A stretch of 64,000 nucleotides of DNA, from assembly GCA_949292205.1 (NCBI GenBank), contig CASEYR010000002.1, positions 1 through 64,000 of the forward strand, in the 5' to 3' direction. The notes under the pieces were generated by a model that did no database searches, had not been told where the DNA came from, and saw only the letters and a program-made list of their open reading frames with translations. Origin of the DNA: an uncultured Alphaproteobacteria bacterium (lineage in GTDB: Bacteria; Pseudomonadota; Alphaproteobacteria; CAAHEQ01; UBA3637). Positions 1-64,000 of the stretch are shown here, piece after piece. The position numbers were made by a program, and so were the translations under genes. Each line of letters starts with the position of its first letter. Positions within the stretch are counted from its first letter, which is position 1.

Positions 1-172
1 TACACCATCCCCTCCCTCTTGTCAACACCTTTTTTGTTCTTTTTCCCCATTTTTTGCTACTTTTTTATATATCACTGTTTTTATTGATGCTTTTTTTGAA
101 TCAAAAAAGAAGAAAAAAGAAAATACTTTCATTTTTCTCCCCCAAAAGACACATAAACCAAGAAAACACACC

Positions 173-1912
173 CTATTTAGATACGATTAAGCCTTCTATT
201 TTTTCTTGTAATTGTCGACGCAAATCATCCGTCATATCAATTTTTAACTCCAGAGCTCTCTTATATTGATATAGAGCTTCCTGAGAACGCCCCAAAGCCA
301 TATAAATATCACCCAAATGACTATAAGCAACAGCACTATAGGGAATCATATCCGTCGCACGCTCCGCCAAAGCCAATGCCTTTTGATATTCTTTTTTATA
401 ATAATAGCCCAAAGCTAAACTATCCATAATATGAGGATCATCCGGCATTGATTCATTTGCCTTTTTAACCATTTCAAAAGCCTGATCCACATTTTTTTCT
501 CTTTCCAGCCATGAATACCCCAAATAATTCAGTATCAAGGCATTATTGGGATCTACACGCAAAGCGTCCAAAAGAGTTTTTTCTGACTTTTCAAAATCGC
601 CCATTTCATGATAAACAGCGCCCAACTCAAATAAAGCCCGTCCCAAGTCCTCGGCTTGATTGCCTTGACGCAAGACCAGAATCGCCTGATGATAAGAGCG
701 AATAGCCTCGGGGTAGTATCCCAGCTGAAAATAGGTTTCGGCCAACAACCTCTGAACCAAGGGATTTCCTGTATTTCGCAATCCAATATTCTTCAAAACA
801 GGCAAAGCACTTTCGTAATCTTCCTGTGCCATCAAGTTAATTGCCTTTTTAAACAAAATGATATCGGAGGGATTATGAACACGATCATACATTCGATTAG
901 CGGCCCGATACCCCTTGATTGATTCAAAAACCTCCGCCCCCCAAATTTTTGGGATTGTCGCATCAGGATCCAAATACAAAGAAAGTTCATTAAACATCAA
1001 GGAAGTTTCCTCAACCCCCAAAGGCCCCAAAGCAACCGAAACATCATAAAACACAACCGCCAAACCAACGGCCGGTGTTATTTGAGTTGTTTCAGTCAGT
1101 CCTTTAACCACATCAAAAGCCGCAGACTGATCCATCATGGCTTTTTGAAAGTAATCATAAACTGATTCCCCTGACTTCCATAATCCCTGCTTTTCATAGA
1201 AATCCTGTGCAAAAACAAAAGCAGTCAAAGACGGAACACTAAACTGTGTTAATTTTAAAAAAGCATCATCTGCCGCGGTCATATCCCCAAAATAGCTGTT
1301 TAATAGTCCCGAATAATATAGAAACAGGGGTTTCATTTTAGGATCTTGATCCAATTCAGCTAAAGATGAAAAAGCTCTGTTTTTATCCCCCGATCCGGCC
1401 CACAACCAAGCCTTCACAACCGGCAAAAGGATTGAGTCCAAGCCATAATCAGTCTTTTGTTCCACAATATTTCGAGCTTTTTGATAATCCCCGTTTCTAA
1501 CGGCAGCGGCAATTAAAACGTACTCAGCCAACAACTCCGGACGATTCAGTGTTGCAATCTCATGAACTAAGGGCATCATCTCATCAAACTTCCCCTGCAT
1601 GATATTTAAGAAATAGAGCGACGTCTTAATTTTTTGATTATCCGGATCTCCGACTAAAACACGCTCAAAATAATGACTTGTTTTCTCATAATCTTGATTT
1701 TTCTGAGCCATATATCCCGCCAGATAAGCCCCGTAATAATTACCATCTTTTGGTAAAACAAGACTCGGCGACTTCACTTCTTTTTCAAAATCGGCGTTCA
1801 ATTCCTTACGATGCCACAACCCCACCGTCAAACCACAAGCCAACAGACAACAACAGATGCCACCAACAACCATGCTTTTTGCTATTTTCACAACCGCCTC
1901 ACTTCTATCCAT
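173..1912 (-). CDS. Membrane-anchored tetratricopeptide-repeat protein
   Basis: A 579-residue TPR protein. Residues about 12-33 form one hydrophobic segment with several cysteines; the LLAC stretch could also be read as a lipobox, so it is either a signal anchor or a lipoprotein. The rest is helical TPR, clearest in the C-terminal 200 residues, where units with the usual Gly/Ala/Pro spacing (LGAVYHEMGDFEKSEKTLLD; LGDIYMALGRSQEALYQYKR) follow each other. It should face the periplasm as a protein-protein scaffold; no partner can be read from the sequence. The start is supported by AAGGAAAG seven bases upstream. It is divergent from the uracil-DNA glycosylase gene across 62 bases. Family certain, role unknown. 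Confidence 0.85.
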   Translation of the reverse strand: MDRSEAVVKIAKSMVVGGICCCLLACGLTVGLWHRKELNADFEKEVKSPSLVLPKDGNYYGAYLAGYMAQKNQDYEKTSHYFERVLVGDPDNQKIKTSLYFLNIMQGKFDEMMPLVHEIATLNRPELLAEYVLIAAAVRNGDYQKARNIVEQKTDYGLDSILLPVVKAWLWAGSGDKNRAFSSLAELDQDPKMKPLFLYYSGLLNSYFGDMTAADDAFLKLTQFSVPSLTAFVFAQDFYEKQGLWKSGESVYDYFQKAMMDQSAAFDVVKGLTETTQITPAVGLAVVFYDVSVALGPLGVEETSLMFNELSLYLDPDATIPKIWGAEVFESIKGYRAANRMYDRVHNPSDIILFKKAINLMAQEDYESALPVLKNIGLRNTGNPLVQRLLAETYFQLGYYPEAIRSYHQAILVLRQGNQAEDLGRALFELGAVYHEMGDFEKSEKTLLDALRVDPNNALILNYLGYSWLEREKNVDQAFEMVKKANESMPDDPHIMDSLALGYYYKKEYQKALALAERATDMIPYSAVAYSHLGDIYMALGRSQEALYQYKRALELKIDMTDDLRRQLQEKIEGLIVSK

Positions 1913-1974
1913 TTTAGATCTTTCCTTTTAATTGGTTTTATGGTATCATAATTGCCACAGGTTGAAAAGAGAAA

Positions 1975-2706
1975 ATGAATATTCGTCAAAAAATACTTTG
2001 GCTTTTGACCGCCGGTGTGACGGAAACAATCGGAGAAATCCCCAGAAATCGCTTCATTTCGGGCTCTACTCCGACGCCAGATAAAAAGCCCTCCGCACTC
2101 CGGACTTTAGATCCAACCGATATTGCATCGGAACAGGCGCACTTACTGGCAGAGAAAGCAACTGATTTAGCCGAACTGTATCGGCTACGCGCCACATTCA
2201 ATGAATGCCCACTCAAGAAGACCGCAGCCCACACCATTAACGGACGGGGATCATTATCTCCCAGAGTGTTATGTCTTACGGAAGCACCGGATACAGCAGA
2301 TGATAGGATCGGCATTTTATTTGCAGGAGAGGCCGGTATACTCTTGGATAAAATGTTAGCCGCAATCGGATTGAATCTATCTCAAAACACATATGTTTCA
2401 TCGCTCGTTCCTTGGCGTCCACCGGGGAATAGGAACCCGACCGAATCGGAACTGGCGATGTGTCGTCCGTTTTGGGAAAAGGAAATAGAATTGCTCCGGC
2501 CACACATTATTTTATTGTTAGGTAGCGGAGCGGCTTCTGCTCTAATCGGCATAGATAGTTTGCCAAAGGCACGATCTGCTTGGCATGACTACAAAGGGAT
2601 TCCCGTCTGTGCAACAATTTCACCGACAGTTCTTTTAAAATCGCAAATACACCGAAGACCCGCTTGGGAAGATTTAAAAAAACTAAAAGCACGACTGGAT
2701 AATTAA
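1975..2706 (+). CDS. Uracil-DNA glycosylase, family 4-like (alphaproteobacterial type)
   Basis: A 243-residue protein that should remove uracil from DNA as the first step of base excision repair. The C-terminal 170 residues carry the superfamily core: a degenerate motif A region (TEAPDTADD where GEAPG is usual), GEAGILLDKMLAAIG, the VPWRPPGNRNPT segment and the CRPF...LLLGSGAASALIG stretch. The N-terminus (LLTAGVTETIGEIPRNRF) looks like the extra N-terminal region of alphaproteobacterial members. The canonical family 4 [4Fe-4S] cysteine spacing (CxxC plus C-x14-17-C) is not present: there is one Cys in ECPLKKT and one in MCRPF, so cluster binding is doubtful. Its 3' end overlaps the next, convergent gene by four bases. 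Confidence 0.85.
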   Translation: MNIRQKILWLLTAGVTETIGEIPRNRFISGSTPTPDKKPSALRTLDPTDIASEQAHLLAEKATDLAELYRLRATFNECPLKKTAAHTINGRGSLSPRVLCLTEAPDTADDRIGILFAGEAGILLDKMLAAIGLNLSQNTYVSSLVPWRPPGNRNPTESELAMCRPFWEKEIELLRPHIILLLGSGAASALIGIDSLPKARSAWHDYKGIPVCATISPTVLLKSQIHRRPAWEDLKKLKARLDN

Positions 2707-3233
2707 TCGCGTTCTTTCAAATATACCGGGCGAGTACTACCTTGTTTTAAGGATTGTTTTTGTTCAAGGTAGTTTGTCCAAGCCGTTTCAATATTGTTTT
2801 GATTCGGATACAGGCTAACGAATCGTTTAAAATCTTTGAGCATTGCCGCCAAAGCAACCGTATTTAACCCCTGTTTTTGATACACATTCATCTGTTGACG
2901 AAACCGCCAATCTGTCCGAGTCAAAACCGCCCGCAGAGACACCTGTTTTTCCTCCACGGAAATCTGTCTTATCAACCCTCTGATAAAAACCGCTTCTTTA
3001 CAATAAGAGGTATAAAACATTTTTGGATTTTGCTGTATCTGACGCCAAGGATCTAACTGCAACCGACGCTCATAATCTCTGTTGGAAAGCATAACCGTTG
3101 TTGCCCCTCCTGCTAACACAGTCAAAATCATAAAAAACAGAACACCTCGCTTCATTGAATACAATCGCAACAAATCGCGACGCCTTTTTAGTTCCAGTCG
3201 ACGTTTTTCCATACTATCCAATTGACCTGTCAT
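2703..3233 (-). CDS. Hypothetical single-pass membrane protein
   Basis: A protein of about 176 residues that I do not recognise. It has a very basic N-terminal stretch (EKRRLELKRRRD), one hydrophobic segment (GVLFFMILTVLAGGATTVML) about 30 residues in, and a polar C-terminal domain rich in Arg, Gln and aromatic residues. The charge pattern predicts N-in, C-out topology with a periplasmic domain. It is the last gene of the lolC-lolD-dCMP deaminase run, 53-62 bases after the deaminase. The start is uncertain: an ATG at 3233 and a TTG at 3242 are in frame and neither has a strong Shine-Dalgarno. Confidence 0.6.
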   Translation of the reverse strand: MTGQLDSMEKRRLELKRRRDLLRLYSMKRGVLFFMILTVLAGGATTVMLSNRDYERRLQLDPWRQIQQNPKMFYTSYCKEAVFIRGLIRQISVEEKQVSLRAVLTRTDWRFRQQMNVYQKQGLNTVALAAMLKDFKRFVSLYPNQNNIETAWTNYLEQKQSLKQGSTRPVYLKERD

Positions 3234-3295
3234 ATCTACCAACCGTCATAGATTCCTATTTGTTCAGGATATCACCGAGCCCCTATTTTGTCAAG

Positions 3296-3787
3296 TTATT
3301 TATAAGAAAGCGTTTCGTCGTGAATAAAGCAAAGCTCAACGCCGACGCTTTTCAGCATTTCCTCAGCCTCGCCACCGGCTTGATAGCGATACTCGGCAAC
3401 GATGCGTTTAATACCGGCCGAGATCAACAGCATAGCGCATGTCCGACAAGGAGCCAACTTACAATACAAGGTTGCACCCTCAACAGAAACACCCCGCCGA
3501 GCCGCTTGGCAAATCGCATTTTGTTCGGCATGAATTGTTCGCATACAATGAGTCGTTTTTGTTCCATCTTCATGCGTAACGGTTTTCAACAAGTGACCGA
3601 CATCATCACAATGAGGCAACCCCGGCGGAGAGCCGACATACCCCGAGCAAATAATCTGATTATTTTTAACAATCAGGCAAGCGGTCCGTCCACGATCACA
3701 GGTTGCGCGTTTAGCCAACGCATGCATAACCTCCAAGAAATAATCATCCCAAGTCGGTCGTTGATATGCTCCGGATATTTTATCCAT
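3296..3787 (-). CDS. dCMP deaminase family protein
   Basis: A 163-residue zinc deaminase, predicted to convert dCMP to dUMP and so feed thymidylate synthesis. The zinc and proton-shuttle motif HAE lies at residues 86-88 and the paired zinc cysteines PCRTC at 113-117; both are intact. The N-terminal SGYVGSPPGLPHCDD stretch matches the substrate loop of ComEB-like deoxycytidylate deaminases rather than tRNA adenosine deaminases. Length is normal for the family. The start has GGAGGGG just upstream. It sits 23 bases downstream of lolD on the same strand, so it is probably co-transcribed with lolCD. Confidence 0.9.
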   Translation of the reverse strand: MDKISGAYQRPTWDDYFLEVMHALAKRATCDRGRTACLIVKNNQIICSGYVGSPPGLPHCDDVGHLLKTVTHEDGTKTTHCMRTIHAEQNAICQAARRGVSVEGATLYCKLAPCRTCAMLLISAGIKRIVAEYRYQAGGEAEEMLKSVGVELCFIHDETLSYK

Positions 3788-3810
3788 TTTATTACCCCTC
3801 CAAGATATAG

Positions 3811-4491
3811 TTATTCCTCAACCAAGACGCCGTTTTGGACGCTGACCCGTCTATCCATCAGGGCCGCCAGCTCCGGATTATGCGTTGCGATTAAAGCGGC
3901 CAATCCGGTTTCACGAACCAGCTTAATCAATTCGGAAAAGACACGATCGGCGGTTGCGGGATCCAAGTTTCCGGTCGGTTCATCGGCCAACAGCAAAGCG
4001 GGATGATTCGCCAAAGCGCGAGCAATAGCGACACGTTGCTGTTCTCCGCCGGACAGCTGACCGGAGCGGTGCGTCAATCTATGAGCCAACCCGACACGCT
4101 TCAATAAAGCCTCCGCCTCTGCCCGAGCGTCTTTTTGATTTTTACCGGCGATCAGCTGAGGCATCATCACATTTTCCAAGGCCGAAAAATCGGGCAGTAA
4201 TAAATGAGCCTGATAAACGAATCCCATGGTATCCCGTCGCAGTAAGGTTCGCTCTTTATCGTTCATTTTTGAGGCATTTCGCCCCTGCACGATAATTTTA
4301 CCTTTTGTCGGAGTATCCAATAATCCGGCGATATGCAATAATGTTGATTTACCCGAGCCCGAAGGACCGACCAAAGCGACCACTTCACCGGCATTGATTT
4401 GTAAATCAATCCCCTTCAAGACACGCAGAGCCGTTTCTCCACGACCATACGTCCGTTCAATTTTTGATAATTCCAAGACCGTATTATTCAT
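3811..4491 (-). CDS. lolD: Lipoprotein-releasing ABC transporter ATP-binding protein LolD
   Basis: A 226-residue ABC ATPase that powers extraction of outer-membrane lipoproteins from the inner membrane and their hand-over to LolA. Walker [10 protein letters not shown] is at residues 42-50, the signature LSGGEQQR at 146-153 and Walker [14 protein letters not shown] from about 167. The short N-terminus and the TGNLD motif are typical of the LolD/MacB/FtsE group. The gene starts inside the end of lolC (8-base overlap), which is the normal partner. A lolA gene is present at 35381-36007, so the inner-membrane and periplasmic steps of the route are both encoded here. Confidence 0.95.
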
Positions 4492-5728
4492 ATCTTAAAG
4501 CCTCCACAGGATCGGTACGGCTTGCCTTCCATGAGGGATAAAGCGTTGCCAACAAGGACAGGATTAAGGACATAACCGTCACGACGATTACTTCATTTAA
4601 ATCCACTTTAGCGGGTAGATGAGATAAGAAATAGATTTCTGCCGAAAACAACTCTTGTCCCGATAGCCCCTCTAACCATGTTTTAATAGCGTCGATGTTA
4701 TAGCTGAACGCCAAGCCCAAAACAACACCGGCCAACGTTCCGACGACACCGACCGTCAAGCCGGACATCAAGAAAACCCGCTGAATACCGCCCCGAGACA
4801 TCCCCATTGTTCGCAGGATAGCAATATCTTTCGCCTTATCCTGCACCAACATAATCAAGCCGGAAATCATATTAAACGCAGCAACAATAATGATAAGAGT
4901 CAAGATTAAGAACATAACGTTTCGTTCTACTTCTATTGCATTAAAAAAGGCCTGATTTGTATAGCGCCAATCGTAGACCTGAGCGCGATCTCCCATTTTT
5001 TCGAAAGCCACATTAATAACCTGATCCAAGCGATTCATATCAGAGACAAAGACCTCCAGATGAGAGACGTTTCCATCGGTTTTGAAAAAGTGTTGAGCCT
5101 CTTCCAAGGGCATAAACATAAAGTTATCATCATATTCGAACATAGCCGTATCAAATGTTCCGATAACGGTGTATCGCTTCATTTTAGGAATAGTACCGAA
5201 GGCAGTAATGTTACCTTTCGGGGAGATAAGCGTCACGGAATCACCGACTCGCACCCCCAACCGTCTGGCCAAGCGATACCCGACAATCACCTGAGCATCG
5301 GCAAATTCATTCATCGGCAATCCGGCATATTTATTTTTCAAGATAGGGCGACTTTCAAAATCTTCAGCACGCATACCACGGATCATGATGCCCGAGCTAT
5401 TATCTCCGGCGGAAGCCATAACCTGCCCGTCCACAACCGGAACGACGGCGGTTACACCGTCAATACCCGACAGAGCGGTCATTCTGTTTTCATAATCATC
5501 CAGTTGAGCCCCCCAAGCGGGATACACACCCATTTGTCCGTTCAGGCCAAGGACACGCCCCATCAGTTCGGCACGAAAGCCGTTCATAACGCTCATCACG
5601 ATGATTAAGGTGGCAACCCCCAACATAATTCCCAAGAAAGAAAATCCCGCGATAACGGACACGAAGCCGGTTCTTTTACGAGATTTCAAATATCTGAAAG
5701 CCAAAATACGCTCTGTTTTAGAAAACAT
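4484..5728 (-). CDS. lolC: Lipoprotein-releasing ABC transporter permease LolC/LolE
   Basis: A 414-residue permease with the MacB/FtsX topology: one membrane segment near residues 25-46 ([29 protein letters not shown]), a large periplasmic domain of about 220 residues, then three segments in the last 140 residues, ending in [24 protein letters not shown], the characteristic C-terminus. It forms the membrane part of the lipoprotein-releasing complex with LolD. Only one such permease is seen, so, as in many alphaproteobacteria, it probably works as a homodimer (inference). It is the first gene of a leftward operon with a promoter at 5761-5789. Confidence 0.93.
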
Positions 5729-5760
5729 ATAACTCCTTTTTAACCAATAATCATCTCGAA

Positions 5761-5789
5761 ACTATACACTGATTTAGAACAAAACACAA
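5761..5789 (-). promoter_or_regulatory. Predicted sigma70 promoter of lolC operon
   Basis: Read on the minus strand: TTGTGT, 17 bases, TATAGT. It lies 33 bases upstream of the lolC start in the divergent lolC-secA intergenic region. Match by eye only. Confidence 0.5.
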
Positions 5790-5939
5790 TGCTCTGATTT
5801 TAATTTTACGTTTATGATTTCATTCTCCCCCAAAATATCAAACTGATAATGAATGTTCTTTTTCTTGACTTTTCGTTAAAATTGCCCTATTTCTGTAGCA
5901 TATAATTTTAAACAGTCTAACGTTTAGGTAAGGAACTCT

Positions 5940-8594
<2,655 letters not shown>

Positions 8595-8616
8595 TTTATT
8601 TTAAAAGCAAACAAGG

Positions 8617-8646
8617 AAACACATCGTTCAAACGATGTGTTTTTTT
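8617..8646 (+). terminator. Rho-independent terminator of secA
   Basis: A perfect hairpin, AAACACATCGT / ACGATGTGTTT with a four-base loop, followed by a run of T, 22 bases after the secA stop codon. Confidence 0.9.
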
Positions 8647-8661
8647 ATCTTGCGGATGAAC

Positions 8662-8686
8662 AAAGCCCCTCCGTTCGGAAGGGCTT
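8662..8686. terminator. Second hairpin between secA and adhE, possibly bidirectional
   Basis: AAAGCCCCTCC-GTTC-GGAAGGGCTTT with one mismatch, followed on the plus strand by TTTT. It lies 23 bases beyond the adhE stop, so it could serve as the adhE terminator as well; the U-tract is weak on the minus strand. Confidence 0.6.
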
Positions 8687-8709
8687 TTAAAAGTGCAGAC
8701 TTTTATCCG

Positions 8710-11355
8710 CTATTTCTTTTTATCTTTTGCCGGCTTATTATCTTCAAACAGCGGTTCTCCGTAGTAAGCCTTCAAGAATAATTCCTTGATTTCGGGAATC
8801 AACGGATACCGTGCGTTGGCACCGGTACATTGATCGTCAAAAGCCTCTTCCGACAAAGCGTCCAGTCCGTCCAAAAACGCCTTTTCATCAACACCGGCTT
8901 CCTGAATGGAATGCGGAATGTTGACTTTGTCTTTCAAGTCTTGAACCGCCTCAATTAAACGACGCACTTTACCGTCCACATCATCGGCGGCGACACCGTC
9001 CGTCAAGCCCAAGATATCGGCTAATTGAGCATATCTCTGGCTCACGAAAGGATAGCGGTATTGAGGGAACAAGCCCTGTTTTGTTGGTTTTTCGGTTGCA
9101 TTGTATTGAATGACATACGGCAACAACAAAGCGTTGGCCAAGCCATGAGCGACATGATGATGTCCACCCAGCTTATGAGCCATGGAGTGGCACAACCCCA
9201 AGAAAGCATTAGCGAAAGCCATACCGGCCAACGTTGCGGCGTAGTGCATTTTTTCGCGAGCCCTGGGATCTTCAGCACCTTTTTCATAAGAGCGCGGTAA
9301 ATACTTAAAGACCAACCGAGCGGCCTCAACTGCCTGACCATCTGACAAGTTATTTGCCATAACGGATGTATAGGCCTCAATCGCATGCGTCAAGACGTCC
9401 ACGCCTGAGGCAGCGGTTAAACCTCTGGGCATACTCATAGCCAAATCCGGATCAACAATAGCCATATCCGGCATAATAGCATAGTCCGTAATCGGATATT
9501 TACGGCTGGTTTTATCATCCGTAATAACGGTGAACGGCGTCACTTCGGAACCGGTACCGGAGGTTGTCGGGATAGCGACCATTTTAGCCTTGCGTCCCAA
9601 TTCAGGGAACACGACGACCCGCTTACGAATATCCATAAAACGCATAGCAATATCTTCAAAAGCCAGCTCTGGATGTTCATACATCAACCACACGATTTTA
9701 CCGGCATCCATAGGGGAACCACCGCCGACGGTAATAAAGACATCGGGTTCAAATCGTTTAACCTGCTCCAAGATTTTACCGACGGTAGACAAATCAGGAT
9801 CCGGCTTAACATCATCAAAGACCTGAAAAGCCATTCCGTTTGCTTCCAAGATTTTACCGATTCTGGCGGTATGTCCGATTTGAGTCATTGTTTTATCGGT
9901 AATAATGAAAGCACGTTTATGCCCCTGCAGTTCGGCGAGAGCAAAATCCAAACACCCACGTTTAAAGTAGATTTTATGAGGTGTTTTAAACCACAACATA
10001 TTTTCCCGCCGAGCGGCAACAGTTTTTGTATTCATCAAGTGTTTTACTCCTATATTTTCACTAACGGAATTACCGCCCCAAGATCCGCACCCCAAGGTTA
10101 ATGAGGGAGCCAGACGGAAATTATACACATCACCGATAGCGCCTTGAGAGGCCGGCATATTGATTAAAGTACGACCGGTTGTCATTGTTTCGGTGAACAA
10201 ATTGATATGCTCTTTATTGCTCTCATCCGTATACAGAACCGAGGTATGACCGGCACCGCCCAAGACGATTAAGTGTTGAGCCATTTCAACGGCCGTTTTA
10301 AAATCAGGCGCCTTAAAGAAGCCCAGAACAGGGGACAATTTTTCATGAGCGAACGGATTATCATCTGCGACCTGATCGGTTTCTGCGATTAAAATTTTAG
10401 TCGCTGGATCAACGTGGATACCGGCCATTTCGGCAATTTTAGCAGCCGGTTGTCCGACGATAGCCGAATTTAATTTACCGTCGACAAAGATTGTCTTCTT
10501 TAATTTTTCTTTATCCGATCCGGTTACAAAGACACATCCGCGTTTAATAAATTCGGCTTTAACCTGTTCATAGACGGGTTCCTCAACAACGACGGCTTGT
10601 TCGGAAGCACAAATCATACCGTTATCAAAAGTCTTACTCATAACGATACTGCTGACAGCCATTTTAATATCGGCAGTCGTATCGATAATGACGGGCGTAT
10701 TTCCGGCGCCGACGCCGATAGCGGGAGTCCCCGAGCTATAAGCTGCCTTAACCATTCCGGGACCGCCTGTTGCCAGAATCAAGTTAACATCTTTGTGACC
10801 CATCAAGTATCCGGTAATAGCCGGAGAAATCGTATCCAACCAACCGATGATATCGGCAGGAGCTCCGGCCTGAACAGCGGCGTCCCGAACGATGCGAGCG
10901 GCCTCACAGGTGCATTCTTTTGCCCGAGGATGAGGTGCAAAAATGATACCGTTCCGAGTTTTCAAAGCGATCAGAGCTTTAAAAATAGCGGTAGAGGTAG
11001 GATTTGTTGTCGGAACGACGCCGGCGATGACACCGACCGGCTCTGCGATTTTCTGTAATCCGCCGTCTTTATCTTCGCAAATAACCCCGCATGTTTTAGC
11101 ATCTTTATACGTATTAAAGATATATTCTGCGGCGAAGTGATTTTTAATAACTTTATCTTCAACAATGCCCATACCCGTTTCGGCGACAGCTTGTTTAGCC
11201 AAAGGGATTCGAGCCGAACAGGCAGCAACGGCAGCCGCCTTAAAAATAGCATCAACCTGCTCTTGAGAGTATGTTGCAAAAATCTGTTGAGCTTTTTTGA
11301 CACGTTCAACGATTGCGTCAACTTGTTTCATTTCATCATCTGTTAATTCTGACAT
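8710..11355 (-). CDS. adhE: Bifunctional acetaldehyde-CoA/alcohol dehydrogenase AdhE
   Basis: An 881-residue fermentative enzyme that reduces acetyl-CoA to acetaldehyde and then ethanol, using two NADH. The N-terminal aldehyde dehydrogenase half has catalytic Cys249 in FDNGMICASEQ and the GVGAGNTPVIID segment. The linker at about 450 leads into an iron-dependent alcohol dehydrogenase with GGGSPMDAGK, PTTSGTGSEVTPF, the HAIEAYTS metal-ligand segment and the LCHSMAHKLGG...HHVAHG iron-binding histidines. Length is that of full AdhE, and both active sites look intact, so it can form spirosomes. GGAGG precedes the start. It is monocistronic, with a promoter at 11389-11416. Together with the ADP-forming synthetase at 53693 it implies ethanol plus acetate as end products. 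Confidence 0.97.
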   Translation of the reverse strand: MSELTDDEMKQVDAIVERVKKAQQIFATYSQEQVDAIFKAAAVAACSARIPLAKQAVAETGMGIVEDKVIKNHFAAEYIFNTYKDAKTCGVICEDKDGGLQKIAEPVGVIAGVVPTTNPTSTAIFKALIALKTRNGIIFAPHPRAKECTCEAARIVRDAAVQAGAPADIIGWLDTISPAITGYLMGHKDVNLILATGGPGMVKAAYSSGTPAIGVGAGNTPVIIDTTADIKMAVSSIVMSKTFDNGMICASEQAVVVEEPVYEQVKAEFIKRGCVFVTGSDKEKLKKTIFVDGKLNSAIVGQPAAKIAEMAGIHVDPATKILIAETDQVADDNPFAHEKLSPVLGFFKAPDFKTAVEMAQHLIVLGGAGHTSVLYTDESNKEHINLFTETMTTGRTLINMPASQGAIGDVYNFRLAPSLTLGCGSWGGNSVSENIGVKHLMNTKTVAARRENMLWFKTPHKIYFKRGCLDFALAELQGHKRAFIITDKTMTQIGHTARIGKILEANGMAFQVFDDVKPDPDLSTVGKILEQVKRFEPDVFITVGGGSPMDAGKIVWLMYEHPELAFEDIAMRFMDIRKRVVVFPELGRKAKMVAIPTTSGTGSEVTPFTVITDDKTSRKYPITDYAIMPDMAIVDPDLAMSMPRGLTAASGVDVLTHAIEAYTSVMANNLSDGQAVEAARLVFKYLPRSYEKGAEDPRAREKMHYAATLAGMAFANAFLGLCHSMAHKLGGHHHVAHGLANALLLPYVIQYNATEKPTKQGLFPQYRYPFVSQRYAQLADILGLTDGVAADDVDGKVRRLIEAVQDLKDKVNIPHSIQEAGVDEKAFLDGLDALSEEAFDDQCTGANARYPLIPEIKELFLKAYYGEPLFEDNKPAKDKKK

Positions 11356-11388
11356 ATAACCTCCGTTTTTCAGATAAATAATGTCAAA

Positions 11389-11416
11389 ATTATAAAGTAT
11401 TTTTCACAAGACGCAA
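11389..11416 (-). promoter_or_regulatory. Predicted adhE promoter
   Basis: Minus strand: TTGCGT, 16 bases, TATAAT, about 34 bases upstream of the adhE start. Between the hexamers lies TTGTGAA, a half-site of the Rex consensus without its partner half, so no redox operator can be claimed. Confidence 0.55.
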
Positions 11417-11443
11417 GTATTTTTTACAAAAATATGACAATCC

Positions 11444-12718
11444 TTATATTGTTTCAACCGGCATTGACAACATTTCAATATTTTCCGAAGAAGGCATAAT
11501 CTGTCCAAAGGGAGCTGTTTTATCGCCAAACTCCATCGGGGCCGGACTCACTGTTTGAGGTATACGATTTGGTTGGATTTGAAAAATCTCCAACAACCGC
11601 TCATTTGTCCCATCTTCATTCAAGCGAAAACGACCATCAACACCGTTATATCCTGCTTCAAGCGTTAAATTAGACTGAGCCAAAGCCCGTCTCTCTGCCA
11701 GAACGGCAACCAATGAAACCGCATCATAGGATAGGGAGCTCAAGCGATTTGGTTTATATCCGAACAAGCTATTATAGCGAGAGCTAAACTTATCGGCCCG
11801 AACTCCGGTAATTCCGGGAAAGAAAGCACCGGATAAATTTCTGTCACGAACGGATTGCCACGGGGTTAAACCATAAAACGGAACAACCGCAGGTGTCACA
11901 TCATAATAAGAAAGTAAAGACACAACTTGTCGTAACCGAACACCATCATCAAAAATCAATAAAGCATCAAAATCCAATCTATCTTGTATGGGTGTATTCA
12001 GTAAAATCTGTTCTTCTTCCGTCAGATCTTTCTTTTTAGGATCAATCGGTTTAGGCACAATTCTAAGAACGGCGGGGTCAAAGTTAATTGTTTTCGGATT
12101 ATAAATAGACACTTTTGAAACCATCATACCGGGACAACGATTAACCGACTCCATTAAGGTATTTAAAGCCAACTCGCCCGTTTTATTTTCAGGACTCAGA
12201 ACGGCAACTCTGGCCTGTCCCGAAGCACACATAAACTGCACCAATCTATTCACTTGATCGGAAATCAAGACACCCATGGTATAAACACCCGGCTCCATTA
12301 AAGAATTATCCGATGTAAACGAAATAATCGGAACATCAGGAGATTCTTTTTTTAGTGCTTTCAACTCATCGGCAAAGATCGGACCAATAATAATATCGGG
12401 ATTTTGTCGTTCAGCCTCCTCCCAAGCCTCCGTAATCCCTGATGCTGTTCCTTTCGTATCAAAAAACATCAACTCTAATGGACTATCGGGATGTTCATAT
12501 AAAGCCATCATACCGGCGTTTCGGAAAGACTCTCCCATAGAAGCGTTTCTTCCGCTAAGTGGCAACATCATTGCGGCGCGAACGGGGCGCCGAATAGGCA
12601 TATCTGTCTGCATCAATTGTTTCGGTTCATCGTCCCATAAAGACGACCGAGGCGAAAAAGACTGGCACCCCCAAAGCAACAAAGACGCACAAACAACACA
12701 AAATATCCGTAATTTCAT
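11444..12718 (-). CDS. Penicillin-binding protein activator-like lipoprotein (LpoA/YraM C-domain type)
   Basis: A 424-residue lipoprotein: signal peptide with lipobox LLLWGC, the cysteine at about residue 18, then a periplasmic-binding-protein-like fold of the Leu/Ile/Val receptor type (VRAAMMLPLSGRNASMGESFRNAG...; ADELKALKKESPDVPIISFTSDN). This is the substrate-binding-like domain of LpoA, the outer-membrane activator of PBP1A; the N-terminal TPR domain of enterobacterial LpoA is absent, as usual in alphaproteobacteria. The start was set at ATG 12718, with AAAAGG upstream, rather than the in-frame TTG two codons earlier. Divergent from rsmI, the same neighbour as in E. coli (yraL-yraM), which supports the call. 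PBP1A activation itself is inferred. Confidence 0.82.
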   Translation of the reverse strand: MKLRIFCVVCASLLLWGCQSFSPRSSLWDDEPKQLMQTDMPIRRPVRAAMMLPLSGRNASMGESFRNAGMMALYEHPDSPLELMFFDTKGTASGITEAWEEAERQNPDIIIGPIFADELKALKKESPDVPIISFTSDNSLMEPGVYTMGVLISDQVNRLVQFMCASGQARVAVLSPENKTGELALNTLMESVNRCPGMMVSKVSIYNPKTINFDPAVLRIVPKPIDPKKKDLTEEEQILLNTPIQDRLDFDALLIFDDGVRLRQVVSLLSYYDVTPAVVPFYGLTPWQSVRDRNLSGAFFPGITGVRADKFSSRYNSLFGYKPNRLSSLSYDAVSLVAVLAERRALAQSNLTLEAGYNGVDGRFRLNEDGTNERLLEIFQIQPNRIPQTVSPAPMEFGDKTAPFGQIMPSSENIEMLSMPVETI

Positions 12719-12801
12719 CTGCAAAAACCTTTTCCTAATGCATTTATTATGTTATACTCTTTCTGCTCAAAATTTTCAAGAGTGAAATGAAAGGAACATC
12801 T

Positions 12802-13635
12802 ATGTTATATTTGGTGTCGACCCCCATCGGAAATTTGGGAGATATATCAGAGCGCGCTCGACAAGTCCTGCAAACAGTTGACCTTGTCGCCTGCGAAGAT
12901 ACCCGAACAAGCGGACAACTATTTTCTCTGCTGGGAATAAAAGTGACAGCAACAACACCATACCACGAACACAATGCCGATAAAGCCCGCCCAAAGTTAA
13001 TTGAAAAACTCAAAAAAGGCGTTCATATTGCTTTGGTATCTGACGCAGGGACCCCGTTGATATCAGATCCCGGATACAAACTGGTTCGCGATTGTTATGA
13101 TGCCGGCATCTCCGTAACGACCATACCGGGGGCAAATGCCGTTTTATCTGCACTTCAATTATCAGGATTGCCATCTGATGCCTTTTATTTTGGGGGTTTT
13201 TTACCACCAAAATCAAGCGGACGACAGCACATGTTGAAAAACCTCAAAACGATACCGGCAACACTGATTGTTTATGAAACACCTAATCGTCTGGAAGAAA
13301 CCTTGACAGATATTTTAAATGTTATGGGAAATCGTTTTATTGCCGTAGTTCGTGAAATTACAAAAAAATTTGAAGAGGTCAAGCGTGGCTTAGTATCAGA
13401 TTTAATAGAAGATTATCATTTAAATGGCATACCGAAGGGCGAGCTGGTTTTAGTTATTGAGCGTGCAACCAACACTCAATCGGAATGGACCGAACAAGCC
13501 ATAGATAATCTGATTCAAGAAACATTGACCAATCATTCAGTTCGAGATACAGCAGACATCGTATCGGGAATAAGCGGATTACATCGTAAAACAATATACA
13601 ATCGGATATTAAAGATTCAAAATGATAAAGAATAA
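12802..13635 (+). CDS. rsmI: 16S rRNA (cytidine-1402-2'-O)-methyltransferase RsmI
   Basis: A 277-residue SAM-dependent tetrapyrrole-methylase-fold enzyme that 2'-O-methylates C1402 in the ribosomal P site. Diagnostic stretches: LVSTPIGNLGDIS at the start, ACEDTRTS, LVSDAGTPLISDPG, IPGANAVLSALQLSGLP and the ETPNRL segment. ATG 12802 is preferred to the in-frame ATG at 12787 because AAAGGA stands six bases before it and the family begins with LYLV(A/S)TPIGNLGD. First gene of the rsmI-yraN-BON lipoprotein run; yraN overlaps its end by 14 bases. Confidence 0.95.
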   Translation: MLYLVSTPIGNLGDISERARQVLQTVDLVACEDTRTSGQLFSLLGIKVTATTPYHEHNADKARPKLIEKLKKGVHIALVSDAGTPLISDPGYKLVRDCYDAGISVTTIPGANAVLSALQLSGLPSDAFYFGGFLPPKSSGRQHMLKNLKTIPATLIVYETPNRLEETLTDILNVMGNRFIAVVREITKKFEEVKRGLVSDLIEDYHLNGIPKGELVLVIERATNTQSEWTEQAIDNLIQETLTNHSVRDTADIVSGISGLHRKTIYNRILKIQNDKE

Positions 13636-13990
13636 GTATAATAAGCAAGGGCACTTTGCCGAAAAGCTAGCTATGTTCTGGTTAATGCTGAAAGGTTGGT
13701 GGCCGGTTGCACTCAATTTTCGCGTTGGCAAAGGAACCGGAGCCGGTGAAATCGATTTAATCATGGTCCGAGGACGAACAATTATTTTTGTTGAAGTCAA
13801 AAAGCGAAAAACATTGGTTCAAGCAATGGAGGCAATTACGATTCAGAATCAGATTCGCGTATCCAAAGCGGCCGCAGTTTTCTTAGCCGGTCATCCCATA
13901 TATAAGACCTATCAAGCACGCTTTGATGCTGTGTTATTAAGCCCGAAACGCTTACCCAAGCACTTACCAAATGCATGGAGCATTTTATGA
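13622..13990 (+). CDS. YraN-family (UPF0102) putative endonuclease-fold protein
   Basis: A 122-residue member of UPF0102. The PD-(D/E)xK nuclease core is visible: GAGEIDLIMVRGRTIIFVEVKKRK, with acidic residues in GEID and the ExK in VEVK. The family's biological role is not settled; in many bacteria it is encoded beside rnhB or, as here, rsmI. It overlaps rsmI by 14 bases and the following lipoprotein gene by ATGA, so translation is probably coupled. Confidence 0.9.
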   Translation: MIKNKYNKQGHFAEKLAMFWLMLKGWWPVALNFRVGKGTGAGEIDLIMVRGRTIIFVEVKKRKTLVQAMEAITIQNQIRVSKAAAVFLAGHPIYKTYQARFDAVLLSPKRLPKHLPNAWSIL

Positions 13991-14562
13991 AATTATGCCT
14001 TATTACCGTTTTACTCTTTTTTTTAACAGGCTGTCAATTCTGGGGAACACTGGCAAACGGAGCGCATAAAGCATACATCTTTTGGGCAGACGACCGTTCA
14101 TTTTCCGATGATCTGACAGACATACGAATCAACTTAGAAATTCGTGATGGGTTAGCACGCCAAAAAGGCAGTCTGTTTTTTGACATTGAAGTTTCGGTTT
14201 TTGAGGGAGAAGTCTTACTCAACGGAGCCATTCCGGATATTGATTTAATTCAACAAATTTTAACCGTTGTTTGGTCGGTCAAGGGCGTTCGGAAAGTCTA
14301 TAACTATATCCGAATTGCAGAACCGTTAAGTGTTGACAGGGTTGCCACCGAGGCAGGTATTGCCGCCAAAATACGAACGGAATTAGGATTAACAAATGGA
14401 ATTGAATCCAGCAACTATAAAATCACACTGGAAAATGGGACGGTTTACCTGATGGGCATTCAATCATCACCACAGGAGTATGCCTCTGCATTAGCGGTTA
14501 TCAAAAACACAATAGGTGTTGAACACGTTATCTGTCTAATGCGCAAGCCGATAGAATCATAG
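13987..14562 (+). CDS. BON-domain lipoprotein (YraP/DolP-like)
   Basis: A 191-residue lipoprotein with lipobox FFLTGC (Cys16) followed by two BON domains: residues about 40-110 (EVSVFEGEVLLNGAIPDIDLIQQIL...VRKVYNYI) and about 120-190 (KITLENGTVYLMGIQSSPQEYASAL...VEHVICLM). By family it should be an outer-membrane lipoprotein that binds anionic phospholipid and supports envelope integrity. ATG 13987 is chosen because GGAG lies six bases upstream and ATGA overlap with yraN is the classic coupling pattern. Last gene of the run; terminator at 14577-14604. Confidence 0.88.
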   Translation: MKLCLITVLLFFLTGCQFWGTLANGAHKAYIFWADDRSFSDDLTDIRINLEIRDGLARQKGSLFFDIEVSVFEGEVLLNGAIPDIDLIQQILTVVWSVKGVRKVYNYIRIAEPLSVDRVATEAGIAAKIRTELGLTNGIESSNYKITLENGTVYLMGIQSSPQEYASALAVIKNTIGVEHVICLMRKPIES

Positions 14563-14576
14563 CATCATCCCTGAAA

Positions 14577-14604
14577 AAAACCCCGCTTAAAAGAGCGGGG
14601 TTTT
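14577..14604. terminator. Bidirectional terminator between BON lipoprotein and aldolase
   Basis: AAAACCCCGCT, six-base loop, AGCGGGGTTTT: a perfect 11-bp stem with T runs in both directions, between two convergent genes. Confidence 0.93.
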
Positions 14605-14616
14605 GCAACGATCGTT

Positions 14617-15678
14617 CTATTTAACAATCTTTGGATCAAACTCTCCGGAAGCATAGCGTTTTGCCATATCCGCCAAAGAAATAGCTTTAATTTGTGATGC
14701 ATGCCCTGCGGCACCGAACTCTTGATACCTGGCTTCACAAACAGCCTGCATAGCATCCATAGCCGGTTTTAAGTACTTACGCGGGTCAAACTCTTCCGGC
14801 TTTGTCGTAAAGACTTTACGAATGGCCCCGGTCATTGCCATACGCAAATCAGTATCAACATTTACCTTACGAACACCATGTTTAATCGCTTCTTGAATTT
14901 CTTCAACGGGAACACCGTATGTCTGTGGCATCTTTCCGCCGTATGCGTTAATTATATCTTGTAAGTCTTGAGGAACAGATGATGATCCATGCATAACCAA
15001 ATGCGTGTATGGCAATTTTTCATGAATCTTCTTAATTGTATCGATAGACAAAATGGCTCCGTCCGGTTTCCGTGTGAACTTATAAGCCCCGTGACTTGTT
15101 CCGATAGCAACCGCCAAAGCATCCACATGAGTCTCTTCCACAAAACGAACGGCATCATCCGGATCTGTCAACAGTTTAGATTTATCAATAGCACCATCAA
15201 ATCCGTGACCGTCTTCTTTTTCACCTTTGCCGGTTTCCAAAGAACCGATAACGCCGATTTCGCCTTCAACGGAAACACCGACCGCATGGGCTACTTTAGA
15301 TACATCAGCTGTAACACGGGCATTATATTCATGTGTAGCTGGTGTCCCGTCCGGCATTAAAGAGCCGTCCATCATGACTGAGGTAAAACCATTTGTCATA
15401 GCGGAATAACAAACATTCGGAGTTGGACCGTGGTCTTGGTGTACACAAATCGGTAAGTCGGGATACATTTCGACTCCGGCCATCATCAAGTGTTTTAAAA
15501 CGGCATCGTTTGCATATCCGCGCGCCCCTTTGGAGGCTTGAATAATAACAGGAGCATCTACTTTTTTAGCGGCTGCTAAAATAGCCAACACTTGTTCCAT
15601 ATTATTAACATTAAATGCCGGAATACCATAACCATATTCAGCAGCATGATCTAACAGCTGTCTTAAAGAAACCAACAT
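14617..15678 (-). CDS. fba: Fructose-bisphosphate aldolase, class II
   Basis: A 353-residue zinc aldolase that cleaves fructose 1,6-bisphosphate into DHAP and glyceraldehyde 3-phosphate in glycolysis, or the reverse. Key segments: YGYGIPAFNVNNMEQ, ICVHQDHGP with the catalytic Asp and a zinc His, the zinc-binding glutamate/histidine region GEIGVIGSLETGKGE, GTSHGAYK and LVMHGSSSVP. Length and motifs fit the CbbA-like class IIB group. It stands alone on the minus strand with its own promoter, whose -10 box sits inside a perfect inverted repeat (15710-15730), so glycolytic flux control at this gene is plausible. Confidence 0.96.
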   Translation of the reverse strand: MLVSLRQLLDHAAEYGYGIPAFNVNNMEQVLAILAAAKKVDAPVIIQASKGARGYANDAVLKHLMMAGVEMYPDLPICVHQDHGPTPNVCYSAMTNGFTSVMMDGSLMPDGTPATHEYNARVTADVSKVAHAVGVSVEGEIGVIGSLETGKGEKEDGHGFDGAIDKSKLLTDPDDAVRFVEETHVDALAVAIGTSHGAYKFTRKPDGAILSIDTIKKIHEKLPYTHLVMHGSSSVPQDLQDIINAYGGKMPQTYGVPVEEIQEAIKHGVRKVNVDTDLRMAMTGAIRKVFTTKPEEFDPRKYLKPAMDAMQAVCEARYQEFGAAGHASQIKAISLADMAKRYASGEFDPKIVK

Positions 15679-15709
15679 ATTTTTTCCTTTCTGTTTTGAT
15701 AATTAAAAC

Positions 15710-15730
15710 TGTGTGGAATCATACCACACA
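15710..15730. promoter_or_regulatory. Perfect palindrome over the fba -10 box (candidate operator)
   Basis: TGTGTGG - 7 bases - CCACACA. The central spacer contains the predicted -10 TATGAT of fba (minus strand). The predicted transcription start falls inside the repeat, so a DNA operator is more likely than an RNA hairpin. The cognate regulator is unknown. Confidence 0.6.
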
Positions 15731-15746
15731 TCCCTTTATGAATCAA
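15718..15746 (-). promoter_or_regulatory. Predicted fba promoter
   Basis: Minus strand TTGATT, exactly 17 bases, TATGAT, ending about 40 bases before the fba start codon. Confidence 0.65.
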
Positions 15747-15750
15747 GATA

Positions 15751-15785
15751 AAAAAACAACCGGAAAAACCAAAGATTTTCCGGTT
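15751..15785 (-). terminator. Terminator of the HAD hydrolase gene
   Basis: Read on the minus strand: AACCGGAAAA, eight-base loop, TTTTCCGGTT, then GTTTTTTT, starting 11 bases after the HAD stop codon. Confidence 0.85.
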
Positions 15786-15795
15786 AAAAAAGCGC

Positions 15796-16449
15796 TTAAA
15801 CACGACTTCTTTCGGCATGCATCTCGTGCAAGTGATTAACCAACGGTCTTTTATAAGTCACTAACCGAGTTTGTAATCCCTGTGCTTTGGCTTGATTTAG
15901 AATGGGAAGAGTATCATCAATCAAAACCGCATTTTGAGGATCTACATTCATTTTTTTACAAATGATAGCCAATCCTTTTTCAGATTGCTTTGGATTAAAC
16001 CAATGACCATCAAAAGTATCCTCAATGGAAAAACACGGGATTCCAATTTTCTTTGTATCTTTATTGAATAACGACATCAAAACATTGTCCAAATGCTTTT
16101 TGCAATTGTTTGTAAAGATGCAAACAGGCATTTTTTCTGCCATTTTTTGAATCGCTGACAACAGGTTGGGATTAGGCAAAATCTGCTTGTAATCCAAATT
16201 CTTAACCATTGTTTCGCTAAAGCGAGCGAAATTGATCATATTATTCTCGGATACTTTCAGCAAAAAATTCATCAGGCCCGGATGGGTGACACGCGTTTCC
16301 GCACTGGCTTTTTCATAAGTTTCCGATGTAATTCCGAATGTTTTCATTGTCTGATACAAAGCCCGTTTCATCATCGGCAACGGAATATTCCCGGCTTTGT
16401 AGAGGGTTCCGTCACAATCTAAAATTAATAATGATTTCTGTTGAGTCAT
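15796..16449 (-). CDS. HAD-family hydrolase, pyrimidine 5'-nucleotidase-like
   Basis: A 217-residue HAD phosphatase. Motif I is LDCDGTLY (nucleophile and acid/base Asp at residues 11 and 13), motif II FTNN, and motif IV LIDDTLP; the cap is helical and inserted after motif I (subclass I). The overall pattern, a short helical cap and the VLIDDTLPILNQAKAQG ending, resembles pyrimidine 5'-nucleotidase (SDT1-like) proteins that are widespread in alphaproteobacteria. Substrate cannot be fixed from sequence. Its promoter at 16479-16506 has consensus hexamers. Confidence 0.8.
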   Translation of the reverse strand: MTQQKSLLILDCDGTLYKAGNIPLPMMKRALYQTMKTFGITSETYEKASAETRVTHPGLMNFLLKVSENNMINFARFSETMVKNLDYKQILPNPNLLSAIQKMAEKMPVCIFTNNCKKHLDNVLMSLFNKDTKKIGIPCFSIEDTFDGHWFNPKQSEKGLAIICKKMNVDPQNAVLIDDTLPILNQAKAQGLQTRLVTYKRPLVNHLHEMHAERSRV

Positions 16450-16478
16450 ATTTATCCTTTCTAAAAAACGAACGGGTT

Positions 16479-16506
16479 ATTATATACCTGAAGTTTTTTT
16501 TGTCAA
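16479..16506 (-). promoter_or_regulatory. Predicted promoter of the HAD hydrolase gene
   Basis: Minus strand TTGACA, 16 bases, TATAAT: both hexamers match consensus. The rest of the 293-base gap 16450-16742 is AT-rich and holds the divergent promoter at 16681-16709; I see no gene in it. Confidence 0.7.
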
Positions 16507-16680
16507 GAGAATCTGAACTAAAAAAATCACACGACTTTTATTCAAAAAAAAAGAAGCGGATTTTTTAGAAAAATTGACAAAAATTTTGCATAAAAAAACA
16601 ATTTTAGGTTCAAATTATTATAAAAAACGGAACAGATCCGAAAGAATCCTATCCCACAAGAATTGCGTCAAAAAGAATAC

Positions 16681-16709
16681 TTGTCTAAAATATCATTTTA
16701 TGCTATATC
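16681..16709 (+). promoter_or_regulatory. Predicted promoter of the LplT-Aas fusion gene
   Basis: TTGTCT, 17 bases, TATATC, with the start codon 34 bases downstream and GGAG as ribosome-binding site. Confidence 0.5.
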
Positions 16710-16742
16710 TGGGTATGCTTTTCAACTTTTAATGGAGTTTTT

Positions 16743-19700
16743 ATGTTAAAACAAGTCGTGAGCGATCGTTCTTTTATGCCTTTGTGGGTATCTCATTTTT
16801 TATCAGCCGTTAATGATAGTTTTCTTCGAACTGTTTTTTTATTTTTCGTTACATATCAGATGACTCAGGCAGGCACGGCTTTTTTAATATCGGCCGTTAT
16901 CTTGTATGCCTTTTGTTTTTGTGTCGGCAGTATTTATGCCGGTCAGGCTGCCGATAGAATATCCAGAATCCGCTTTTTGGTCCTAATTCGATCGGTTGAA
17001 GTCGCTGTTATGGCTCTGGCTTTGATGAGCTTGTTTTTGGACTCCAGAGTATTATTAACTTTGATTTTAGCTTTGTCAGGAATGACTCGTTCTTGTCTGC
17101 GTGCCGCAAACTACTCCTTAATGCCTCGGATTATGAATAAATCTCATTTGAATGCAGGTAACATTTGGATGAAAATATTAAGTGTTATCGGTTCGGGATG
17201 TGGCGCCCTGTTGCTGATTTCTGTTTTAAAATTTGAAGCAGCTTATTATATGATTTGTGGATTGGGTTTCGTTTTATCATTGGTGTCCTTATTTATCGCA
17301 ACACGCTTGCCAAAACAGGAGCCTGCCGATGCGGAAAGTAAGTGGATTTATAATCCTTGGCGTGCTTTTGACTTTGTGGCTCAATCTTTGAAGCATAAGT
17401 TTGATCAATGGGCTTATATTGTCGGTATCGCTTGGTTCTGGATTTTGGGGAGTTTGATCTTGGTCTTTTCCGCAGAATATGGGCGAGATATTTTACAGGC
17501 ACGTTGGTCCGTTGTTCTGTTTTTAAGCGCCGGTGTATTTACATTTGGCTATTTGATTGGTTCTTCCTTGTATGCTCGATTGAGTAGACGCGGAAACTTG
17601 TTTTCGTATACGGTTTGGGTCGGTTTGGCTTTATCATGTGTTTTAATCGATCTTGTTTTTGCCGGAAAGGCTGTGGCTTTGAATTCGGTAGACAAGGCTA
17701 TTACCGTCTTTAAATTGTTGACAACGGATCTGGATTATTGGCGAGTGGTTATTGATGTCTTCTTGTTAGGTGGTTTGGCGGCTATGTATATTGTCCCATT
17801 CTATACGATGATTCAAAAGACAACGCCGGATAAGCTGTTGGGACGAATGATCTCCTTCAGTAGTATGGTGAATGCCCTAGGTATTGTCGTCGGTGCGATC
17901 TTTGTAATGGGCTTGCATTTAATCCTTTTTGATTTGTTAGATGTTGTCTTTATTTTTGCCGTAGCAAATATATTTGTATCCATTTATATGGTTCGACTGT
18001 TGCCGGTTAATACTCGGCGACACGTTTTTAGAATGGTTTTAAAGGGGCTGTTTAATGCACGTATAGACGGGCTTGAAAATTTGAAAAAAGCCGGTCGTCG
18101 TGCTTTAATCGTTACAAATCACACATCGTATCTGGATGTGTTGCTGATTTCAACATTTATTGATCGCAGAATTGTTTTTGCAATCAATGATCGCTTGATT
18201 GATAAGACATTAGTTAAGTTTATGACAAATTTGGTTGATGTTCGTCCACTGGATCCGACAAGTCCTTTTGCCGTCAAAGATATGGCTGAGGAACTGCGGA
18301 AAGACGAACTTTGTATGATTTTTACCGAAGGGATTATTGAAGGCGGTAATACGCGTATGAAAATCTATGAAGGAGCGGCTATGATGGCAGTTAAAGGAGA
18401 GGCTCCGATTGTGCCGATTCGGATAGACGGAGCTTGTCATACCTTGTTTTCTAGGGTATTGGGAACAAAAGCCGATTTTAGGTTATTCCCCGAGGTTCAC
18501 TTGACGGTTTTACCACCCGTCCAGTTTGACTATCCGGAGGATATGCCAACGCGTGAGGTACGTGAAAAATCAAGCTCTCGCTTGTATGATATCCTATCGG
18601 ATATGACTTTTGACAGCTATGAAAAAGACAAGCCGGTTTTTGAAGCCCTTACGCGGTCAATGGCTATGGTCGGTCGCTTCAAGCCGGTCATGGAAGATAC
18701 GGAACGAAAGCCTGTGAAGTTCTTCGGTGTTTTCATGAAAGCTTTTATCTTGGGACGCTTAATTCATCGGGCTATTCCGGAAGAAACTCACGTCGGTATC
18801 ATGGTGCCGACTTCGAATACCTGTGCCTTGACGGTTTTTGGGTTGCACGCTTTCGGTAAAATACCGGCGATGATTAACTTTACCTCGGGACCAAAGCAAG
18901 TGATTGCAACCTGTCAGACAGTTGGGTTAAAAACCGTTGTGACGGCTAAAAAAGTTGTCATGCTGGCTAAGTTGGAAGGCTTGGTGCAAGCTTTGGAAGA
19001 GGCGGGTATCCATATCCTCTACTTGGAAGATTTACGCCCGACTTTAACAACGTCGGATAAATTATTCGGAGTTGTCGCAGGTTTCTTCCCAGAGTGGGGA
19101 TATCGCAGAACGTGTGGTCATCGGGTTCAACCGGATGATCCCGCCGTTATTTTGTTTACTTCCGGTTCAGAGGGAATGCCGAAAGCTGTTTTCTTGACGC
19201 ATCGGAATTTGTTATCTAACGCGTATCAGATTCCGTCTCGCATTGATGTGTTACCAACAGATGTCTTTTTGAATTGTTTGCCGATGTTCCATTCTTTCGG
19301 CTTAGGCGCCGGAACAATTTTACCTCTGCTGGTCGGTGTTAAGACAGTTCTGTATCCGACACCGCTTCACTATCGGATTATTCCGGAAATTTGTGCTTCA
19401 ACAAAAGCAACTATCTTTTTCGGAACAGATACATTCTTGTCCGGATATGCAAAATGTGCCAATCCCTATGATTTTAACAGCTTGCGCGTTGTCGCTGCCG
19501 GTGCCGAAAAAGTTAAAGATGAAACACGTAAAATCTGGGCTGAAAAATTCGGTGTTCGAATTTTGGAAGGCTATGGTGCGACAGAATGCTCTCCATTTAT
19601 TTCGGTTAATACATTCTTGCATCAACGTAAAAACTCTGTCGGACGTTTCTTACCCGGTATGGAGTATCAGGTGAAGCCGGTCGAGGGAATCAAAGAAGGC

Positions 19701-20171
19701 GGCGAGTTATGGGTTAAAGGCCCGAACATTATGAAGGGTTATATGCGTTATGACAAGCCGATGGAGCTGGATCCACCGAAAGACGGTTGGTATGATACGG
19801 GAGATATCGTCGAGGTAGATGCCGATCGTTATATCTTTATTAAAGGACGGTGCAAGAGATTTGCCAAAATTGGAGGGGAGATGGTATCTTTACTGGCTGT
19901 TGAAATGATTATTGAAAAGAAGTGGCCGGGCTTTATAACCGGAGCCGTTAACATTCCGGATCCCAAAAAGGGCGAGCAGATTGTTTTGATTACAACCTGT
20001 AAGGATATTAATCGAGATGATATGGTGAATGCCTTCAAAGCTGCCGGAGCAACGGAATTAGGGATTCCGAATAAGGTTATTGTGACAGATACACCGCCCT
20101 TGTTGGGAACGGGCAAGTTTGACTATGTTACGGCAAAAGAGCTTGCCGTTCATGAGATTTTAGGCAAATAA
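16743..20171 (+). CDS. Three-domain fusion: lysophospholipid transporter (LplT-like MFS) - acyltransferase - acyl-ACP synthetase (Aas)
   Basis: A 1142-residue fusion. Residues 1-420 are a 12-helix MFS transporter of the LplT type. Residues about 440-640 are a PlsC-type acyltransferase with NHTSYLD at 459-465 (the HX4D motif) and FTEGIIEGG near 527. Residues about 650-1142 are an AMP-forming acyl-ACP synthetase with the phosphate loop LFTSGSEGMPK near 804, EGYGATECSPF, and the catalytic lysine region RFAKIGGEMVSL near 1040. In E. coli LplT flips lysophospholipid inward and Aas re-acylates it; here all steps are in one chain, so the likely job is inner-membrane phospholipid repair or uptake. 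Monocistronic, with promoter and terminator. Confidence 0.93.
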   Translation: MLKQVVSDRSFMPLWVSHFLSAVNDSFLRTVFLFFVTYQMTQAGTAFLISAVILYAFCFCVGSIYAGQAADRISRIRFLVLIRSVEVAVMALALMSLFLDSRVLLTLILALSGMTRSCLRAANYSLMPRIMNKSHLNAGNIWMKILSVIGSGCGALLLISVLKFEAAYYMICGLGFVLSLVSLFIATRLPKQEPADAESKWIYNPWRAFDFVAQSLKHKFDQWAYIVGIAWFWILGSLILVFSAEYGRDILQARWSVVLFLSAGVFTFGYLIGSSLYARLSRRGNLFSYTVWVGLALSCVLIDLVFAGKAVALNSVDKAITVFKLLTTDLDYWRVVIDVFLLGGLAAMYIVPFYTMIQKTTPDKLLGRMISFSSMVNALGIVVGAIFVMGLHLILFDLLDVVFIFAVANIFVSIYMVRLLPVNTRRHVFRMVLKGLFNARIDGLENLKKAGRRALIVTNHTSYLDVLLISTFIDRRIVFAINDRLIDKTLVKFMTNLVDVRPLDPTSPFAVKDMAEELRKDELCMIFTEGIIEGGNTRMKIYEGAAMMAVKGEAPIVPIRIDGACHTLFSRVLGTKADFRLFPEVHLTVLPPVQFDYPEDMPTREVREKSSSRLYDILSDMTFDSYEKDKPVFEALTRSMAMVGRFKPVMEDTERKPVKFFGVFMKAFILGRLIHRAIPEETHVGIMVPTSNTCALTVFGLHAFGKIPAMINFTSGPKQVIATCQTVGLKTVVTAKKVVMLAKLEGLVQALEEAGIHILYLEDLRPTLTTSDKLFGVVAGFFPEWGYRRTCGHRVQPDDPAVILFTSGSEGMPKAVFLTHRNLLSNAYQIPSRIDVLPTDVFLNCLPMFHSFGLGAGTILPLLVGVKTVLYPTPLHYRIIPEICASTKATIFFGTDTFLSGYAKCANPYDFNSLRVVAAGAEKVKDETRKIWAEKFGVRILEGYGATECSPFISVNTFLHQRKNSVGRFLPGMEYQVKPVEGIKEGGELWVKGPNIMKGYMRYDKPMELDPPKDGWYDTGDIVEVDADRYIFIKGRCKRFAKIGGEMVSLLAVEMIIEKKWPGFITGAVNIPDPKKGEQIVLITTCKDINRDDMVNAFKAAGATELGIPNKVIVTDTPPLLGTGKFDYVTAKELAVHEILGK

Positions 20172-20191
20172 ACACTCTGTTATCATCTAAC

Positions 20192-20226
20192 AAAAAAAAC
20201 AGGTGATTAACCACCTGTTTTTTTTA
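20192..20226. terminator. Bidirectional terminator after the Aas fusion gene
   Basis: A-tract, ACAGGTG, six-base loop, CACCTGT, T-tract. The orphan gene at 20242-21354 converges on it, so it can serve both strands. Confidence 0.92.
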
Positions 20227-20241
20227 TTAAATAAAATAGCC

Positions 20242-21354
20242 TTATTCATTTATTTTCTGATGATATGAGTGCATAGATGGAGTCGCATAACAAGCTTGAC
20301 TGATTACGCGTGATTTTTCCATTGATTCTGTTTTAGACAGCTTTATTTGTTTTTGTCCATTCTGAGGTCGGGCAGAACAAGCAAGTTTTTTTTGAACACA
20401 AGACTTATACGCTTGAGCAAATTGATTTGAATCCGGCATCATATCCTGTTCTATCAAACGAAACCTTAAATCACCTGTTTTCCGCCATGGCGTTTTAATA
20501 TTAAAATGAGATAAAATATCCTTATTAATTGCAATCCAAGAATCCCCAAACAAAATAGGAATATTAAAAACACTGGCCAAGCAACTACCTGAAACGAATC
20601 TGGTTTTTGTCATATCCGATAATGCGGACATATCCGTCTTATCTCCAAGAGCGGAAACAGGCTCCGTTATCATGCAAATCGGTTCTTGAACAAATGTATG
20701 AACAACATTTGCTGTATGCCGAGTCAAAGCAACAGAGGTCTCCATCATTTGAAGAGGAACATCTGCAACAGACTCCACAGGGTCGGTTGGAACCCGCCCG
20801 ATAAGAGTCGTCGGCAAGTGTAAGGTGAGAGTGTCATTAATGGTAGATGTTACCCCGCCAATACCGGCTACAAGAGATCCGCCCATTTTGACCAAGTGAC
20901 GCAGTCCCCATGGTAACTTCTCCGATGAAGATTCCAAAGCATTTCCGGTTATGCGGATACCACTGCCGACCAGATTAAGTGGGGCATGAATAGTATAGCG
21001 ACAAGTTGTATGAATAGCTTTTTCCCATCCGGAAACAGCCCCACATTGTTCTTCATTTCGTTGACGAATAACATCATCAATAGATATTTTGTCAATTGTC
21101 GCTCCCTGACATAGATTTACTTTTTCATTTTGACATTTTTCAGCCAAAGACCTTAATGACAGTTGCATGTCTGGTTGAGTATCAAAGAGCAATGCCTCCC
21201 CCCGATAATAGACCGTTGAGGTATCATTTTGTAGCTGATGAGCACTAATATCCGGCTCACTCTTTTGAGTCTCTGATTTAAGAACAGACGAGGAAAAAGC
21301 CGCAAAAACGGCGGCCAAAATACGACAAGACAGTAAAACAGATTGATTCTTCAC
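20242..21354 (-). CDS. Orphan secreted/membrane protein, function unknown
   Basis: About 370 residues, not recognised. A hydrophobic N-terminus (SVLLSCRILAAVFAAFSSSVL) looks like a signal peptide. The mature part contains scattered cysteines (CQNEKVNLCQG; EEQCG; TTCRY; EPICM; SGSCLAS; SCVQKKLAC; QACYA), a glycine-rich stretch (LVKMGGSLVAGIGGVTSTIND) and no known motif. Secretion with several disulfides is likely. The start is best placed at GTG 21354: AAGGAG stands six bases before it, while the in-frame ATG at 21372 has no ribosome-binding site. Monocistronic between the Aas terminator and gatC. Confidence 0.6.
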   Translation of the reverse strand: MKNQSVLLSCRILAAVFAAFSSSVLKSETQKSEPDISAHQLQNDTSTVYYRGEALLFDTQPDMQLSLRSLAEKCQNEKVNLCQGATIDKISIDDVIRQRNEEQCGAVSGWEKAIHTTCRYTIHAPLNLVGSGIRITGNALESSSEKLPWGLRHLVKMGGSLVAGIGGVTSTINDTLTLHLPTTLIGRVPTDPVESVADVPLQMMETSVALTRHTANVVHTFVQEPICMITEPVSALGDKTDMSALSDMTKTRFVSGSCLASVFNIPILFGDSWIAINKDILSHFNIKTPWRKTGDLRFRLIEQDMMPDSNQFAQAYKSCVQKKLACSARPQNGQKQIKLSKTESMEKSRVISQACYATPSMHSYHQKINE

Positions 21355-21571
21355 CCTATACTCCTTTTTCATTTATTATAGCTGGATTATTTTTTTTGTC
21401 AAGTATATTCTAAAATTGTCATTTTACATGTTGCTACAATAAAGAAAAGTTGTGTTAAAAGAAAACAAAAGACATTTATCGACATCTAAGGAATAAAAAA
21501 CCGTTTTTTCTTGACTTTTTGGGAAAAAACAGGCATTCTGTTCGGCAGATTTGAGTAAAGGAGTTCTAGCA

Positions 21572-21859
21572 ATGAGTTTTAATGAACAAACAATCAAAAC
21601 GATTGCCAATTTGGCTCGTTTAAAGTTCCCGAAAGAGGATGAAGCCAAGTTTATGGCTGATATTGACAGTATTTTAAATTGGGTAGAACAGTTAAAAGGG
21701 GTTGATGTAACGGGTATTGAACCACTCGTTTCCGTTTCTCCTCGTGAAAACGCTATTCGCTCTGATGTTGTGACGGAAGGCAATATCCAATCAGAGCTGA
21801 TGGCAAACGCCCCCGAATCGGTTCAGGGCTTTTATGAAGTACCCAGAATGGTGGAGTAG
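21572..21859 (+). CDS. gatC: Asp-tRNA(Asn)/Glu-tRNA(Gln) amidotransferase subunit C
   Basis: A 95-residue subunit that stabilises the GatA-GatB pair. Typical segments: TIANLARLKFPKEDEAKFMADIDSIL, the WVEQLKGVDVTGIEP region and the C-terminal GFYEVPRMVE. ATG 21572 is chosen because AAGGAG ends eight bases before it; an in-frame start at 21551 would lie upstream of this site. First gene of the gatC-gatA-gatB-rnhA run. A possible promoter, TTGACT-N17-CATTCT, lies at 21511-21539. Confidence 0.95.
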   Translation: MSFNEQTIKTIANLARLKFPKEDEAKFMADIDSILNWVEQLKGVDVTGIEPLVSVSPRENAIRSDVVTEGNIQSELMANAPESVQGFYEVPRMVE

Positions 21860-21862
21860 ACA

Positions 21863-23344
21863 ATGACGGAATTAGTAAATTTACATATCTCGGAAGCTTT
21901 AGATTTATTAAATAAGAAAGAAATTTCTTCGGTTGAGTTGACAAAGGCTCATTTGTCCGAAATGGAAAAGGCTCGCTTTTTGAATGCCTATATTACCGAA
22001 ACGCCGGAACGTGCTTTGGCGGATGCCGAAGCATCGGATAAACGTCGGGCAAACGGGGATTCTTTGGGCGCTTTGGACGGTATCCCTATCGCCAATAAGG
22101 ATTTGTATTGCACCGCCGGAATTCGGACAACGGCTGCTTCAAAGATGTTGTCGCATTTTGTACCGCCGTATGAATCAACGGTAACTCAAAAATTGAAAGA
22201 TGCCGGAACGGTTATGTTGGGAAAAGTCAACACCGATCAATTCGCTATGGGCGGATCAACAATGACCAGCTATTTCGGAGTTACCAAAAATCCATGGACG
22301 GATGAAAAAGGGGAATACTCATTGGTGCCGGGCGGATCTTCCGGCGGTTCGGCTGCGGCTGTGTCGGCCGGTCTTTGTATGGGGGCAACCGGTTCTGATA
22401 CCGGTGGCTCTATTCGTCAGCCGGCCTCTTTCTGCGGTATCACGGGTATTAAACCGACTTACGGACGGTGTTCTCGCTATGGAATCGTGGCTTTTGCTTC
22501 CTCTTTGGATCAAGCGGGTCCTATGGCTCGTTCGGTCAAGGATTGTGCCTTGATGTTGCGTGAAATGGCCGGAGCTGATGGGCATGATTCAACGGTTGCG
22601 GAACTGCCTGTTCCCGATTTTACGGCTGCTTTGACAGGGGATATTCGGGGTAAAAAAATCGGTATTCCGAAAGAGTATCGTCCGGATGGCTTGAATGCTG
22701 AAGTCGCTCGCGTTTGGGATAAGGGGATTCAGTTATTACAAGATGCCGGTGCCGAAATCGTGGATATTTCCTTGCCTCATACAAAATATGCATTGCCTGT
22801 TTATTACATCGTAGCATGTGCCGAGGCTTCCTCTAACTTATCTCGCTATGACGGTGTCCGCTATACCGAACGTGTTTCCGGTCATACTTTGGACGAGATG
22901 TATGAAAATACACGGACAGATGGATTTGGTCCGGAAGTTATTCGCCGTATTTTGTTGGGAACTTTTGTTTTGTCCGCCGGTTTCTATGATGCTTATTATA
23001 CACGAGCTCAACGCGTCCGTCGGTTGATTTATGAGGATTTTAAAAAGGCTTTTGAAACGGTTGACGCCATTGTCGTTCCGGCAGCTCCGACACCGGCTTT
23101 GTCTTATGAAGCTATGAAAAATATGAGTCCGGTTGACACATACTTGGGTGACGTCTTCACAACGCCGAGCTCTTTGGCGGGTGTGCCGAGTTTGTCTTTG
23201 CCCGTCGGATTAAGCAATACGGGACTTCCCATCGGGTTACAAATTATCGGAAAGCACTTTGATGAAAACACCGTTTTTCAAGTCGGTGATGTTTTGGAAA
23301 AAGCTGCGGGATTCAATTTAATGCCGCATCGCGTGAAAGGATAA
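21863..23344 (+). CDS. gatA: Asp-tRNA(Asn)/Glu-tRNA(Gln) amidotransferase subunit A
   Basis: A 493-residue amidase that frees ammonia from glutamine for transamidation of mischarged Glu-tRNA(Gln) (and/or Asp-tRNA(Asn)). The Ser-cisSer-Lys triad is intact: Lys79 in IANKDL, Ser159 in PGGSSGGS and Ser183 in DTGGSIR, matching the spacing of characterised GatA proteins. Begins three bases after gatC and is followed four bases later by gatB. The set implies that Gln-tRNA and/or Asn-tRNA is made by the indirect route. Confidence 0.97.
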
Positions 23345-23348
23345 AAAA

Positions 23349-24803
23349 ATGTATACGATTCATGGAAAAACAGGTGATTGGGAATTGGTTATCGGATTAG
23401 AAGTCCATTGCCAGATTTTATCAAAATCAAAAGTCTTTTCGGGAGCCTCTGCCGAGTTCGGAGCCGAGCAAAATACGCACGTTTCTTTTATCGATGCGGG
23501 CTTTCCGGGGATGTTGCCCAAAGTCAATGAAAAGTGTATTGAACAGTGTGTCAAAACAGGCTTTGGCTTGAATGCAAAAATCAATAAGTATTCTCGTTTT
23601 GACCGTAAAAATTATTTTTATGCCGACTTGCCACAGGGATATCAGATTTCTCAGCTCTATCACCCGATTGTGGGCGAAGGTTATATTGAAGTCACGACGG
23701 ATGAGGGAACTCGTCGTATCGGGGTAGAACGGTTACACTTAGAGCAGGATGCCGGAAAGTCTATTCATGATATGGTTCCGGGAAAAAGTTTAATAGACTT
23801 AAATCGGTGCGGTGTCGGCTTGATGGAAATCGTTTCTAAGCCGGATATGCACTCGCCGGCCGAAGCTGGTGAATACCTGCGACAGTTGCGCGCTATCGTT
23901 CGTGCTTTGGGAACTTGCGACGGTAATATGGATGAAGGATCGATGCGGTGCGACGTCAACGTTTCCGTTCGTAAGGTCGGAGAAACGACTCTGCGTCCCA
24001 GAACTGAGGTTAAAAACGTGAACTCGGTTCGCTTTGTGATGCAGGCGGTTGAGTTCGAGGCAAACCGCCAGATTGATATCTATGAAAACGGAGGAACGTG
24101 CCAACAGGAAACACGGTTATTTGACTCGGTGAATGTGGAAACACGTCCGATGCGCTCTAAAGAAAACGCAAATGACTATCGGTATTTCCCTGATCCGGAC
24201 TTGTTACCTGTTATCTTGACGGATGAGTATATTGAAAACATTCGTCAGAACTTGCCGGAATTACCGGAGGCTAAGAAAAAACGCTATGTGGAAGAATTAG
24301 GGTTAACTCCGTATGATGCTTCTATTTTAACGGCTGATCACGAAACATCTGATTATTTTGAAACAGCTATTCGTGGTCAGGATGCTAAAAAAGTGGCAAA
24401 CTGGGTCATGGGGGATTTATTCGCCTACTTAAATAAATCCGCCAAAACAATTTCGGAAAGCCCGATTAAAGCGGAAGATTTAGGGGCTTTGGTCGGTTTG
24501 ATTCAGGACGGCACGATTTCCGGTAAAATTGCTAAAGAAGTCTTTGAGATTATGGCTGAAACAGGAAAAGCTCCGGCCGTTATCGTTGAAGAAAAGGGCT
24601 TGAAGCAGGTTTCGGATACCGGTGCTATTGAGGCTTTAATCGCAGATATCTTGTCTGCAAATATGGATAAAGTGGCCGAAATTAAAGCCGGTAAAGACAA
24701 ACTGAAGGGGTGGCTTGTCGGACAGATTATGAAAGCGTCACAAGGAAAGGTTAATCCGGCCTTGGCAAACCAACTGCTCAATAAAAAGCTGGAAGAAGTT
24801 TAA
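23349..24803 (+). CDS. gatB: Asp-tRNA(Asn)/Glu-tRNA(Gln) amidotransferase subunit B
   Basis: A 484-residue kinase-like subunit that activates the tRNA-bound Glu/Asp side chain with ATP. Core segments: [63 protein letters not shown], and [19 protein letters not shown]. The C-terminal YqeY-like tRNA-binding tail ([32 protein letters not shown]) is complete. Normal length. Confidence 0.97.
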
Positions 24804-24820
24804 TAAAGCGGAACAGGCAC

Positions 24821-25294
24821 ATGAAGCAAATTGAAATGTTTACGGACGGTGCCTGTTCCGGAAACCCCGGTCCCGGAGGCTGGGGGTGTATTTTACGCTA
24901 TCGGGGACGGGAAAAAGAACTCTCCGGCGGTGCTTTGAAAACAACGAACAATCGGATGGAAATGACAGCGGTTATTCAAGGCTTAAAACAGCTGAAAGAA
25001 CCGTGCTCCGTTCGGTTAATGACGGATAGCAAATATGTTTTAGAAGGTGTAACCAAGTGGATGTCCGGTTGGATAGCCAACGGATGGCGGCGAGCAGATA
25101 AAAAGCCTGTCTTGAACGTTGATTTATGGCAAGAGTTAGCAGATTTATTATCACGACATCACGTCGAGTGGCTTTGGATTAAAGGGCACGCCGGACATCC
25201 TGAAAATGAACGAGCCGATGCATTAGCCGTTTTGCAACGAGATTTATTTAAGTCGCATCAGCAGTCACAGTCTGACTTGGCAACCGATCTATAA
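24821..25294 (+). CDS. rnhA: Ribonuclease HI
   Basis: A 157-residue endonuclease that degrades RNA in RNA-DNA hybrids. Catalytic residues are in place: Asp in [15 protein letters not shown], Glu in [13 protein letters not shown], Asp in LMTDSKYV and the final Asp in [12 protein letters not shown]. The basic helix [16 protein letters not shown] is the usual substrate handle. It follows gatB by 17 bases. Its last 47 bases overlap the 3' end of the convergent gene at 25248-26999, so both transcripts must read through each other. Confidence 0.95.
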
Positions 25295-26999
25295 ACCAGA
25301 GTAAGTTTTTCAACGTCATCGGTTGAGGCAGAACAACCTCACGTCCGTCCGCATAAACCAAGACATATAGTGGCAGTTGATTTGTTTCGGCATGTTGTAT
25401 TAACTGCTGAGCTTGTTGAGAACGACTATCCAACCGTAATACGGATACATTCTTTTTTTTTAAAAGCTCTTTCAAAACATCATCATTCAAAACAAACAAG
25501 GTATCAAAAGAACACCGCAGACAGACAGGCTCATTAATTTGTATTAAAGTTAGCTGGTTACTTGATTGATTAGACCTATCTGTCGGCAAAAAATAATATC
25601 CGATTAATCCCAACAAAAGCCATCCTGATAACATCAGATACGGCAAACGAATAATAATGGCATAAGCGAGATTGGATTCCTTTCGGATTTGCTTAAAGAA
25701 GTTTAAAATTGAGGAAGCCTTTTCATAAAAGAGTTGAAGCGGGATCATTAAACAAGCTCCCCAATAAATAATCAGGATCAATCGGGATGACCAAGCAATT
25801 TCAGACAAGACATCCCAAAAAGGTTTTGGCAGTATCACAAACAAGACAACAGCCCCCCAAACAGAAGGAACGGGACGATACAGCAGAAAGAACAATAAAG
25901 GCAACAACACCCAAGAAGCTATCGGATACCGAATCAACTCGGACGGGAACAATCCCGATAACCACAAGATTCCCAAAAGAAACAAAGATACAACAGCACT
26001 TCTCTGATATAATTTGATTAACGATTTATACGCCCCCGAATTTAGTTGATGTGGGAAAAGCCAGAAGGACCAAAACGGAGACATTAAAAACACCAAAAAA
26101 CCGGAAAGTAAAGCCACGCCAACAGGTAAGGGAGTCGGCAACAACGGTAAGGGGTGTGCTTCAATCGGAATCTCTATCAGATAAGAAGATTTGTTTGTTT
26201 TTGCCAAAACCGGTATTTTACCTCCCTCCTTCAAGATATTATTATCAACAGGAATAACGGTAAAAGCCACCTGATGACCACTCAATCGCATCTGAGTAAT
26301 TGTTGCTTTTTGTATAGCCAAGGGCTGTATTAAAGCATAAGATATTTTTTCCGGAAAAAATAATTGAACACGCAACGTATTGTCCGAACGCAAATAACTG
26401 CGAGCCGATACATTCATTCGTTCGGCCGGCAAAGCCACAGTCTGTAATTCCGTTTGCAGTCGTCCACACCACCCTGTCGGATACCCCTTATCCGGTGTTA
26501 AATGAAGACTATCTGCCACACTTTTAACCTGACACGTTCCGTTTTTGGAACAAACCGTCAAAGTTGCAATCCAATTAAAATCAAAAGCATTCATTTGGGG
26601 GGGGATATTCAAAACAACCGGAATAACAACATCTCCCGTATAATCCGCAGTCCAGCTATCATCAACAGAAACAGCAGGCTTTAACGGAATCAAAGGAATT
26701 GCCTCAATCAAACTCGGTGTTTGGATATCCACCTGATAATTTTTCAAAATCCAACCCTTATTCAAAGAGATATTGATGCCGGTCAATAACGCATTCGCCC
26801 GTTTAAAACCGGTTCGGCAAGAAAGCGTACGTATTTTTCCGAAAGAAAAAAGTTGCTCTTGAGAGATTCCAAGAGAAGCCTCTTTTAATGTTGTTTTAAA
26901 ATCCTCTGAAATAGCAGACCAAGGGGAAGCAAAACCTTGAACCGAACAGATGACAAGCAGACAACAAAGAACATACCCGACTATAAAAAAACGTTTCAT
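25248..26999 (-). CDS. DsbD/ScsB-like membrane protein with degenerate redox centre
   Basis: A 583-residue protein with the architecture of protein-disulfide reductases of the DsbD/ScsB family. A signal peptide is followed by a periplasmic N-terminal domain of about 270 residues with a cysteine pair in [12 protein letters not shown], then about six membrane segments (residues about 290-470) and a C-terminal thioredoxin-like domain with CLRC. The transmembrane cysteine that normally sits in the first helix (PC motif in DsbD) is replaced by SPFWSFW, and I find only one Cys in the membrane region (WGACLMIP). Electron relay across the membrane as in DsbD is therefore doubtful; it may have kept only the periplasmic thiol domains. 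Convergent with rnhA. Confidence 0.65.
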
Positions 27000-27023
27000 A
27001 GCCTTATTCTATCAAAAAAAAGC

Positions 27024-27052
27024 TTGATTGTCTTGAAAAAAATGAGTAAACT
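27024..27052 (+). promoter_or_regulatory. Predicted infC promoter
   Basis: TTGATT, 17 bases, TAAACT. The predicted transcription start is near 27059, downstream of an in-frame GTG at 27053, which therefore cannot be the infC start if the promoter is right. Confidence 0.6.
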
Positions 27053-27088
27053 GTGCCCGTTATTGTTATTTTTTCAATGGAGGATTTC

Positions 27089-27634
27089 ATTAAACCGAAT
27101 TATCAAAGCTCAAACAACAGTTCATCCAACAAAGGGGACTTTCGTGTTAACGAGCAAATTACAACGCCTCAGGTTCGTTTGATTTTGGCGACGGGCGAAA
27201 ACTTTGGAATTATTTCAACACGTGAAGCGATACGAAAAGCAGCCGATCAAGGATTAGATCTGGTGGAGATGGCACCGGCAGATATTCCCGTGTGCAAGAT
27301 TTTAGACGCCGGCAAGTATCGGTACGAACTTCAAAAACGAAAAGCAGAAGCCAAAAAGAAACAAAAAACAGTAGAGATTAAAGAAATCAAGTTCACACCC
27401 AACATTGGCGACAATGACTACGGTGTTAAAATGCGCTCTGCCAAACGATTTTTAGAAGAGGGGAACAAAGTCAAATTCACCCTACGTTTCCGAGGGCGTG
27501 AAATGTCTTATATTGATTTAGGGGCAGAAGTTTTAAATCGGGCAAAAACAGATTTGGCCGATCTGGCAAAGGTTGAACAAGAACCAAAGCTGGACGGACG
27601 TCAAATGGCAATGATTGTTGCTCCGTTAAAATAA
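27089..27634 (+). CDS. infC: Translation initiation factor IF-3 (ATT start codon)
   Basis: A 181-residue factor that prevents premature subunit joining and proofreads the initiator codon. N-domain: FRVNEQITTPQVRLI...GIISTREAIRKAADQGLDLVEMAP; C-domain: KEIKFTPNIGDNDYGVKMRSAKRFLEEGNKVK...FRGREM. The start is called at ATT 27089: GGAGG (27079-27083) stands five bases before it, and infC of many bacteria starts with AUU/AUC so that IF-3 represses its own translation. An ATG at 27077 overlaps the Shine-Dalgarno and has none of its own. The usual downstream rpmI-rplT genes are absent; a terminator follows directly. Confidence 0.92.
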   Translation: MKPNYQSSNNSSSNKGDFRVNEQITTPQVRLILATGENFGIISTREAIRKAADQGLDLVEMAPADIPVCKILDAGKYRYELQKRKAEAKKKQKTVEIKEIKFTPNIGDNDYGVKMRSAKRFLEEGNKVKFTLRFRGREMSYIDLGAEVLNRAKTDLADLAKVEQEPKLDGRQMAMIVAPLK

Positions 27635-27649
27635 TCAACACATAAAAGA

Positions 27650-27681
27650 AAAAAACACGTCGCTTATTTGACGTGTTTTTT
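27650..27681 (+). terminator. Terminator of infC
   Basis: AAAAAACACGTC, eight-base loop, GACGTGTTTTTT, 16 bases after the infC stop codon. Confidence 0.92.
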
Positions 27682-27815
27682 TATATTTTGGAAAATGACC
27701 CAAGCCACTTCTTTGTCTTGACACTTGACAAGCTATCTTCCGACTCATATCGGGAAGCTTTTGGGACAGAGAATAAACGACCCCCCGCCCCGAAACCGGA
27801 TATAAAATAATAGGT

Positions 27816-29369
27816 TTATTGTGCTGAACAGAGCCCATTATTCCACCGTCCACCACATGCCTCACATATTTCTTGGGTATTTAAAACTGGCGAGGCTAAA
27901 TTCTTCGGACAGATGTTGCAATACTCCTCTTTTTTAAACCGCTTATCTGCACCGGCACAAGCCTCTGAGCATAAACCTTTATCACCGACATAAATTCCAT
28001 TTTTAGTATCACATGGATAGCATGTTCCATCAAATGATACGATACCGTTACATTTTTCCAGGACACAATAGGCACCATCTACGAAACGGTTAGGACAATT
28101 TTCATCACATGTTCCACCATACCAAATCATATCAATGTAAATCTTTTCTGGGGTATCACATGGATAACAAGTTTTTTTCTCAGCATCAATAAAACCACTA
28201 CAATACTCATTTTTTAAAATACAATAATCATTTCCACGCCCGCCTTTTTCGCGGAGAGCGCTACATTTACTACAATCATCTACGGTAGCCTCAATTCCCT
28301 CTGGTGTATTACACGGATGACAGCCACCAGTCTTATCCCTAAATCCATTACACGTTTCCAAAACACAATAATTTCCTTTTTTCTCTCGCTTATATCCACT
28401 TTCCTCGCAGGCTTTTTCACACGTTCCACCAGCATCAAGCCAAATTCCCTCCGGTGTATCGCACGGATAGCATGTACCAAGAGTAGAGGATGTGATAAAC
28501 CCATCACAAGCCTCCTCTTTCAAAGAACAGTGTGACTCAGGATATAAATTCCCCATCCAAATCACCTCTCTTTTATCACCACAGTTATCTTCACATTCTG
28601 CGACATTTGTGACCTGAATAGGAGCATTTGTATCACAAGAAAAACAAAATCCTGAGGTATCTCGGAATCCACTTGGACACGGTGTTACACAATAATCATT
28701 CCATAACTCTCTATTAGAGCATATAGACTTACATAGGTCCCCATTAGAAACTTTAATAGGTGTCGTATCATCACACAGCGCACACTCCCCCAACTCATTA
28801 CAAATAATATTATTTTCAGGAGCAGTTAGATCTATATCCTCTGGGGGATTTCCTCCTCCCTCCTCACCCTCACCGACAGATCCATCCTCCAAGTCATTCG
28901 CAAAAGCAAACAAGATATCATTCGTGTCATTTGGACATTCGCTTAAATCATCTATATCTTGTCCGTCAACACTTTCCCAAACGGCGAAAGGCAAGTAATC
29001 AGCTATCATGCGATCACAAATCCCTTTTGGAATATCTAGAACCGTCAACGTAAAATATCCAGAATTCCCGTCATGATTATCCGCCGAAACAATATCATAC
29101 ACTCCGATAATTTTTCCATTATTTTCATACTCAGAAAAAGAAATTTCTTTACCGAATACACGTTGTTGACTGACGGTAATGGCACGCTTCCGAACTTCGT
29201 TCAGAATCTCGTTCGCATTATATTTATCCATCGCATACCGATAGCCCGCTATCCCCCCGATTGCCAACACACCCATAATCGCCAGAACACCCAGCATTTC
29301 TACCATACTGCGTCCTCTTTCGTTTTCTATCTCATTTTCTTTTAACCTGTTATTCTCTTTTTCCAACAT
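27816..29369 (-). CDS. Pilin-leader surface protein with six cysteine-rich repeats
   Basis: A 517-residue protein in four parts. (1) A charged leader of about 19 residues ending in Gly, then RSMVEMLGVLAIMGVLAIGG: a class III prepilin signal with Gly at -1 and Glu at +5, and a hydrophobic pilin helix. (2) A globular domain to residue 160 with FTLTV, Cys118, Cys145 and LFAF. (3) An acidic Gly/Pro linker. (4) From about residue 190 six repeats of 45-50 residues, each built on a C-x2-C-D/N-T core (CYPCDTPEGI type), a C..C pair and YCxLxxCNGF, plus a partial seventh at the C-terminus. Expected at the cell surface as a minor pilin or pseudopilin with a disulfide-rich stalk. Start ATG 29369 has GAGGAG six bases upstream; an in-frame start 66 bases earlier lacks one. 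Monocistronic; no pilus assembly genes nearby. Confidence 0.8.
   Translation of the reverse strand: MLEKENNRLKENEIENERGRSMVEMLGVLAIMGVLAIGGIAGYRYAMDKYNANEILNEVRKRAITVSQQRVFGKEISFSEYENNGKIIGVYDIVSADNHDGNSGYFTLTVLDIPKGICDRMIADYLPFAVWESVDGQDIDDLSECPNDTNDILFAFANDLEDGSVGEGEEGGGNPPEDIDLTAPENNIICNELGECALCDDTTPIKVSNGDLCKSICSNRELWNDYCVTPCPSGFRDTSGFCFSCDTNAPIQVTNVAECEDNCGDKREVIWMGNLYPESHCSLKEEACDGFITSSTLGTCYPCDTPEGIWLDAGGTCEKACEESGYKREKKGNYCVLETCNGFRDKTGGCHPCNTPEGIEATVDDCSKCSALREKGGRGNDYCILKNEYCSGFIDAEKKTCYPCDTPEKIYIDMIWYGGTCDENCPNRFVDGAYCVLEKCNGIVSFDGTCYPCDTKNGIYVGDKGLCSEACAGADKRFKKEEYCNICPKNLASPVLNTQEICEACGGRWNNGLCSAQ
27820..28802 (-). repeat. Coding tandem repeats, cysteine-rich module (six units plus partial)
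   Basis: Six diverged units of roughly 135-175 bases inside the pilin-leader gene. Each encodes about six cysteines in the order C-x2-C, C, C, YC, C. The recurring peptide cores are CDDTTPI, CDTNAPI, CDTPEGI, CNTPEGI, CDTPEKI and CDTKNGI. The divergence between units argues for old, selected repeats rather than recent slippage. Confidence 0.75.
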
Positions 29370-29600
29370 GTTTGACTCCTCTAATAATCGTCCTTTTTTA
29401 TAAGCATAAAAGCATTTCAACTTTACCCTTATCATAGATAAAAAATCATTACAAGGCTTTTTTAGGATTTTTTCTATTTTTTGAGTTGCTTTTTAGATGA
29501 TTACTTATTTCTTTATGACATCAACTTTAGTGTAACAATTTAATGTCGCTTATTTTAAATCCATCCTTATAAAAACACACAGCAAACATCAAAATAAGTG

Positions 29601-29629
29601 TTGATTTTTGATAATTTTTTATGTATGAT
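29601..29629 (+). promoter_or_regulatory. Predicted frr-uppS promoter
   Basis: TTGATT, 17 bases, TATGAT, 34 bases before the frr start codon. The rest of the 294-base gap 29370-29663 is AT-rich; I see no gene in it. Confidence 0.65.
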
Positions 29630-29663
29630 GAGTTCAAATTAACCTATTTATAGAGAGGAAAAA

Positions 29664-30224
29664 ATGGATTATGCTCAAATAAAATCAAATATGCAAACCC
29701 ACTTAGCCAAGACGGAAGAAGCTTTAAAAAAAGATTTCTCCGGATTACGCACAGGTCGGGCAACAACGGCTCTGCTGGATGGTATTATGGTCGATGCCTA
29801 CGGCTCGATTGTTCCGCTCAACCAAGTCGGAAATGCCTCGGTTCCTGAGGCACGCATGTTATCGGTTCAGGTTTGGGATAAAAACCTGTTAAAAACAGTT
29901 GAAAAAGCGATTCGAGATGCAGGTTTAGGGCTCAACCCGATGAATGACGGACAGATGATTCGGATTCCCATTCCACCGTTGTCAGAGGAGCGTCGGATAG
30001 AACTTGTCAAGATTGCCGGAAAATATACGGAAACAGCACGTGTATCCGCCCGAAATGTCCGTCGCGAAGCACTAGATGAAGTTAAAAAGCTCAAACAAGC
30101 CAATGAGATTTCTGAGGATGAACAGAAACGTTATGAGGCCGAAATTCAAGATATGACGGATAAAACGGTTGCCGCATTGGATGAGTTATTAAAGAATAAA
30201 GAAGTTGAAATAAAACAAGTATAA
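29664..30224 (+). CDS. frr: Ribosome recycling factor
   Basis: A 186-residue factor that, with EF-G, splits the post-termination ribosome. Family hallmarks are present: DFSGLRTGRA near residue 25, the domain II segment DAYGSIVPLNQVGNASVPEARMLSVQVWD, PPLSEERRIELVK and the long C-terminal helix ending in LDELLKNKEVEIKQV. GAGAGGAAAAA precedes the ATG. It overlaps uppS by one base (TAATG), an arrangement common in bacteria, where frr often precedes uppS. Confidence 0.97.
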   Translation: MDYAQIKSNMQTHLAKTEEALKKDFSGLRTGRATTALLDGIMVDAYGSIVPLNQVGNASVPEARMLSVQVWDKNLLKTVEKAIRDAGLGLNPMNDGQMIRIPIPPLSEERRIELVKIAGKYTETARVSARNVRREALDEVKKLKQANEISEDEQKRYEAEIQDMTDKTVAALDELLKNKEVEIKQV

Positions 30225-30937
30225 TGACAAAGCAAACAAAGAATATCCCGATCCATATCGGTTTTATTATGGATGGGAACGGTCGTTGGGCGACCGAGCA
30301 AGGTCTTCCGCGTTCAGCTGGACACAAGAAGGGGGCGGAAGTCGTTAGGACGGTACTCGAGCACGCCAAGAACCGAGGCATCAAGGTTGTTACCTTATAT
30401 GCTTTTTCGGCAGAAAACTGGAAGCGCCCAAAAACGGAAGTAGACACATTGATAAAGTTGTTCCGTCAATACATGGACGAAGATGTTCGTGAGTTGCAAA
30501 AGCAGAAAGTCCGAGTCACATTTATCGGTGACCGAGAAAAATTTCCGGCGGACATGTCGGCACGGATGACCGAGATAGAACGAGAAACAGCCTCTTATAC
30601 TGACTTTCATGTTGTTTTAGCGCTCAGTTACGGAGCGCGAGACGATTTGATTGCGGCCATGAAAAAGATAGCGAGCGATATTTTGGATCGCAAGTATTTG
30701 ATTTCAAGTATAGATGAAAATAAAGTTCGTGAAGCACTATCGACTCATGGGTTACCATACCCCGATTTAATTATCCGAACAAGTGGCGAACAACGGATTA
30801 GCAATTTTCTGTTATGGGAGCTTGCCTATGCCGAGTTATATTTCACGCCGATTTATTGGCCGGATTTTAACGAGCATGATTTAGATGATGCGATTGAAGC
30901 GTATGGACGACGCAATCGTCGCTTTGGAAAAGTTTAG
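30224..30937 (+). CDS. uppS: Undecaprenyl diphosphate synthase (cis-prenyltransferase)
   Basis: A 237-residue enzyme that condenses isopentenyl diphosphates with farnesyl diphosphate to form the C55 carrier lipid for peptidoglycan and O-antigen. Substrate motifs: GFIMDGNGRWA at the N-terminus, GHKKGAE, YAFSAENWKRP, and the C-terminal RTSGEQRISNFLLWELAYAELYF. Co-translated with frr; the cdsA gene that often follows is missing and a terminator closes the unit. Confidence 0.97.
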   Translation: MTKQTKNIPIHIGFIMDGNGRWATEQGLPRSAGHKKGAEVVRTVLEHAKNRGIKVVTLYAFSAENWKRPKTEVDTLIKLFRQYMDEDVRELQKQKVRVTFIGDREKFPADMSARMTEIERETASYTDFHVVLALSYGARDDLIAAMKKIASDILDRKYLISSIDENKVREALSTHGLPYPDLIIRTSGEQRISNFLLWELAYAELYFTPIYWPDFNEHDLDDAIEAYGRRNRRFGKV

Positions 30938-30963
30938 AAAAAGCCGTTTTAAACGGCTTTTTT
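30938..30963. terminator. Bidirectional terminator between uppS and the lipid A acyltransferase gene
   Basis: AAAAAGCCGTTT T AAACGGCTTTTT; the physical loop is TTTTAAA. It starts at the uppS stop and can also end the convergent waaA-lpxK-acyltransferase transcript. Confidence 0.88.
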
Positions 30964-30971
30964 ATTCGTTA

Positions 30972-31871
30972 TTATTGATATTCTGATTTATCGAATCGTC
31001 TGTGAATCCATAGCCACTGTTCAGGATTTTCGCGGATCCAAGACTCTATTATTTTATTAATTTGATACATCACTTGATATTCGGCATCTTCCATTCCCTT
31101 GGGTGGCAATTTCAAGGCATCGGACACCTCTATTCGCAAACGCCCGTTTGGTTGTCGAATGCTTCTAGCCATAAAGATAGGGACATTCAATCGCAAAGCA
31201 ACCGAAGCAACAGCAGGAGCCGTCATCGCCGGCTTACCAAAGAAAGGAACAGCGATACCTTCTCGTAGCTTTTGATCACACAACATAACGACATAGCCTT
31301 TGTGATGAATAACCTCCACCAGCTTTCTGGCGCCACTGACACCCTTCGGAATTAACACGCCTTTTCGCCGTTGAAACATCAGCTTGTCCAGCCAAGGATT
31401 ATTTGCCCGCCGATAAACAGGATTTAGATAAAAATCATCAAATAAAGGCTCTGATACTGCCGGCTCCCAGTTACCTAAGTGAGCCGAACAAACAAAGCCC
31501 CCTTTTCCCGAAGCGGCAGCTTTTTTCAAATGATCCAATCCGAAGACATCAGCCTGCTGATAGAGTGTTTTGCCATGAGGCATTTCAGCATAAAATCGTC
31601 CCCAATGACGCCACATTTGGTGCAAGATTCGATTTCGTTCAGCGTCTGTTTTTTCGGGGAAAGCAATTTTCAAATTAATGCGTCCGACATGATTTCGCCT
31701 AAAAGCGAAACAGCCGACAAAAGCACCCAAAGCCTCCCCGATAGCCGAAGCTCTTTGAACCGGCATCAGTTTAAATAATCCCCAAAACAGGAGGGCAAGC
31801 ATCGCGACCAAAGGATCCGTTACAAATCGTTGTAATAGATTACGCCGAGATTGTCTGATTTCTTTGCTCAT
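30972..31871 (-). CDS. Lipid A biosynthesis acyltransferase (LpxL/HtrB family)
   Basis: A 299-residue membrane-associated acyltransferase that adds a secondary fatty acid to Kdo-lipid IVA. One N-terminal membrane segment (LVAMLALLFWGLFKLMPV) is followed by the HX4E catalytic motif in CSAHLGNWEPA, the GYVMLCDQK segment, FFGKPAMTAPAVASVALR and a C-terminal region ending in WIRENPEQWLWIHRRF. Third gene of waaA-lpxK-lpxL, overlapping lpxK by four bases. Whether it is LpxL or LpxM-like cannot be decided. Confidence 0.9.
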   Translation of the reverse strand: MSKEIRQSRRNLLQRFVTDPLVAMLALLFWGLFKLMPVQRASAIGEALGAFVGCFAFRRNHVGRINLKIAFPEKTDAERNRILHQMWRHWGRFYAEMPHGKTLYQQADVFGLDHLKKAAASGKGGFVCSAHLGNWEPAVSEPLFDDFYLNPVYRRANNPWLDKLMFQRRKGVLIPKGVSGARKLVEVIHHKGYVVMLCDQKLREGIAVPFFGKPAMTAPAVASVALRLNVPIFMARSIRQPNGRLRIEVSDALKLPPKGMEDAEYQVMYQINKIIESWIRENPEQWLWIHRRFDKSEYQ

Positions 31872-32842
31872 GATATAATCCCCTGTAATACACTTGATAC
31901 CGCTTTTTCGTCATCAAAGATAAAGCGCCCTGGAACGACAATCACATTTTTACGTAAATCACGCGGAATTTTTACAAAATCTTTTGTTGTTGTAACCAAA
32001 GGCATTCGTCCGGCATCAGCAATCATCTGCTCAACATCAAAACGTGTATAGAAATAATGATCCGGAAAAGAAACCCGTTTTTTTACAATGACACCCTCTC
32101 GCTCCAACATACTGAAAAACTTATTTGGATTTCCAATTCCCGCAAAAGCCAAAACCTCATGTTCTTTTATAACAGATAAGACATCGGTATCCGGTTCAAA
32201 TCGTCCGGTTAAGATAACCATATCCTTATCTATTTTTTGGACTTCTTTTTTAACACCGGCTGTATCTTCCCCGACAATAATAACGGCATCGGCTCTGGCT
32301 AACCCCTTTTCAACAGGCTCTCGCAGAGGTCCGGCGGGCAAGACCCGTCCGTTGCCAAATCCCCGACGCCCATCAACAACGACGAAAGAAACAGTTTTGA
32401 TTAAGCTTGGATTTTGAAATCCATCATCCATAATTAAGGCTTCAGCACCGGCACGAACAGCAATCTGAGCCCCTCTAGCCCGATGATTATCCACAACGGT
32501 TGGAGCAGCCTGAGCCAGCAACAAGGCCTCATCACCGACATCCAGAGCCGTTTGTTGACGCACATCAACGACAACACTTTTTAATTTAGCTTTATATCCG
32601 TGATTCAAAAAGAAAAAATGGATATTTTTTTCTTTCAAAAGCTCACCCAAAGCCAAACAGACAGGCGTTTTTCCGGTTCCGCCGACAGATATATTCCCGA
32701 CACAAATAACGGGAATATCGACTTGATACGGCTTAACACGCCGAAATCGGCGAGCCACACTCCATGCATATACTTGCCCCAAAAGATTTAAAATACGTCC
32801 CCAAAGAGAATTATTTTGATACCAAAAATCAGGCGCTTTCAT
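31868..32842 (-). CDS. lpxK: Tetraacyldisaccharide 4'-kinase
   Basis: A 324-residue kinase that phosphorylates the 4' position of the lipid A disaccharide to give lipid IVA. The P-loop SVGGTGKTPV is near residue 57; DDGFQNPSL and VVVDGRRGFGNGRVLPAGPLREP are family signatures, and FPDHYFYT lies near the C-terminus. An N-terminal hydrophobic region around LNLLGQVYAWSVA contacts the membrane. Overlaps waaA and the acyltransferase gene by four bases on each side, a tightly coupled lipid A-Kdo operon. Confidence 0.95.
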   Translation of the reverse strand: MKAPDFWYQNNSLWGRILNLLGQVYAWSVARRFRRVKPYQVDIPVICVGNISVGGTGKTPVCLALGELLKEKNIHFFFLNHGYKAKLKSVVVDVRQQTALDVGDEALLLAQAAPTVVDNHRARGAQIAVRAGAEALIMDDGFQNPSLIKTVSFVVVDGRRGFGNGRVLPAGPLREPVEKGLARADAVIIVGEDTAGVKKEVQKIDKDMVILTGRFEPDTDVLSVIKEHEVLAFAGIGNPNKFFSMLEREGVIVKKRVSFPDHYFYTRFDVEQMIADAGRMPLVTTTKDFVKIPRDLRKNVIVVPGRFIFDDEKAVSSVLQGIIS

Positions 32843-34107
32843 TTCAAGTCTAACCTTTCTTTTAAGACGTCATAAACCCGATCCAAAACAGCCATAGCGG
32901 AAACGGCAAAAGTTTGAGCCCGCCGTCCCACAGCCCGCCGTTCATCTTTATTTTTTAGGTAAAAAACCAAATTACCCAACATACTGGTAGCGTCGGCCAC
33001 TTCAACCAAAGCCCCCCGCTCCTTACTAAAAGAAACAATTTCCCGAAAATTAAAAGCATTCGGACCAATCATGACCAATCGCCCTAACCGCATCGGCTCC
33101 AACATATTCTGTCCGCCAAAAGGAACCAAAGACCCTCCGACAAAGACAATCGGAGACAAGCGATAAATCAAACCCATTTCTCCCAAGGTATCTGCGAAAT
33201 AGACATCTGTATCCGGCGTAATAGCTTCTTCCTTTGTTCGTTGAGCAACTTTCAACCCGCGTTTTTCAAAAATCCGCCGAACCTCATTTCCCCGCTCCGG
33301 ATGACGCGGAGCAGATACCGTCAACAACCCCGGAAAAGCTTTTGCGACCTGAACATGGATATCGGCCATCATTTCTTCTTCTCCCGGATGAGTACTACCG
33401 CCGACCCAAACGGGTCGTTTTCCGATTTGCCGTAACAATCGGCGTAATTCCACGGCATCAAACGGAGCCGGTGGAGCAGCATACTTTAAATTACCGACAC
33501 AAATTGTTTCCCGAGCTCCCAATACACGCAATCGTCTGGCATCTTCCTCCGTCTGTCCGAAAGTCAGAGTAAATAAAGATAACAACGGTTTAATAATCCA
33601 CAAAGCTTTTTGCCAACGTTGAAAAGATCGATCAGATATTCGCCCGTTTAACAGAATCAAAGGAATATCAGCCTTACGTATCTCGCCCAAGATATTCGGC
33701 CAAAATTCGGATTCAAACCACAAAACGGCATCTGGCTTAAAATGACGCACCATACGCCGGCAAGCCCCCTGTATATCAACGGGAATATACTCGTGGAAAG
33801 CCCGTTTTGGTAATCGTTTTTCCATCAGTTTAGCCGATGACACCGTTCCGGAGGTAACCATAATTTTTAAATTTTTATTTTGCTCCAACAAACGATTGAT
33901 AAGAGGCATCATGGACAAGCATTCTCCGACACTGGCACCATGCAACCAAATTAACTTTCCGGTCGGTCTGGCATGCATTTGAAAGCCAAACCGTTCATAA
34001 ATTCGTTTAGAATCTTCTTTTCCCCGTAGCAAGCGGATATACAACCACACATAAATAAAAGGCGTTGCTAAAAAAGTCAAAATACGATATAAAGAGAGAG
34101 AAGTCAT
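32839..34107 (-). CDS. waaA: 3-deoxy-D-manno-octulosonic acid (Kdo) transferase
   Basis: A 422-residue GT-B glycosyltransferase that adds Kdo from CMP-Kdo to lipid IVA. An N-terminal membrane anchor (LTFLATPFIYVWLYIRLL) is followed by the catalytic LHGASVGECLSMMPLI segment, ILLNGRISDRSFQRW, VWVGGSTHPGEEEM and FVGGSLVPFGGQNMLEPM. First gene of the lipid A operon. Mono- or multifunctionality cannot be told from sequence. With lpxK and the acyltransferase it shows that the cell makes a Kdo-lipid A outer leaflet. Confidence 0.96.
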   Translation of the reverse strand: MTSLSLYRILTFLATPFIYVWLYIRLLRGKEDSKRIYERFGFQMHARPTGKLIWLHGASVGECLSMMPLINRLLEQNKNLKIMVTSGTVSSAKLMEKRLPKRAFHEYIPVDIQGACRRMVRHFKPDAVLWFESEFWPNILGEIRKADIPLILLNGRISDRSFQRWQKALWIIKPLLSLFTLTFGQTEEDARRLRVLGARETICVGNLKYAAPPAPFDAVELRRLLRQIGKRPVWVGGSTHPGEEEMMADIHVQVAKAFPGLLTVSAPRHPERGNEVRRIFEKRGLKVAQRTKEEAITPDTDVYFADTLGEMGLIYRLSPIVFVGGSLVPFGGQNMLEPMRLGRLVMIGPNAFNFREIVSFSKERGALVEVADATSMLGNLVFYLKNKDERRAVGRRAQTFAVSAMAVLDRVYDVLKERLDLK

Positions 34108-34180
34108 AAAACAACAATTCCTTTTTTAAGTTCAAACAATAATCGTATAGTTTAAAACAAGTTCAACAAAAAGGCAACAT

Positions 34181-34750
34181 ATGATTGGAATCATCACACA
34201 AAATAATACTGTTTTTTCTTGTTTAAGGAACATACTAACAGATTATCAAGCACAAAAATGGACGCAAGACACATTATATGATGCTGTTTTATTAGTCGCT
34301 CCGCTTCCCGCATCTATGCCTCATTTAACCACTCCGATTATAACGCTGGGCTTAACATATCCGAATGAATCGCTACACATTACAACACCGATTTTAGCAG
34401 ACACACTCCGCCAACGTATTGACACATTTTTAAAACAAAATCAAAAACGCCCCACATTTGAAAATCGATTTTTCTTATTTCAAGGACGTACTCGCAGTTT
34501 GCAAGATAAAGAAACTGGCAACATCATTCAACTAACGGAAAAAGAAAATGCCCTTTTGTGTTGCTTGGCAACAGCAAGTCCGGAAACGCTCTCTAAAGAT
34601 AAACTTCTCACACTTGTTTGGAATTATCATCCGGAAACTGAAACACATACATTGGAAAGCCATGTCTATGCTTTACGCCAAAAAATCGGCCCGAAAGCCG
34701 ATTTTCTGATTCAGAACACACCATCAGGATATTATCTGATAACCAACTAA
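34181..34750 (+). CDS. Winged-helix (OmpR-type) regulator with degenerate receiver-like N-terminus
   Basis: 189 residues. The C-terminal 85 residues form a Trans_reg_C winged helix: IQLTEKENALLCCLATASPETLSKDKLLTLVW, then THTLESHVYALRQKIG and a terminal hairpin SGYYLITN. The N-terminal 90 residues have the length and alternating hydrophobic pattern of a reduced receiver (IGIITQNNTVFSCLRNIL; AVLLVAPLP) but no acidic pocket or phospho-acceptor Asp in the usual place. It is probably a DNA-binding regulator not controlled by phosphorylation. Divergent from waaA with only 73 bases between; a link to LPS genes is possible but unproven. Confidence 0.75.
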   Translation: MIGIITQNNTVFSCLRNILTDYQAQKWTQDTLYDAVLLVAPLPASMPHLTTPIITLGLTYPNESLHITTPILADTLRQRIDTFLKQNQKRPTFENRFFLFQGRTRSLQDKETGNIIQLTEKENALLCCLATASPETLSKDKLLTLVWNYHPETETHTLESHVYALRQKIGPKADFLIQNTPSGYYLITN

Positions 34751-34757
34751 TTATTTT

Positions 34758-35366
34758 TTATTTTTTTTCTTGAGATGCCCCTTTGGAAGCGTTATCGTCG
34801 GCAGAAACATCCTCACTGCTTTGAGAATACCCGATTAAAATTGAATTCCGAACATTATCCATAGTTGGCGTAGCAACCAAGACAGGATTTTGCTCCATAT
34901 ACCACAACACGGTATTACCGTTATCATCCACCGACTGAATATCCCCGCTGGTATTTGCAATCAGCTGAAAAATTTGTTCCGAAGGCGCATAATATCCGGC
35001 AAACATGGTCATTGTAATATTTTCCGGAGCACCGGGAATATTAAAGCCAGCCAAGGAAACAGATTCTCTGGCGCGTTTCGGGCTTTGTTTTAAGATCAAA
35101 TCAACGACGGCAGGATTACCTCTGCGGATAGCCAACTGCAATAAATTACCACCACACTTGATGCTGGGATCATCCATTTGACCCCCCCGTTCCATCAATT
35201 GTTGAACATCTTTGGCATCACGCACGGTTCGGATTAATTCTTGCAACGGGGTATAATCGCAATCTAACAAATTATAATCACCACCTCTTCTCCGCGGAGC
35301 CGCCTCTACCATAACAGTGGATAAACAAATAGCCCCAACCATAAATGCAAGCAAACTTTTTTTCAT
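34758..35366 (-). CDS. Secreted ankyrin-repeat-like protein
   Basis: A 202-residue protein with a signal peptide (KKSLLAFMVGAICLSTVMVEA, then AAPRRRGG). The mature part holds ankyrin-like units: GGNLLQLAIRRGNPAVVDLILKQSP is a good match, with weaker copies before it (TPLQELIRTVRDAKDVQQLMERGG) and after it (GNTVLWYMEQNP). Two cysteines (LLDCDYTP, SIKCGGN) could pair. Likely periplasmic, a binding role only. Last gene of the DUF2066-perM-hdaA-ftsK-lolA run, 14 bases after lolA. Confidence 0.65.
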   Translation of the reverse strand: MKKSLLAFMVGAICLSTVMVEAAPRRRGGDYNLLDCDYTPLQELIRTVRDAKDVQQLMERGGQMDDPSIKCGGNLLQLAIRRGNPAVVDLILKQSPKRARESVSLAGFNIPGAPENITMTMFAGYYAPSEQIFQLIANTSGDIQSVDDNGNTVLWYMEQNPVLVATPTMDNVRNSILIGYSQSSEDVSADDNASKGASQEKK

Positions 35367-35380
35367 CTATACCTCCATGA

Positions 35381-36007
35381 TTACTTTACTTTCTGATAAG
35401 GATTTTGAAATAAAAAGACGTTTTTGTCAACAGGAATATTCACTTTTGTATCAAAAAGAGAAACCGTTGACTTAATCCCTTGAATATCCAATACATCCCA
35501 TTGTTTTAATTGCATTGTCTCTTTATCAATAACTAACGTCAAGCTTCCCAGCTCTTTCGCATCTTTTTTATGAGCCGTCACATAATATTCATCCAAGACA
35601 TCTTGAACATCCGTTACCACAAAACGCGGATCATCAAATTTCAATTTTTTTCGTAAAATCATCTCCACCGGCGTTTGGTTCAGCTCGAAATAGCTAACTT
35701 CTTTAGCCTCTTTATCGTGATAGATTAAGAACCCGTCCGAGGCATAAAACTCAAGTGGAGAACCTTTTTCATACACCAGTCGCATTTGCCCCGGTCTGGA
35801 TAAATAGAGGACACCGGTCTGTAAATCATCTTCGGATTTTGAGTTAAACTGAGCAAATTTAGCTTCCAGTGTTTTAATTTTATTATAAGCCTGTTCGACT
35901 TGTTGCAGTATTTTTCTATTTTCGGCCGTATCAATTTTACGATCCAAGACAGCACCGGCAGAGCAACTGATTCCGAGAGCAATAAGGCAAAAAAACAATC
36001 TAATCAT
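35381..36007 (-). CDS. lolA: Outer-membrane lipoprotein carrier protein LolA
   Basis: A 208-residue periplasmic chaperone that carries lipoproteins from LolCD to the outer membrane. The signal peptide is MIRLFFCLIALGISCSAGA. The fold signature is visible in the middle: FAQFNSKSEDDLQTGVLYLSRPGQMRLVYEKGSPLEFYASDG and the LTLVIDKETMQLKQWDVLD stretch. It lies 18 bases after ftsK, a pairing frequent in alphaproteobacteria. Confidence 0.93.
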   Translation of the reverse strand: MIRLFFCLIALGISCSAGAVLDRKIDTAENRKILQQVEQAYNKIKTLEAKFAQFNSKSEDDLQTGVLYLSRPGQMRLVYEKGSPLEFYASDGFLIYHDKEAKEVSYFELNQTPVEMILRKKLKFDDPRFVVTDVQDVLDEYYVTAHKKDAKELGSLTLVIDKETMQLKQWDVLDIQGIKSTVSLFDTKVNIPVDKNVFLFQNPYQKVK

Positions 36008-36025
36008 TTTATATATCCTTTAAAG

Positions 36026-38191
36026 TTAAGCATTATCCGTCGGCACTAAGATTTCGCGTTTTCCGGCGATATTGGGTTTAGAAATGATACCTTCGGCTTC
36101 CATTCTGTCAATCAAGTCGGCAGCCCGATTATATCCGATACGCAATTGCCGTTGGACATAGCTGGTTGACACCTTTTTATCTCGCAAAACGATAGCGACG
36201 GCCTTGTCATACAAATCCCCACCCTCTCCGACAGAGTTTCCGACGGAAGCGCCATCCCCATATCCGGCAGGGGAGCCTTCTGTTGTTTCCGTGATGACAG
36301 CATCCAAGTATTGCGGTTCACCTTGGCTTCTCCAGTGAGCCGCAACACGTTCGACTTCCTCGTCACTGACAAACGGGCCGTGAATCCGCAGAGGTTTTGA
36401 GCCTGCCGGTCGGTAGAGCATATCCCCGCGTCCCAAGAGTTGTTCAGCACCTTGTTCATCCAAGATCGTCCGGCTGTCAATTTTGTTAGTTACCTGAAAG
36501 GAGATACGTGTGGGGAAGTTCGCTTTAATCAATCCGGTAATAACATCGACGCTGGGGCGCTGCGTTGCCAGAATCAAGTGAATACCGACGGCACGAGCCA
36601 TCTGAGCCAAACGCAAGATCGGCGGTTCAGCTTCTTTACCGCACTGCCCCATCAAGTCGGACATTTCATCAACGATCATTACGATATACGGGAGAGGCGT
36701 TAAGTCCAAGACTTGCTCTTCCATAATAGGCTTACCGGTTTCGGGATTAAAGCCGGTTTGAACACGTCGCGTCAACACCTGCCCATCACGAGCAGCTTGC
36801 CGCAGTTTTTGATTATAACCGTCAATATTACGAACGCCGAGCTGACTCATAGCCCGATAGCGATCTTCCATTTCCCGAACGGCCCACTTCAAAGCGACAA
36901 CAGCCTTCGGAGCCTCCGTAACCACAGGTGTCAACAGATGAGGGATATTATTATAGACAGATAGTTCCACCATTTTCGGGTCGACTAAAATCAAGCGGCA
37001 TTCTGCGGGTGTAAAGCGGTATAGTAGAGAGAGGATCATTGTATTGATCCCGACGGATTTACCGGAGCCGGTTGTTCCGGCGACCAACAAGTGAGGCATT
37101 TTTGTCAGATCTGCATAAACAGGCCGTCCGCCAATATCCTTTCCCAAAATCAAGGGCAGAGCCCCTGTATTACTTTTGAATTTAACGGATTCGACTAATT
37201 CGCGAATATAGACCATATCCCGTTTGGGATTCGGCATTTCAATACCGATAACGTTTGACCCCGGAACAACGGCGATACGAACGGAAACAGCCCGCATTTC
37301 CCGAGCAATATCATCAGACAAAGCAATAACGCGAGACGTCTTCACACCGGAAGCCGGTTCAAATTCATAGAGTGTTACCACAGGCCCTGGGTTAGCCCCA
37401 ACAATCTGTCCCATAATTCCGAATTGTTGCAAAACAGCTTCCAACGCACGTGAAATTGTTGCCATTGTTTCCTTTGAAATCGTATTTCCGGTTACTTTAG
37501 CCGGATTCAACATAGTAACGGAAGGTAATTGATAGGGATTGCTTGCCGATGACAGTGTTTGTTTTTTAGGAGCAACCACTTCTTTGTCGGCGGGTTCCGC
37601 TTTAGCTTTTTTCCGCACGCGAATTTTCTTCAAGGGTTCAACAACTTGTTCGGCCTGCTTTAAAACAGGGAGCAACCGTTTCATAATCGGCAAGACACGG
37701 ACAAGTCCGGCGGCACACCGCCGAACGGGCAAGCACAATGCATAAACAGCCACAATCGCCCATATTCCCCATAAAACAGCACGCAGCCAGCCCAAAGAAA
37801 TAACGCCCCAACGCCCCAGATAAAAGCCCACAAATCCTCCGGTTGAAGCTTTTAAGAAGTGCGTATCGGCCATCGGTTCATATTTAGCGGACAACCAACA
37901 GCCCAAGAGTAAAGCCACCAAAAAGAAGACAACTCTCCGTCTGATATTTTCCCCTTTCAGGATAAGGAAAGCCCAAGAAAAACAAGCGCAAATGAACAAG
38001 AGAGTCATCACGCCGATACCCTGCCACAGCACATCGCTGATGATAGCGCCGATGTGTCCCATCCAATTTTCAATAGTTTCAGAAGCCGTATTCCACGACG
38101 CATCACCGGCCTGATAAGAAAAACAAGCCAGAGTCAAAAACACCCCCATTCCGAAAGCAAGACCCGCTCTAAAAAATCTAGTAAATTGCAT
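36026..38191 (-). CDS. ftsK: DNA translocase FtsK
   Basis: A 721-residue septal DNA pump that resolves chromosome dimers at dif with XerCD. Four N-terminal membrane segments lie within residues 1-155; a short linker replaces the long proline/glutamine linker of enterobacteria. The motor has Walker A VAGTTGSGKSVG, YIVMIVDEMSDLM as Walker B, and RLAQMARAVGIHLILATQRPSVDVITG. The last 65 residues are the gamma winged helix that reads KOPS (YDKAVAIVLRDKKVSTS...IGYNRAADLIDRMEAEGI). GGAG precedes the ATG, which lies inside the end of hdaA (14-base overlap). Confidence 0.97.
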   Translation of the reverse strand: MQFTRFFRAGLAFGMGVFLTLACFSYQAGDASWNTASETIENWMGHIGAIISDVLWQGIGVMTLLFICACFSWAFLILKGENIRRRVVFFLVALLLGCWLSAKYEPMADTHFLKASTGGFVGFYLGRWGVISLGWLRAVLWGIWAIVAVYALCLPVRRCAAGLVRVLPIMKRLLPVLKQAEQVVEPLKKIRVRKKAKAEPADKEVVAPKKQTLSSASNPYQLPSVTMLNPAKVTGNTISKETMATISRALEAVLQQFGIMGQIVGANPGPVVTLYEFEPASGVKTSRVIALSDDIAREMRAVSVRIAVVPGSNVIGIEMPNPKRDMVYIRELVESVKFKSNTGALPLILGKDIGGRPVYADLTKMPHLLVAGTTGSGKSVGINTMILSLLYRFTPAECRLILVDPKMVELSVYNNIPHLLTPVVTEAPKAVVALKWAVREMEDRYRAMSQLGVRNIDGYNQKLRQAARDGQVLTRRVQTGFNPETGKPIMEEQVLDLTPLPYIVMIVDEMSDLMGQCGKEAEPPILRLAQMARAVGIHLILATQRPSVDVITGLIKANFPTRISFQVTNKIDSRTILDEQGAEQLLGRGDMLYRPAGSKPLRIHGPFVSDEEVERVAAHWRSQGEPQYLDAVITETTEGSPAGYGDGASVGNSVGEGGDLYDKAVAIVLRDKKVSTSYVQRQLRIGYNRAADLIDRMEAEGIISKPNIAGKREILVPTDNA

Positions 38192-38840
38192 GACCTTTAC
38201 TCCTTACCTGTTCTAATGTTTCCCGCATAACCGGAATTGTAATACGGCGTCCCTCGGCCAAAGACAAAGCATCAGCCGTCTGGATAACATCTTGAATTTC
38301 CCGAAAAGAGCGAGCCATATGTCTGACGGCATAAGAAATAACCGCCTCATCAACCCAGATATGTCGCTCTTCAAAAGCCTTTTGCAGAACCTCAAAAACG
38401 AACCGTTCATCCGGCATGGATATAGCGGCTTTCGGAACAGTCATCATCCGAGATCGTAAATCGGGCAGATGAAAAGTCGGAATATATTTAGCGGTTAGCA
38501 ACAGAAAGCCCCCCAAATCCCGAACAAAGTTAAACAGATGGAACAAAGCCACCTCACTGGCCAACTCTTCCAGATTTTCAACAACGATTTTTTTTTGAAA
38601 AAAGGGCATAAAATCATCTGTCAAATCCCGTGCTTCCATTTTGTATTCGGAAAAGATGCGCGCCAGATGAGTCTTACCCGAACCGGTTTCGCCATAGATT
38701 AAGACAGCCGGAACAGGCCAATTCGGGAACTTATCAATCCAAGAAACCGCCTCACGATTACACGGAGCCACCATAAAATCTTCCCGCCCGAAAGCCTTTC
38801 GGTATGACAAAGCCAACGGTAATTGAATCAACTCCCTCAT
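38178..38840 (-). CDS. hdaA: DnaA-related replication regulator HdaA (Hda)
   Basis: A 220-residue AAA+ protein related to DnaA domain III but lacking the DNA-binding domain IV. P-loop YGETGSGKTHLA near residue 50, a sensor/Walker B region (IVVENLEEL), and sensor 2-like ARSFREIQDVIQTADALSLAEGR near the C-terminus. The N-terminal LIQLPLALSYRKAF contains the clamp-binding QxxLPL-type motif at the start, as in Hda proteins that stimulate ATP hydrolysis by DnaA after replication begins. Overlaps perM by four bases and ftsK by 14. Confidence 0.9.
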   Translation of the reverse strand: MRELIQLPLALSYRKAFGREDFMVAPCNREAVSWIDKFPNWPVPAVLIYGETGSGKTHLARIFSEYKMEARDLTDDFMPFFQKKIVVENLEELASEVALFHLFNFVRDLGGFLLLTAKYIPTFHLPDLRSRMMTVPKAAISMPDERFVFEVLQKAFEERHIWVDEAVISYAVRHMARSFREIQDVIQTADALSLAEGRRITIPVMRETLEQVRSKGHAIY

Positions 38841-39910
38841 TTTGACTCGACTTTCCCCGTATAGAAAGACGTCTTTTTATACCAACGCAATCCTCGACGC
38901 AACAAGACACCAATGACGGCAGCAACAGGGACAGCGATTAAAATCCCTAGGAATCCGGATAAAACACCGCCGGCCAACAAAGCAAAGATAACCCAAACAG
39001 GGTGCAATCCCACTCTGTTTCCGACAAGATAGGGGGTTAGAATATAGCTTTCCAAAATCTGTCCCAAGCTAAAGACAACGGCCAACTCACCCCATTGAGC
39101 CAAGCTAAAGCCCTGCATAAAGCCCAAGAATAAACTTAAAATCAAACCCGACCCAAATCCGAAATAGGGAACAAAGGACAATAATCCGGATAACATACCA
39201 ACCAAGATACCGAAATCCAGACCAACTAGGGACAACCCGACGCCATAGAAAAAGCCCAAGATAACACAAACCATAGCTTGCCCACGAATAAATCCGGCTA
39301 ACGTTGTATTGATTTCCTTCCACACGGAAGCAACCTCTTTTTCTTTATCTTTCGGAACCAACTCTTTGATTTGCATTTGAACTTCTCTCCAATCTCGCAA
39401 GACATAAAACAGGACAACGGGTGTAATCACGATTAACGCCAACATATTAAAGACGGCAATACCACTGGATAAAACGCGACTGATACTTGAACCGATAGCA
39501 TTCAAAACACTGATAACCGATTGGCTGACGGCATCAGATAATTCAGCCATCTGAGACGGAGACATATTTTCCTTTGTATAGAGTAAAATCGTTTTCAAAT
39601 GATTCCAGACAGAGGCGGAAAATTGAGGGATACGCCGCATAAAATCAAGCACTTGAGCTTGTAAGACAGGAACGATAATCAAAAAGACAGCGACGACAAA
39701 CAGGCAAAAGCCGGTTACGACAAGACTGGTTGCAACCCCTCGCCCCAACCGCCACTTTTCCAATCGAACGACGATCGGATGCAGGATATAAGCCAACACA
39801 AAGGCAAGAATGAACGGCATTAAAACCGACTCAACGGCAACCGTAAACCACAGCAAGACGATAACGGCAAGAGTCAAAATCACATTTGTTTTTGTCAGAT
39901 AAGCTTTCAT
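38837..39910 (-). CDS. AI-2E/PerM family membrane transporter
   Basis: A 357-residue protein with eight predicted membrane segments in the family pattern: two at the N-terminus (VILTLAVIVLLWFTVAVESVLMPFILAFVLAYILHPIV), a central soluble stretch (residues about 100-145) and a C-terminal block with FVPYFGFGSGLILSLFLGFMQG and the ILTPYLVGNRVGLHPVWVIFALLAGG signature. Substrate unknown; some relatives act as Na+/H+ exchangers or AI-2 exporters. Conserved location between DUF2066 and hdaA genes in alphaproteobacteria. Confidence 0.88.
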   Translation of the reverse strand: MKAYLTKTNVILTLAVIVLLWFTVAVESVLMPFILAFVLAYILHPIVVRLEKWRLGRGVATSLVVTGFCLFVVAVFLIIVPVLQAQVLDFMRRIPQFSASVWNHLKTILLYTKENMSPSQMAELSDAVSQSVISVLNAIGSSISRVLSSGIAVFNMLALIVITPVVLFYVLRDWREVQMQIKELVPKDKEKEVASVWKEINTTLAGFIRGQAMVCVILGFFYGVGLSLVGLDFGILVGMLSGLLSFVPYFGFGSGLILSLFLGFMQGFSLAQWGELAVVFSLGQILESYILTPYLVGNRVGLHPVWVIFALLAGGVLSGFLGILIAVPVAAVIGVLLRRGLRWYKKTSFYTGKVESK

Positions 39911-40992
39911 TCTACAAACACTCCTTCCGTTTCAACAGGCACACGTACCAGCTCCCACGCACCGCTTCCGGGCAACGGACGAACCCGCATACCAATACTT
40001 CGTAAAGCAGCATCTAACTGCTCACCGGCTCCCTTATATCGCAAAGCAGCCAACACCTGTCTTGGACGAAAAGCGCGAACCTCAACACCGTTCAAAAAGC
40101 CGGATTTCAATAAATCGGTATAAATGGATTGCCATTCCTGAATTGTTTCAATCGGAACACTAACCCAGAACATACTCGGAGTTGTCAAATCATTTGTTCT
40201 GGCGCGACGCCAAGCTGTTTCAATCTGAGCCAAACTTTTTCGCCACATTCTGGGCAAATCCGGGGCAACATCTCCACTGGGAACAATCACTTGAAATTCC
40301 TGTCGTTCCAAAGCTTCTTTATCGGCAGGAATCGTCCATGTGCGAACGGTTACGGAGGGACCAAGTTGCTCAAGGGCAAAAAAGAAGACCCGCTCGGCAC
40401 CGTATTTTTTCAATAGAGGCTCCCACCCCTCTTCGGCGCCAACATCCCAGAGTTCCTGAACCAAGACGACATCTTCTCCATCTCCGGTTGGGACATTAAC
40501 TTCAAACAGAGGATTATTATTTTCCATTTGTTTCAGGAAGATAAAGACAGGATTATCTTCTTCTAACAGTTCCACCTTTTCGCCTTTTTTAAAGACGGGA
40601 ATAACCACATAAGGAGGCGGAGCCTGAATCAAGAAAGGGACTTGATTTTGAGTCAAAAAATCCTGAGTTTCTTTTGGTTTAAAGCGAACCGAGATTGTTG
40701 CCATATACTTGGTATCGGTTGTTTTTTCATTGGACACGGACACATTTTGGACCAAATTAACGACTTCATCTTGGCTCAAAACAGGAACCTTCTGCAATTC
40801 AGAGGGAGTAGTCATTTTACGCATCAGTTGCCAAAAAGCCTCTGTTTGACCATTCGCCAAAGCGACTTCTCTGGCTTCATTAGCACTACTCAATTCAGCG
40901 GCAACAGGAATACCTGAAACCTGATACAAATCAGCTTTAGCCCCACCGGCACATAACATCATACCATATAACAAAAATATAAATTTTTTCAT
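39907..40992 (-). CDS. DUF2066 domain periplasmic protein
   Basis: A 361-residue protein with signal peptide MKKFIFLLYGMMLCAGGAKA. The mature N-terminal 180 residues match DUF2066 as found upstream of perM/hdaA: DLYQVSGIPVAAELSSANEAREVALANGQTEAF, MRKMT, ISVRFKPKETQDFL and PPPYVVIPVFKK. Function unknown. The start at 40992 gives a clean signal peptide; an in-frame start at 41064 would add 24 hydrophilic residues and run into the divergent HIT gene region. First gene of a leftward operon of six. Confidence 0.82.
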   Translation of the reverse strand: MKKFIFLLYGMMLCAGGAKADLYQVSGIPVAAELSSANEAREVALANGQTEAFWQLMRKMTTPSELQKVPVLSQDEVVNLVQNVSVSNEKTTDTKYMATISVRFKPKETQDFLTQNQVPFLIQAPPPYVVIPVFKKGEKVELLEEDNPVFIFLKQMENNNPLFEVNVPTGDGEDVVLVQELWDVGAEEGWEPLLKKYGAERVFFFALEQLGPSVTVRTWTIPADKEALERQEFQVIVPSGDVAPDLPRMWRKSLAQIETAWRRARTNDLTTPSMFWVSVPIETIQEWQSIYTDLLKSGFLNGVEVRAFRPRQVLAALRYKGAGEQLDAALRSIGMRVRPLPGSGAWELVRVPVETEGVFVE

Positions 40993-41089
40993 TCTGAATA
41001 CACTTTTTTCATTGAAGACGCATTTGTTTACTGGTATCTTACCAAAAGAATTAACAAAGAGCAACCCCTTTTATGAAAGGAATCAAGAT

Positions 41090-41443
41090 ATGGAATACAA
41101 TGCCAACAATGTTTTTGCCAAGATTCTCCGCGGAGAAATCCCCTGTCAAAAGATCTATGAGGATGACTTTGCCCTTTCCTTTTATGACATCAACCCGAAA
41201 GCCAAGGTTCATGCGCTGGTCATTTCAAAAGGAATGTTTACGGATTACAATGATTTTGTCGGACATTCAACGGATGACGAGATTGCGGGTTTTTCCCGAG
41301 CCATTTTAAAGACGGCCGAGATTTTAAAATTGGAAGAAAGCGGATATCGGATTGTTTTCAATACAGGCAAAGATTCGGGACAAGAAGTGCCACACCTTCA
41401 TGCCCACATTTTGGGCGGAGAGAAATTATCCACTCAATTATAA
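41090..41443 (+). CDS. HIT-family nucleotide-binding protein (HinT-like)
   Basis: A 117-residue purine nucleoside phosphoramidase-like protein with the histidine triad HLHAHILGG near its C-terminus and NNVFAKILRGEIPCQKIYEDDFALSFYDINPKAKVHALVI at the N-terminus, the HinT pattern. It should hydrolyse AMP-lysine or similar phosphoramidates. ATG 41090 follows GAAAGG by nine bases and matches the usual family start; the in-frame ATG at 41012 would add 26 residues and overlap the divergent promoter region. Confidence 0.93.
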   Translation: MEYNANNVFAKILRGEIPCQKIYEDDFALSFYDINPKAKVHALVISKGMFTDYNDFVGHSTDDEIAGFSRAILKTAEILKLEESGYRIVFNTGKDSGQEVPHLHAHILGGEKLSTQL

Positions 41444-41466
41444 GTATCAAGTTGTTGAATTGACCA

Positions 41467-41557
41467 CATTCCCTCGGCAGATACCAAGGGAATGAGATGA
41501 AGAAGAATTATTTTGTAATTACACAATAGATGAAAAAATCAACTTAATAATTACAAA
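41467..41557. promoter_or_regulatory. Inverted repeats between the HIT gene and the signalling-phosphatase gene
   Basis: Three elements in a gene-free 269-base region: a hairpin CATTCCCT-N12-AGGGAATG (41467-41494) without a T tract; the perfect palindrome TGTAATTACA (41514-41523); and a second copy of its half (TAATTACAAA, 41548-41557), which together with 41512-41521 forms a 10-bp inverted repeat with a 26-base gap. A possible -35 TTGTAT lies at 41666. Possible operator for the downstream gene. Confidence 0.4.
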
Positions 41558-41712
41558 GTAGTTCTTTTTTTACATATAAGACCCGTCAAACTATCTCCCC
41601 AAAAGGTATCCTGAATTGGTAATTAAGAAAAAACAGACGACTGTTTCACAAAGCAGAAAAAAGACTTGTATTTTAATTAAAAATCTGGTCAGATAGAGAA
41701 AAGGAGAAAAAA

Positions 41713-43707
41713 ATGACTGGCTCAATAACCGGACGGAATGTATTACCCAATCAAGTCATGCGTATAGCCGAACTAACCGCCGCAAAGCCATGGCCAAACG
41801 CGGACTGTCCATTAATCACAACCGATATGTTGCGAAAACAACAGTTTCCCCAAAAGTTATCTGTTTTAGTAGGTAATATAACCGAAGAAAAATTAAAAGA
41901 ATTATTAAATACCTCTATATCCTGCATTCTTGATGCAAATGCATTAGAAGAATCTATTCAAGATTTTTCTTTGCAAGCGGAAAAACATACATCTCGCTAT
42001 TTTCTCGGCGTATTACTAACATGCCCCGTTATTTATGCTTGTGATGTCGCCCGTATTTTTGTGGACGCAATACAACGCCGACTGTTTTTTTCTCAAAAAA
42101 GAATGGAAGGGATTCATCTGGCGTTGCATGAATCTATCGTGAACGGCCTCATCCATGGAAATCTTCAATTATCCAGTAAATTACGTCAATCTGCACGCGA
42201 TTTTGTTGAGTATGCACGCCTTTTAAATGAAAGATTGAACGATCCTGCCTATGCTCAAAAATCAATCAGCCTCTGTGCTGCATGGGACGATGAACGACTT
42301 GAAATCAAAATTCGAGATGAAGGGGCAGGCTATGCTGCTATGCCGACAATGCCGTCTACCTCCCAACCCGTTCGCTCTAAATCCGGACGAGGTCTGCGTA
42401 TTATTGCAGGAACGGCAGATTCATGTACCATTGACGATTTCGGGCGAGAAATTACACTTTCTTTTTTACTTAACGAAAGACAAGAAATATTTCCGATTAC
42501 CGAAAACTGGACAGATGATCCGATACCATCATCGCGTATTAAGCAACCGGATTTATCCAAGTGTCGCGTTTTAATTATGGAAGATAATCTTAGTAATCAA
42601 GCCGTATTGGTTCGTTTGTTAAATGTTGTCGGAATTACACATATTGAAACGGCGACAGATGGCATAGAGGGATTGCATAAAGTATTATCATACAAGCCGG
42701 ATTTGATTATTCTGGACATTACAATGCCCCGAATGAACGGACACGAGGTTCTTTATCATTTAAAATCAACCCCAGAAACCCGATCCATTCCGGTTTTGGT
42801 TCAAACAGCCTCCGATACACGAGAAATGCGAGAAAAAGCATTTAGTTCGGGTGCAACGGATTTTATTACAAAGCCCGTTAATCCACTGGAGTTTTTTGCA
42901 CGCGTTAAAGTCCATCTTGAAAATAGAACATTAATACGAAATTTGGAAAACCAATTAGGGCAAATTGAGACAGAACTTCAAAGTGCTCGCCGGATGCAAA
43001 TCAGCATGCTTCCCGGAAATAATCATATTGAGGAAGTGCGAAACCAATTTCATATTGATATTGCACATTATTTTTCCCCTTCATCTGCACTGGGCGGAGA
43101 CTTTTGGCAAATGTTTCCTATTCGCGGTAGTCTGCTTGGTATTTACCTGTGTGATTTTTCAGGACATGGTGTTGCCGCCGCATTAAATACATTCCGACTA
43201 CACGGTATTATTGCTCAAATCGAAAAACGAAAAATCTTCTCTCCCGCAGCTTTTCTGCAAGATTTAAACATACAATTAGTCGATTTGCTCTCCCGTGGTC
43301 AATTTGCCACCTTTTTCTTTGGTATTTATGATCCGGAAAACGGTTTATTTTCGTATGCCGGGGCCGGTTCTCCACCACCATTAATTCGCTCTGGAAAGAA
43401 AGTTAATCATCTGGATACGGCCGGATTACCTTTAGGCATTTCAAAAAATGCGACTTATTCGGATCAAAGCATTAAGTTTAGTCCCGGAGATACACTGTTT
43501 TTGTATAGTGATGCCTTAACCGAATCGCCCAATAAAGAGGGCGTTCGTTTAGGAAATGAAGGTTTTCAAAAATTAGCCTCTCCTTATTTCAAAAAGCCAA
43601 CGGTTCAACAGGCATTAAGTGGTATTATGCATGACTTTTTCGAGTTTGCGCCACCGCCACCGCCGGATGATGTAACCGCTGTTTTAATTCGAGCTCATCA
43701 AAAATGA
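41713..43707 (+). CDS. Fused anti-sigma-type ATPase, receiver and PP2C (SpoIIE/RsbU) phosphatase
   Basis: A 664-residue signalling protein. Residues about 115-255 resemble an RsbW/HATPase domain (N box EGIHLALHESIVNGLIHGN near 130, G1 box DEGAGY near 202, SGRGLRIIAGTAD). Residues 283-400 are a receiver with EDN at its start, phospho-acceptor Asp in LIILDITMP near 334, Thr/Ser switch and Lys in FITKPVNP. Residues about 430-664 are a PP2C serine phosphatase with GGDFW, CDFSGHGVAAAL, FFGIYDPENGLFSYAGAG and the final DDVTAVLI. It could phosphorylate and dephosphorylate an anti-sigma antagonist in response to a histidine kinase; no STAS protein is seen nearby. AAGGAG precedes the start; coupled to rsmE by a four-base overlap. 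Confidence 0.85.
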   Translation: MTGSITGRNVLPNQVMRIAELTAAKPWPNADCPLITTDMLRKQQFPQKLSVLVGNITEEKLKELLNTSISCILDANALEESIQDFSLQAEKHTSRYFLGVLLTCPVIYACDVARIFVDAIQRRLFFSQKRMEGIHLALHESIVNGLIHGNLQLSSKLRQSARDFVEYARLLNERLNDPAYAQKSISLCAAWDDERLEIKIRDEGAGYAAMPTMPSTSQPVRSKSGRGLRIIAGTADSCTIDDFGREITLSFLLNERQEIFPITENWTDDPIPSSRIKQPDLSKCRVLIMEDNLSNQAVLVRLLNVVGITHIETATDGIEGLHKVLSYKPDLIILDITMPRMNGHEVLYHLKSTPETRSIPVLVQTASDTREMREKAFSSGATDFITKPVNPLEFFARVKVHLENRTLIRNLENQLGQIETELQSARRMQISMLPGNNHIEEVRNQFHIDIAHYFSPSSALGGDFWQMFPIRGSLLGIYLCDFSGHGVAAALNTFRLHGIIAQIEKRKIFSPAAFLQDLNIQLVDLLSRGQFATFFFGIYDPENGLFSYAGAGSPPPLIRSGKKVNHLDTAGLPLGISKNATYSDQSIKFSPGDTLFLYSDALTESPNKEGVRLGNEGFQKLASPYFKKPTVQQALSGIMHDFFEFAPPPPPDDVTAVLIRAHQK

Positions 43708-44399
43708 TTCGTTTGTTCACACCTTATTCGATTAGCCCAAATCAATCCATTCCTCTTTCCGAGGCACAAGTTCATTATTTGCTGCACGTGATGCGTCAGC
43801 TGGTTGGAAACCAAGTTGCCGTATTTAACGGGCATGATGGGGAATGGATATGCGATATTATGGAACTATCAAAAAAGCGTGGAATTCTGTTAGCTCGGAA
43901 TCAAATCAAGAAACAGACGCAACTACCTGATTTAACACTCTGTCCGGCGTTAATCAAAAAGGAAAATATGGATTTTGTTTTTCAAAAAGCGACCGAGCTG
44001 GGGGTAACACATATCCGTCCTGTTTTAACACGACGAACGGTTGTTTCACGCTTGAATATGGATAGAAGCCGCATTCAAGTACAAGAAGCTGCCGAACAAT
44101 GCGAACGCCTATCCGTTCCTGAAATTTCCGAACCAATACCATTAAAACAATTGCTAAAGGATTTACCTGAGGATACGGTTTTAGTTTGTCTTTCCGAACG
44201 GGGAGAAACAACAGCAACCGTTCCCAAGAACCAGCCGGTTGCTTTTTTAGTTGGGCCTGAGGGCGGATTTACGGCAGAAGAGTTAGACGAGATTGCACAT
44301 CGTCCGAATACGATTTTTTGTCATCTCGGTGATACGATTTTACGAGCCGAAACAGCATCGGTTGCCATTCTCAGTTGTTATCAATTCCGCATTTTTTAG
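43704..44399 (+). CDS. rsmE: 16S rRNA (uracil-1498-N3)-methyltransferase RsmE
   Basis: A 231-residue SPOUT methyltransferase that modifies U1498 of 16S rRNA. N-terminal PUA-like part: LSEAQVHYLLHVMRQLVGNQVAVFNGHDGEW. SPOUT part: ALIKKENMDFVFQKATELGVTHIRPVLTRRTV, EAAEQCERLSVPEI and the knot FLVGPEGGFTAEEL...LGDTILRAETASVAIL. ATGA overlap with the upstream signalling gene; convergent with mazF, overlapping its 3' end by four bases. Confidence 0.94.
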   Translation: MIRLFTPYSISPNQSIPLSEAQVHYLLHVMRQLVGNQVAVFNGHDGEWICDIMELSKKRGILLARNQIKKQTQLPDLTLCPALIKKENMDFVFQKATELGVTHIRPVLTRRTVVSRLNMDRSRIQVQEAAEQCERLSVPEISEPIPLKQLLKDLPEDTVLVCLSERGETTATVPKNQPVAFLVGPEGGFTAEELDEIAHRPNTIFCHLGDTILRAETASVAILSCYQFRIF

Positions 44400-44695
44400 G
44401 CGTCAAACATTTTTTGAATCAGATTGATAATGTCTTTTCCGGTGCTTTCCGGCAGGACCCCCAATCGTTCAATTAAAGCAGTTTTAGGAATAGCACGAAT
44501 CATATCCAATGCAATTTGCCCCTGTTGTCCTTTCAAACGAACGCCGATACGGCAGGGAAAAGAACGCTCAACCGTTGTAATAGGAGCAACAATAATATAT
44601 GGTAGAACATCATTCATTTCGTTTGGAGAAACGACGATGCACGGTTTTGCCGATCCGCGTGAATCACACATAAAAACTTCAAATCGTTTTACCAT
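44396..44695 (-). CDS. MazF/PemK-family toxin
   Basis: A 99-residue putative mRNA endoribonuclease. PemK-fold signatures: KPCIVVSPNEMN, YIIVAPITTVERSFPCRIGVRL, GQIALDMIRAIPKTALIERLGVLP. The loop between strands 1 and 2 is short, and the usual GDIxxVDL start is replaced by FEVFMCDSRGSAKP, so the active-site loop is somewhat reduced. ATG 44695 (GGAG seven bases upstream) is preferred to an in-frame GTG two codons earlier. Starts inside the end of the antitoxin gene (7-base overlap), the normal order for such modules. Confidence 0.85.
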   Translation of the reverse strand: MVKRFEVFMCDSRGSAKPCIVVSPNEMNDVLPYIIVAPITTVERSFPCRIGVRLKGQQGQIALDMIRAIPKTALIERLGVLPESTGKDIINLIQKMFDA

Positions 44696-44907
44696 TCCCA
44701 CTCTCCTTTTTCACGAACCGGATTTTGCTGAATATCCGCTTGGAACATTTCTTGCCACAACAACCGTCCTTCGCTAACAGGCATCAACAAAACGCCACCG
44801 TTCTGAACCGTCATTTCAGCTTCGGCAGAAAAACCACATTCTTTAATAACAGCTTTTGGCAAGCGAATTCCCGTTGAATTTCCGATTTTAATTAATTTGA
44901 CACGCAT
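44689..44907 (-). CDS. AbrB/MazE-family antitoxin
   Basis: A 72-residue antitoxin. Residues 1-45 are a swapped-hairpin AbrB domain (VKLIKIGNSTGIRLPKAVIKECGF, then MTVQNGGVLLMPV); the C-terminal tail is polar with aromatic residues (WQEMFQADIQ...EKGEWEW), as needed to plug the MazF active site. It binds its own promoter in known systems. Its start codon overlaps the stop of the upstream coiled-coil gene by one base, so the pair may be translated from that gene's mRNA. Confidence 0.87.
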   Translation of the reverse strand: MRVKLIKIGNSTGIRLPKAVIKECGFSAEAEMTVQNGGVLLMPVSEGRLLWQEMFQADIQQNPVREKGEWEW

Positions 44908-46442
44908 TACTTTTTCCCCTTCAAGACATCAGCCAAAACCATATACAAGCGACCGGCATCCGAACCGATTAAAATACTCATCAACAATTTACTGTCATCT
45001 CCTTTACCGGCAGCCTGAGTCATTGTTTCAAAAGCGCGCATATATTTATCAACAGAGGAATGAAAATCCGTATCTTTTTTATATAGCTCTTTCATTTTTC
45101 TGGATTGCCCGCCACTCAACTCTGTTTTAATGTGCCGCATAAAGACAGCTTTATCTCCGGCATAGTAACGCTCCCATAACCCTTCTTCTGCTTTAGGACT
45201 AAACAGGTGAGCCATATCAACCGAAAGCTCTTGTAACTGATCCAAAATACCGGAAGCCTCTTTCAACAAATCATCGGTTCGCACGGCTTGAACAAGGGGT
45301 ACAGAAATCATTTCCCGATTAGCCGCTTCAATTTGACGCACGACAGTAGCCGATTCGGACTTAAAGGAATCCAAAGCTTGATCCAAAGAAGCAGTTTTTT
45401 GTCCGAAAGCAGAGCCCGCTTCTTCCAATCGTCTGGCAGCCGAATCCGCAACTTTAAATAATTGAGCGGCATTTTCTTTTAAAGTTGACTCCATAACACC
45501 TAACCGATTAGCTGTTTTAGCGACTTCTTGCTCCAGCATATCACCATGAGCCCGAAAAACTGACAGTACTTTTTCTAAATTACCAAACAATCGAGCATTT
45601 TGTTGTCGGGCTGATGATTCATAGGCTTCAATAGAAGCCTCAATCTTACTAGTGTTTCGCTCTAACGACTTAATCACATCTGCCGCCTGAATTAAGGCTT
45701 CATCAGCATGACGATTACTTTCCTCCATTGTTGCCGTAACCGTCTGCATTTCGGTTGCGTTACTATGAAGCGTTTGACTTAAGTCCGCCGTTGCCTGAAC
45801 GGTTCCGGTTGTAACCCGCTCGAGGATAGCGGCTTGTTCTGAAAACAAATGCGAGGCTTGCTGAGCCTGTTTATTAGCGACCTCGGTTGCATCGGCAAGC
45901 GTTTGAATGTGAGTTGCAATTTCCTTAACAGAATCAATTGTTTGTGTATCAACATGGTTAATGATGGTGCTTAAATCCTGAATCCAATGTTTCAAGTCAT
46001 CTCGGACAGCTTGTGTTTGATCATTAACTTCCTTAAAAACGGTTCTGAATTCACGAATTTGAGTCCGCAAAGCATCTGTCAGCGTTTTCGTATAAATAGC
46101 ACCCTCTTCCGTTGGATAAACCAGCTCATTCAAATAAGCGCGCAACGTTTTCGCCTCATACGCTAACCGTTCGGATCGATCAAAATAAGCACACACCAAC
46201 CAAACGATAAGCATTGGCAAACATAATCCGCCCAATCCCCCGATTAACTCGGCAGGAGATAACTCGGAACGATCTGCCCACCAACCTGAAACCATTAAAT
46301 AGTGAATGACAAAACCCAACCAAATAACACTGAATAAGCAAGAAATTAAGATGCCTTTCTTGTGCCACCAAACACGGGCAACAGGACGCTCCTCTTCCTC
46401 AAAAAACATTGGGCTATTATTTTCATCTTCTTTCTTCACCAT
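44907..46442 (-). CDS. Two-helix membrane protein with long coiled coil, function unknown
   Basis: A 511-residue protein. The N-terminus is acidic, followed by two membrane segments (GILISCLFSVIWLGFVIHYL and ELIGGLGGLCLPMLIVWLVCAYF, residues about 30-90). About 300 residues of heptad-like Ala/Gln/Glu/Thr-rich helix then resemble the signalling coiled coil of chemoreceptors, but lack the conserved hairpin tip. The last 120 residues are globular (GLWERYYAGDKAVFMRHIKTEL...GSDAGRLYMVLADVLKGKK). The predicted topology puts the coil in the cytoplasm. GGAGG precedes the start. Role unknown; structural or polar-organising function is only a guess. Confidence 0.65.
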   Translation of the reverse strand: MVKKEDENNSPMFFEEEERPVARVWWHKKGILISCLFSVIWLGFVIHYLMVSGWWADRSELSPAELIGGLGGLCLPMLIVWLVCAYFDRSERLAYEAKTLRAYLNELVYPTEEGAIYTKTLTDALRTQIREFRTVFKEVNDQTQAVRDDLKHWIQDLSTIINHVDTQTIDSVKEIATHIQTLADATEVANKQAQQASHLFSEQAAILERVTTGTVQATADLSQTLHSNATEMQTVTATMEESNRHADEALIQAADVIKSLERNTSKIEASIEAYESSARQQNARLFGNLEKVLSVFRAHGDMLEQEVAKTANRLGVMESTLKENAAQLFKVADSAARRLEEAGSAFGQKTASLDQALDSFKSESATVVRQIEAANREMISVPLVQAVRTDDLLKEASGILDQLQELSVDMAHLFSPKAEEGLWERYYAGDKAVFMRHIKTELSGGQSRKMKELYKKDTDFHSSVDKYMRAFETMTQAAGKGDDSKLLMSILIGSDAGRLYMVLADVLKGKK

Positions 46443-46513
46443 TTTGCCTCCTCTTGATTTTTCTTTATTTTATGTTGTCTGTTTCTAAAAAGCAACAAAA
46501 AAAATAAACACAC

Positions 46514-46566
46514 CGTAATTACATTTTAATCCTTATATCTCAACAAAGAGATACATTGTAATTATT
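46514..46566. promoter_or_regulatory. TGTAATTA-type repeats upstream of the coiled-coil gene
   Basis: CGTAATTACA (46514-46523) and TTGTAATTATT (46556-46566) flank a small hairpin TATCTC-AACAAA-GAGATA (46536-46553). The first differs from the palindrome at 41514-41523 by one base. No gene is seen in the 154-base gap. Confidence 0.35.
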
Positions 46567-46596
46567 TTATTGTCATAAGAAACGAAAAAGCCTTAT

Positions 46597-47331
46597 TTAT
46601 AACTCGTTAACCAGCATTCTCGGATTAGCCGATATCCGACCATGAGCACTAAATGAATACGTTTTATGTCCCGAACCGATAATCAAGTGGTCAATCAACT
46701 TGATACCATTTGCCGTCAACGCCTTAAAGAGTTCGGCCGTCATATTAAAGTCCGCTAAAGAAGGCTCTGTATTTCCCGACGGATGATTGTGGGCTATGAT
46801 AACGTGACTTGCTCCCAATAACAAAGCGCGACGTAAAACCTCATCCGGATATAAACAAACACGGTCTTTTGTCCCGGTCTGCGGAATCTCTCGCCGAATT
46901 AAGCGAAGTTGTTTATTTAAATACAAAACCATAAACCGCTCAATCCGTTCATCTTGCAAACATAAACAACAATAGTCAACAACTTTTGCCCAACTGTCCA
47001 AAACGGGATTTTCTTTTAAATGGCTATCCAATATCCGCTGATTCGCTTCCAAAATAATCTTAAACAGAGCTATCGTCGAATCACTGACTCCTTTAAACTG
47101 ACGCAGCTCTTCACTTTCCGCTTTCAAGACTTTTGATAATGACCCAAAATGATACAGCAATGTTTTTGCCAGTGGTTTAACATCTCGTCTGGGAATTGCT
47201 TTCATCAATATCAATTCCAAAAATTCATAATCCTGTAAATAAGAGCTGTCCGGCGTATCTAAAAATCGTTTCTGAACGCGAGCTCGATGACCTTTATTAT
47301 CTAAACTGTTTAAAGGATTAAATGCTGTCAT
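46597..47331 (-). CDS. radC: RadC-family JAMM-domain protein
   Basis: A 244-residue protein with an N-terminal helix-hairpin-helix-like region (LELILMKAIPRRDVKPLAKTLL, LRQFKGVSDSTIALF) and a C-terminal MPN/JAMM domain whose metal motif is complete: HNHPSGNTEPSLAD. Named for a DNA-repair phenotype that is no longer accepted; the true function is unknown. Overlaps map by four bases and is the last gene of that pair. Confidence 0.92.
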   Translation of the reverse strand: MTAFNPLNSLDNKGHRARVQKRFLDTPDSSYLQDYEFLELILMKAIPRRDVKPLAKTLLYHFGSLSKVLKAESEELRQFKGVSDSTIALFKIILEANQRILDSHLKENPVLDSWAKVVDYCCLCLQDERIERFMVLYLNKQLRLIRREIPQTGTKDRVCLYPDEVLRRALLLGASHVIIAHNHPSGNTEPSLADFNMTAELFKALTANGIKLIDHLIIGSGHKTYSFSAHGRISANPRMLVNEL

Positions 47332-48128
47332 TTCTTTTCATACGGCGGTAATGTATATCCTGCCGGAGACAATGTAAAAATCTCGTATCCATCAGGAGTT
47401 ATACCAATCATATGCTCAAATTGTGCCGATAAAGTCCGATCTTTTGTGATAACAGTCCATCCGTCAGAAAGCGTCAAGGTATCCGATCCCCCGACATTAA
47501 CCATCGGTTCAACCGTAAACACAAGCCCCGGAACAAGTTCAATGCCACTCCCCGGCAATCCATAGTTCAACACATTCGGCAGTCCGTGATAAACCCGACC
47601 GATACCGTGTCCGCAATAGTCCGTTACAACAGAGTATCCCTTGGCTGCGGCTGTTTTTTCCATAGCATGGCCCAAATCACCCAGAGTCGCCCCCGGTTTT
47701 GCCGTTCGAATTCCAGCCATCATGGTATTATAAGTTGTTTCAACCAAGCGTTTTGCTTTCACCGACGGTTTTCCAACGTAATACATCCGAGATGTATCCC
47801 CATACCACCCGTCTAAAATAACCGTGATATCAATGTTAATGATATCCCCTTCTTGCAATACCTTGTGTTCGGACGGAATGCCATGACACACAACATGGTT
47901 CGGAGAAATACAACTTGCTTTCGGAAATCCATGATATCCAATATTTGCAGGAATACCGCCACCGGTGCGCATAAATGCCTCCAACAAATCATCCAAATAA
48001 GCCGTTGTCACCCCTGGTTTTACAAAATCAGTAATATAATCAAGTGTTTCAGCTGCCAACCGACCGGCTTTTCTTAATCCATCAAAGTCCGTCAGCGGAT
48101 AAATCGTCAAGTCTTTTTTATTTTTCAT
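47328..48128 (-). CDS. map: Methionine aminopeptidase, type I
   Basis: A 266-residue metalloprotease that removes the initiator methionine from new proteins. The five metal ligands are visible: Asp in INIDITVILDGWYGD, second Asp in YGDTSRMY, His in YCGHGIGRVYHGLP, Glu in FTVEPM and Glu in SAQFEHMIGI. NHVVCHGIPSE is the usual substrate segment. Length is typical of type I. Divergent from the 30-residue peptide gene at 48220. Confidence 0.96.
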   Translation of the reverse strand: MKNKKDLTIYPLTDFDGLRKAGRLAAETLDYITDFVKPGVTTAYLDDLLEAFMRTGGGIPANIGYHGFPKASCISPNHVVCHGIPSEHKVLQEGDIINIDITVILDGWYGDTSRMYYVGKPSVKAKRLVETTYNTMMAGIRTAKPGATLGDLGHAMEKTAAAKGYSVVTDYCGHGIGRVYHGLPNVLNYGLPGSGIELVPGLVFTVEPMVNVGGSDTLTLSDGWTVITKDRTLSAQFEHMIGITPDGYEIFTLSPAGYTLPPYEKK

Positions 48129-48219
48129 ATTGTCATATTATCCCATTTGAATAAAAATTACTAGCTTTTTTTCATTAAGCACGCTAAAATAACCGCATTA
48201 CAAAAAGGAGATTTACGCC

Positions 48220-48312
48220 ATGATGTCCCGAATGGAACATATTTTAATCATGCTGACAATTTTCGGATTCATTGCTTATTATTTGTTAAAAAACTCACCG
48301 CTTGTAAATTAA
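48220..48312 (+). CDS. Small membrane peptide, 30 residues
   Basis: An ORF of 30 codons: MMSRMEHILIMLTIFGFIAY, then YLLKNSPLVN. A Shine-Dalgarno AAGGAG (48205-48210) stands nine bases before the first ATG, better than that of many long genes here. The product is a single hydrophobic helix (about residues 7-23) with basic flanks, typical of small inner-membrane proteins. A possible -10/-35 is not clear. It lies in the map/48336 intergenic space, alone on the plus strand. Function unknown. Confidence 0.55.
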   Translation: MMSRMEHILIMLTIFGFIAYYLLKNSPLVN

Positions 48313-48335
48313 TGAAAAGCAATCAAAGAAAAATC

Positions 48336-48593
48336 TCAATCACGTGAAAACATTGCCTCTCTAAATGGTTTCAACGTCATCAGATAATCTTCCATAGCAA
48401 TACGGTTTCTTTCTGTTTTAACGCTGTATCCGACTTTAGAAATATCATTTGAAATGGTCCACACATCCATTTTACCCTTTTTTTCCGCCTCAAAAACACC
48501 ATTTTGAAGGGACATCATTTGATCGGCAGAGTTTTCAATAACATTATCTCTGACATTCATTTGATACAAAACCATTTTTTGGAATGAATCCAT
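48336..48593 (-). CDS. Hypothetical small protein
   Basis: An 85-residue soluble protein, not recognised. The N-terminal half is Met/Gln/Asn-rich and helical (SFQKMVLYQMNVRDNVIENSADQMMSLQNG); the rest is mixed. No signal peptide. ATG 48593 has AAGAG seven bases upstream and is preferred to the adjacent TTG. It follows the gene at 48621-49043 by 27 bases, so the two are probably co-transcribed, downstream of rpoH. Confidence 0.5.
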   Translation of the reverse strand: MDSFQKMVLYQMNVRDNVIENSADQMMSLQNGVFEAEKKGKMDVWTISNDISKVGYSVKTERNRIAMEDYLMTLKPFREAMFSRD

Positions 48594-48620
48594 CAAACTG
48601 CTCTTAACACTTTCAAGGTG

Positions 48621-49043
48621 TTACAACAAAAGAGGAGACACATGATCTTTAGAAAACTCGCCACAAAATCTATCACCCAAAACATTTTTACCATTTTCAA
48701 AGATACCGGCATTAAGTGATGACTTTAAATGTAATTTTTTTGCAATTTCATTATACCTATTGTCATAAGAACGGGCATCATAAGATATTGTTCCATCCAT
48801 CGCACTAAAGCCATATGCAATATAACCATGTGTTTTTTTATCTTCCGTATAGATACTCAATCTATCCCTTTGACGACTATTTGGATATTGAGGATCTCGC
48901 TCAACAGAAAAGATGTAAAAATCTGTACCCGTTACAGGATCTTTCGGACCATAAAAGGATAGTTCATACCCACTTTCTGTTCGACGATAAGTCGGAAAAT
49001 TATCTTTTCTTTGGTTTTTTTGAAAGAATGACAATAATCCCAT
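48621..49043 (-). CDS. Hypothetical protein
   Basis: A 140-residue soluble protein, not recognised. It is rich in Tyr, Asp and Arg with a beta-strand pattern (GYELSFYGPKDPVTGTDFYIFSVERDP; GYIAYGFSAMDGTISYDARSY). It has no signal peptide or known motif. ATG 49043 is chosen because AAGGAG lies eight bases before it; a TTG two codons earlier would be too close. It lies 66 bases downstream of rpoH on the same strand. Confidence 0.55.
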   Translation of the reverse strand: MGLLSFFQKNQRKDNFPTYRRTESGYELSFYGPKDPVTGTDFYIFSVERDPQYPNSRQRDRLSIYTEDKKTHGYIAYGFSAMDGTISYDARSYDNRYNEIAKKLHLKSSLNAGIFENGKNVLGDRFCGEFSKDHVSPLLL

Positions 49044-49109
49044 ATTCAATTCTCCTTGATATACTATTTCCAGTATACCATAAAATCAATCAAAAGAAAA
49101 GAAGTGTTT

Positions 49110-49985
49110 TTAAATAACAAACTTTTGAGCACCGGCCTTAATCAATTTGCTCATTTTTTCAAAAGCCTTTGTTTCAATTTGGCGAACCCGCTCTCGACTA
49201 ATGCCAAATCGAGCCCCCAACGCCTCAAGCGTTTCGGGGCTATCTGTCAAAAACCTCTTTTTAACAATTTCCTGCTCTCTATCCGATAAAGCCAATAAAG
49301 CTTCCTCTAATAATTTTTTCTTAATTATCAAGTCTTGATATTCACCCAACTGTTCCTCAGCCGAATCACGATCGTCAATTAACATATCTTGATAATTCGT
49401 TGAAGAATCAGAAGATAGTGTTGTATTCAAAGATGAATCTCCACTTAACCTCTGCTCCATTTCCAAAACATCTTTTTTGGAAACCCCCAGTATTTTTGAA
49501 ATTTTATCAGCCGTTTCTTCATTTAAAGCTGTTTCGTCATACAACCCCAGACGAGATTTGATTTTATGTAGATTGTAGAATAAACGTTTTTGAGTCGCAA
49601 CCGTTCCGATTTTAACCAGCGACCACGATTTCAAGATAAACTCGGAAACCGAAGCCTTAATCCACCAAATTGCGTATGTTGCCAAGCGAAAGCCCTTATC
49701 AGGATCAAACTTTTTAATAGCTTGCATCAATCCGATATTAGCTTCTGATATTAAATCAGCCAAAGCCAAACCATAATGTCTGAATGACAAAGCCACTTTC
49801 GCCGCCAATCGCAAATGGGACGTTGTTAATTCATGAGCCGCCGCCAAATCACCGGTTTCATGATAGCGTTTTGCCAACATATATTCTTGATCGGCCCCCA
49901 ACATTGGAAACTTGTTAATTTCAGATAAATATAAAGAAAGAGAGTTCTGAGAATAAAGTAAACTTAAGGCATTTATTTGTGTCAT
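49110..49985 (-). CDS. rpoH: RNA polymerase sigma-32 factor RpoH
   Basis: A 291-residue heat-shock sigma factor. Region 1.2/2.1: SLYLSEINKFPMLGADQEYMLAKRY; region 2.2-2.4: LALADLISEANIGLMQAIKKFDPDKGFRLATYAIWWIKASVSEFIL; the RpoH box just after it (SLVKIGTVATQKRLFYNL) separates it from RpoD and RpoS. Region 4.2 is ALGARFGISRERVRQIETKAFEKM. It recognises promoters of chaperone and protease genes. The leader 49986-50069 can form two mutually exclusive hairpins. Divergent from metG. Confidence 0.94.
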   Translation of the reverse strand: MTQINALSLLYSQNSLSLYLSEINKFPMLGADQEYMLAKRYHETGDLAAAHELTTSHLRLAAKVALSFRHYGLALADLISEANIGLMQAIKKFDPDKGFRLATYAIWWIKASVSEFILKSWSLVKIGTVATQKRLFYNLHKIKSRLGLYDETALNEETADKISKILGVSKKDVLEMEQRLSGDSSLNTTLSSDSSTNYQDMLIDDRDSAEEQLGEYQDLIIKKKLLEEALLALSDREQEIVKKRFLTDSPETLEALGARFGISRERVRQIETKAFEKMSKLIKAGAQKFVI

Positions 49986-50069
49986 TGTATATCCTTTTCA
50001 AAAGCAATATAACCACATTCCCTCTCACCGAGACAGGAATCCATGACCGTCCATTCCTGTGGACTAATC
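49986..50069 (-). promoter_or_regulatory. rpoH 5' leader with two competing hairpins
   Basis: Hairpin 1: ACAGGAAT-N12-ATTCCTGT (50033-50060), perfect 8 bp. Hairpin 2 uses the same ATTCC strand with GGAAT plus TCTC/GAGA (50017-50040). They cannot form together. Seen in sequence; a regulatory role such as temperature control is inferred only from the gene. Confidence 0.4.
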
Positions 50070-50075
50070 ATTTCT

Positions 50076-50105
50076 ACTGTATCAAAAAGCACATCTTTTT
50101 GTCAA
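50076..50105 (-). promoter_or_regulatory. Predicted rpoH promoter
   Basis: Minus strand TTGACA, 18 bases, TACAGT, giving a leader of about 84 bases. Confidence 0.45.
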
Positions 50106-50247
50106 GAGGCAAAGCTCATTTTTTTATATATCTCCCTCATTTTTTTCTAAAATAGATGATTTTTTCTTTTTTATGAATAAGTTCTTGCACCGATTTGGCT
50201 TTTTTGGTATGATAACGCTAATCAGATTGGAAAGGATTAAAGAAATT

Positions 50248-51939
50248 ATGAAAAAACAGTTAATTACCAGTGCATTACCGTATGTGAACGGACTACCTCA
50301 TTTAGGTCATTTAGTCGGTTGTCTTTTACCGGCAGATATTTGCGCCCGTTTTCAACGCCAAATGGGTCGAGAAACTCTTTTCATCTGCGGAACGGATGAA
50401 CATGGAACGGTTTCGGAGGTCGGGGCTGCTCAAGAAAATATGCCGGTAGATGAATACTGTCAAAAATATCATAATCGCCACGTTGACTTATATAAACGGT
50501 TTAACCTGTCTTTTGACTTTTTCGGTCGCACCAGTTCTGACCAAAACAAGGAAATTACATATCGTATTTTCCACAAATTAGATGAAAATGGATTTATTGA
50601 AGAAAAAACAACAAAACAAGTCTACTCGCCGGATGATGACCGTTATTTGCCGGATAGCTATGTTATGGGAACGTGTCCATACTGCGGATATGATCGTGCC
50701 AAAGGAGATCAATGTGAACGATGCACAAAGATATTGGATCCGACGGATTTGATTAACCCACGCAGTGTTTTATCCGGCAGTTCTAATATTGAGATTCGGG
50801 AAACAAAGCACTTGTTTTTAAATTTGCCGAAAATGGAGGAGGAACTATCTAACTGGATTGAAACCAAGAAAGGTATCTGGCCGGATATTGCTTATTCTAT
50901 TGCTAAAAAATGGTTGAAAGAGGGATTACGAGAGCGGGGAATTACTCGGGATTTAAAATGGGGATTTACCGTTCCAAAGGCCGGTTTTGAGGATAAAGTC
51001 TTTTATGTCTGGTTTGATGCACCAATCGGATATATCGGTATCACTAAAGAATGGTCCGATGCTGTTTCGGGACGTCGCTGGGAGGATTGGTGGCTAAATC
51101 CGGATAATGTTACTCATATCGAGTTTATGGGAAAGGACAACATTCCGTTCCATACGATTTCATTCCCTGCAACACTCCGCGGAACGCGTGAGGGGTGGAC
51201 AGAAGTCAGCTTTTTAAAAGGCATGAACTATTTAAATTTCGCCGGCGGAAAGTTTTCAAAGTCAGCTCATAGAGGTATCTTTATGGATGATGCTCTGGCT
51301 GAGTTTCCGGTAGATTATTGGCGTTACTGGCTGATTGCCAACGCTCCGGAATCTGATGATTCATCGTTTACATTTGATCATTTTACGGCAACGGTCAATA
51401 AAGACTTGAACGATGTTCTGGGTAATTTTATCAATCGTGTTCTGAAAATGACCTCAAATAACTTCGGAACGATTATTCCGCCGATGGGACCGATAACGGA
51501 TGCCGAAAAAGATCTGTATACATCTTTAGATAAACTTATTGCCGATTATACGCAATATATGGAAAAACTAGAGTTCCGAAAAGCTATGGCTACTTTGCGT
51601 GAAATTTGGGTTAGCGGAAACAACTATATTGCCAAAACAGAACCTTGGAAAGTGGTAAAAGTGGATAAAGCGTATGCCGGAACGATTTTAAATACAGCCT
51701 TTAATTTAATCCGTTTGTTTGCTCAAATGGCGGCCGCTGTCATGCCGGAAACAGCAGAAAAAATGTTAGCGATTATCGGCGAAAAACCGGAATTCAGTTG
51801 GCCTACCGAAAAAATGGAGACCTATCTTAAAACACTTCCGGACAATCGATCTTTTACCATGAGTGATCCTTTATTTCAAAAAATCATGCCCGATAGGCTA
51901 GAAGATTTAAAGCAAAAATATAAAGAGTCGGAGTCTTAA
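50248..51939 (+). CDS. metG: Methionyl-tRNA synthetase
   Basis: A 563-residue class I aminoacyl-tRNA synthetase. HIGH-type motif in LPYVNGLPHLGHLVG, a zinc finger CPYCGYDRAKGDQCERC near residue 145, the WFDAPIGYI methionine pocket, KDNIPFHTISFPA, and the KMSKS-equivalent GGKFSKSAHRG (Phe in place of Met). No C-terminal EMAP/Arc1p-like extension is present, so it is the short form. ATG 50248 matches the family start MKKQLITSALPYVNG; the longer in-frame reading from 50173 has no homologous N-terminus. Followed by the pyrD-like gene one base later. Confidence 0.96.
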   Translation: MKKQLITSALPYVNGLPHLGHLVGCLLPADICARFQRQMGRETLFICGTDEHGTVSEVGAAQENMPVDEYCQKYHNRHVDLYKRFNLSFDFFGRTSSDQNKEITYRIFHKLDENGFIEEKTTKQVYSPDDDRYLPDSYVMGTCPYCGYDRAKGDQCERCTKILDPTDLINPRSVLSGSSNIEIRETKHLFLNLPKMEEELSNWIETKKGIWPDIAYSIAKKWLKEGLRERGITRDLKWGFTVPKAGFEDKVFYVWFDAPIGYIGITKEWSDAVSGRRWEDWWLNPDNVTHIEFMGKDNIPFHTISFPATLRGTREGWTEVSFLKGMNYLNFAGGKFSKSAHRGIFMDDALAEFPVDYWRYWLIANAPESDDSSFTFDHFTATVNKDLNDVLGNFINRVLKMTSNNFGTIIPPMGPITDAEKDLYTSLDKLIADYTQYMEKLEFRKAMATLREIWVSGNNYIAKTEPWKVVKVDKAYAGTILNTAFNLIRLFAQMAAAVMPETAEKMLAIIGEKPEFSWPTEKMETYLKTLPDNRSFTMSDPLFQKIMPDRLEDLKQKYKESES

Positions 51940-51940
51940 T

Positions 51941-53056
51941 ATGCCACAAAGAGCAACGCGTCGTAGTTTGAATAATCTTTTGTTTTCCTTGTTTTGGTGG
52001 ATGATTCAAAAAATATCACCTAAACAAGGGGATACGTTGCTCTATTGGGGATTACGTTCCGGTGCATTTCCCAGCAAGGTTCGTCTTGATCCGATATTGG
52101 GAATTGACCTTTTCGGAAACCATTTTAATACTCCGATTGGCATTGGATCCGGCTTTGACAGAAAAGGAAATGTTATTGATGATTTGATTTTTATGGGAGC
52201 GGGCTTCGGCGAGTTCGGTCCTTATACATTAGACTATGAACATCCGACAACGGAAACGTTTTTTCTCAAAAAAGATCAAGCTATCGTTACCCAAAGTTTA
52301 GGTTTTAAAAACCCAGGGCTTTTAAAGATGATTCCCGTTTTTGTGAATCGACGCTATTTACCTAATTTTGTCGGTATCAACTTGACAATCACAGCCGCCA
52401 GCGAGGGTGAAAATATCAAATTAGGACATCATATGACCTATGATGCAGAATTTGATTTGATGACTCGTAAAATTGCACCCTACTGCGATTATATAACACT
52501 GGATTTTTCTCATCCAGAGATAGAGCTATCTTCTTTAGTATCTGACGCGTCCGCAATTGTTCCTTTGATAAAACATATTCAAAAAGCTCTGTCCGAAGCG
52601 GCTCCGATTCAAACGCCAAAGCTGTTGATTAAATTACCTCTGGATATGACACCGCTTGAGCTACCTTTGGTTTGTCAGAATATGGTAACGGCAAATGTCG
52701 ATGGTATTATTGTCGGCGGACCCCTTTCTCTTTTTCATACAAAAGTTCATTTAAGCAAACCAATTAAAATGGGTATGATAACAGGAAAACCTGTTCAAAA
52801 ATATGTCACCGAAACCGTTGCAAAAGTTCGTCAATTTACAAAAGGGAAAATTCCGATTATTGCCTGCGGAGGCGTTTTTTCCGGACAAGATGCTTACAAT
52901 AACATTGCAGCCGGAGCTTCGTTAATTCAACTGGGAACAGTCATTCGCTTTGAAGGCCCCGGCGTCATTACACGCATTAACCGAGAACTAGCCACTATTC
53001 TACGTTCTAAAGGGTTTAAATCCGTTAAAGAAGCTATCGGGGCCGATTTTATTTAG
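51941..53056 (+). CDS. Dihydroorotate dehydrogenase-like protein (PyrD family, altered active site)
   Basis: A 371-residue FMN-barrel protein with the membrane-bound (class 2) PyrD layout: N-terminal helices, PIGIGSGFDRKGNVIDDLIFMGAGFGEFGPYT, SLGFKNPG, KLLIKLPLD with the FMN lysine, IACGGVFSGQDAYNNIAAGASLIQLGT and FEGPGVITRINREL. The substrate/catalytic segment is unusual. Where PyrD has NISSPNT, this protein has DFSHPEI, and where TNTT is expected it has VGGPLS. The catalytic serine therefore seems lost, if the alignment is right. It may be a diverged PyrD or a paralogue with a different substrate. Starts one base after metG. Confidence 0.75.
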   Translation: MPQRATRRSLNNLLFSLFWWMIQKISPKQGDTLLYWGLRSGAFPSKVRLDPILGIDLFGNHFNTPIGIGSGFDRKGNVIDDLIFMGAGFGEFGPYTLDYEHPTTETFFLKKDQAIVTQSLGFKNPGLLKMIPVFVNRRYLPNFVGINLTITAASEGENIKLGHHMTYDAEFDLMTRKIAPYCDYITLDFSHPEIELSSLVSDASAIVPLIKHIQKALSEAAPIQTPKLLIKLPLDMTPLELPLVCQNMVTANVDGIIVGGPLSLFHTKVHLSKPIKMGMITGKPVQKYVTETVAKVRQFTKGKIPIIACGGVFSGQDAYNNIAAGASLIQLGTVIRFEGPGVITRINRELATILRSKGFKSVKEAIGADFI

Positions 53057-53123
53057 ATTTATACACATTGAATTGTTGTCAGAAGTGCATACTCAACATA
53101 TTCCCACATTCAAAACCTAAAAA

Positions 53124-53146
53124 ACACCTGATTAACGGGTGTCTTT
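53124..53146 (+). terminator. Terminator of metG-pyrD-like unit
   Basis: ACACC, nine-base loop, GGTGT, then CTTTTT; a short stem extended by A-T pairs. Confidence 0.6.
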
Positions 53147-53149
53147 TTA

Positions 53150-53238
53150 TGGCGGAGAGTATAGGACTCGAACCTATGCATCCCTATAACAGGATGACGG
53201 ATTAGCAATCCGCTGCATTACCACTCTGCCAACTCTCC
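53150..53238 (-). tRNA. tRNA-Ser(GCT)
   Basis: Read on the minus strand: acceptor GGAGAGT pairs with ACTCTCC, discriminator G and encoded CCA, anticodon stem CGGAT/ATCCG with loop TGCTA containing GCT, a long variable arm as in serine tRNAs, and TTCGAGT in the T loop. It decodes AGC/AGU. Confidence 0.93.
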
Positions 53239-53255
53239 AGCAGAATATGTTTGGC

Positions 53256-53284
53256 ATTGTATCAGCACTTCTTTTAAAAGTCAA
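53256..53284 (-). promoter_or_regulatory. Predicted tRNA-Ser promoter
   Basis: Minus strand TTGACT, 17 bases, TACAAT; the -10 ends 18 bases before the tRNA 5' end. Confidence 0.65.
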
Positions 53285-53295
53285 CTGTTTTTATA

Positions 53296-53511
53296 CTAGC
53301 GACACTTGAAAGTTTTACCGTTCGGATCAGACATGCTGATAATACCGCCTTTTTTATCCAAATGAAAAACAAATCCCCCTGCATCAATCATCTGGACACG
53401 TCGACCATGACTATCTGTTTTCCAAATCAGATTTTCTACTGAAAAAGTCGTCCTCATTCCGTCTGAAAAAGGTAAATAAGTCCTATTTTTCTTGTTTAAC
53501 TTATTTTTCAT
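53296..53511 (-). CDS. Hypothetical small basic protein
   Basis: A 71-residue protein, not recognised. A lysine-rich N-terminus (MKNKLNKKNRTYL) is followed by short strands with glycine turns (TDSHGRRVQMIDAGGFVFHLDKKGGIISMSDPNG). GGGGGAGGGG stands just before ATG 53511. It lies upstream of the tRNA-Ser promoter on the same strand. Confidence 0.5.
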   Translation of the reverse strand: MKNKLNKKNRTYLPFSDGMRTTFSVENLIWKTDSHGRRVQMIDAGGFVFHLDKKGGIISMSDPNGKTFKCR

Positions 53512-53622
53512 TTACCCCTCCCCCATCTTTATCACTTTACCAAATCAAAAACATTTATTCAATCTAACCCTTGGTTGATTTTTTTGATACTCTAAAAACA
53601 AAGAAAAGAACTGAAATATCGG

Positions 53623-53651
53623 TTGACAATTGACTAGTGGTTTCGTATAAT
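53623..53651 (+). promoter_or_regulatory. Consensus sigma70 promoter of the acyl-CoA synthetase gene
   Basis: TTGACA, exactly 17 bases, TATAAT: both hexamers are perfect matches, the strongest promoter seen in the window. Confidence 0.85.
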
Positions 53652-53692
53652 CCGCCCGAGAAAGTAACCCCTCTGAATGAAAGGAAAATAAT

Positions 53693-55774
53693 ATGAGTCT
53701 TGCTTCATTTTTTAATCCGGCCTCAATAGCAGTTGTCGGTGTTTCTGCGGATCCGTCAAAGTTAGGTTCCGTTGTCTTTAAAAATGTGATTGATGCCGGC
53801 TTTAAGGGACAATTATTCGGCGTTAATCCCAAGTTAGCCGGTCAAGAAGTCATGGGAAAACCCTGTTATGCTTCCGTCAAAGATATTCCGCAACCGGTCG
53901 ATTTAGTCGTTGTTTTGGTTCCGGCACGCTTTACAATGCCTGTCATTGATGATGCTATTGCCGCTCATGCTAAAAACATCAGCATTATTACTGCCGGATT
54001 CGGAGAAGTCGGTAATCATGAATTAGAAGATGAAATTGCTCGCAAGTGTTTAGAAGCCGGTATCAATCTGTTAGGACCAAACTGCTTAGGTCATATTTCA
54101 ACATTTGACCATGTTAATGCCAGCTTTGCCGATGGTTTTCCGGCTCAAGGAAATGTGGCATTTATTTCTCAATCAGGGGCTTATTGCTCGGCCATTATGG
54201 ATTGGGCTCGCGAAAAAGGAATCGGCTTTTCACATTTTATCTCTATCGGAAACAAAGCTGATTTAGCGGAAGACAGTTTACTGTCTGCCATTGCCGAAGA
54301 TGAAAATACAAAAGCTTTTGTATTTTATTTAGAGTCCTTAAAACACGGCACGGCCTTTTTAAAAGCATTAAAGCAAGTAACAAAAACAAAGCCTGTTGTG
54401 ATTATGGAACCGGGTAAGTCGCAGAAAGCACAAGCAGCCAGTCTGTCACATACCGGATCTTTGGCTCCCAACTATCGTGTTTTGGAAATTGCCTTACAAC
54501 GTTCCGGCGCTATTCAAGCCTATACAACCCGCGATATGTTCGGCTTGTTAGAGATTTTACAATATGCTCATCATAACGAATTTGACGGTTCGTTGGCTGT
54601 TTTAACAAATGCCGGCGGTGTCGGTGTGTTAACATCTGATTTGTGTGAAGAAGCAGGACTGGATTTAGCTCGTCCATCCGAAAAAACAATTGAGGTTTTA
54701 AAAGCTCATTTACCGGCTGAATCCGCTTTCGGAAACCCGATTGATGTTATCGGAGACGCTAAAGCAGATCGTTATGAAACCGCTTTGGATATCTTGTGTG
54801 CCTCCGGTGAATACAAGAACATTTTAGTTCTATTAACGCCACAAATGGTAACCGACGCCAAAGGAACGGCCGAAGCAATTGCTCGCATTGCACCGAAGTA
54901 TCCTAAGGTTAATATCTTTGCAGCTTTTGTCGGCGGAGCAAAGGTAAAAGAAGGTCGTGCTATTTTAGATGCCGCTAAAATCTTAAATTACGAATATCCA
55001 ACGGATATCGTTCGCTTATTAGGCTTACTGAAAGCACAAATGGCTTTCCGCGGATTACCTGAAATCACGGTTGATACGCAAGAAGTTCCATCGGAAATTC
55101 GTCAAGCCGTTGCAGCTGCTAAAGCCGAAGGTTTGGCTTCTTTACCGCAAAAAACAGTGAATATGATTATGGATCACTATGGTATTGATTATCCGAAATC
55201 CGGTAACTTTACGGATAAGGCCGAGGCACTGGCTTTCTGTAAGACTGTATTTCCGGCTCCCGTTGTATTAAAATTATCGGCACCGGATGCTTTGCATAAG
55301 ACGGAAATGAAGGGTATTTACCTGAACATTGACGATGAAGCTAAATTCAACGAGGCTTTTGATGGATTAACAGCAACGATTGCCAAGTTCCAATTAAAAG
55401 GAGCCAGTGTTTTAATCCAAGAAATGATTGTCAAAGCAACAGAGACAATTATCGGTGTCAATTCAGATAAGAACTTCGGTCGCGTCATGGTCTTTGGAAC
55501 AGGTGGTATTTATACGGAAGTTATGAAAGATACAACGTTACGAATTTTACCGGCAGCCGATTTTGACACGATGATTCGAGAAACAAAAGTCGGTACGATT
55601 TTGAACGGTGTTCGGGGTGAAGATCCGAAAGCAGTCGGACCATTAGCCGACACGTTGGCAAAAATCCAACGGTTAGTTTTAGAGATTCCGGAAATCACAT
55701 CAATTGATGCCAACCCGGCATTGATTACAAAAGACAGAGCCGTTGTGGTTGATTTTAAGATGCTTTTGAAATAA
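53693..55774 (+). CDS. ADP-forming acetyl/acyl-CoA synthetase, fused alpha-beta type
   Basis: A 693-residue NDP-forming acyl-CoA synthetase. It converts acyl-CoA, ADP and phosphate into the acid, CoA and ATP (or the reverse). Residues 1-130 are a CoA-binding Rossmann domain (PASIAVVGVSADPSKLGSVVFKNV); residues 130-450 are the two succinyl-CoA-ligase-like domains, with NLLGPNCLGH and the phospho-histidine segment SLSHTGSLA near residue 252. From about 470 there is an ATP-grasp domain (VVLKLSAPDALHKTEMKGIYLNI; LIQEMI; FGTGGIYTEVMKD). A consensus promoter and AAAGGAAA ribosome site suggest strong expression, fitting ATP generation from acetyl-CoA in fermentation alongside AdhE. No GNAT domain is attached. 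Confidence 0.92.
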   Translation: MSLASFFNPASIAVVGVSADPSKLGSVVFKNVIDAGFKGQLFGVNPKLAGQEVMGKPCYASVKDIPQPVDLVVVLVPARFTMPVIDDAIAAHAKNISIITAGFGEVGNHELEDEIARKCLEAGINLLGPNCLGHISTFDHVNASFADGFPAQGNVAFISQSGAYCSAIMDWAREKGIGFSHFISIGNKADLAEDSLLSAIAEDENTKAFVFYLESLKHGTAFLKALKQVTKTKPVVIMEPGKSQKAQAASLSHTGSLAPNYRVLEIALQRSGAIQAYTTRDMFGLLEILQYAHHNEFDGSLAVLTNAGGVGVLTSDLCEEAGLDLARPSEKTIEVLKAHLPAESAFGNPIDVIGDAKADRYETALDILCASGEYKNILVLLTPQMVTDAKGTAEAIARIAPKYPKVNIFAAFVGGAKVKEGRAILDAAKILNYEYPTDIVRLLGLLKAQMAFRGLPEITVDTQEVPSEIRQAVAAAKAEGLASLPQKTVNMIMDHYGIDYPKSGNFTDKAEALAFCKTVFPAPVVLKLSAPDALHKTEMKGIYLNIDDEAKFNEAFDGLTATIAKFQLKGASVLIQEMIVKATETIIGVNSDKNFGRVMVFGTGGIYTEVMKDTTLRILPAADFDTMIRETKVGTILNGVRGEDPKAVGPLADTLAKIQRLVLEIPEITSIDANPALITKDRAVVVDFKMLLK

Positions 55775-55791
55775 CGGCAAGCTCTTTAAAT

Positions 55792-55822
55792 AAAACGGCT
55801 TTCCGAGGTGGAGAGCCGTTTT
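55792..55822 (+). terminator. Terminator of the acyl-CoA synthetase gene
   Basis: AAAACGGCTTTCC, five-base loop, GGAGAGCCGTTTT (one T-G pair), then GTTTT. Confidence 0.88.
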
Positions 55823-55849
55823 GTTTTACTGGGCTCATACAAAAAAGAC

Positions 55850-55878
55850 TTGATTTTTCAAAAAGACAAGCGTATACT
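55850..55878 (+). promoter_or_regulatory. Predicted tRNA-Glu promoter
   Basis: TTGATT, 17 bases, TATACT, with the tRNA 5' end 19 bases downstream of the -10. Confidence 0.7.
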
Positions 55879-55896
55879 GTTTTTCGTCTTTTATCA

Positions 55897-55971
55897 GACC
55901 CTATCATCTAACGGTTAGGATACAGCCCTCTCAAGGCTGGTATACGGGTTCGAATCCCGTTAGGGTCGCCA
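55897..55971 (+). tRNA. tRNA-Glu(CTC)
   Basis: Acceptor GACCCTA/TAGGGTC, discriminator G, encoded CCA, anticodon stem CAGCC/GGCTG with loop CTCTCAA giving anticodon CTC, and T loop GGTTCGAATCC. Reads GAG codons; a TTC isoacceptor must exist elsewhere for GAA. Confidence 0.93.
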
Positions 55972-55976
55972 ATCGC

Positions 55977-56006
55977 AACACCCTTAAAGATTGAGGGTGT
56001 TTTTTT
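55977..56006 (+). terminator. Terminator after tRNA-Glu
   Basis: AACACCCT, nine-base loop, AGGGTGTT followed by T's. The DUF488 gene ends two bases beyond it on the other strand. Confidence 0.88.
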
Positions 56007-56007
56007 G

Positions 56008-56418
56008 TTATAAATCCAAAGATAAATCACGCTTTCTTATCAAGGCTTGAAAGCGTTTCTTATCATACTCACGAACTTCAATACCGGCAGAACGCAACCA
56101 ATCCGCAACTAGCTGACGATGACAAAACTCTTCCGGTTTTTCATAGCAACATAATACAATATTATCACCGAACGCTTGTAAACGATGAGCAATCACTTTG
56201 GGATTTAATTTATCCAAAACAGTTTCTTGATACTTTGATTTATACCACTCAACAGACAGCTTTTTATCATGCCATTCTTTCCACCAGCTATATTTCGGAG
56301 CCAAAACTTTAAATTGGATTCCCTTATAAAAATCAGGAGCATATCCGGCAATAGACACAGGAATAAGACCGGCACGTTCATAATCAGAAATATCTTTAAA
56401 CCTGCCCGTATAAATCAT
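56008..56418 (-). CDS. DUF488 family protein
   Basis: A 136-residue protein of DUF488, identified by the C-terminal LCCYEKPEEFCHRQLVADWLR segment with its CHR motif and the N-terminal strand pattern. Family function is not established. Leftward, 24 bases after rho, so it may be expressed from the rho transcript. Confidence 0.82.
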   Translation of the reverse strand: MIYTGRFKDISDYERAGLIPVSIAGYAPDFYKGIQFKVLAPKYSWWKEWHDKKLSVEWYKSKYQETVLDKLNPKVIAHRLQAFGDNIVLCCYEKPEEFCHRQLVADWLRSAGIEVREYDKKRFQALIRKRDLSLDL

Positions 56419-56442
56419 TTCTGACTCCGTTATAGCTAACTG

Positions 56443-57702
56443 CTATTGATTCATACTTTCAAAAAAATCGTCGTTTGTTTTGGTTTGACGTAGCTTTTCC
56501 ATCAAGAACTCCATAGAATCCGTAACGCCCATCGGCATAAGGACACGCCGTAAGACCCACATCTTTTGAAGCCGAGCCCGATCCACCAATAATTCCTCTT
56601 TCCGAGTCCCTGATTTTGTAATATCAATGGCAGGGAAAATACGTTTATCGGACACCTTACGATCCAAAATAATTTCGCTGTTACCTGTTCCTTTAAACTC
56701 TTCAAAAATAACCTCATCCATTCTGGAGCCTGTGTCAATCAAAGCTGTTCCGAAGATTGTTAAAGAGCCGCCCTCTTCCACATTCCGAGCGGCACCAAAA
56801 AAGCGTTTGGGCTTTTGCAGAGCATTTGCATCAACACCACCGGTTAAGACTTTCCCCGAGCTTGGAATAACCGTATTATAAGCTCTTGCCAAACGCGTAA
56901 TGGAATCCAATAGAATAATCACATCTTTCTTATGCTCCACCAACCGTTTAGCTTTTTCAATAACCATTTCGGCGACTTGAACGTGTCTGGCAGCAGGCTC
57001 ATCAAATGTCGAGCTAATTACCTCACCCTTAACCGAGCGAATCATATCCGTTACTTCTTCGGGACGCTCATCAATCAGCAACATAATCAGATGAGCCTTC
57101 GGATAGTTTGCCGTAATGGCATGAGCGATATTTTTCAACATAACCGTTTTACCCGTTCTGGGTGGAGCCACAATCAAACTACGCTGTCCCATTCCCTGTG
57201 GGCAGATTAAGTCAATAATCCGAGCTGTTAAATCCTTATCATCCGGTGTTGTATCATGCTCCATTTTAATGGCTCTTTCCGGATAGAGAGGCGTTAAATC
57301 ATCAAAGTTTATACGATACCTCAGCTCTTCCGGTTTAACGAAGTTAACAGTATCAATACGTGTTAAAGAGAAGTATTTTTCACCGTTTTTGGGAGCACTA
57401 ATTTCTCCTTCAACCGTATCCCCCGTCCGAAGTCCCCATTTTTTGATATGCATCGGAGCCACATAAATATCATCCGGTCCGGCTAAATAATTAGCTTCCG
57501 GAGAACGCAAAAAGCCAAAACCGTCTTGCATAACTTCTAAAACGCCCTCGCCATACAAAGTGGTTTCCGTTTCGGCCAGACGTTTCAAAATAGCATACAT
57601 TAAATCTTGTGTCCGCAATGAAGCGGCATTTTCAACTTCCAACTCTTCCGCATAAACCAACAGCTCTGCGGGGGTTTTCTTTTTAAGATCCTTTAATTGC
57701 AT
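56443..57702 (-). CDS. rho: Transcription termination factor Rho
   Basis: A 419-residue hexameric RNA helicase. N-terminal Rho_N helices ([19 protein letters not shown]), the cold-shock-like RNA-binding domain ([32 protein letters not shown]), P-loop [12 protein letters not shown] near residue 175, Walker [17 protein letters not shown], the Q-loop/R-loop region and SGTRKEELL near the C-terminus. ATG 57702 is preferred because AGGA stands seven bases before it; an in-frame TTG seven codons earlier has no site. In alphaproteobacteria rho lies near the chromosome origin, relevant to 61380-61671. Confidence 0.97.
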
Positions 57703-57734
57703 TTGGGATTCCTGTTCTGTCAAAAAAAATGGGA

Positions 57735-57762
57735 AAAATCATTACCGAACGGTAACGATTTT
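57735..57762 (-). terminator. Hairpin between ctrA and rho (terminator or rho-leader attenuator)
   Basis: AAAATC-x-TTACCG, AA, CGGTAA-x-GATTTT with one mismatch pair and T runs on either side. It follows the ctrA stop by 37 bases and precedes rho by 33, so it may end ctrA transcription or control rho. Confidence 0.6.
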
Positions 57763-57798
57763 ATTATATGCAAAATATACCTGACAAGTCAAGTCCTT

Positions 57799-58494
57799 TT
57801 AATTCAATACGTTCTTTTCTTTATCTTCCTGTAAAATATATCCCCGTCCCCAAACGGTATGAATATATTGCTCGCCACCGGATAGTTTTTCAATTTTACG
57901 ACGAATTTTACACAAAAAAACATCAATAATTTTCATCTCGGGTTCATCCATACCGCCGTAGAGATGATTTAAAAACTGCTCTTTACTGACCGTCATTCCC
58001 CGTCTTAAACACAACAACTCCACCAAAGCATATTCTTTTCCTGTCAGGTGAAGTATTTGACCGGCAACCGTTACAACCTTTGTCAGTAAATTAATTTCCA
58101 TTTTACCGACACGAATGATGGAATGAGCATGTCCATGGGACCGACGAACAATAGCGTGGATTCTGGCGTATAATTCATTTTTATCACAGGGTTTTGTCAC
58201 ATAATCGTCGGCACCGTATCCGAAACACTCTACCTTTTTAGAGGGTAATAAAACACCGGATAAAATCAAAATCGGCGTATCTATATCCGAAGCACGTAAG
58301 TATTTTAAAATTTCGTACCCCGGCACATCCGGCAACATCAAGTCTAAAATAATGATATCGTAATCATACAATTTGGCTAATTCACGCCCGTCTTCTCCCG
58401 AGTAAGCCGAATCAACCGTCATTCCCTGATTTTTCAAAAAGAAAGAGATTCCTTGATTAAACGGCTTGTCATCATCAATTATCAATACACGCAT
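57799..58494 (-). CDS. ctrA: Cell-cycle response regulator CtrA
   Basis: A 231-residue OmpR-family regulator that matches CtrA along its whole length: receiver with DDD pocket, phospho-acceptor Asp51 in [29 protein letters not shown] and [15 protein letters not shown]-binding domain with [19 protein letters not shown], the [27 protein letters not shown] recognition block and the [10 protein letters not shown] wing. In Caulobacter relatives CtrA silences oriC and drives flagellar, pilus and division genes. The degradation tag AA at the C-terminus is absent (ends KNVLN). A consensus CtrA box lies 25 bases upstream of its start (58519-58533). Confidence 0.96.
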
Positions 58495-58518
58495 ATTCGG
58501 CTCCTTGTTTCCAATAAA

Positions 58519-58533
58519 TTAACCTTATGTTAA
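58519..58533. promoter_or_regulatory. CtrA-binding consensus TTAA-N7-TTAA upstream of ctrA
   Basis: TTAACCTTATGTTAA on the plus strand: two TTAA half-sites separated by exactly seven bases, 25 bases before the ctrA start codon and next to a TAAAAT that could be the -10. Position suggests autoregulation, probably repression. Confidence 0.75.
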
Positions 58534-58591
58534 TTTTATCTGAAAAGCAAGAAAAAACTGACAGGACTTATATCAGATAAAATTTACTTTT

Positions 58592-59833
58592 TCACACCAG
58601 AACCAGTTCTGACTGTTTTCGGCGTTCAAATAAGTGTTGTAATAAATTATGGTCACATCTTTTAATCAACTTTTGAACTTTTTTCTGCTTAAAGCAATGA
58701 ACTTTGTTATCCATACATAACCTATTTATTTTAAAAAATAAATGATTACTTTCCTGAATCAAACTTCTTTTAAAATCCAATAAAAGAAGACTCATTTTTT
58801 TTAACTCTTTCAACTGACTGTTACGTTTTGGTGTCTGTGCGTAAGCACGCCAAAATGCCATCATTTTTTCGGTTGTATCTGATGAAACGGTATAATTATG
58901 AATTTCATTTAAAATGGATTGGTACAATAAACAGCTGCCATTCGCTTTAGCCTCGGCTAATTTAACAATCATATATATCGGCATTAATTCAACACCTCGA
59001 TGATGAACCGGATATTTCCAATTCTCCTGATCAGACCCCCCCCATCCTAATATACGACATATCATTTCTTCCTGATAGGTCATTTTCTGATCTTTTGGAT
59101 TTGATTGATTGTATAAGGAACACTGAAATAACAGAGCCAGCTCTTGCGAGACAAAATGATAGTAAGGTTGAACAAACCGATGATCTTTTCCCCGTTTCTC
59201 GTAGTACTGTTTATAAGCCACTCCCCATCGTTTAGAATCAAGCATACACTGATACATTCGATTTAAACTCATCCATTTTAAACAAATATCTGAACAGCAA
59301 ACCGTTTTTTCCGGAGTAGATGCCATAAATATATCATCGGATAAAATAAAATGTCCCAGTTCATGAGCCAGAGTACAACTTTGTAAAACAGATTGATAAG
59401 CAGGGATACAAAAAGAAATCCGATGACGGGCGGCAGAAAAACAAGCCCTCATTTTCCGATTTTTATCTTCCGGTATTTGATGATAAAAACAAAATTGAAT
59501 ACCTTCTTTTTGAGCAGCACGCAACAAACCATCCATTCCGTTGCTACGCAACATTTTATATTCTTCAAAAAAAGTGTCAAGAGACTTTTTAACCGATAAA
59601 TCAAGCGACCCAAATTGAATATCTGTTTCTTTTTTTAAACAAGCCTCAACAACTTTTCCAAACTGTCCGTTTTGAACAATTCCGTATCCGATACCACCGA
59701 TACAAATAGGTTGATCTGATATATCCATCAACCAAATATCCGGCAATACCTCCCGATACCAAATACCAGAGGCGTCAACCAGCTTGTCTGATTTGATGGG
59801 AACAGCGACCTTATTACATAACAATGTACGCAT
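58592..59833 (-). CDS. Putative zinc metallopeptidase (HExxH) of unknown family
   Basis: A 413-residue protein without signal peptide. Residues about 145-185 have the zinc-protease core SCTLAHELGHFILSDD (HExGH) in an ImmA/IrrE-like context, preceded by a strand-rich region (FCFYHQIPEDKNRKMRACFSAARHRISFCIP). About 200 residues of helical, cysteine- and tryptophan-containing sequence follow (CCSDICLKWMSLNRMYQCMLDSKRW), then a very basic C-terminus. No helix-turn-helix or toxin partner is adjacent. Leftward between cysS and ctrA. Protease activity is inferred from the motif only. Confidence 0.6.
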   Translation of the reverse strand: MRTLLCNKVAVPIKSDKLVDASGIWYREVLPDIWLMDISDQPICIGGIGYGIVQNGQFGKVVEACLKKETDIQFGSLDLSVKKSLDTFFEEYKMLRSNGMDGLLRAAQKEGIQFCFYHQIPEDKNRKMRACFSAARHRISFCIPAYQSVLQSCTLAHELGHFILSDDIFMASTPEKTVCCSDICLKWMSLNRMYQCMLDSKRWGVAYKQYYEKRGKDHRFVQPYYHFVSQELALLFQCSLYNQSNPKDQKMTYQEEMICRILGWGGSDQENWKYPVHHRGVELMPIYMIVKLAEAKANGSCLLYQSILNEIHNYTVSSDTTEKMMAFWRAYAQTPKRNSQLKELKKMSLLLLDFKRSLIQESNHLFFKINRLCMDNKVHCFKQKKVQKLIKRCDHNLLQHLFERRKQSELVLV

Positions 59834-59919
59834 ATATTATTTTCCGATATAAGACAAATGAAGATATATCCGTTTCAATTTGTTGACTTTTGTTTATTCA
59901 ATATTTCCCTAAAATCTGA

Positions 59920-61314
59920 CTATAAAACACGCCATACAGGACCTTGCGGTGTATCTTTCACTTCTATTCCTTGCTCTAACAATTTTTGTTTGATTGCATC
60001 GGCATTTGCCCAATCTTTAGCTAACCGATAAGCTTGCCGTTGATCAATCAAAGCTTGTTGTTCATCGGTCAATGAATGTTCTTTCGGCTTAGGCAGAATC
60101 ATCAAGACCGTATTGAATTTTTCCATTGCCGATAAAACAGCCTCTGCATCGGATTGACTGAGTTTATTAAAGTTTTTATTTACTTCATTCATAAACTCAA
60201 AAACAGCGGCCAAAGCAACCGGCGTGTTCAAGTCATCATCCATTCCCTTTTCAAAGCCTTCCAAAGCTCGTTGAATAGTTAGTGGCAGTTCTGCCCACCC
60301 AGCTCCTTTTGCTTCGTGACGCAACCGATCTAAAAAGTTCCCTAATCGTCCGATAACACTTTCATTTCCAGGGAGATTTTGCTCTTGGAAGTCCATTTTC
60401 TGACGATAATGAGCCTTAACAAACTCATACCGAATGGCTTCCGGCGAGAATCCTTTTTCAAGTAGTTCACTAACCGTAAAGCAATTTCCTAAAGACTTGG
60501 ACATCTTTTGACCATTGACTGTAATATGCTCATTATGCATCCAATAGTTAACGAATTTACCTTCGTAGGCGCATTCGGATTGAGCAATCTCATTTGTATG
60601 ATGTGGAAAGACCAAATCAATACCACCGGTATGAATATCAAACGGTTGCCCTAAATATTTGCGTGCCATGGCCGAGCACTCAATAGACCAACCGGGACGA
60701 CCTTGCCCGAAAGGCGTATCCCAATAATTATCACCATCACGTTCTTCTCGGGCTTTCCAAAGAGCGAAATCTTGAGCATCTTCTTTACCATACTCATCAG
60801 CCAAACGCCCGTCGGCATTTGCCAACAAAGACTTTGGCTCGATACCGGCCATTTGCCCATACTCTTTAAAGCTGCTGATTTTAAAGAAGACATCACCTCG
60901 TTCCGTTTTATAGGCATGCCCGTTATCCAACAAGTGTTGAATCAATTCAATCATTGCATCTATTTCTTCCGTTGCCCGTGGAATAATATCCGGTTTTTGA
61001 ATCCCCAAAACAGCACAATCTTTCAAAAAAGCGTCGGCATAAAAATCTGTAAACTCGCGTAACGATTTCCCGGCTGCTCGTGAATCTCGAATCGTTTTAT
61101 CATCCACATCCGTGAAATTCATACAAAACGTAACTTTGTATCCCTTATAACGTAAATAGCGGTTCAATAAATCATAAAAAACAAAAGCCCGCATATTTCC
61201 GATATGCGCGTAATTATAAATCGTTGGTCCACATCCATAAAACCGAACTTCTCCATCTCGGATCGGCTTAAATATCTCTTTCTGATGTGTTGCGGTATTA
61301 TAGACTGTCAACAT
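59920..61314 (-). CDS. cysS: Cysteinyl-tRNA synthetase
   Basis: A 464-residue class I synthetase. Zinc cysteine and HIGH-like motif in YGCGPTIYNYAHIGNMRAF, FTDVDDKTI, WSIECSAMARKYLG, the HTGGIDLVFPHHTNEIAQSE metal-binding segment and KMSKSLGN. The C-terminal anticodon domain is complete. ATG 61314 is chosen because AAAGGAG lies 11 bases upstream and the family begins with this residue pattern; the in-frame start at 61368 would add 18 unrelated residues. Confidence 0.96.
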   Translation of the reverse strand: MLTVYNTATHQKEIFKPIRDGEVRFYGCGPTIYNYAHIGNMRAFVFYDLLNRYLRYKGYKVTFCMNFTDVDDKTIRDSRAAGKSLREFTDFYADAFLKDCAVLGIQKPDIIPRATEEIDAMIELIQHLLDNGHAYKTERGDVFFKISSFKEYGQMAGIEPKSLLANADGRLADEYGKEDAQDFALWKAREERDGDNYWDTPFGQGRPGWSIECSAMARKYLGQPFDIHTGGIDLVFPHHTNEIAQSECAYEGKFVNYWMHNEHITVNGQKMSKSLGNCFTVSELLEKGFSPEAIRYEFVKAHYRQKMDFQEQNLPGNESVIGRLGNFLDRLRHEAKGAGWAELPLTIQRALEGFEKGMDDDLNTPVALAAVFEFMNEVNKNFNKLSQSDAEAVLSAMEKFNTVLMILPKPKEHSLTDEQQALIDQRQAYRLAKDWANADAIKQKLLEQGIEVKDTPQGPVWRVL

Positions 61315-61338
61315 ACTATTTTTTTCTCCTTTATTGAT

Positions 61339-61671
61339 TGGGGATAAATCTATCATATTTTCCTTCATTTTGCAATCCCAAAAAGCATGAAAATTTATCC
61401 ACCGATACCCCCAAAAAAATCATATTAAAAAAATATAATAGAAGTAGTTGGTGATGTTCATAATGGGGATAACTTTTTTATTTTTTTCTTGACATGATTT
61501 TTAATTTTTAACGACTCGGCGTTTTTATTGTTTTTTTCTGACGAAGAGGTCTTTTTTTGAAAGCGAATTTTGAACTTATTTCCTGTGTATATTTTTTGAA
61601 TAACTTTGCATAACTTTTCCTTGACAAGCCTTTTTCAGAAAGTTATCCCCATTTTCCACACTTATCCACAA
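61339..61671. other. Candidate chromosomal replication origin (oriC)
   Basis: This is the only gene-free stretch longer than 300 bases (61315-61728). Six DnaA-box-like 9-mers are seen: TTATCCCCA on minus at 61339-61347 and 61464-61472; TTATCCACC on plus at 61395-61403; and a cluster on plus, TTATCCCCA (61643-61651), TTTTCCACA (61652-61660), TTATCCACA (61662-61670). Between them lie very AT-rich stretches (61421-61440; 61471-61515) suitable for unwinding. Genes on both sides point away. rho and dnaQ, known neighbours of alphaproteobacterial origins, are close. No CtrA box was found inside it. Confidence 0.5.
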
Positions 61672-61676
61672 GCGCC

Positions 61677-61705
61677 TTGCAATTTTGATTTGTTTTAGGT
61701 ATACT
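61677..61705 (+). promoter_or_regulatory. Predicted dnaQ promoter
   Basis: TTGCAA, 17 bases, TATACT, starting seven bases after the last DnaA box. Confidence 0.55.
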
Positions 61706-61728
61706 CGACCATAACAAAAGGATAAGAA

Positions 61729-62445
61729 ATGCGAGAGATTGTATTAGATACGGAAACGACGGGATTGGATCCGCTTCAAGGAGATCGGATAGTTGAGATT
61801 GGGTGTGTTGAGCTTATCAACCACGTTCCGACGGGACGCACCTATCAGCGGTATTTAAATCCGGATAAAGCGATGTCTGCCGAGGTTATAGCCGTGCACG
61901 GTTTAACGGATGATTTTTTAGCGGATAAGCCACGTTTTCCCGAGATAGCGGATGAATTTTTAGCTTTTATCGGGGATGATGCCAAGCTGGTTATTCACAA
62001 TGCCGCATTTGATATGAAGTTTTTGAATGCCGAGCTTGAGAAATGTGGGCGTCAATCTTTATCGTATGATCGAGTGATTGATACCTTGATTATTGCCCGC
62101 CAAAAGTTTCCGGGAAGTCGTGTGAATTTGAACGAGTTGTGTAAGCGTTTTAATGTTGATGCTTCGGCACGAACGGTTCACGGAGCTCTGCTGGATAGCG
62201 AGTTATTGGCTGAAGTGTATTTAGAGCTGATTGGCGGACGCGAACCGGGATTCGTTTTAAATGCGTCTCAGAAGAAGCAAGCGGATGTTCCCTCTGTTGT
62301 GGCAGAGGCAGTATCTTCGACGCAAAAAACATTTCACGAGCCTCGCTCTTTTGCCGTTTCGGAAGAAGAAACAAAAGCGCATCTTGCTTTTATGCAAAAG
62401 ATTCCGAATAATTTATGGGGGATTTCAAAAGAAAATGAAAGCTAA
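61729..62445 (+). CDS. dnaQ: DNA polymerase III epsilon subunit (3'-5' proofreading exonuclease)
   Basis: A 238-residue DEDDh exonuclease. ExoI: VLDTETTGLDP; ExoII: VIHNAAFDMKFLNAEL; ExoIII: VHGALLDSELLAEVY with the catalytic His and Asp. The C-terminal tail (about residues 180-238) should bind the alpha subunit; a clamp-binding stretch is not obvious. AAAGGAT precedes the ATG. The next gene starts 11 bases before its stop. Its promoter is directly next to DnaA boxes. Confidence 0.95.
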   Translation: MREIVLDTETTGLDPLQGDRIVEIGCVELINHVPTGRTYQRYLNPDKAMSAEVIAVHGLTDDFLADKPRFPEIADEFLAFIGDDAKLVIHNAAFDMKFLNAELEKCGRQSLSYDRVIDTLIIARQKFPGSRVNLNELCKRFNVDASARTVHGALLDSELLAEVYLELIGGREPGFVLNASQKKQADVPSVVAEAVSSTQKTFHEPRSFAVSEEETKAHLAFMQKIPNNLWGISKENES

Positions 62446-62902
62446 TTTAATAAGAATGAAACAATTTTGTTGTGTTGGTTTATTATTTGTCTCAATATCA
62501 ACACAGGCTCAGATGCTGGACTCATTGTCGGGATTAGCTGTTCAAGGGGCTTTAACGGGACAGTCCGCCTCCTCGGCTGCTCAAGGATTATCTCTTTTAA
62601 AACAGACACAAATTCTGCAGGATTTAAATCAAGTTGCCATGGAAATTAAGATGACTTATATGAATGGTTATCAAGGTGTTTCCAAAGCATCTGTTTTAGG
62701 TCAGCCATTTCAAGGTTTGTCATGGTCGATTGGTTCCGATACAGCTAGACAGTTTTATATAGAGTTATCTGATTTGGATCAAGCAACGTGTCGTTATTTA
62801 GCGACACGCATGACATCGGCACAGAAAGTTCAGATTAACACAAACGGCAGTTCTGCCGATCAGTGTCAACAAACGAATACAATTCGCTTTGTTTTTGATT
62901 AA
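62435..62902 (+). CDS. Secreted protein with pilin-type globular domain
   Basis: A 155-residue protein. A signal peptide (MKQFCCVGLLFVSISTQAQ after a short basic lead) replaces the prepilin helix. Residues 27-75 are an Ala/Gln/Leu-rich amphipathic helix region. Residues about 95-155 match the globular domain of the pilin-leader proteins at 27816 and 62906: QFYIELSDLDQATC with Phe107 12 residues before Cys119, second Cys144, and a terminal IRFVF strand. It may be a soluble pilin-like partner or periplasmic subunit. ATG 62435 is uncertain against ATG 62456; neither has a good Shine-Dalgarno. Convergent with the next gene, three bases apart. Confidence 0.65.
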   Translation: MKANLIRMKQFCCVGLLFVSISTQAQMLDSLSGLAVQGALTGQSASSAAQGLSLLKQTQILQDLNQVAMEIKMTYMNGYQGVSKASVLGQPFQGLSWSIGSDTARQFYIELSDLDQATCRYLATRMTSAQKVQINTNGSSADQCQQTNTIRFVFD

Positions 62903-62905
62903 AAA

Positions 62906-64000
62906 TCAATCACATAAAACATTTGCTCTAGTGATGTTTTTCTGAAAATGTGCTTGTGCAACTCCTTCAGAGATATTTAAAAAGTAAGCCTGACACGATC
63001 CGTTATCCTTGTCTGTCCAATAGAAATAGCCACCGACTTTATTGTGAAGCTCTACCATCGCCGGAGCGCGATTATAGTTTTCCAATAAACAATCTGTGGC
63101 ATCTTGATCACAGCACAACCACCCGTATTCCTCTGATGTCGGTTCTCCGTTTGTATTGTAACAATTTAATGTTTTTGCATTGATTTTATTTAGTTTTTTG
63201 TCATGAGAAATACACCAATTTTTAGCGCTCCACCATGTCATAGTGGGACCCTTCCAAACATATTTATCGGTTTTACCGTCTCCATTTAAATCTAAAGGAA
63301 TAGCGTTATTTTGATTTTGAGCCTCTCCTTTGTCTCGGCATGTTCCAACACCGAGATGATTACAATCTATTGGATTTTCAAAAGCGCAGTACTTTGATGA
63401 GTCAATTTTTCCATCTGATGTTTTACAATCTTCGTTACGAGTACACTCTCCTTCTGAGGTATAACATTGACTATTTTCTGCTGTTCCGGATGTTGTACAG
63501 ATTTCACCGCTTTGACAACAGATTTCACCACACATTTCCCAGCCGTTGGGACACAGACATCTTCCCGAAGAACAAACAGTTCCATTTGGGCAAACAACAT
63601 CGGCACATCTTGGATCCGGAGGAGGAACATCCTTTAAAGTATTCTCAAAAGCAAAAGTCAAAAGGCTCTCCGTTTCAATGGGGCATTGTGTGTCATCCGT
63701 AACAATAACCTCTCCGACTTTTGTTTCAACAGGTAAGGACCAGTCCATATCTAGCAGAGCATTACAAATTCCCTCGGGAATATGATCAACGGATATAGTA
63801 AAGAATCCTGAATTACCATTGTATTCATTAGCAACCGAGACAAGATGCCTGTTTTGAATCAAGTCAACACCGGCATTTGGATGAAATTCATGTAAGTTAA
63901 TATCCATATTCCGAATACGTTGTTGACTGGCAATAAAGGCTCGTTTTTTAACTTCATTGATAATTTCATTGGCGTTATATCTATCCATAGCCCAGCGATA
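62906..64000 (-). CDS. Pilin-leader surface protein with cysteine-knot and lectin-like C-terminus (5' end cut by window)
   Basis: At least 364 residues; the N-terminus lies beyond the window edge. The visible start YRWAMDRYNANEIINEVKKR matches the region just after the pilin helix of the protein at 27816, so a prepilin signal is expected upstream. The globular domain follows (GFFTISVDHIPEGIC, second Cys 27 residues later, TFAF), then a VPPPDP linker and a compact cysteine-rich segment (CPNGTVCSSGRCLCPNGWEMC, CGEICCQSGEIC). The last 140 residues resemble a C-type-lectin-like fold: MTWWSAKNWCISHDKKL, EEYGWLCC, GGYFYWTDK and a terminal NVLCD. Likely a surface adhesin on a pilus-like scaffold. 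Sugar binding is not shown. Confidence 0.75.
   Translation of the reverse strand, partial: YRWAMDRYNANEIINEVKKRAFIASQQRIRNMDINLHEFHPNAGVDLIQNRHLVSVANEYNGNSGFFTISVDHIPEGICNALLDMDWSLPVETKVGEVIVTDDTQCPIETESLLTFAFENTLKDVPPPDPRCADVVCPNGTVCSSGRCLCPNGWEMCGEICCQSGEICTTSGTAENSQCYTSEGECTRNEDCKTSDGKIDSSKYCAFENPIDCNHLGVGTCRDKGEAQNQNNAIPLDLNGDGKTDKYVWKGPTMTWWSAKNWCISHDKKLNKINAKTLNCYNTNGEPTSEEYGWLCCDQDATDCLLENYNRAPAMVELHNKVGGYFYWTDKDNGSCQAYFLNISEGVAQAHFQKNITRANVLCD

Follow-up and report, generated by a model that had tools for sequence, protein, structure and literature searches.

The window, that is, the whole 64,000-nucleotide stretch of DNA analyzed here, carries on its reverse strand a gene for a protein of 517 residues and 42 cysteines (Table 1). 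The protein runs from a class III signal through a pilin head and a flexible linker to six tandem units of six cysteines each, which occupy residues 199-502 according to a hidden Markov model (HMM) of the unit. Two extra cysteines precede unit 1, two more follow unit 6, and the tail as a whole is more than twice the size of the head. The reading frame is intact; the longest possible frame would begin at 29435, and the ATG used is that at 29369. The leader (residues 1-19) is charged and has Gly19 as its last residue. The +1 residue is Arg, which is unusual in a prepilin. From ORF reading, the neighboring genes resemble housekeeping genes, and no minor-pilin operon is seen around the gene among the ORFs of the window. 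Close to it, at 25248-26999, lies a gene for a 583-aa membrane protein with a C-terminal CxxC, with a gene of the opposite strand, infC-like in appearance, between it and the stalk gene. The 583-aa protein had appeared DsbD-like by eye, a label that we rejected since it has neither Pfam nor PDB support. The lectin-like C-terminus of the second family member in the window is what we take it to be by eye, and it has no Pfam match.

Table 1. Coordinates of the stalk gene, its parts and related features in the window
Position	Strand	Feature	Basis
27816..29369	-	517-aa type IVb pilin-anchored protein with six-unit cysteine-rich stalk	ORF, sequence, 26 own-genome matches
29376..29380	-	AGGAG, likely ribosome-binding site for the ATG at 29369	Read from sequence
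29250..29321	-	Class III prepilin signal and start of hydrophobic helix; Gly19 = -1, Glu24 = +5	Sequence, alignments, model
28881..29315	-	Pilin domain, residues 19-163, with invariant Cys118 and Cys145	AlphaFold, Foldseek, VIA-align, invariant columns
28812..28880	-	Low-confidence linker, about residues 164-186	pLDDT <50 at residues 164-184
28638..28775	-	Stalk unit 1, 46 aa, 6 Cys	Unit HMM
28464..28637	-	Stalk unit 2, 58 aa, 6 Cys	Unit HMM
28314..28463	-	Stalk unit 3, 50 aa, 6 Cys	Unit HMM; part of the model of units 3-5, pLDDT 82
28161..28313	-	Stalk unit 4, 51 aa, 6 Cys	Unit HMM
28014..28160	-	Stalk unit 5, 49 aa, 6 Cys	Unit HMM
27864..28013	-	Stalk unit 6, 50 aa, 6 Cys; match ends at profile position 44 of 46	Unit HMM
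27816..27863	-	C-terminal tail with last two cysteines and stop; paralog tails similar	Alignment A1
29422..29547	-	Upstream segment, 94% identical to that of L061, inverted relative to the gene	blastn, alignment
29532..29548	-	Gene-distal recombination-site-like repeat, 1 mismatch to GGACATTAAATTGTTAC	Pattern search
62906..64000	-	Second family member, cut by the window end, C-type-lectin-like C-terminus, no paired repeat	

Pilin head and pilus assembly locus

Gly19 and Glu24 are invariant in two family alignments (A1 and A4), and Cys118 and Cys145, which may form the bonded pair of a type IVb head, are invariant in 20 sequences. The AlphaFold model of the full-length protein, built on 21 sequences, has a helix at residues 20-71 (mean pLDDT 79.3, pTM 0.48), and the pTM value leaves head and stalk unplaced relative to each other. 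Pfam gives no match to the protein at E 0.01, and the N_methyl match is below threshold (13.7 bits, cut-off 21.2). When the model is searched with Foldseek, the first 13 rows are type IVb pilins (TcpA, the ETEC pilus, CofA and Typhi PilS), with probabilities of 0.25-1.0 and a best E value of 5.9e-3 at probability 1.0. VIA-align 2 lists nothing but pilins or pseudopilins in its top 15 rows, among them the ETEC type IVb pilus (Z 10.2, rmsd 3.4, 138 residues). TcpA, CofA and PilS are type IVb major pilins; CofB of CFA/III (Z 5.0, rmsd 3.7, 116 residues) and TcpB also share the pilin fold. The structural match is limited to about residues 20-163, and the head comes to its end close to residue 160. 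Thus, as modeled, the head is a type IVb pilin fold, and the class III signal and pilin anchor that a preliminary description had read from the DNA are both borne out.

It is also evident that the same genome encodes a type IVb (TCP/R64-like) pilus assembly locus. One contig (C4) holds matches to TcpQ (E 1.7e-17), secretin (1.8e-9), PilO (2.7e-27), T2SSE (2.8e-69) and T2SSF (8e-25), and the genes stand in a row as TcpQ, secretin, PilO, a PilQ-type ATPase and a PilR-type protein, which resembles the R64 order PilL-N-O-P-Q-R. Inspection by eye of ORFs around C4 brought up no recognizable prepilin peptidase. The family also includes short pilins (134-151 aa) that carry the same signal and lack a tail, and these could be the filament subunits. 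A VirB11-like ATPase with a T2SSE match is encoded elsewhere in the genome (C10, L078:3135-7613), among neighbors that look type IV secretion-like by eye.

The cysteine-rich stalk unit

Because the unit HMM was trained partly on the six window units, its score has to be read against shuffled sequences. The window stalk scores 164.2 bits, 500 full shuffles reach at most -9.6 bits, and 500 shuffles with the cysteines held fixed reach at most 18.9 bits. A profile made from the six window units alone detects the unit 125 times in 31 of the 143 collected proteins, the window's own 6 copies included, which shows it to be a genuine repeated module. The full profile finds 237 copies in 45 of these proteins, which amount to 44 distinct genes since L012 and L061 are one gene; contig ends cut 19 of the 143 proteins. 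Over the 237 copies the consensus is C-D-x4-I-x-V ... C-x(2-3)-C-(P)-N-R ... C-x(3)-C ... C, with median cysteine gaps of 14, 2, 10, 3 and 11. The third cysteine is followed in 98% of copies by an arginine, and no histidine is conserved.

The preliminary description had counted six cysteine-rich units of 45-50 residues around a CDTPEGI-type core and had assigned them to no named domain. The number of units and the six cysteines in each agree with the HMM, the lengths as measured are 46-58 residues, and only two of the six units have the core (CDTPEGI or CNTPEGI). The absence of a named domain holds up as well: the unit has no match in Pfam, NCBIfam or PDB entries, the PDB sequence search with the unit profile gives nothing better than E 0.06, and the EGF, furin or TNFR-type match that the description itself had named as contrary evidence was looked for by profile and not found. 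We therefore rejected assignment of the unit to a named domain. The preliminary description had also proposed a rigid disulfide rod displayed from a pilus tip or the inner membrane; this rod is putative in its rigidity (full-length model pTM 0.48), in its disulfide pairing and in its place at a tip.

Named modules do occur in the same proteins. Among 41 unit-bearing proteins, Pfam detects EGF_Teneurin in 5, EGF_2 in 4, TNFR_ELAPOR1 in 2, and Ephrin_rec_like and Mucin2_WxxW in 1 each. In single Pfam scans of 10 of the 41, 11 module hits could be placed, in five relatives; 10 lie outside the units and 1 overlaps in part (EGF_Teneurin in L044). A model of units 3-5 (pLDDT 82, pTM 0.70) has no Foldseek match at E 0.001, and its weak rows include EGF proteins at E 0.49 and worse. 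The VIA search with this model returned no rows of any class. Judging from sequence, the unit is probably a lineage-restricted domain type, with its cysteines putatively joined in disulfides.

A large pilin family with different tails

The genome has 26 places that match the whole window protein and 22 that match its head; it holds at least 20 such pilins with the head in common and with different tails. Eight of its genes carry the cysteine unit after removal of duplicates. Head-matching pilin genes are present in all 33 sampled genomes of the same bacterial family (7 to at least 62 copies each). Outside the family they occur in 2 of 24 genomes, with 1 and 3 copies, and the other 22 have none. 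The stalk is similarly restricted: the stalk query matches 16 of 57 sampled relatives, all within one bacterial family, and among 398 genomes of the phylum the unit profile is found in one, the genome under study. Searches with tblastn found no stalk match in 50,697 phage records or in 72,556 plasmid records, and an origin of the stalk from either source was rejected on this ground.

Across the family, the tails include the cysteine unit, lectin-like ends and EGF-like modules. The relative loci named here are the best 80 of 402, and with one exception these 80 are titled as Alphaproteobacteria metagenome-assembled genomes (MAGs), many from rumen, rectum or cecum. Four family genes lie in L104, on a contig titled as an Akkermansia MAG, which is probably misbinned. 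One unit-bearing member (L030:790-2484) ends in Mucin2_WxxW (residues 470-558, Pfam E 1.2e-27), a domain of animal mucins, and mucus interaction or mimicry is a possible role. Another signal-bearing protein (L093:148-5685) has 1833 mature residues with 256 cysteines in the tail.

Inverted repeats upstream of family genes

Alignment of the upstream regions shows a segment flanked by inverted copies of GGACATTAAATTGTTAC. Searching the genome with this pattern at up to 3 mismatches gives 32 hits, versus 5 for the reversed control pattern. At up to 2 mismatches there are 16 hits, 12 of which precede family genes; 2 more fall within such a segment at contig ends, and the other 2 are elsewhere. The sites are built alike, of two arms with a 6-bp core between them, and most cores have the form GGNNCN. 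Seven repeat pairs were found, before L054, L057, L058, L059, L060 and L061 and before the gene cut at the end of contig C14. Single sites precede the window gene, L050 and L065; L056 has the proximal double site only, L055 has one site with 4 mismatches, and no repeat site is found before L068 or the short pilins.

Inverted repeats of any sequence were also counted. The family set comprised 109 distinct 330-bp upstream regions (from 124 signal-bearing proteins), and the control set comprised 341 upstream regions of other genes, taken from the window and from the named loci. Allowing no more than 1 mismatch, 21 of the 109 family regions contain a 16-bp inverted repeat, as do 2 of the 341 control regions and 2 of 330 shuffles. 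The comparison of family and control gives P = 3.9e-12 (Fisher's exact test), in a test that ignores kinship, and related paralogs are non-independent events. The 21 positives include the window gene by way of an AT-rich repeat other than the GGACATTAAATTGTTAC-type site, which we do not count as support, and 88 of the 109 family regions fail this strict test. A pair of 16-bp inverted repeats (164 bp apart, 1 mismatch) also lies in the window at 61460-61655, upstream of non-family genes.

Opposite orientations of the upstream segment

The inner segment of the window gene aligns with that of L061 far better when inverted (score 194) than directly (31), and the same is true for L050 against L061 (204 and 34). 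Within one MAG, the 99-bp inner segments of L079 and L084 score 15 in direct and 148 in inverted alignment; a promoter of the form TTGACA-17-TAAAAA is directed toward the gene in L079 but away from it in L084. Inversion is also favored for L088/L107 and L123/L145, and contig C15 starts in a segment that is inverted, by eye, relative to the L054 group. These results show that both orientations of the segment occur among paralogs. No clear sigma-70 promoter is seen in the segment of the window gene, nor in that of L054. It is worth noting that the window gene has no gene-proximal partner repeat at up to 4 mismatches and stands outside the genes with paired repeats; lacking a second repeat, it may be locked in one orientation.

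Two divergent pairs of short pilins, each with one intergenic region, were found at L108:8933-10206 and L099:772-2172. We rejected them as evidence of opposite orientations, since the two genes of a pair share the intergenic segment and opposite orientation is trivial. The intergenic region of L108 holds a pair of 16-bp inverted repeats, and a flip there could switch between the two pilins.

Candidate invertases and a retroelement

Three small serine recombinases of the genome belong to the master DNA invertase Mpi family of NCBIfam (295.6, 272.7 and 259.6 bits; the cut-off of 272 is passed by two). Strong members (E <1e-60) are present in 25 of the 33 genomes of the bacterial family and in none of the 24 others; the remaining 8 of the 33 have no strong match. 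The most likely cause of the opposite orientations is a DNA invertase, for which the Mpi-family recombinases are the best candidates. Since two arms around a 6-bp core would suit a tyrosine recombinase too, this assignment is one that we infer. A short tyrosine recombinase (L198) was rejected as the invertase because it is present in none of 32 family relatives.

The genome also carries a diversity-generating retroelement (DGR) with a reverse transcriptase ORF (L075:2838-4954; contig C1, about 196.3-198.5 kb). Its 109-bp template differs from the inverted target copy at 11 positions, all of them adenines in the template. A secreted, lectin-like ORF of 126 aa is the target, and a 500-aa pilin-signal gene lies directly upstream. 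Diversification of the window gene by the DGR was rejected, since among the regions examined the template matched only the 126-aa ORF. DGR-like tips in L080-L083 were dropped as well, as the last 130 bp of these genes are about as divergent as the gene middles.

Discussion

Taken together, we consider it probable (about 0.68) that the window gene encodes a minor pilin of type IVb whose stalk of cysteine units is specific to the lineage, and that it is one of a large, partly phase-variable adhesin repertoire. The preliminary description had overlooked the very large gene family, the type IVb nature of the pilin and the invertible-looking promoters of the family. After cleavage behind Gly19, the pilin head would anchor the protein in the inner membrane and then in the pilus of the TCP/R64-like machine. 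The stalk would be oxidized in the periplasm, and its disulfide-bonded units would hold an adhesive, binding surface away from the filament, in the manner of the large tip minor pilins of related pili. A DNA invertase, presumably of the Mpi family, would actively flip short segments before many, though not all, of the family genes, so that cells of one population would display different subsets of tails on their surface.

Two alternatives concern the gene as a whole. The copies could be mainly a recombination reservoir, with the window copy a donor or a mosaic product of stalk exchange among paralogs. Over 431 bp of its 5′ region the window gene shares 92.8% identity with L050, and other parts of the pilin that align with L050 and L052 do so at 71.5-73.5%; L051, L052 and L053 have 3′ ends that are 93-96% identical over 117-209 bp and divergent middles, and many family copies sit at contig ends. 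However, assembly breaks in near-identical 5′ regions also explain the copies at contig ends, and the window gene has an intact frame with its own start and its own ribosome-binding site; we regard a mere reservoir as unlikely. The protein might instead be a membrane-anchored, pilin-like surface protein outside any filament, either a pseudopilin or an inner-membrane anchored periplasmic stalk, as would fit its long tail, the sub-threshold N_methyl score, the housekeeping-like neighbors and the lack of a minor-pilin operon. The match to the type IVb fold, the type IVb assembly locus and the tail-less short pilins available as filament all speak for a place in a pilus, and make this second alternative quite unlikely.

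The other two alternatives concern the unit. Furin-like, EGF and TNFR repeats are small tandem cysteine-rich modules as well, and the unit could be a far-diverged member of one of these classes instead of a new domain type. Its cysteine order (CxxC ... C-x(2-3)-C ... C-x(3)-C) resembles the cysteine spacing of furin-like repeats, true EGF and ephrin-receptor-type modules are present in sister proteins, and Foldseek lists EGF rows, weak as they are (E ≥0.49). Yet the window units have no Pfam match, nearly all the placed modules (10 of 11) lie outside units, and the near-invariant arginine after the third cysteine sets the unit apart from these repeats. None of 553 chains reached Z 2 with the three-unit model, an empty list that speaks neither for nor against any fold class. 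We find such a distant kinship doubtful. That the cysteines bind a metal such as zinc or iron instead of forming disulfides is highly improbable: the many CxxC pairs and one DZR_2 (double zinc ribbon) match among 41 members (E 0.0018) would suit a metal site, but the protein is exported, the unit has no conserved histidine, and EGF and mucin-type WxxW modules, which are disulfide domains, lie beside the units.

The single parts of this reading have counterparts in known systems. Minor pilins of the CofB/TcpB type carry a large C-terminal extension on the pilin head and sit at the filament tip, generally one per system and each with its own tail, whereas a single genome here has 7 to at least 62 pilin genes, whose tails differ. 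The thin pili of R64 and TP114, with their shufflon, are like the pilus proposed here in being of type IVb and in having variable tails. The PilV tails are swapped within one gene by a tyrosine shufflase; in contrast, the genes here are separate and the putative inverting piece lies upstream. In TP114, PilV is reported to be a type IVb minor pilin with a variable C-terminal adhesin and variation linked to DNA inversion (PMC9045228). In Bacteroides fragilis, Mpi is reported as a master serine invertase that inverts 13 regions (PMC4747536). Multiple repeat-flanked promoters together with a master serine invertase would be common to that system and this family; here the host is an alphaproteobacterium and the genes are those of type IVb pilins, not capsule loci.

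A more far-reaching reading, for and against which we see about even odds, is a genome-wide combinatorial switch, in which Mpi-type promoter inversion toggles dozens of type IVb pilin adhesins and the unit is a new extracellular domain of the lineage. If so, each cell would have its own set of pilus tips, with cysteine-unit, lectin-like, EGF and mucin WxxW-type tails as interchangeable parts. The kinds of components (tip minor pilins, PilV tails and Mpi promoters) are known; their combination, its scale and the unit were not found in the openly licensed PMC literature. In that literature we likewise found no paper on the pilin family, the cysteine unit or invertible pilin promoters of Alphaproteobacteria, though one may exist.

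Knowledge of small-genome gut Alphaproteobacteria comes mostly from MAGs, and the proposed repertoire would bear on the question of how they attach to hosts, mucus or other cells. For structural work, the stalk unit is a new and compact module rich in cysteine. For genomes of only 0.9-1.8 Mb, a set of 7 to at least 62 pilin genes, partly controlled by invertible promoters, would be a major investment in surface variation.

What the first reader, a model, noticed from the sequence alone, without database searches (positions are those of the whole stretch)
62435..64000. One pilin-type globular domain shared by three proteins with different attachments
In the proteins at 27816-29369, 62435-62902 and 62906-64000 a strand with Phe is followed exactly 12 residues later by Cys, then a second Cys after 25-27 residues, then a hydrophobic F-x-F strand 8-12 residues on. 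Two carry a prepilin helix; one has a secretion signal and an amphipathic helix instead. The same fold is thus offered with a repeat stalk, a lectin-like head, or alone. This looks like a modular surface-display family; the spacing is read directly, homology to PilS/type IVb pilins is inference.
Basis: partly seen in the sequence, partly recalled or inferred. Interest (0 to 1): 0.8.

Follow-up and report, generated by a model that had tools for sequence, protein, structure and literature searches.

The report
Soluble pilin among modular type IVb pilins
Three proteins of a small-genome alphaproteobacterium share one type IVb pilus-subunit domain: two are ordinary 'modular' pilins carrying long extra heads, and the third is an unusual whole pilin that has lost its membrane helix, is exported by the ordinary secretion route, and is kept next to the chromosome-partitioning genes across most of its order.

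Summary
The spacing is real: F-x11-C-x24-26-C-x7-11-FxF occurs three times in the window, exactly in the three named proteins (0.07 expected), and F-x11-C is shared by the type IVb pilins TcpA and PilS. Proteins 27816-29372 and 62906-64126 (past the window end) are modular class-III prepilins, two of about 24 in a 1.32-Mb genome with one R64/IncI-type machine (PilL-N-O-P-Q-R plus a prepilin peptidase). Relatives carry 6-94 each. The surprise is 62435-62902: not a pilin head on a foreign helix but a full-length pilin. Profile comparison with the prepilins runs through helix alpha1 (E 2e-14), 20 of 20 Sec-type orthologs keep an acidic residue at the Glu5 position, and its own AlphaFold model matches PilS, CofA and TcpA (Z 10-11). 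Yet alpha1-N is no longer membrane-hydrophobic, a Sec/signal-peptidase-I signal replaces the prepilin leader, and the gene follows dnaQ, before rsmG-parA-parB, in nearly all syntenic genomes checked. It is under purifying selection, most conserved in its first 15 mature residues. Most likely it is a periplasmic pilin paralogue that binds pilins or the pilus base through that segment; function is inferred. New variant of a known kind.

The parts
62435..62902 (+). Soluble full-length pilin paralogue (155 aa): Sec/SPI signal peptide, resurfaced alpha1, type IVb pilin globular domain
   Evidence: PilS PF08805 E 0.014, below cut-off; hhalign to prepilins E 1.9e-14; AF2 pLDDT 83; PDB matches are type IVb pilins; ortholog in about 34 of 43 genomes
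62435..62509 (+). Signal peptide (residues 1-25), predicted cleavage A25^Q26
   Evidence: hydrophobic core, then a small residue at -1 (A 18, G 1, S 1) and Gln at +1 in all 20 Sec-type orthologs; no SignalP available
62510..62554 (+). Mature N-terminus QMLDSLSGLAVQGAL, counterpart of pilin alpha1-N MVEMLGVLAIMG; D29 sits at the Glu5 position
   Evidence: alpha1-N alone: hhalign score 16.9, shuffle maximum 12.6; most conserved segment, entropy 0.70 against 1.3-1.9 elsewhere; hydropathy 0.31 against 1.77 in prepilins
62660..62899 (+). Globular pilin domain with F107, C119, C144 and terminal F-x-F strand
   Evidence: aligned with PilS 3fhu, Z 11.3
27816..29372 (-). Modular prepilin: leader, GRSMVEMLGVLA, pilin domain (28884-29315), Cys-rich repeat stalk
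62906..64000 (-). Modular prepilin, continuing to 64126 of the contig: pilin domain (63629-64072), Cys-rich linker, lectin-like head
62909..63259 (-). C-type-lectin-like head of the second prepilin
   Evidence: profile of five paralogous heads: best PDB hits are CLEC1B over nearly the whole profile, but weak (E 0.1)
61729..62445 (+). dnaQ (polymerase III epsilon), conserved upstream neighbour of the soluble pilin
   Evidence: same dnaQ-ORF order in the loci fetched

Best explanation
All three proteins carry the same type IVb pilin domain (shown by sequence; by structure model for one). The two prepilins are processed by a prepilin peptidase and assembled by the genome's single R64/IncI-type type IVb machine (machine shown by sequence; use inferred), and present their stalks and lectin-like heads on the pilus as PilV does (inferred). 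Protein 62435-62902 is a pilin paralogue converted to a soluble protein: a Sec signal replaced the prepilin leader and alpha1-N was resurfaced so that it no longer looks membrane-spanning, while the pilin register, the acidic residue at the Glu5 position and the head were kept (shown by sequence). It is exported to the periplasm and cut by signal peptidase I (inferred from the motif). Most likely it works there by binding pilins or the pilus base through its highly conserved pilin-like N-terminal segment, as a chaperone, dock or cap (inferred, about 0.4). The confidence given is for identity and topology together with some pilus-related role.
For: Identity: hhalign of 21 orthologs against 18 prepilins, probability 98, E 1.9e-14, aligned from the first mature Met; the prepilin HMM finds orthologs in named genome contigs at E down to 1.6e-9 from model position 4, and the ortholog HMM finds many prepilins. 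Alpha1-N and the globular part each beat all 100 column shuffles. AF2 from ortholog rows only: pLDDT 83, pTM 0.74, one long helix plus sheet; the best PDB rows are PilS, CofA and TcpA, Z 10.2-11.3, against 7.0 or less for entries that are not type IVb pilins. Conversion: Sec/SPI motif and D/E at the Glu5 position in 20 of 20, hydropathy 0.31 against 1.77. Functional: dN/dS 0.11-0.26, N-terminus most conserved. Machine: one secretin, one T2SSF protein, one peptidase; operon proteins L, N, O, P, Q and R each match their R64 counterpart best and in R64 order, conserved across the order.
Against: The gene is outside the pil operon and beside housekeeping genes. It is truly absent (dnaQ directly followed by rsmG) in five genomes that still carry prepilins, most of them with the pil operon or a T2SSF match, so it is not a core assembly part. 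In three related genomes (G020, G022, G024) the signal looks like an uncleaved anchor and the alpha1-N motif is lost. No expression, localisation or binding data exist. The prepilin model was poor (pLDDT 52).
Confidence: 0.6

Rival explanations
1. The soluble pilin is an effector secreted through the pilus channel, working like the secreted proteins TcpF and CofJ of other type IVb pili.
For: Sec signal and no anchor in 20 of 21 aligned orthologs; type IVb machines are known to export soluble partners (PMC5207764 for TcpF; the CofJ work is cited in PMC10191384).
Against: TcpF and CofJ are not known to be pilins (own knowledge); the gene is not in the pil operon; three orthologs look membrane-anchored.
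Confidence: 0.15
2. It is the stand-in for PilM, the component missing between PilL and PilN in these operons, moved elsewhere on the chromosome.
For: No pilM-like gene in any operon fetched, whereas R64 has one; the PilM structure 3eoi is among the structural rows (Z 5.7); anchored orthologs have a PilM-like topology.
Against: No sequence similarity to R64 PilM (hhalign probability 0.1); the resemblance is to PilS; Z 5.7 may mean only a common arrangement; the genomes without the gene show no pilM gene either.
Confidence: 0.12
3. A pilin copy recruited for a job unrelated to pili, for example an envelope function tied to chromosome partitioning or the cell pole, near whose genes it is encoded.
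For: Linkage to dnaQ-rsmG-parA-parB; loss in some genomes that keep prepilins.
Against: The conserved segment is exactly the pilin assembly helix with an acidic residue at the Glu5 position, which such a role would not need.
Confidence: 0.15
4. A decaying prepilin pseudogene.
For: Lost in some genomes.
Against: dN/dS 0.11-0.26 and a conserved Sec site in 20 of 20.
Confidence: 0.02

Closest known systems
Type IVb pilins TcpA, CofA and PilS (Pfam PilS PF08805, TcpA PF05946)
   Same: Fold, F-x11-C spacing, two Cys in the C-terminal region, terminal strand; best PDB matches
   Different: 62435-62902 lacks the prepilin leader and the hydrophobic alpha1-N; all three proteins score below the Pfam cut-off
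R64/IncI thin pilus: PilL to PilV, with the PilV adhesins of the shufflon
   Same: PilL-N-O-P-Q-R order and best matches; pilins with exchangeable C-terminal adhesive parts (PMC9045228)
   Different: No pilM, pilS, pilT or pilV in the operon; variety comes from many separate genes; a shufflon was not looked for in detail
Modular pilins (S. sanguinis PilB and PilC)
   Same: Pilin module plus grafted adhesive modules (PMC8179133, PMC9934059, PMC10191384)
   Different: Type IVb, in a diderm, with dozens of paralogues per genome
Geobacter split pilin (stick and head as two proteins)
   Same: Precedent for a pilin head made as a separate protein (PMC10191384)
   Different: Here the separate protein keeps the whole alpha1 register; it is not a head alone
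TcpB/CofB minor pilins
   Same: Residue 5 governs a pilus-dynamics role; Asp at position 5 nearly works in TcpB (PMC5207764)
   Different: TcpB is a membrane prepilin with a large C-terminal part

Membership tests
Type IVb pilin fold (PilS/TcpA/CofA) | Long alpha1 plus alpha-beta globular domain of type IVb topology | tested here: met
   For 62435-62902: AF2 and PDB. The prepilin model was too poor to test
Type IVb pilin fold (PilS/TcpA/CofA) | Disulfide between the two conserved Cys | tested here: inconclusive
   Both Cys conserved and aligned with those of PilS; the distance in the model was not available
Type IVb pilin fold (PilS/TcpA/CofA) | Pfam PilS gathering score | tested here: not met
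   15.9 bits against 22
Prepilin (class III signal) | Leader, G at -1, E at +5, hydrophobic alpha1-N, for the two prepilins | tested here: met
   GRSMVEMLGVLA; G and E columns invariant in 18 paralogues
Prepilin (class III signal) | The same features for 62435-62902 | tested here: not met
   Sec/SPI site A^Q instead, hydropathy of the segment low
R64-type type IVb assembly machine | PilL/TcpQ, PilN secretin, PilO2, PilP, PilQ, PilR and a prepilin peptidase in the genome | tested here: met
   the PilP match is weak (E 3.7e-4)
PilM (R64) | Sequence homology to PilM | tested here: not met
   hhalign probability 0.1
Modular pilin | Pilin module followed by non-pilin modules | tested here: met
   Stalks and heads in paralogues; heads C-type-lectin-like but weak
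Modular pilin | Incorporated into a pilus and adhesive | not testable with these tools
   needs an experiment

The most novel reading that the evidence does not exclude
A pilus chain-terminator or decoy: a soluble pilin whose acidic residue can dock on the terminal subunit but whose invariant N-terminal Gln (which could cyclise to uncharged pyroglutamate) cannot accept the next subunit, so that it caps or releases type IVb pili from the periplasm. The Gln and the acid are observed; docking and cyclisation are speculation.
Probability: 0.15. Interest if true: 0.85.

Novelty: new variant of a known kind. Interest (0 to 1): 0.6.

Why it matters
Pilins are treated as membrane proteins until they polymerise. 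A widely kept, selected, water-soluble version that retains the assembly helix would be a natural probe of how pilin docking works and a possible new kind of pilus regulator. The surrounding lineage appears to run one type IVb machine with up to 94 prepilin-like genes in genomes of 0.7-1.8 Mb: a large natural library of modular pilins, and a test bed for how one machine selects among many subunits.

Tried and rejected
PHROGs (orthologs) and NCBIfam gave no usable family. PF08805 search of the genome: two weak hits, none over cut-off. No relatives by the prepilin profile in viral contigs, nor by a prepilin domain in the plasmid collection. AF2 of the prepilin domain with three rows was too poor to compare folds. 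PilM identity was tested by sequence and not supported. That genomes lacking the gene keep a copy in the pil operon: not seen in the operons fetched. No link between presence of the soluble pilin and prepilin number is apparent in the counts (not tested statistically). Paper searches did not turn up a description of this pilin expansion, but the library is incomplete.

Full report
Observation. The pattern F-x11-C-x24-26-C-x7-11-F-x-F occurs three times in the window, exactly in the three proteins named, against 0.067 expected. The prepilin at 62906 runs to 64126 of its contig and is complete there.

A large prepilin family. The window is part of a 1.32-Mb, 26-contig genome. The 27816 protein finds more than 20 further places in it; translated, most are class-III prepilins (GRSMVEMLGVLA...), short ones of about 150 aa and long ones with Cys-rich stalks and heads. 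A profile of 18 pilin domains has 24 matches in this genome and 6 to 94 in each of 43 genomes of the family, 1,300 in all, median 26 (three genomes reached the scoring limit, and some matches may be the soluble pilin). Paralogues L005-L008 share 90-97% of DNA in the pilin domain but 54-71% in the stalk, and 9 of 22 prepilin places lie within 1 kb of a contig end, as expected of repeats that break assembly. The heads weakly resemble C-type lectins.

One machine. The genome has one secretin match, one T2SSF protein and one prepilin peptidase. The operon at C4:32387-42184 encodes an unknown 354-aa protein, then TcpQ/PilL, secretin/PilN, PilO, a PilP-like protein, T2SSE/PilQ and T2SSF/PilR. Profiles of these families match R64 PilL, PilN, PilO2, PilP, PilQ and PilR best, in the R64 order; the PilP match is weak. 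The order is the same in nearly all genomes fetched, with no pilM or pilS in the operon.

The soluble pilin. Protein 62435-62902 has orthologs in about 34 of 43 family genomes. In the loci fetched it follows dnaQ and is in nearly all cases followed by rsmG-parA-parB (in G018 and G021 the downstream genes differ or are rearranged). In this genome the lectin-head prepilin is inserted on the other strand between it and rsmG; the relatives inspected lack that insertion. In five genomes dnaQ is followed directly by rsmG, a real absence. Ortholog and prepilin profiles align over the whole mature protein, E 1.9e-14. The prepilin HMM recognises orthologs in genome contigs fetched separately. Tested apart, alpha1-N, all of alpha1 and the globular part each exceed 100 of 100 column shuffles. 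A model built from ortholog rows only (pLDDT 83) matches PilS, CofA and TcpA at Z 10-11 and, for two full-length pilins, aligns from residue 1; its first 13 residues are modelled with low confidence. So by sequence this is a pilin from end to end.

What changed. In the 20 Sec-type orthologs a hydrophobic signal ends in a small residue followed by invariant Gln; three residues on there is always Asp or Glu, at the Glu5 position. The segment has mean hydropathy 0.31 against 1.77 in prepilins (means over 21 and 18 rows). The first 15 mature residues are the most conserved part (0.70 bits against 1.3-1.9), and ortholog pairs give dN/dS of 0.11-0.26. In G020, G022 and G024 the signal looks like an uncleaved anchor and the motif is lost. 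In the class-wide sample, the six places inspected outside the order are ordinary prepilins, so the soluble form looks restricted to this order; that search scored only ten candidates per genome and cannot exclude others.

Mechanism. Shown: homology, fold model, signal swap, loss of membrane hydrophobicity, selection. Inferred: export to the periplasm; binding to pilins or the pilus base through the conserved N-terminal segment. Residue 5 matters for docking in TCP, and Asp nearly replaces Glu in TcpB (PMC5207764). A soluble subunit cannot enter from the membrane plane as pilins do, so capping, chaperoning or holding are the open choices. The gene is not a core assembly part, since piliation genes persist without it.

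Source organism. Named contigs reached through dnaQ that carry the gene come from MAGs called only 'Alphaproteobacteria bacterium' or 'uncultured Alphaproteobacteria bacterium', several from ruminants; the order was not named by these tools.

Noticed in passing
L104:5804-6601 (G000:C5, around 14031): A SHOCT-TM2 protein whose C-terminus continues into a pilin-like alpha1 and short head (GGIAGYTSAMQRFRAYQI...): another attachment of a pilin-like segment.
   Followed up: partly
L098:4388-5449: A 354-aa protein without Pfam match opens the pil operon in nearly every genome fetched.
   Followed up: partly
L098:3799-4179: A TrbC/VirB2-like conjugative pilin gene lies divergently beside the pil operon in many of the genomes.
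   Followed up: no
L005, L006, L007, L008: Prepilin paralogues with a nearly constant pilin domain and divergent stalks, with contig ends in or near them: possible recombination or recent duplication.
   Followed up: partly
L053, L054, L058: Orthologs of the soluble pilin with an apparently uncleaved N-terminal anchor and without the conserved N-terminal motif.
   Followed up: partly
L217:1277-3566: In another alphaproteobacterial family four short prepilins sit directly beside T2SSF and T2SSE genes, perhaps the ancestral arrangement.
   Followed up: no
G000:C10:7269-7685 and C13:8620-9186: Two further T2SSE-type ATPases, one that looks VirB11-like beside type IV secretion genes.
   Followed up: no
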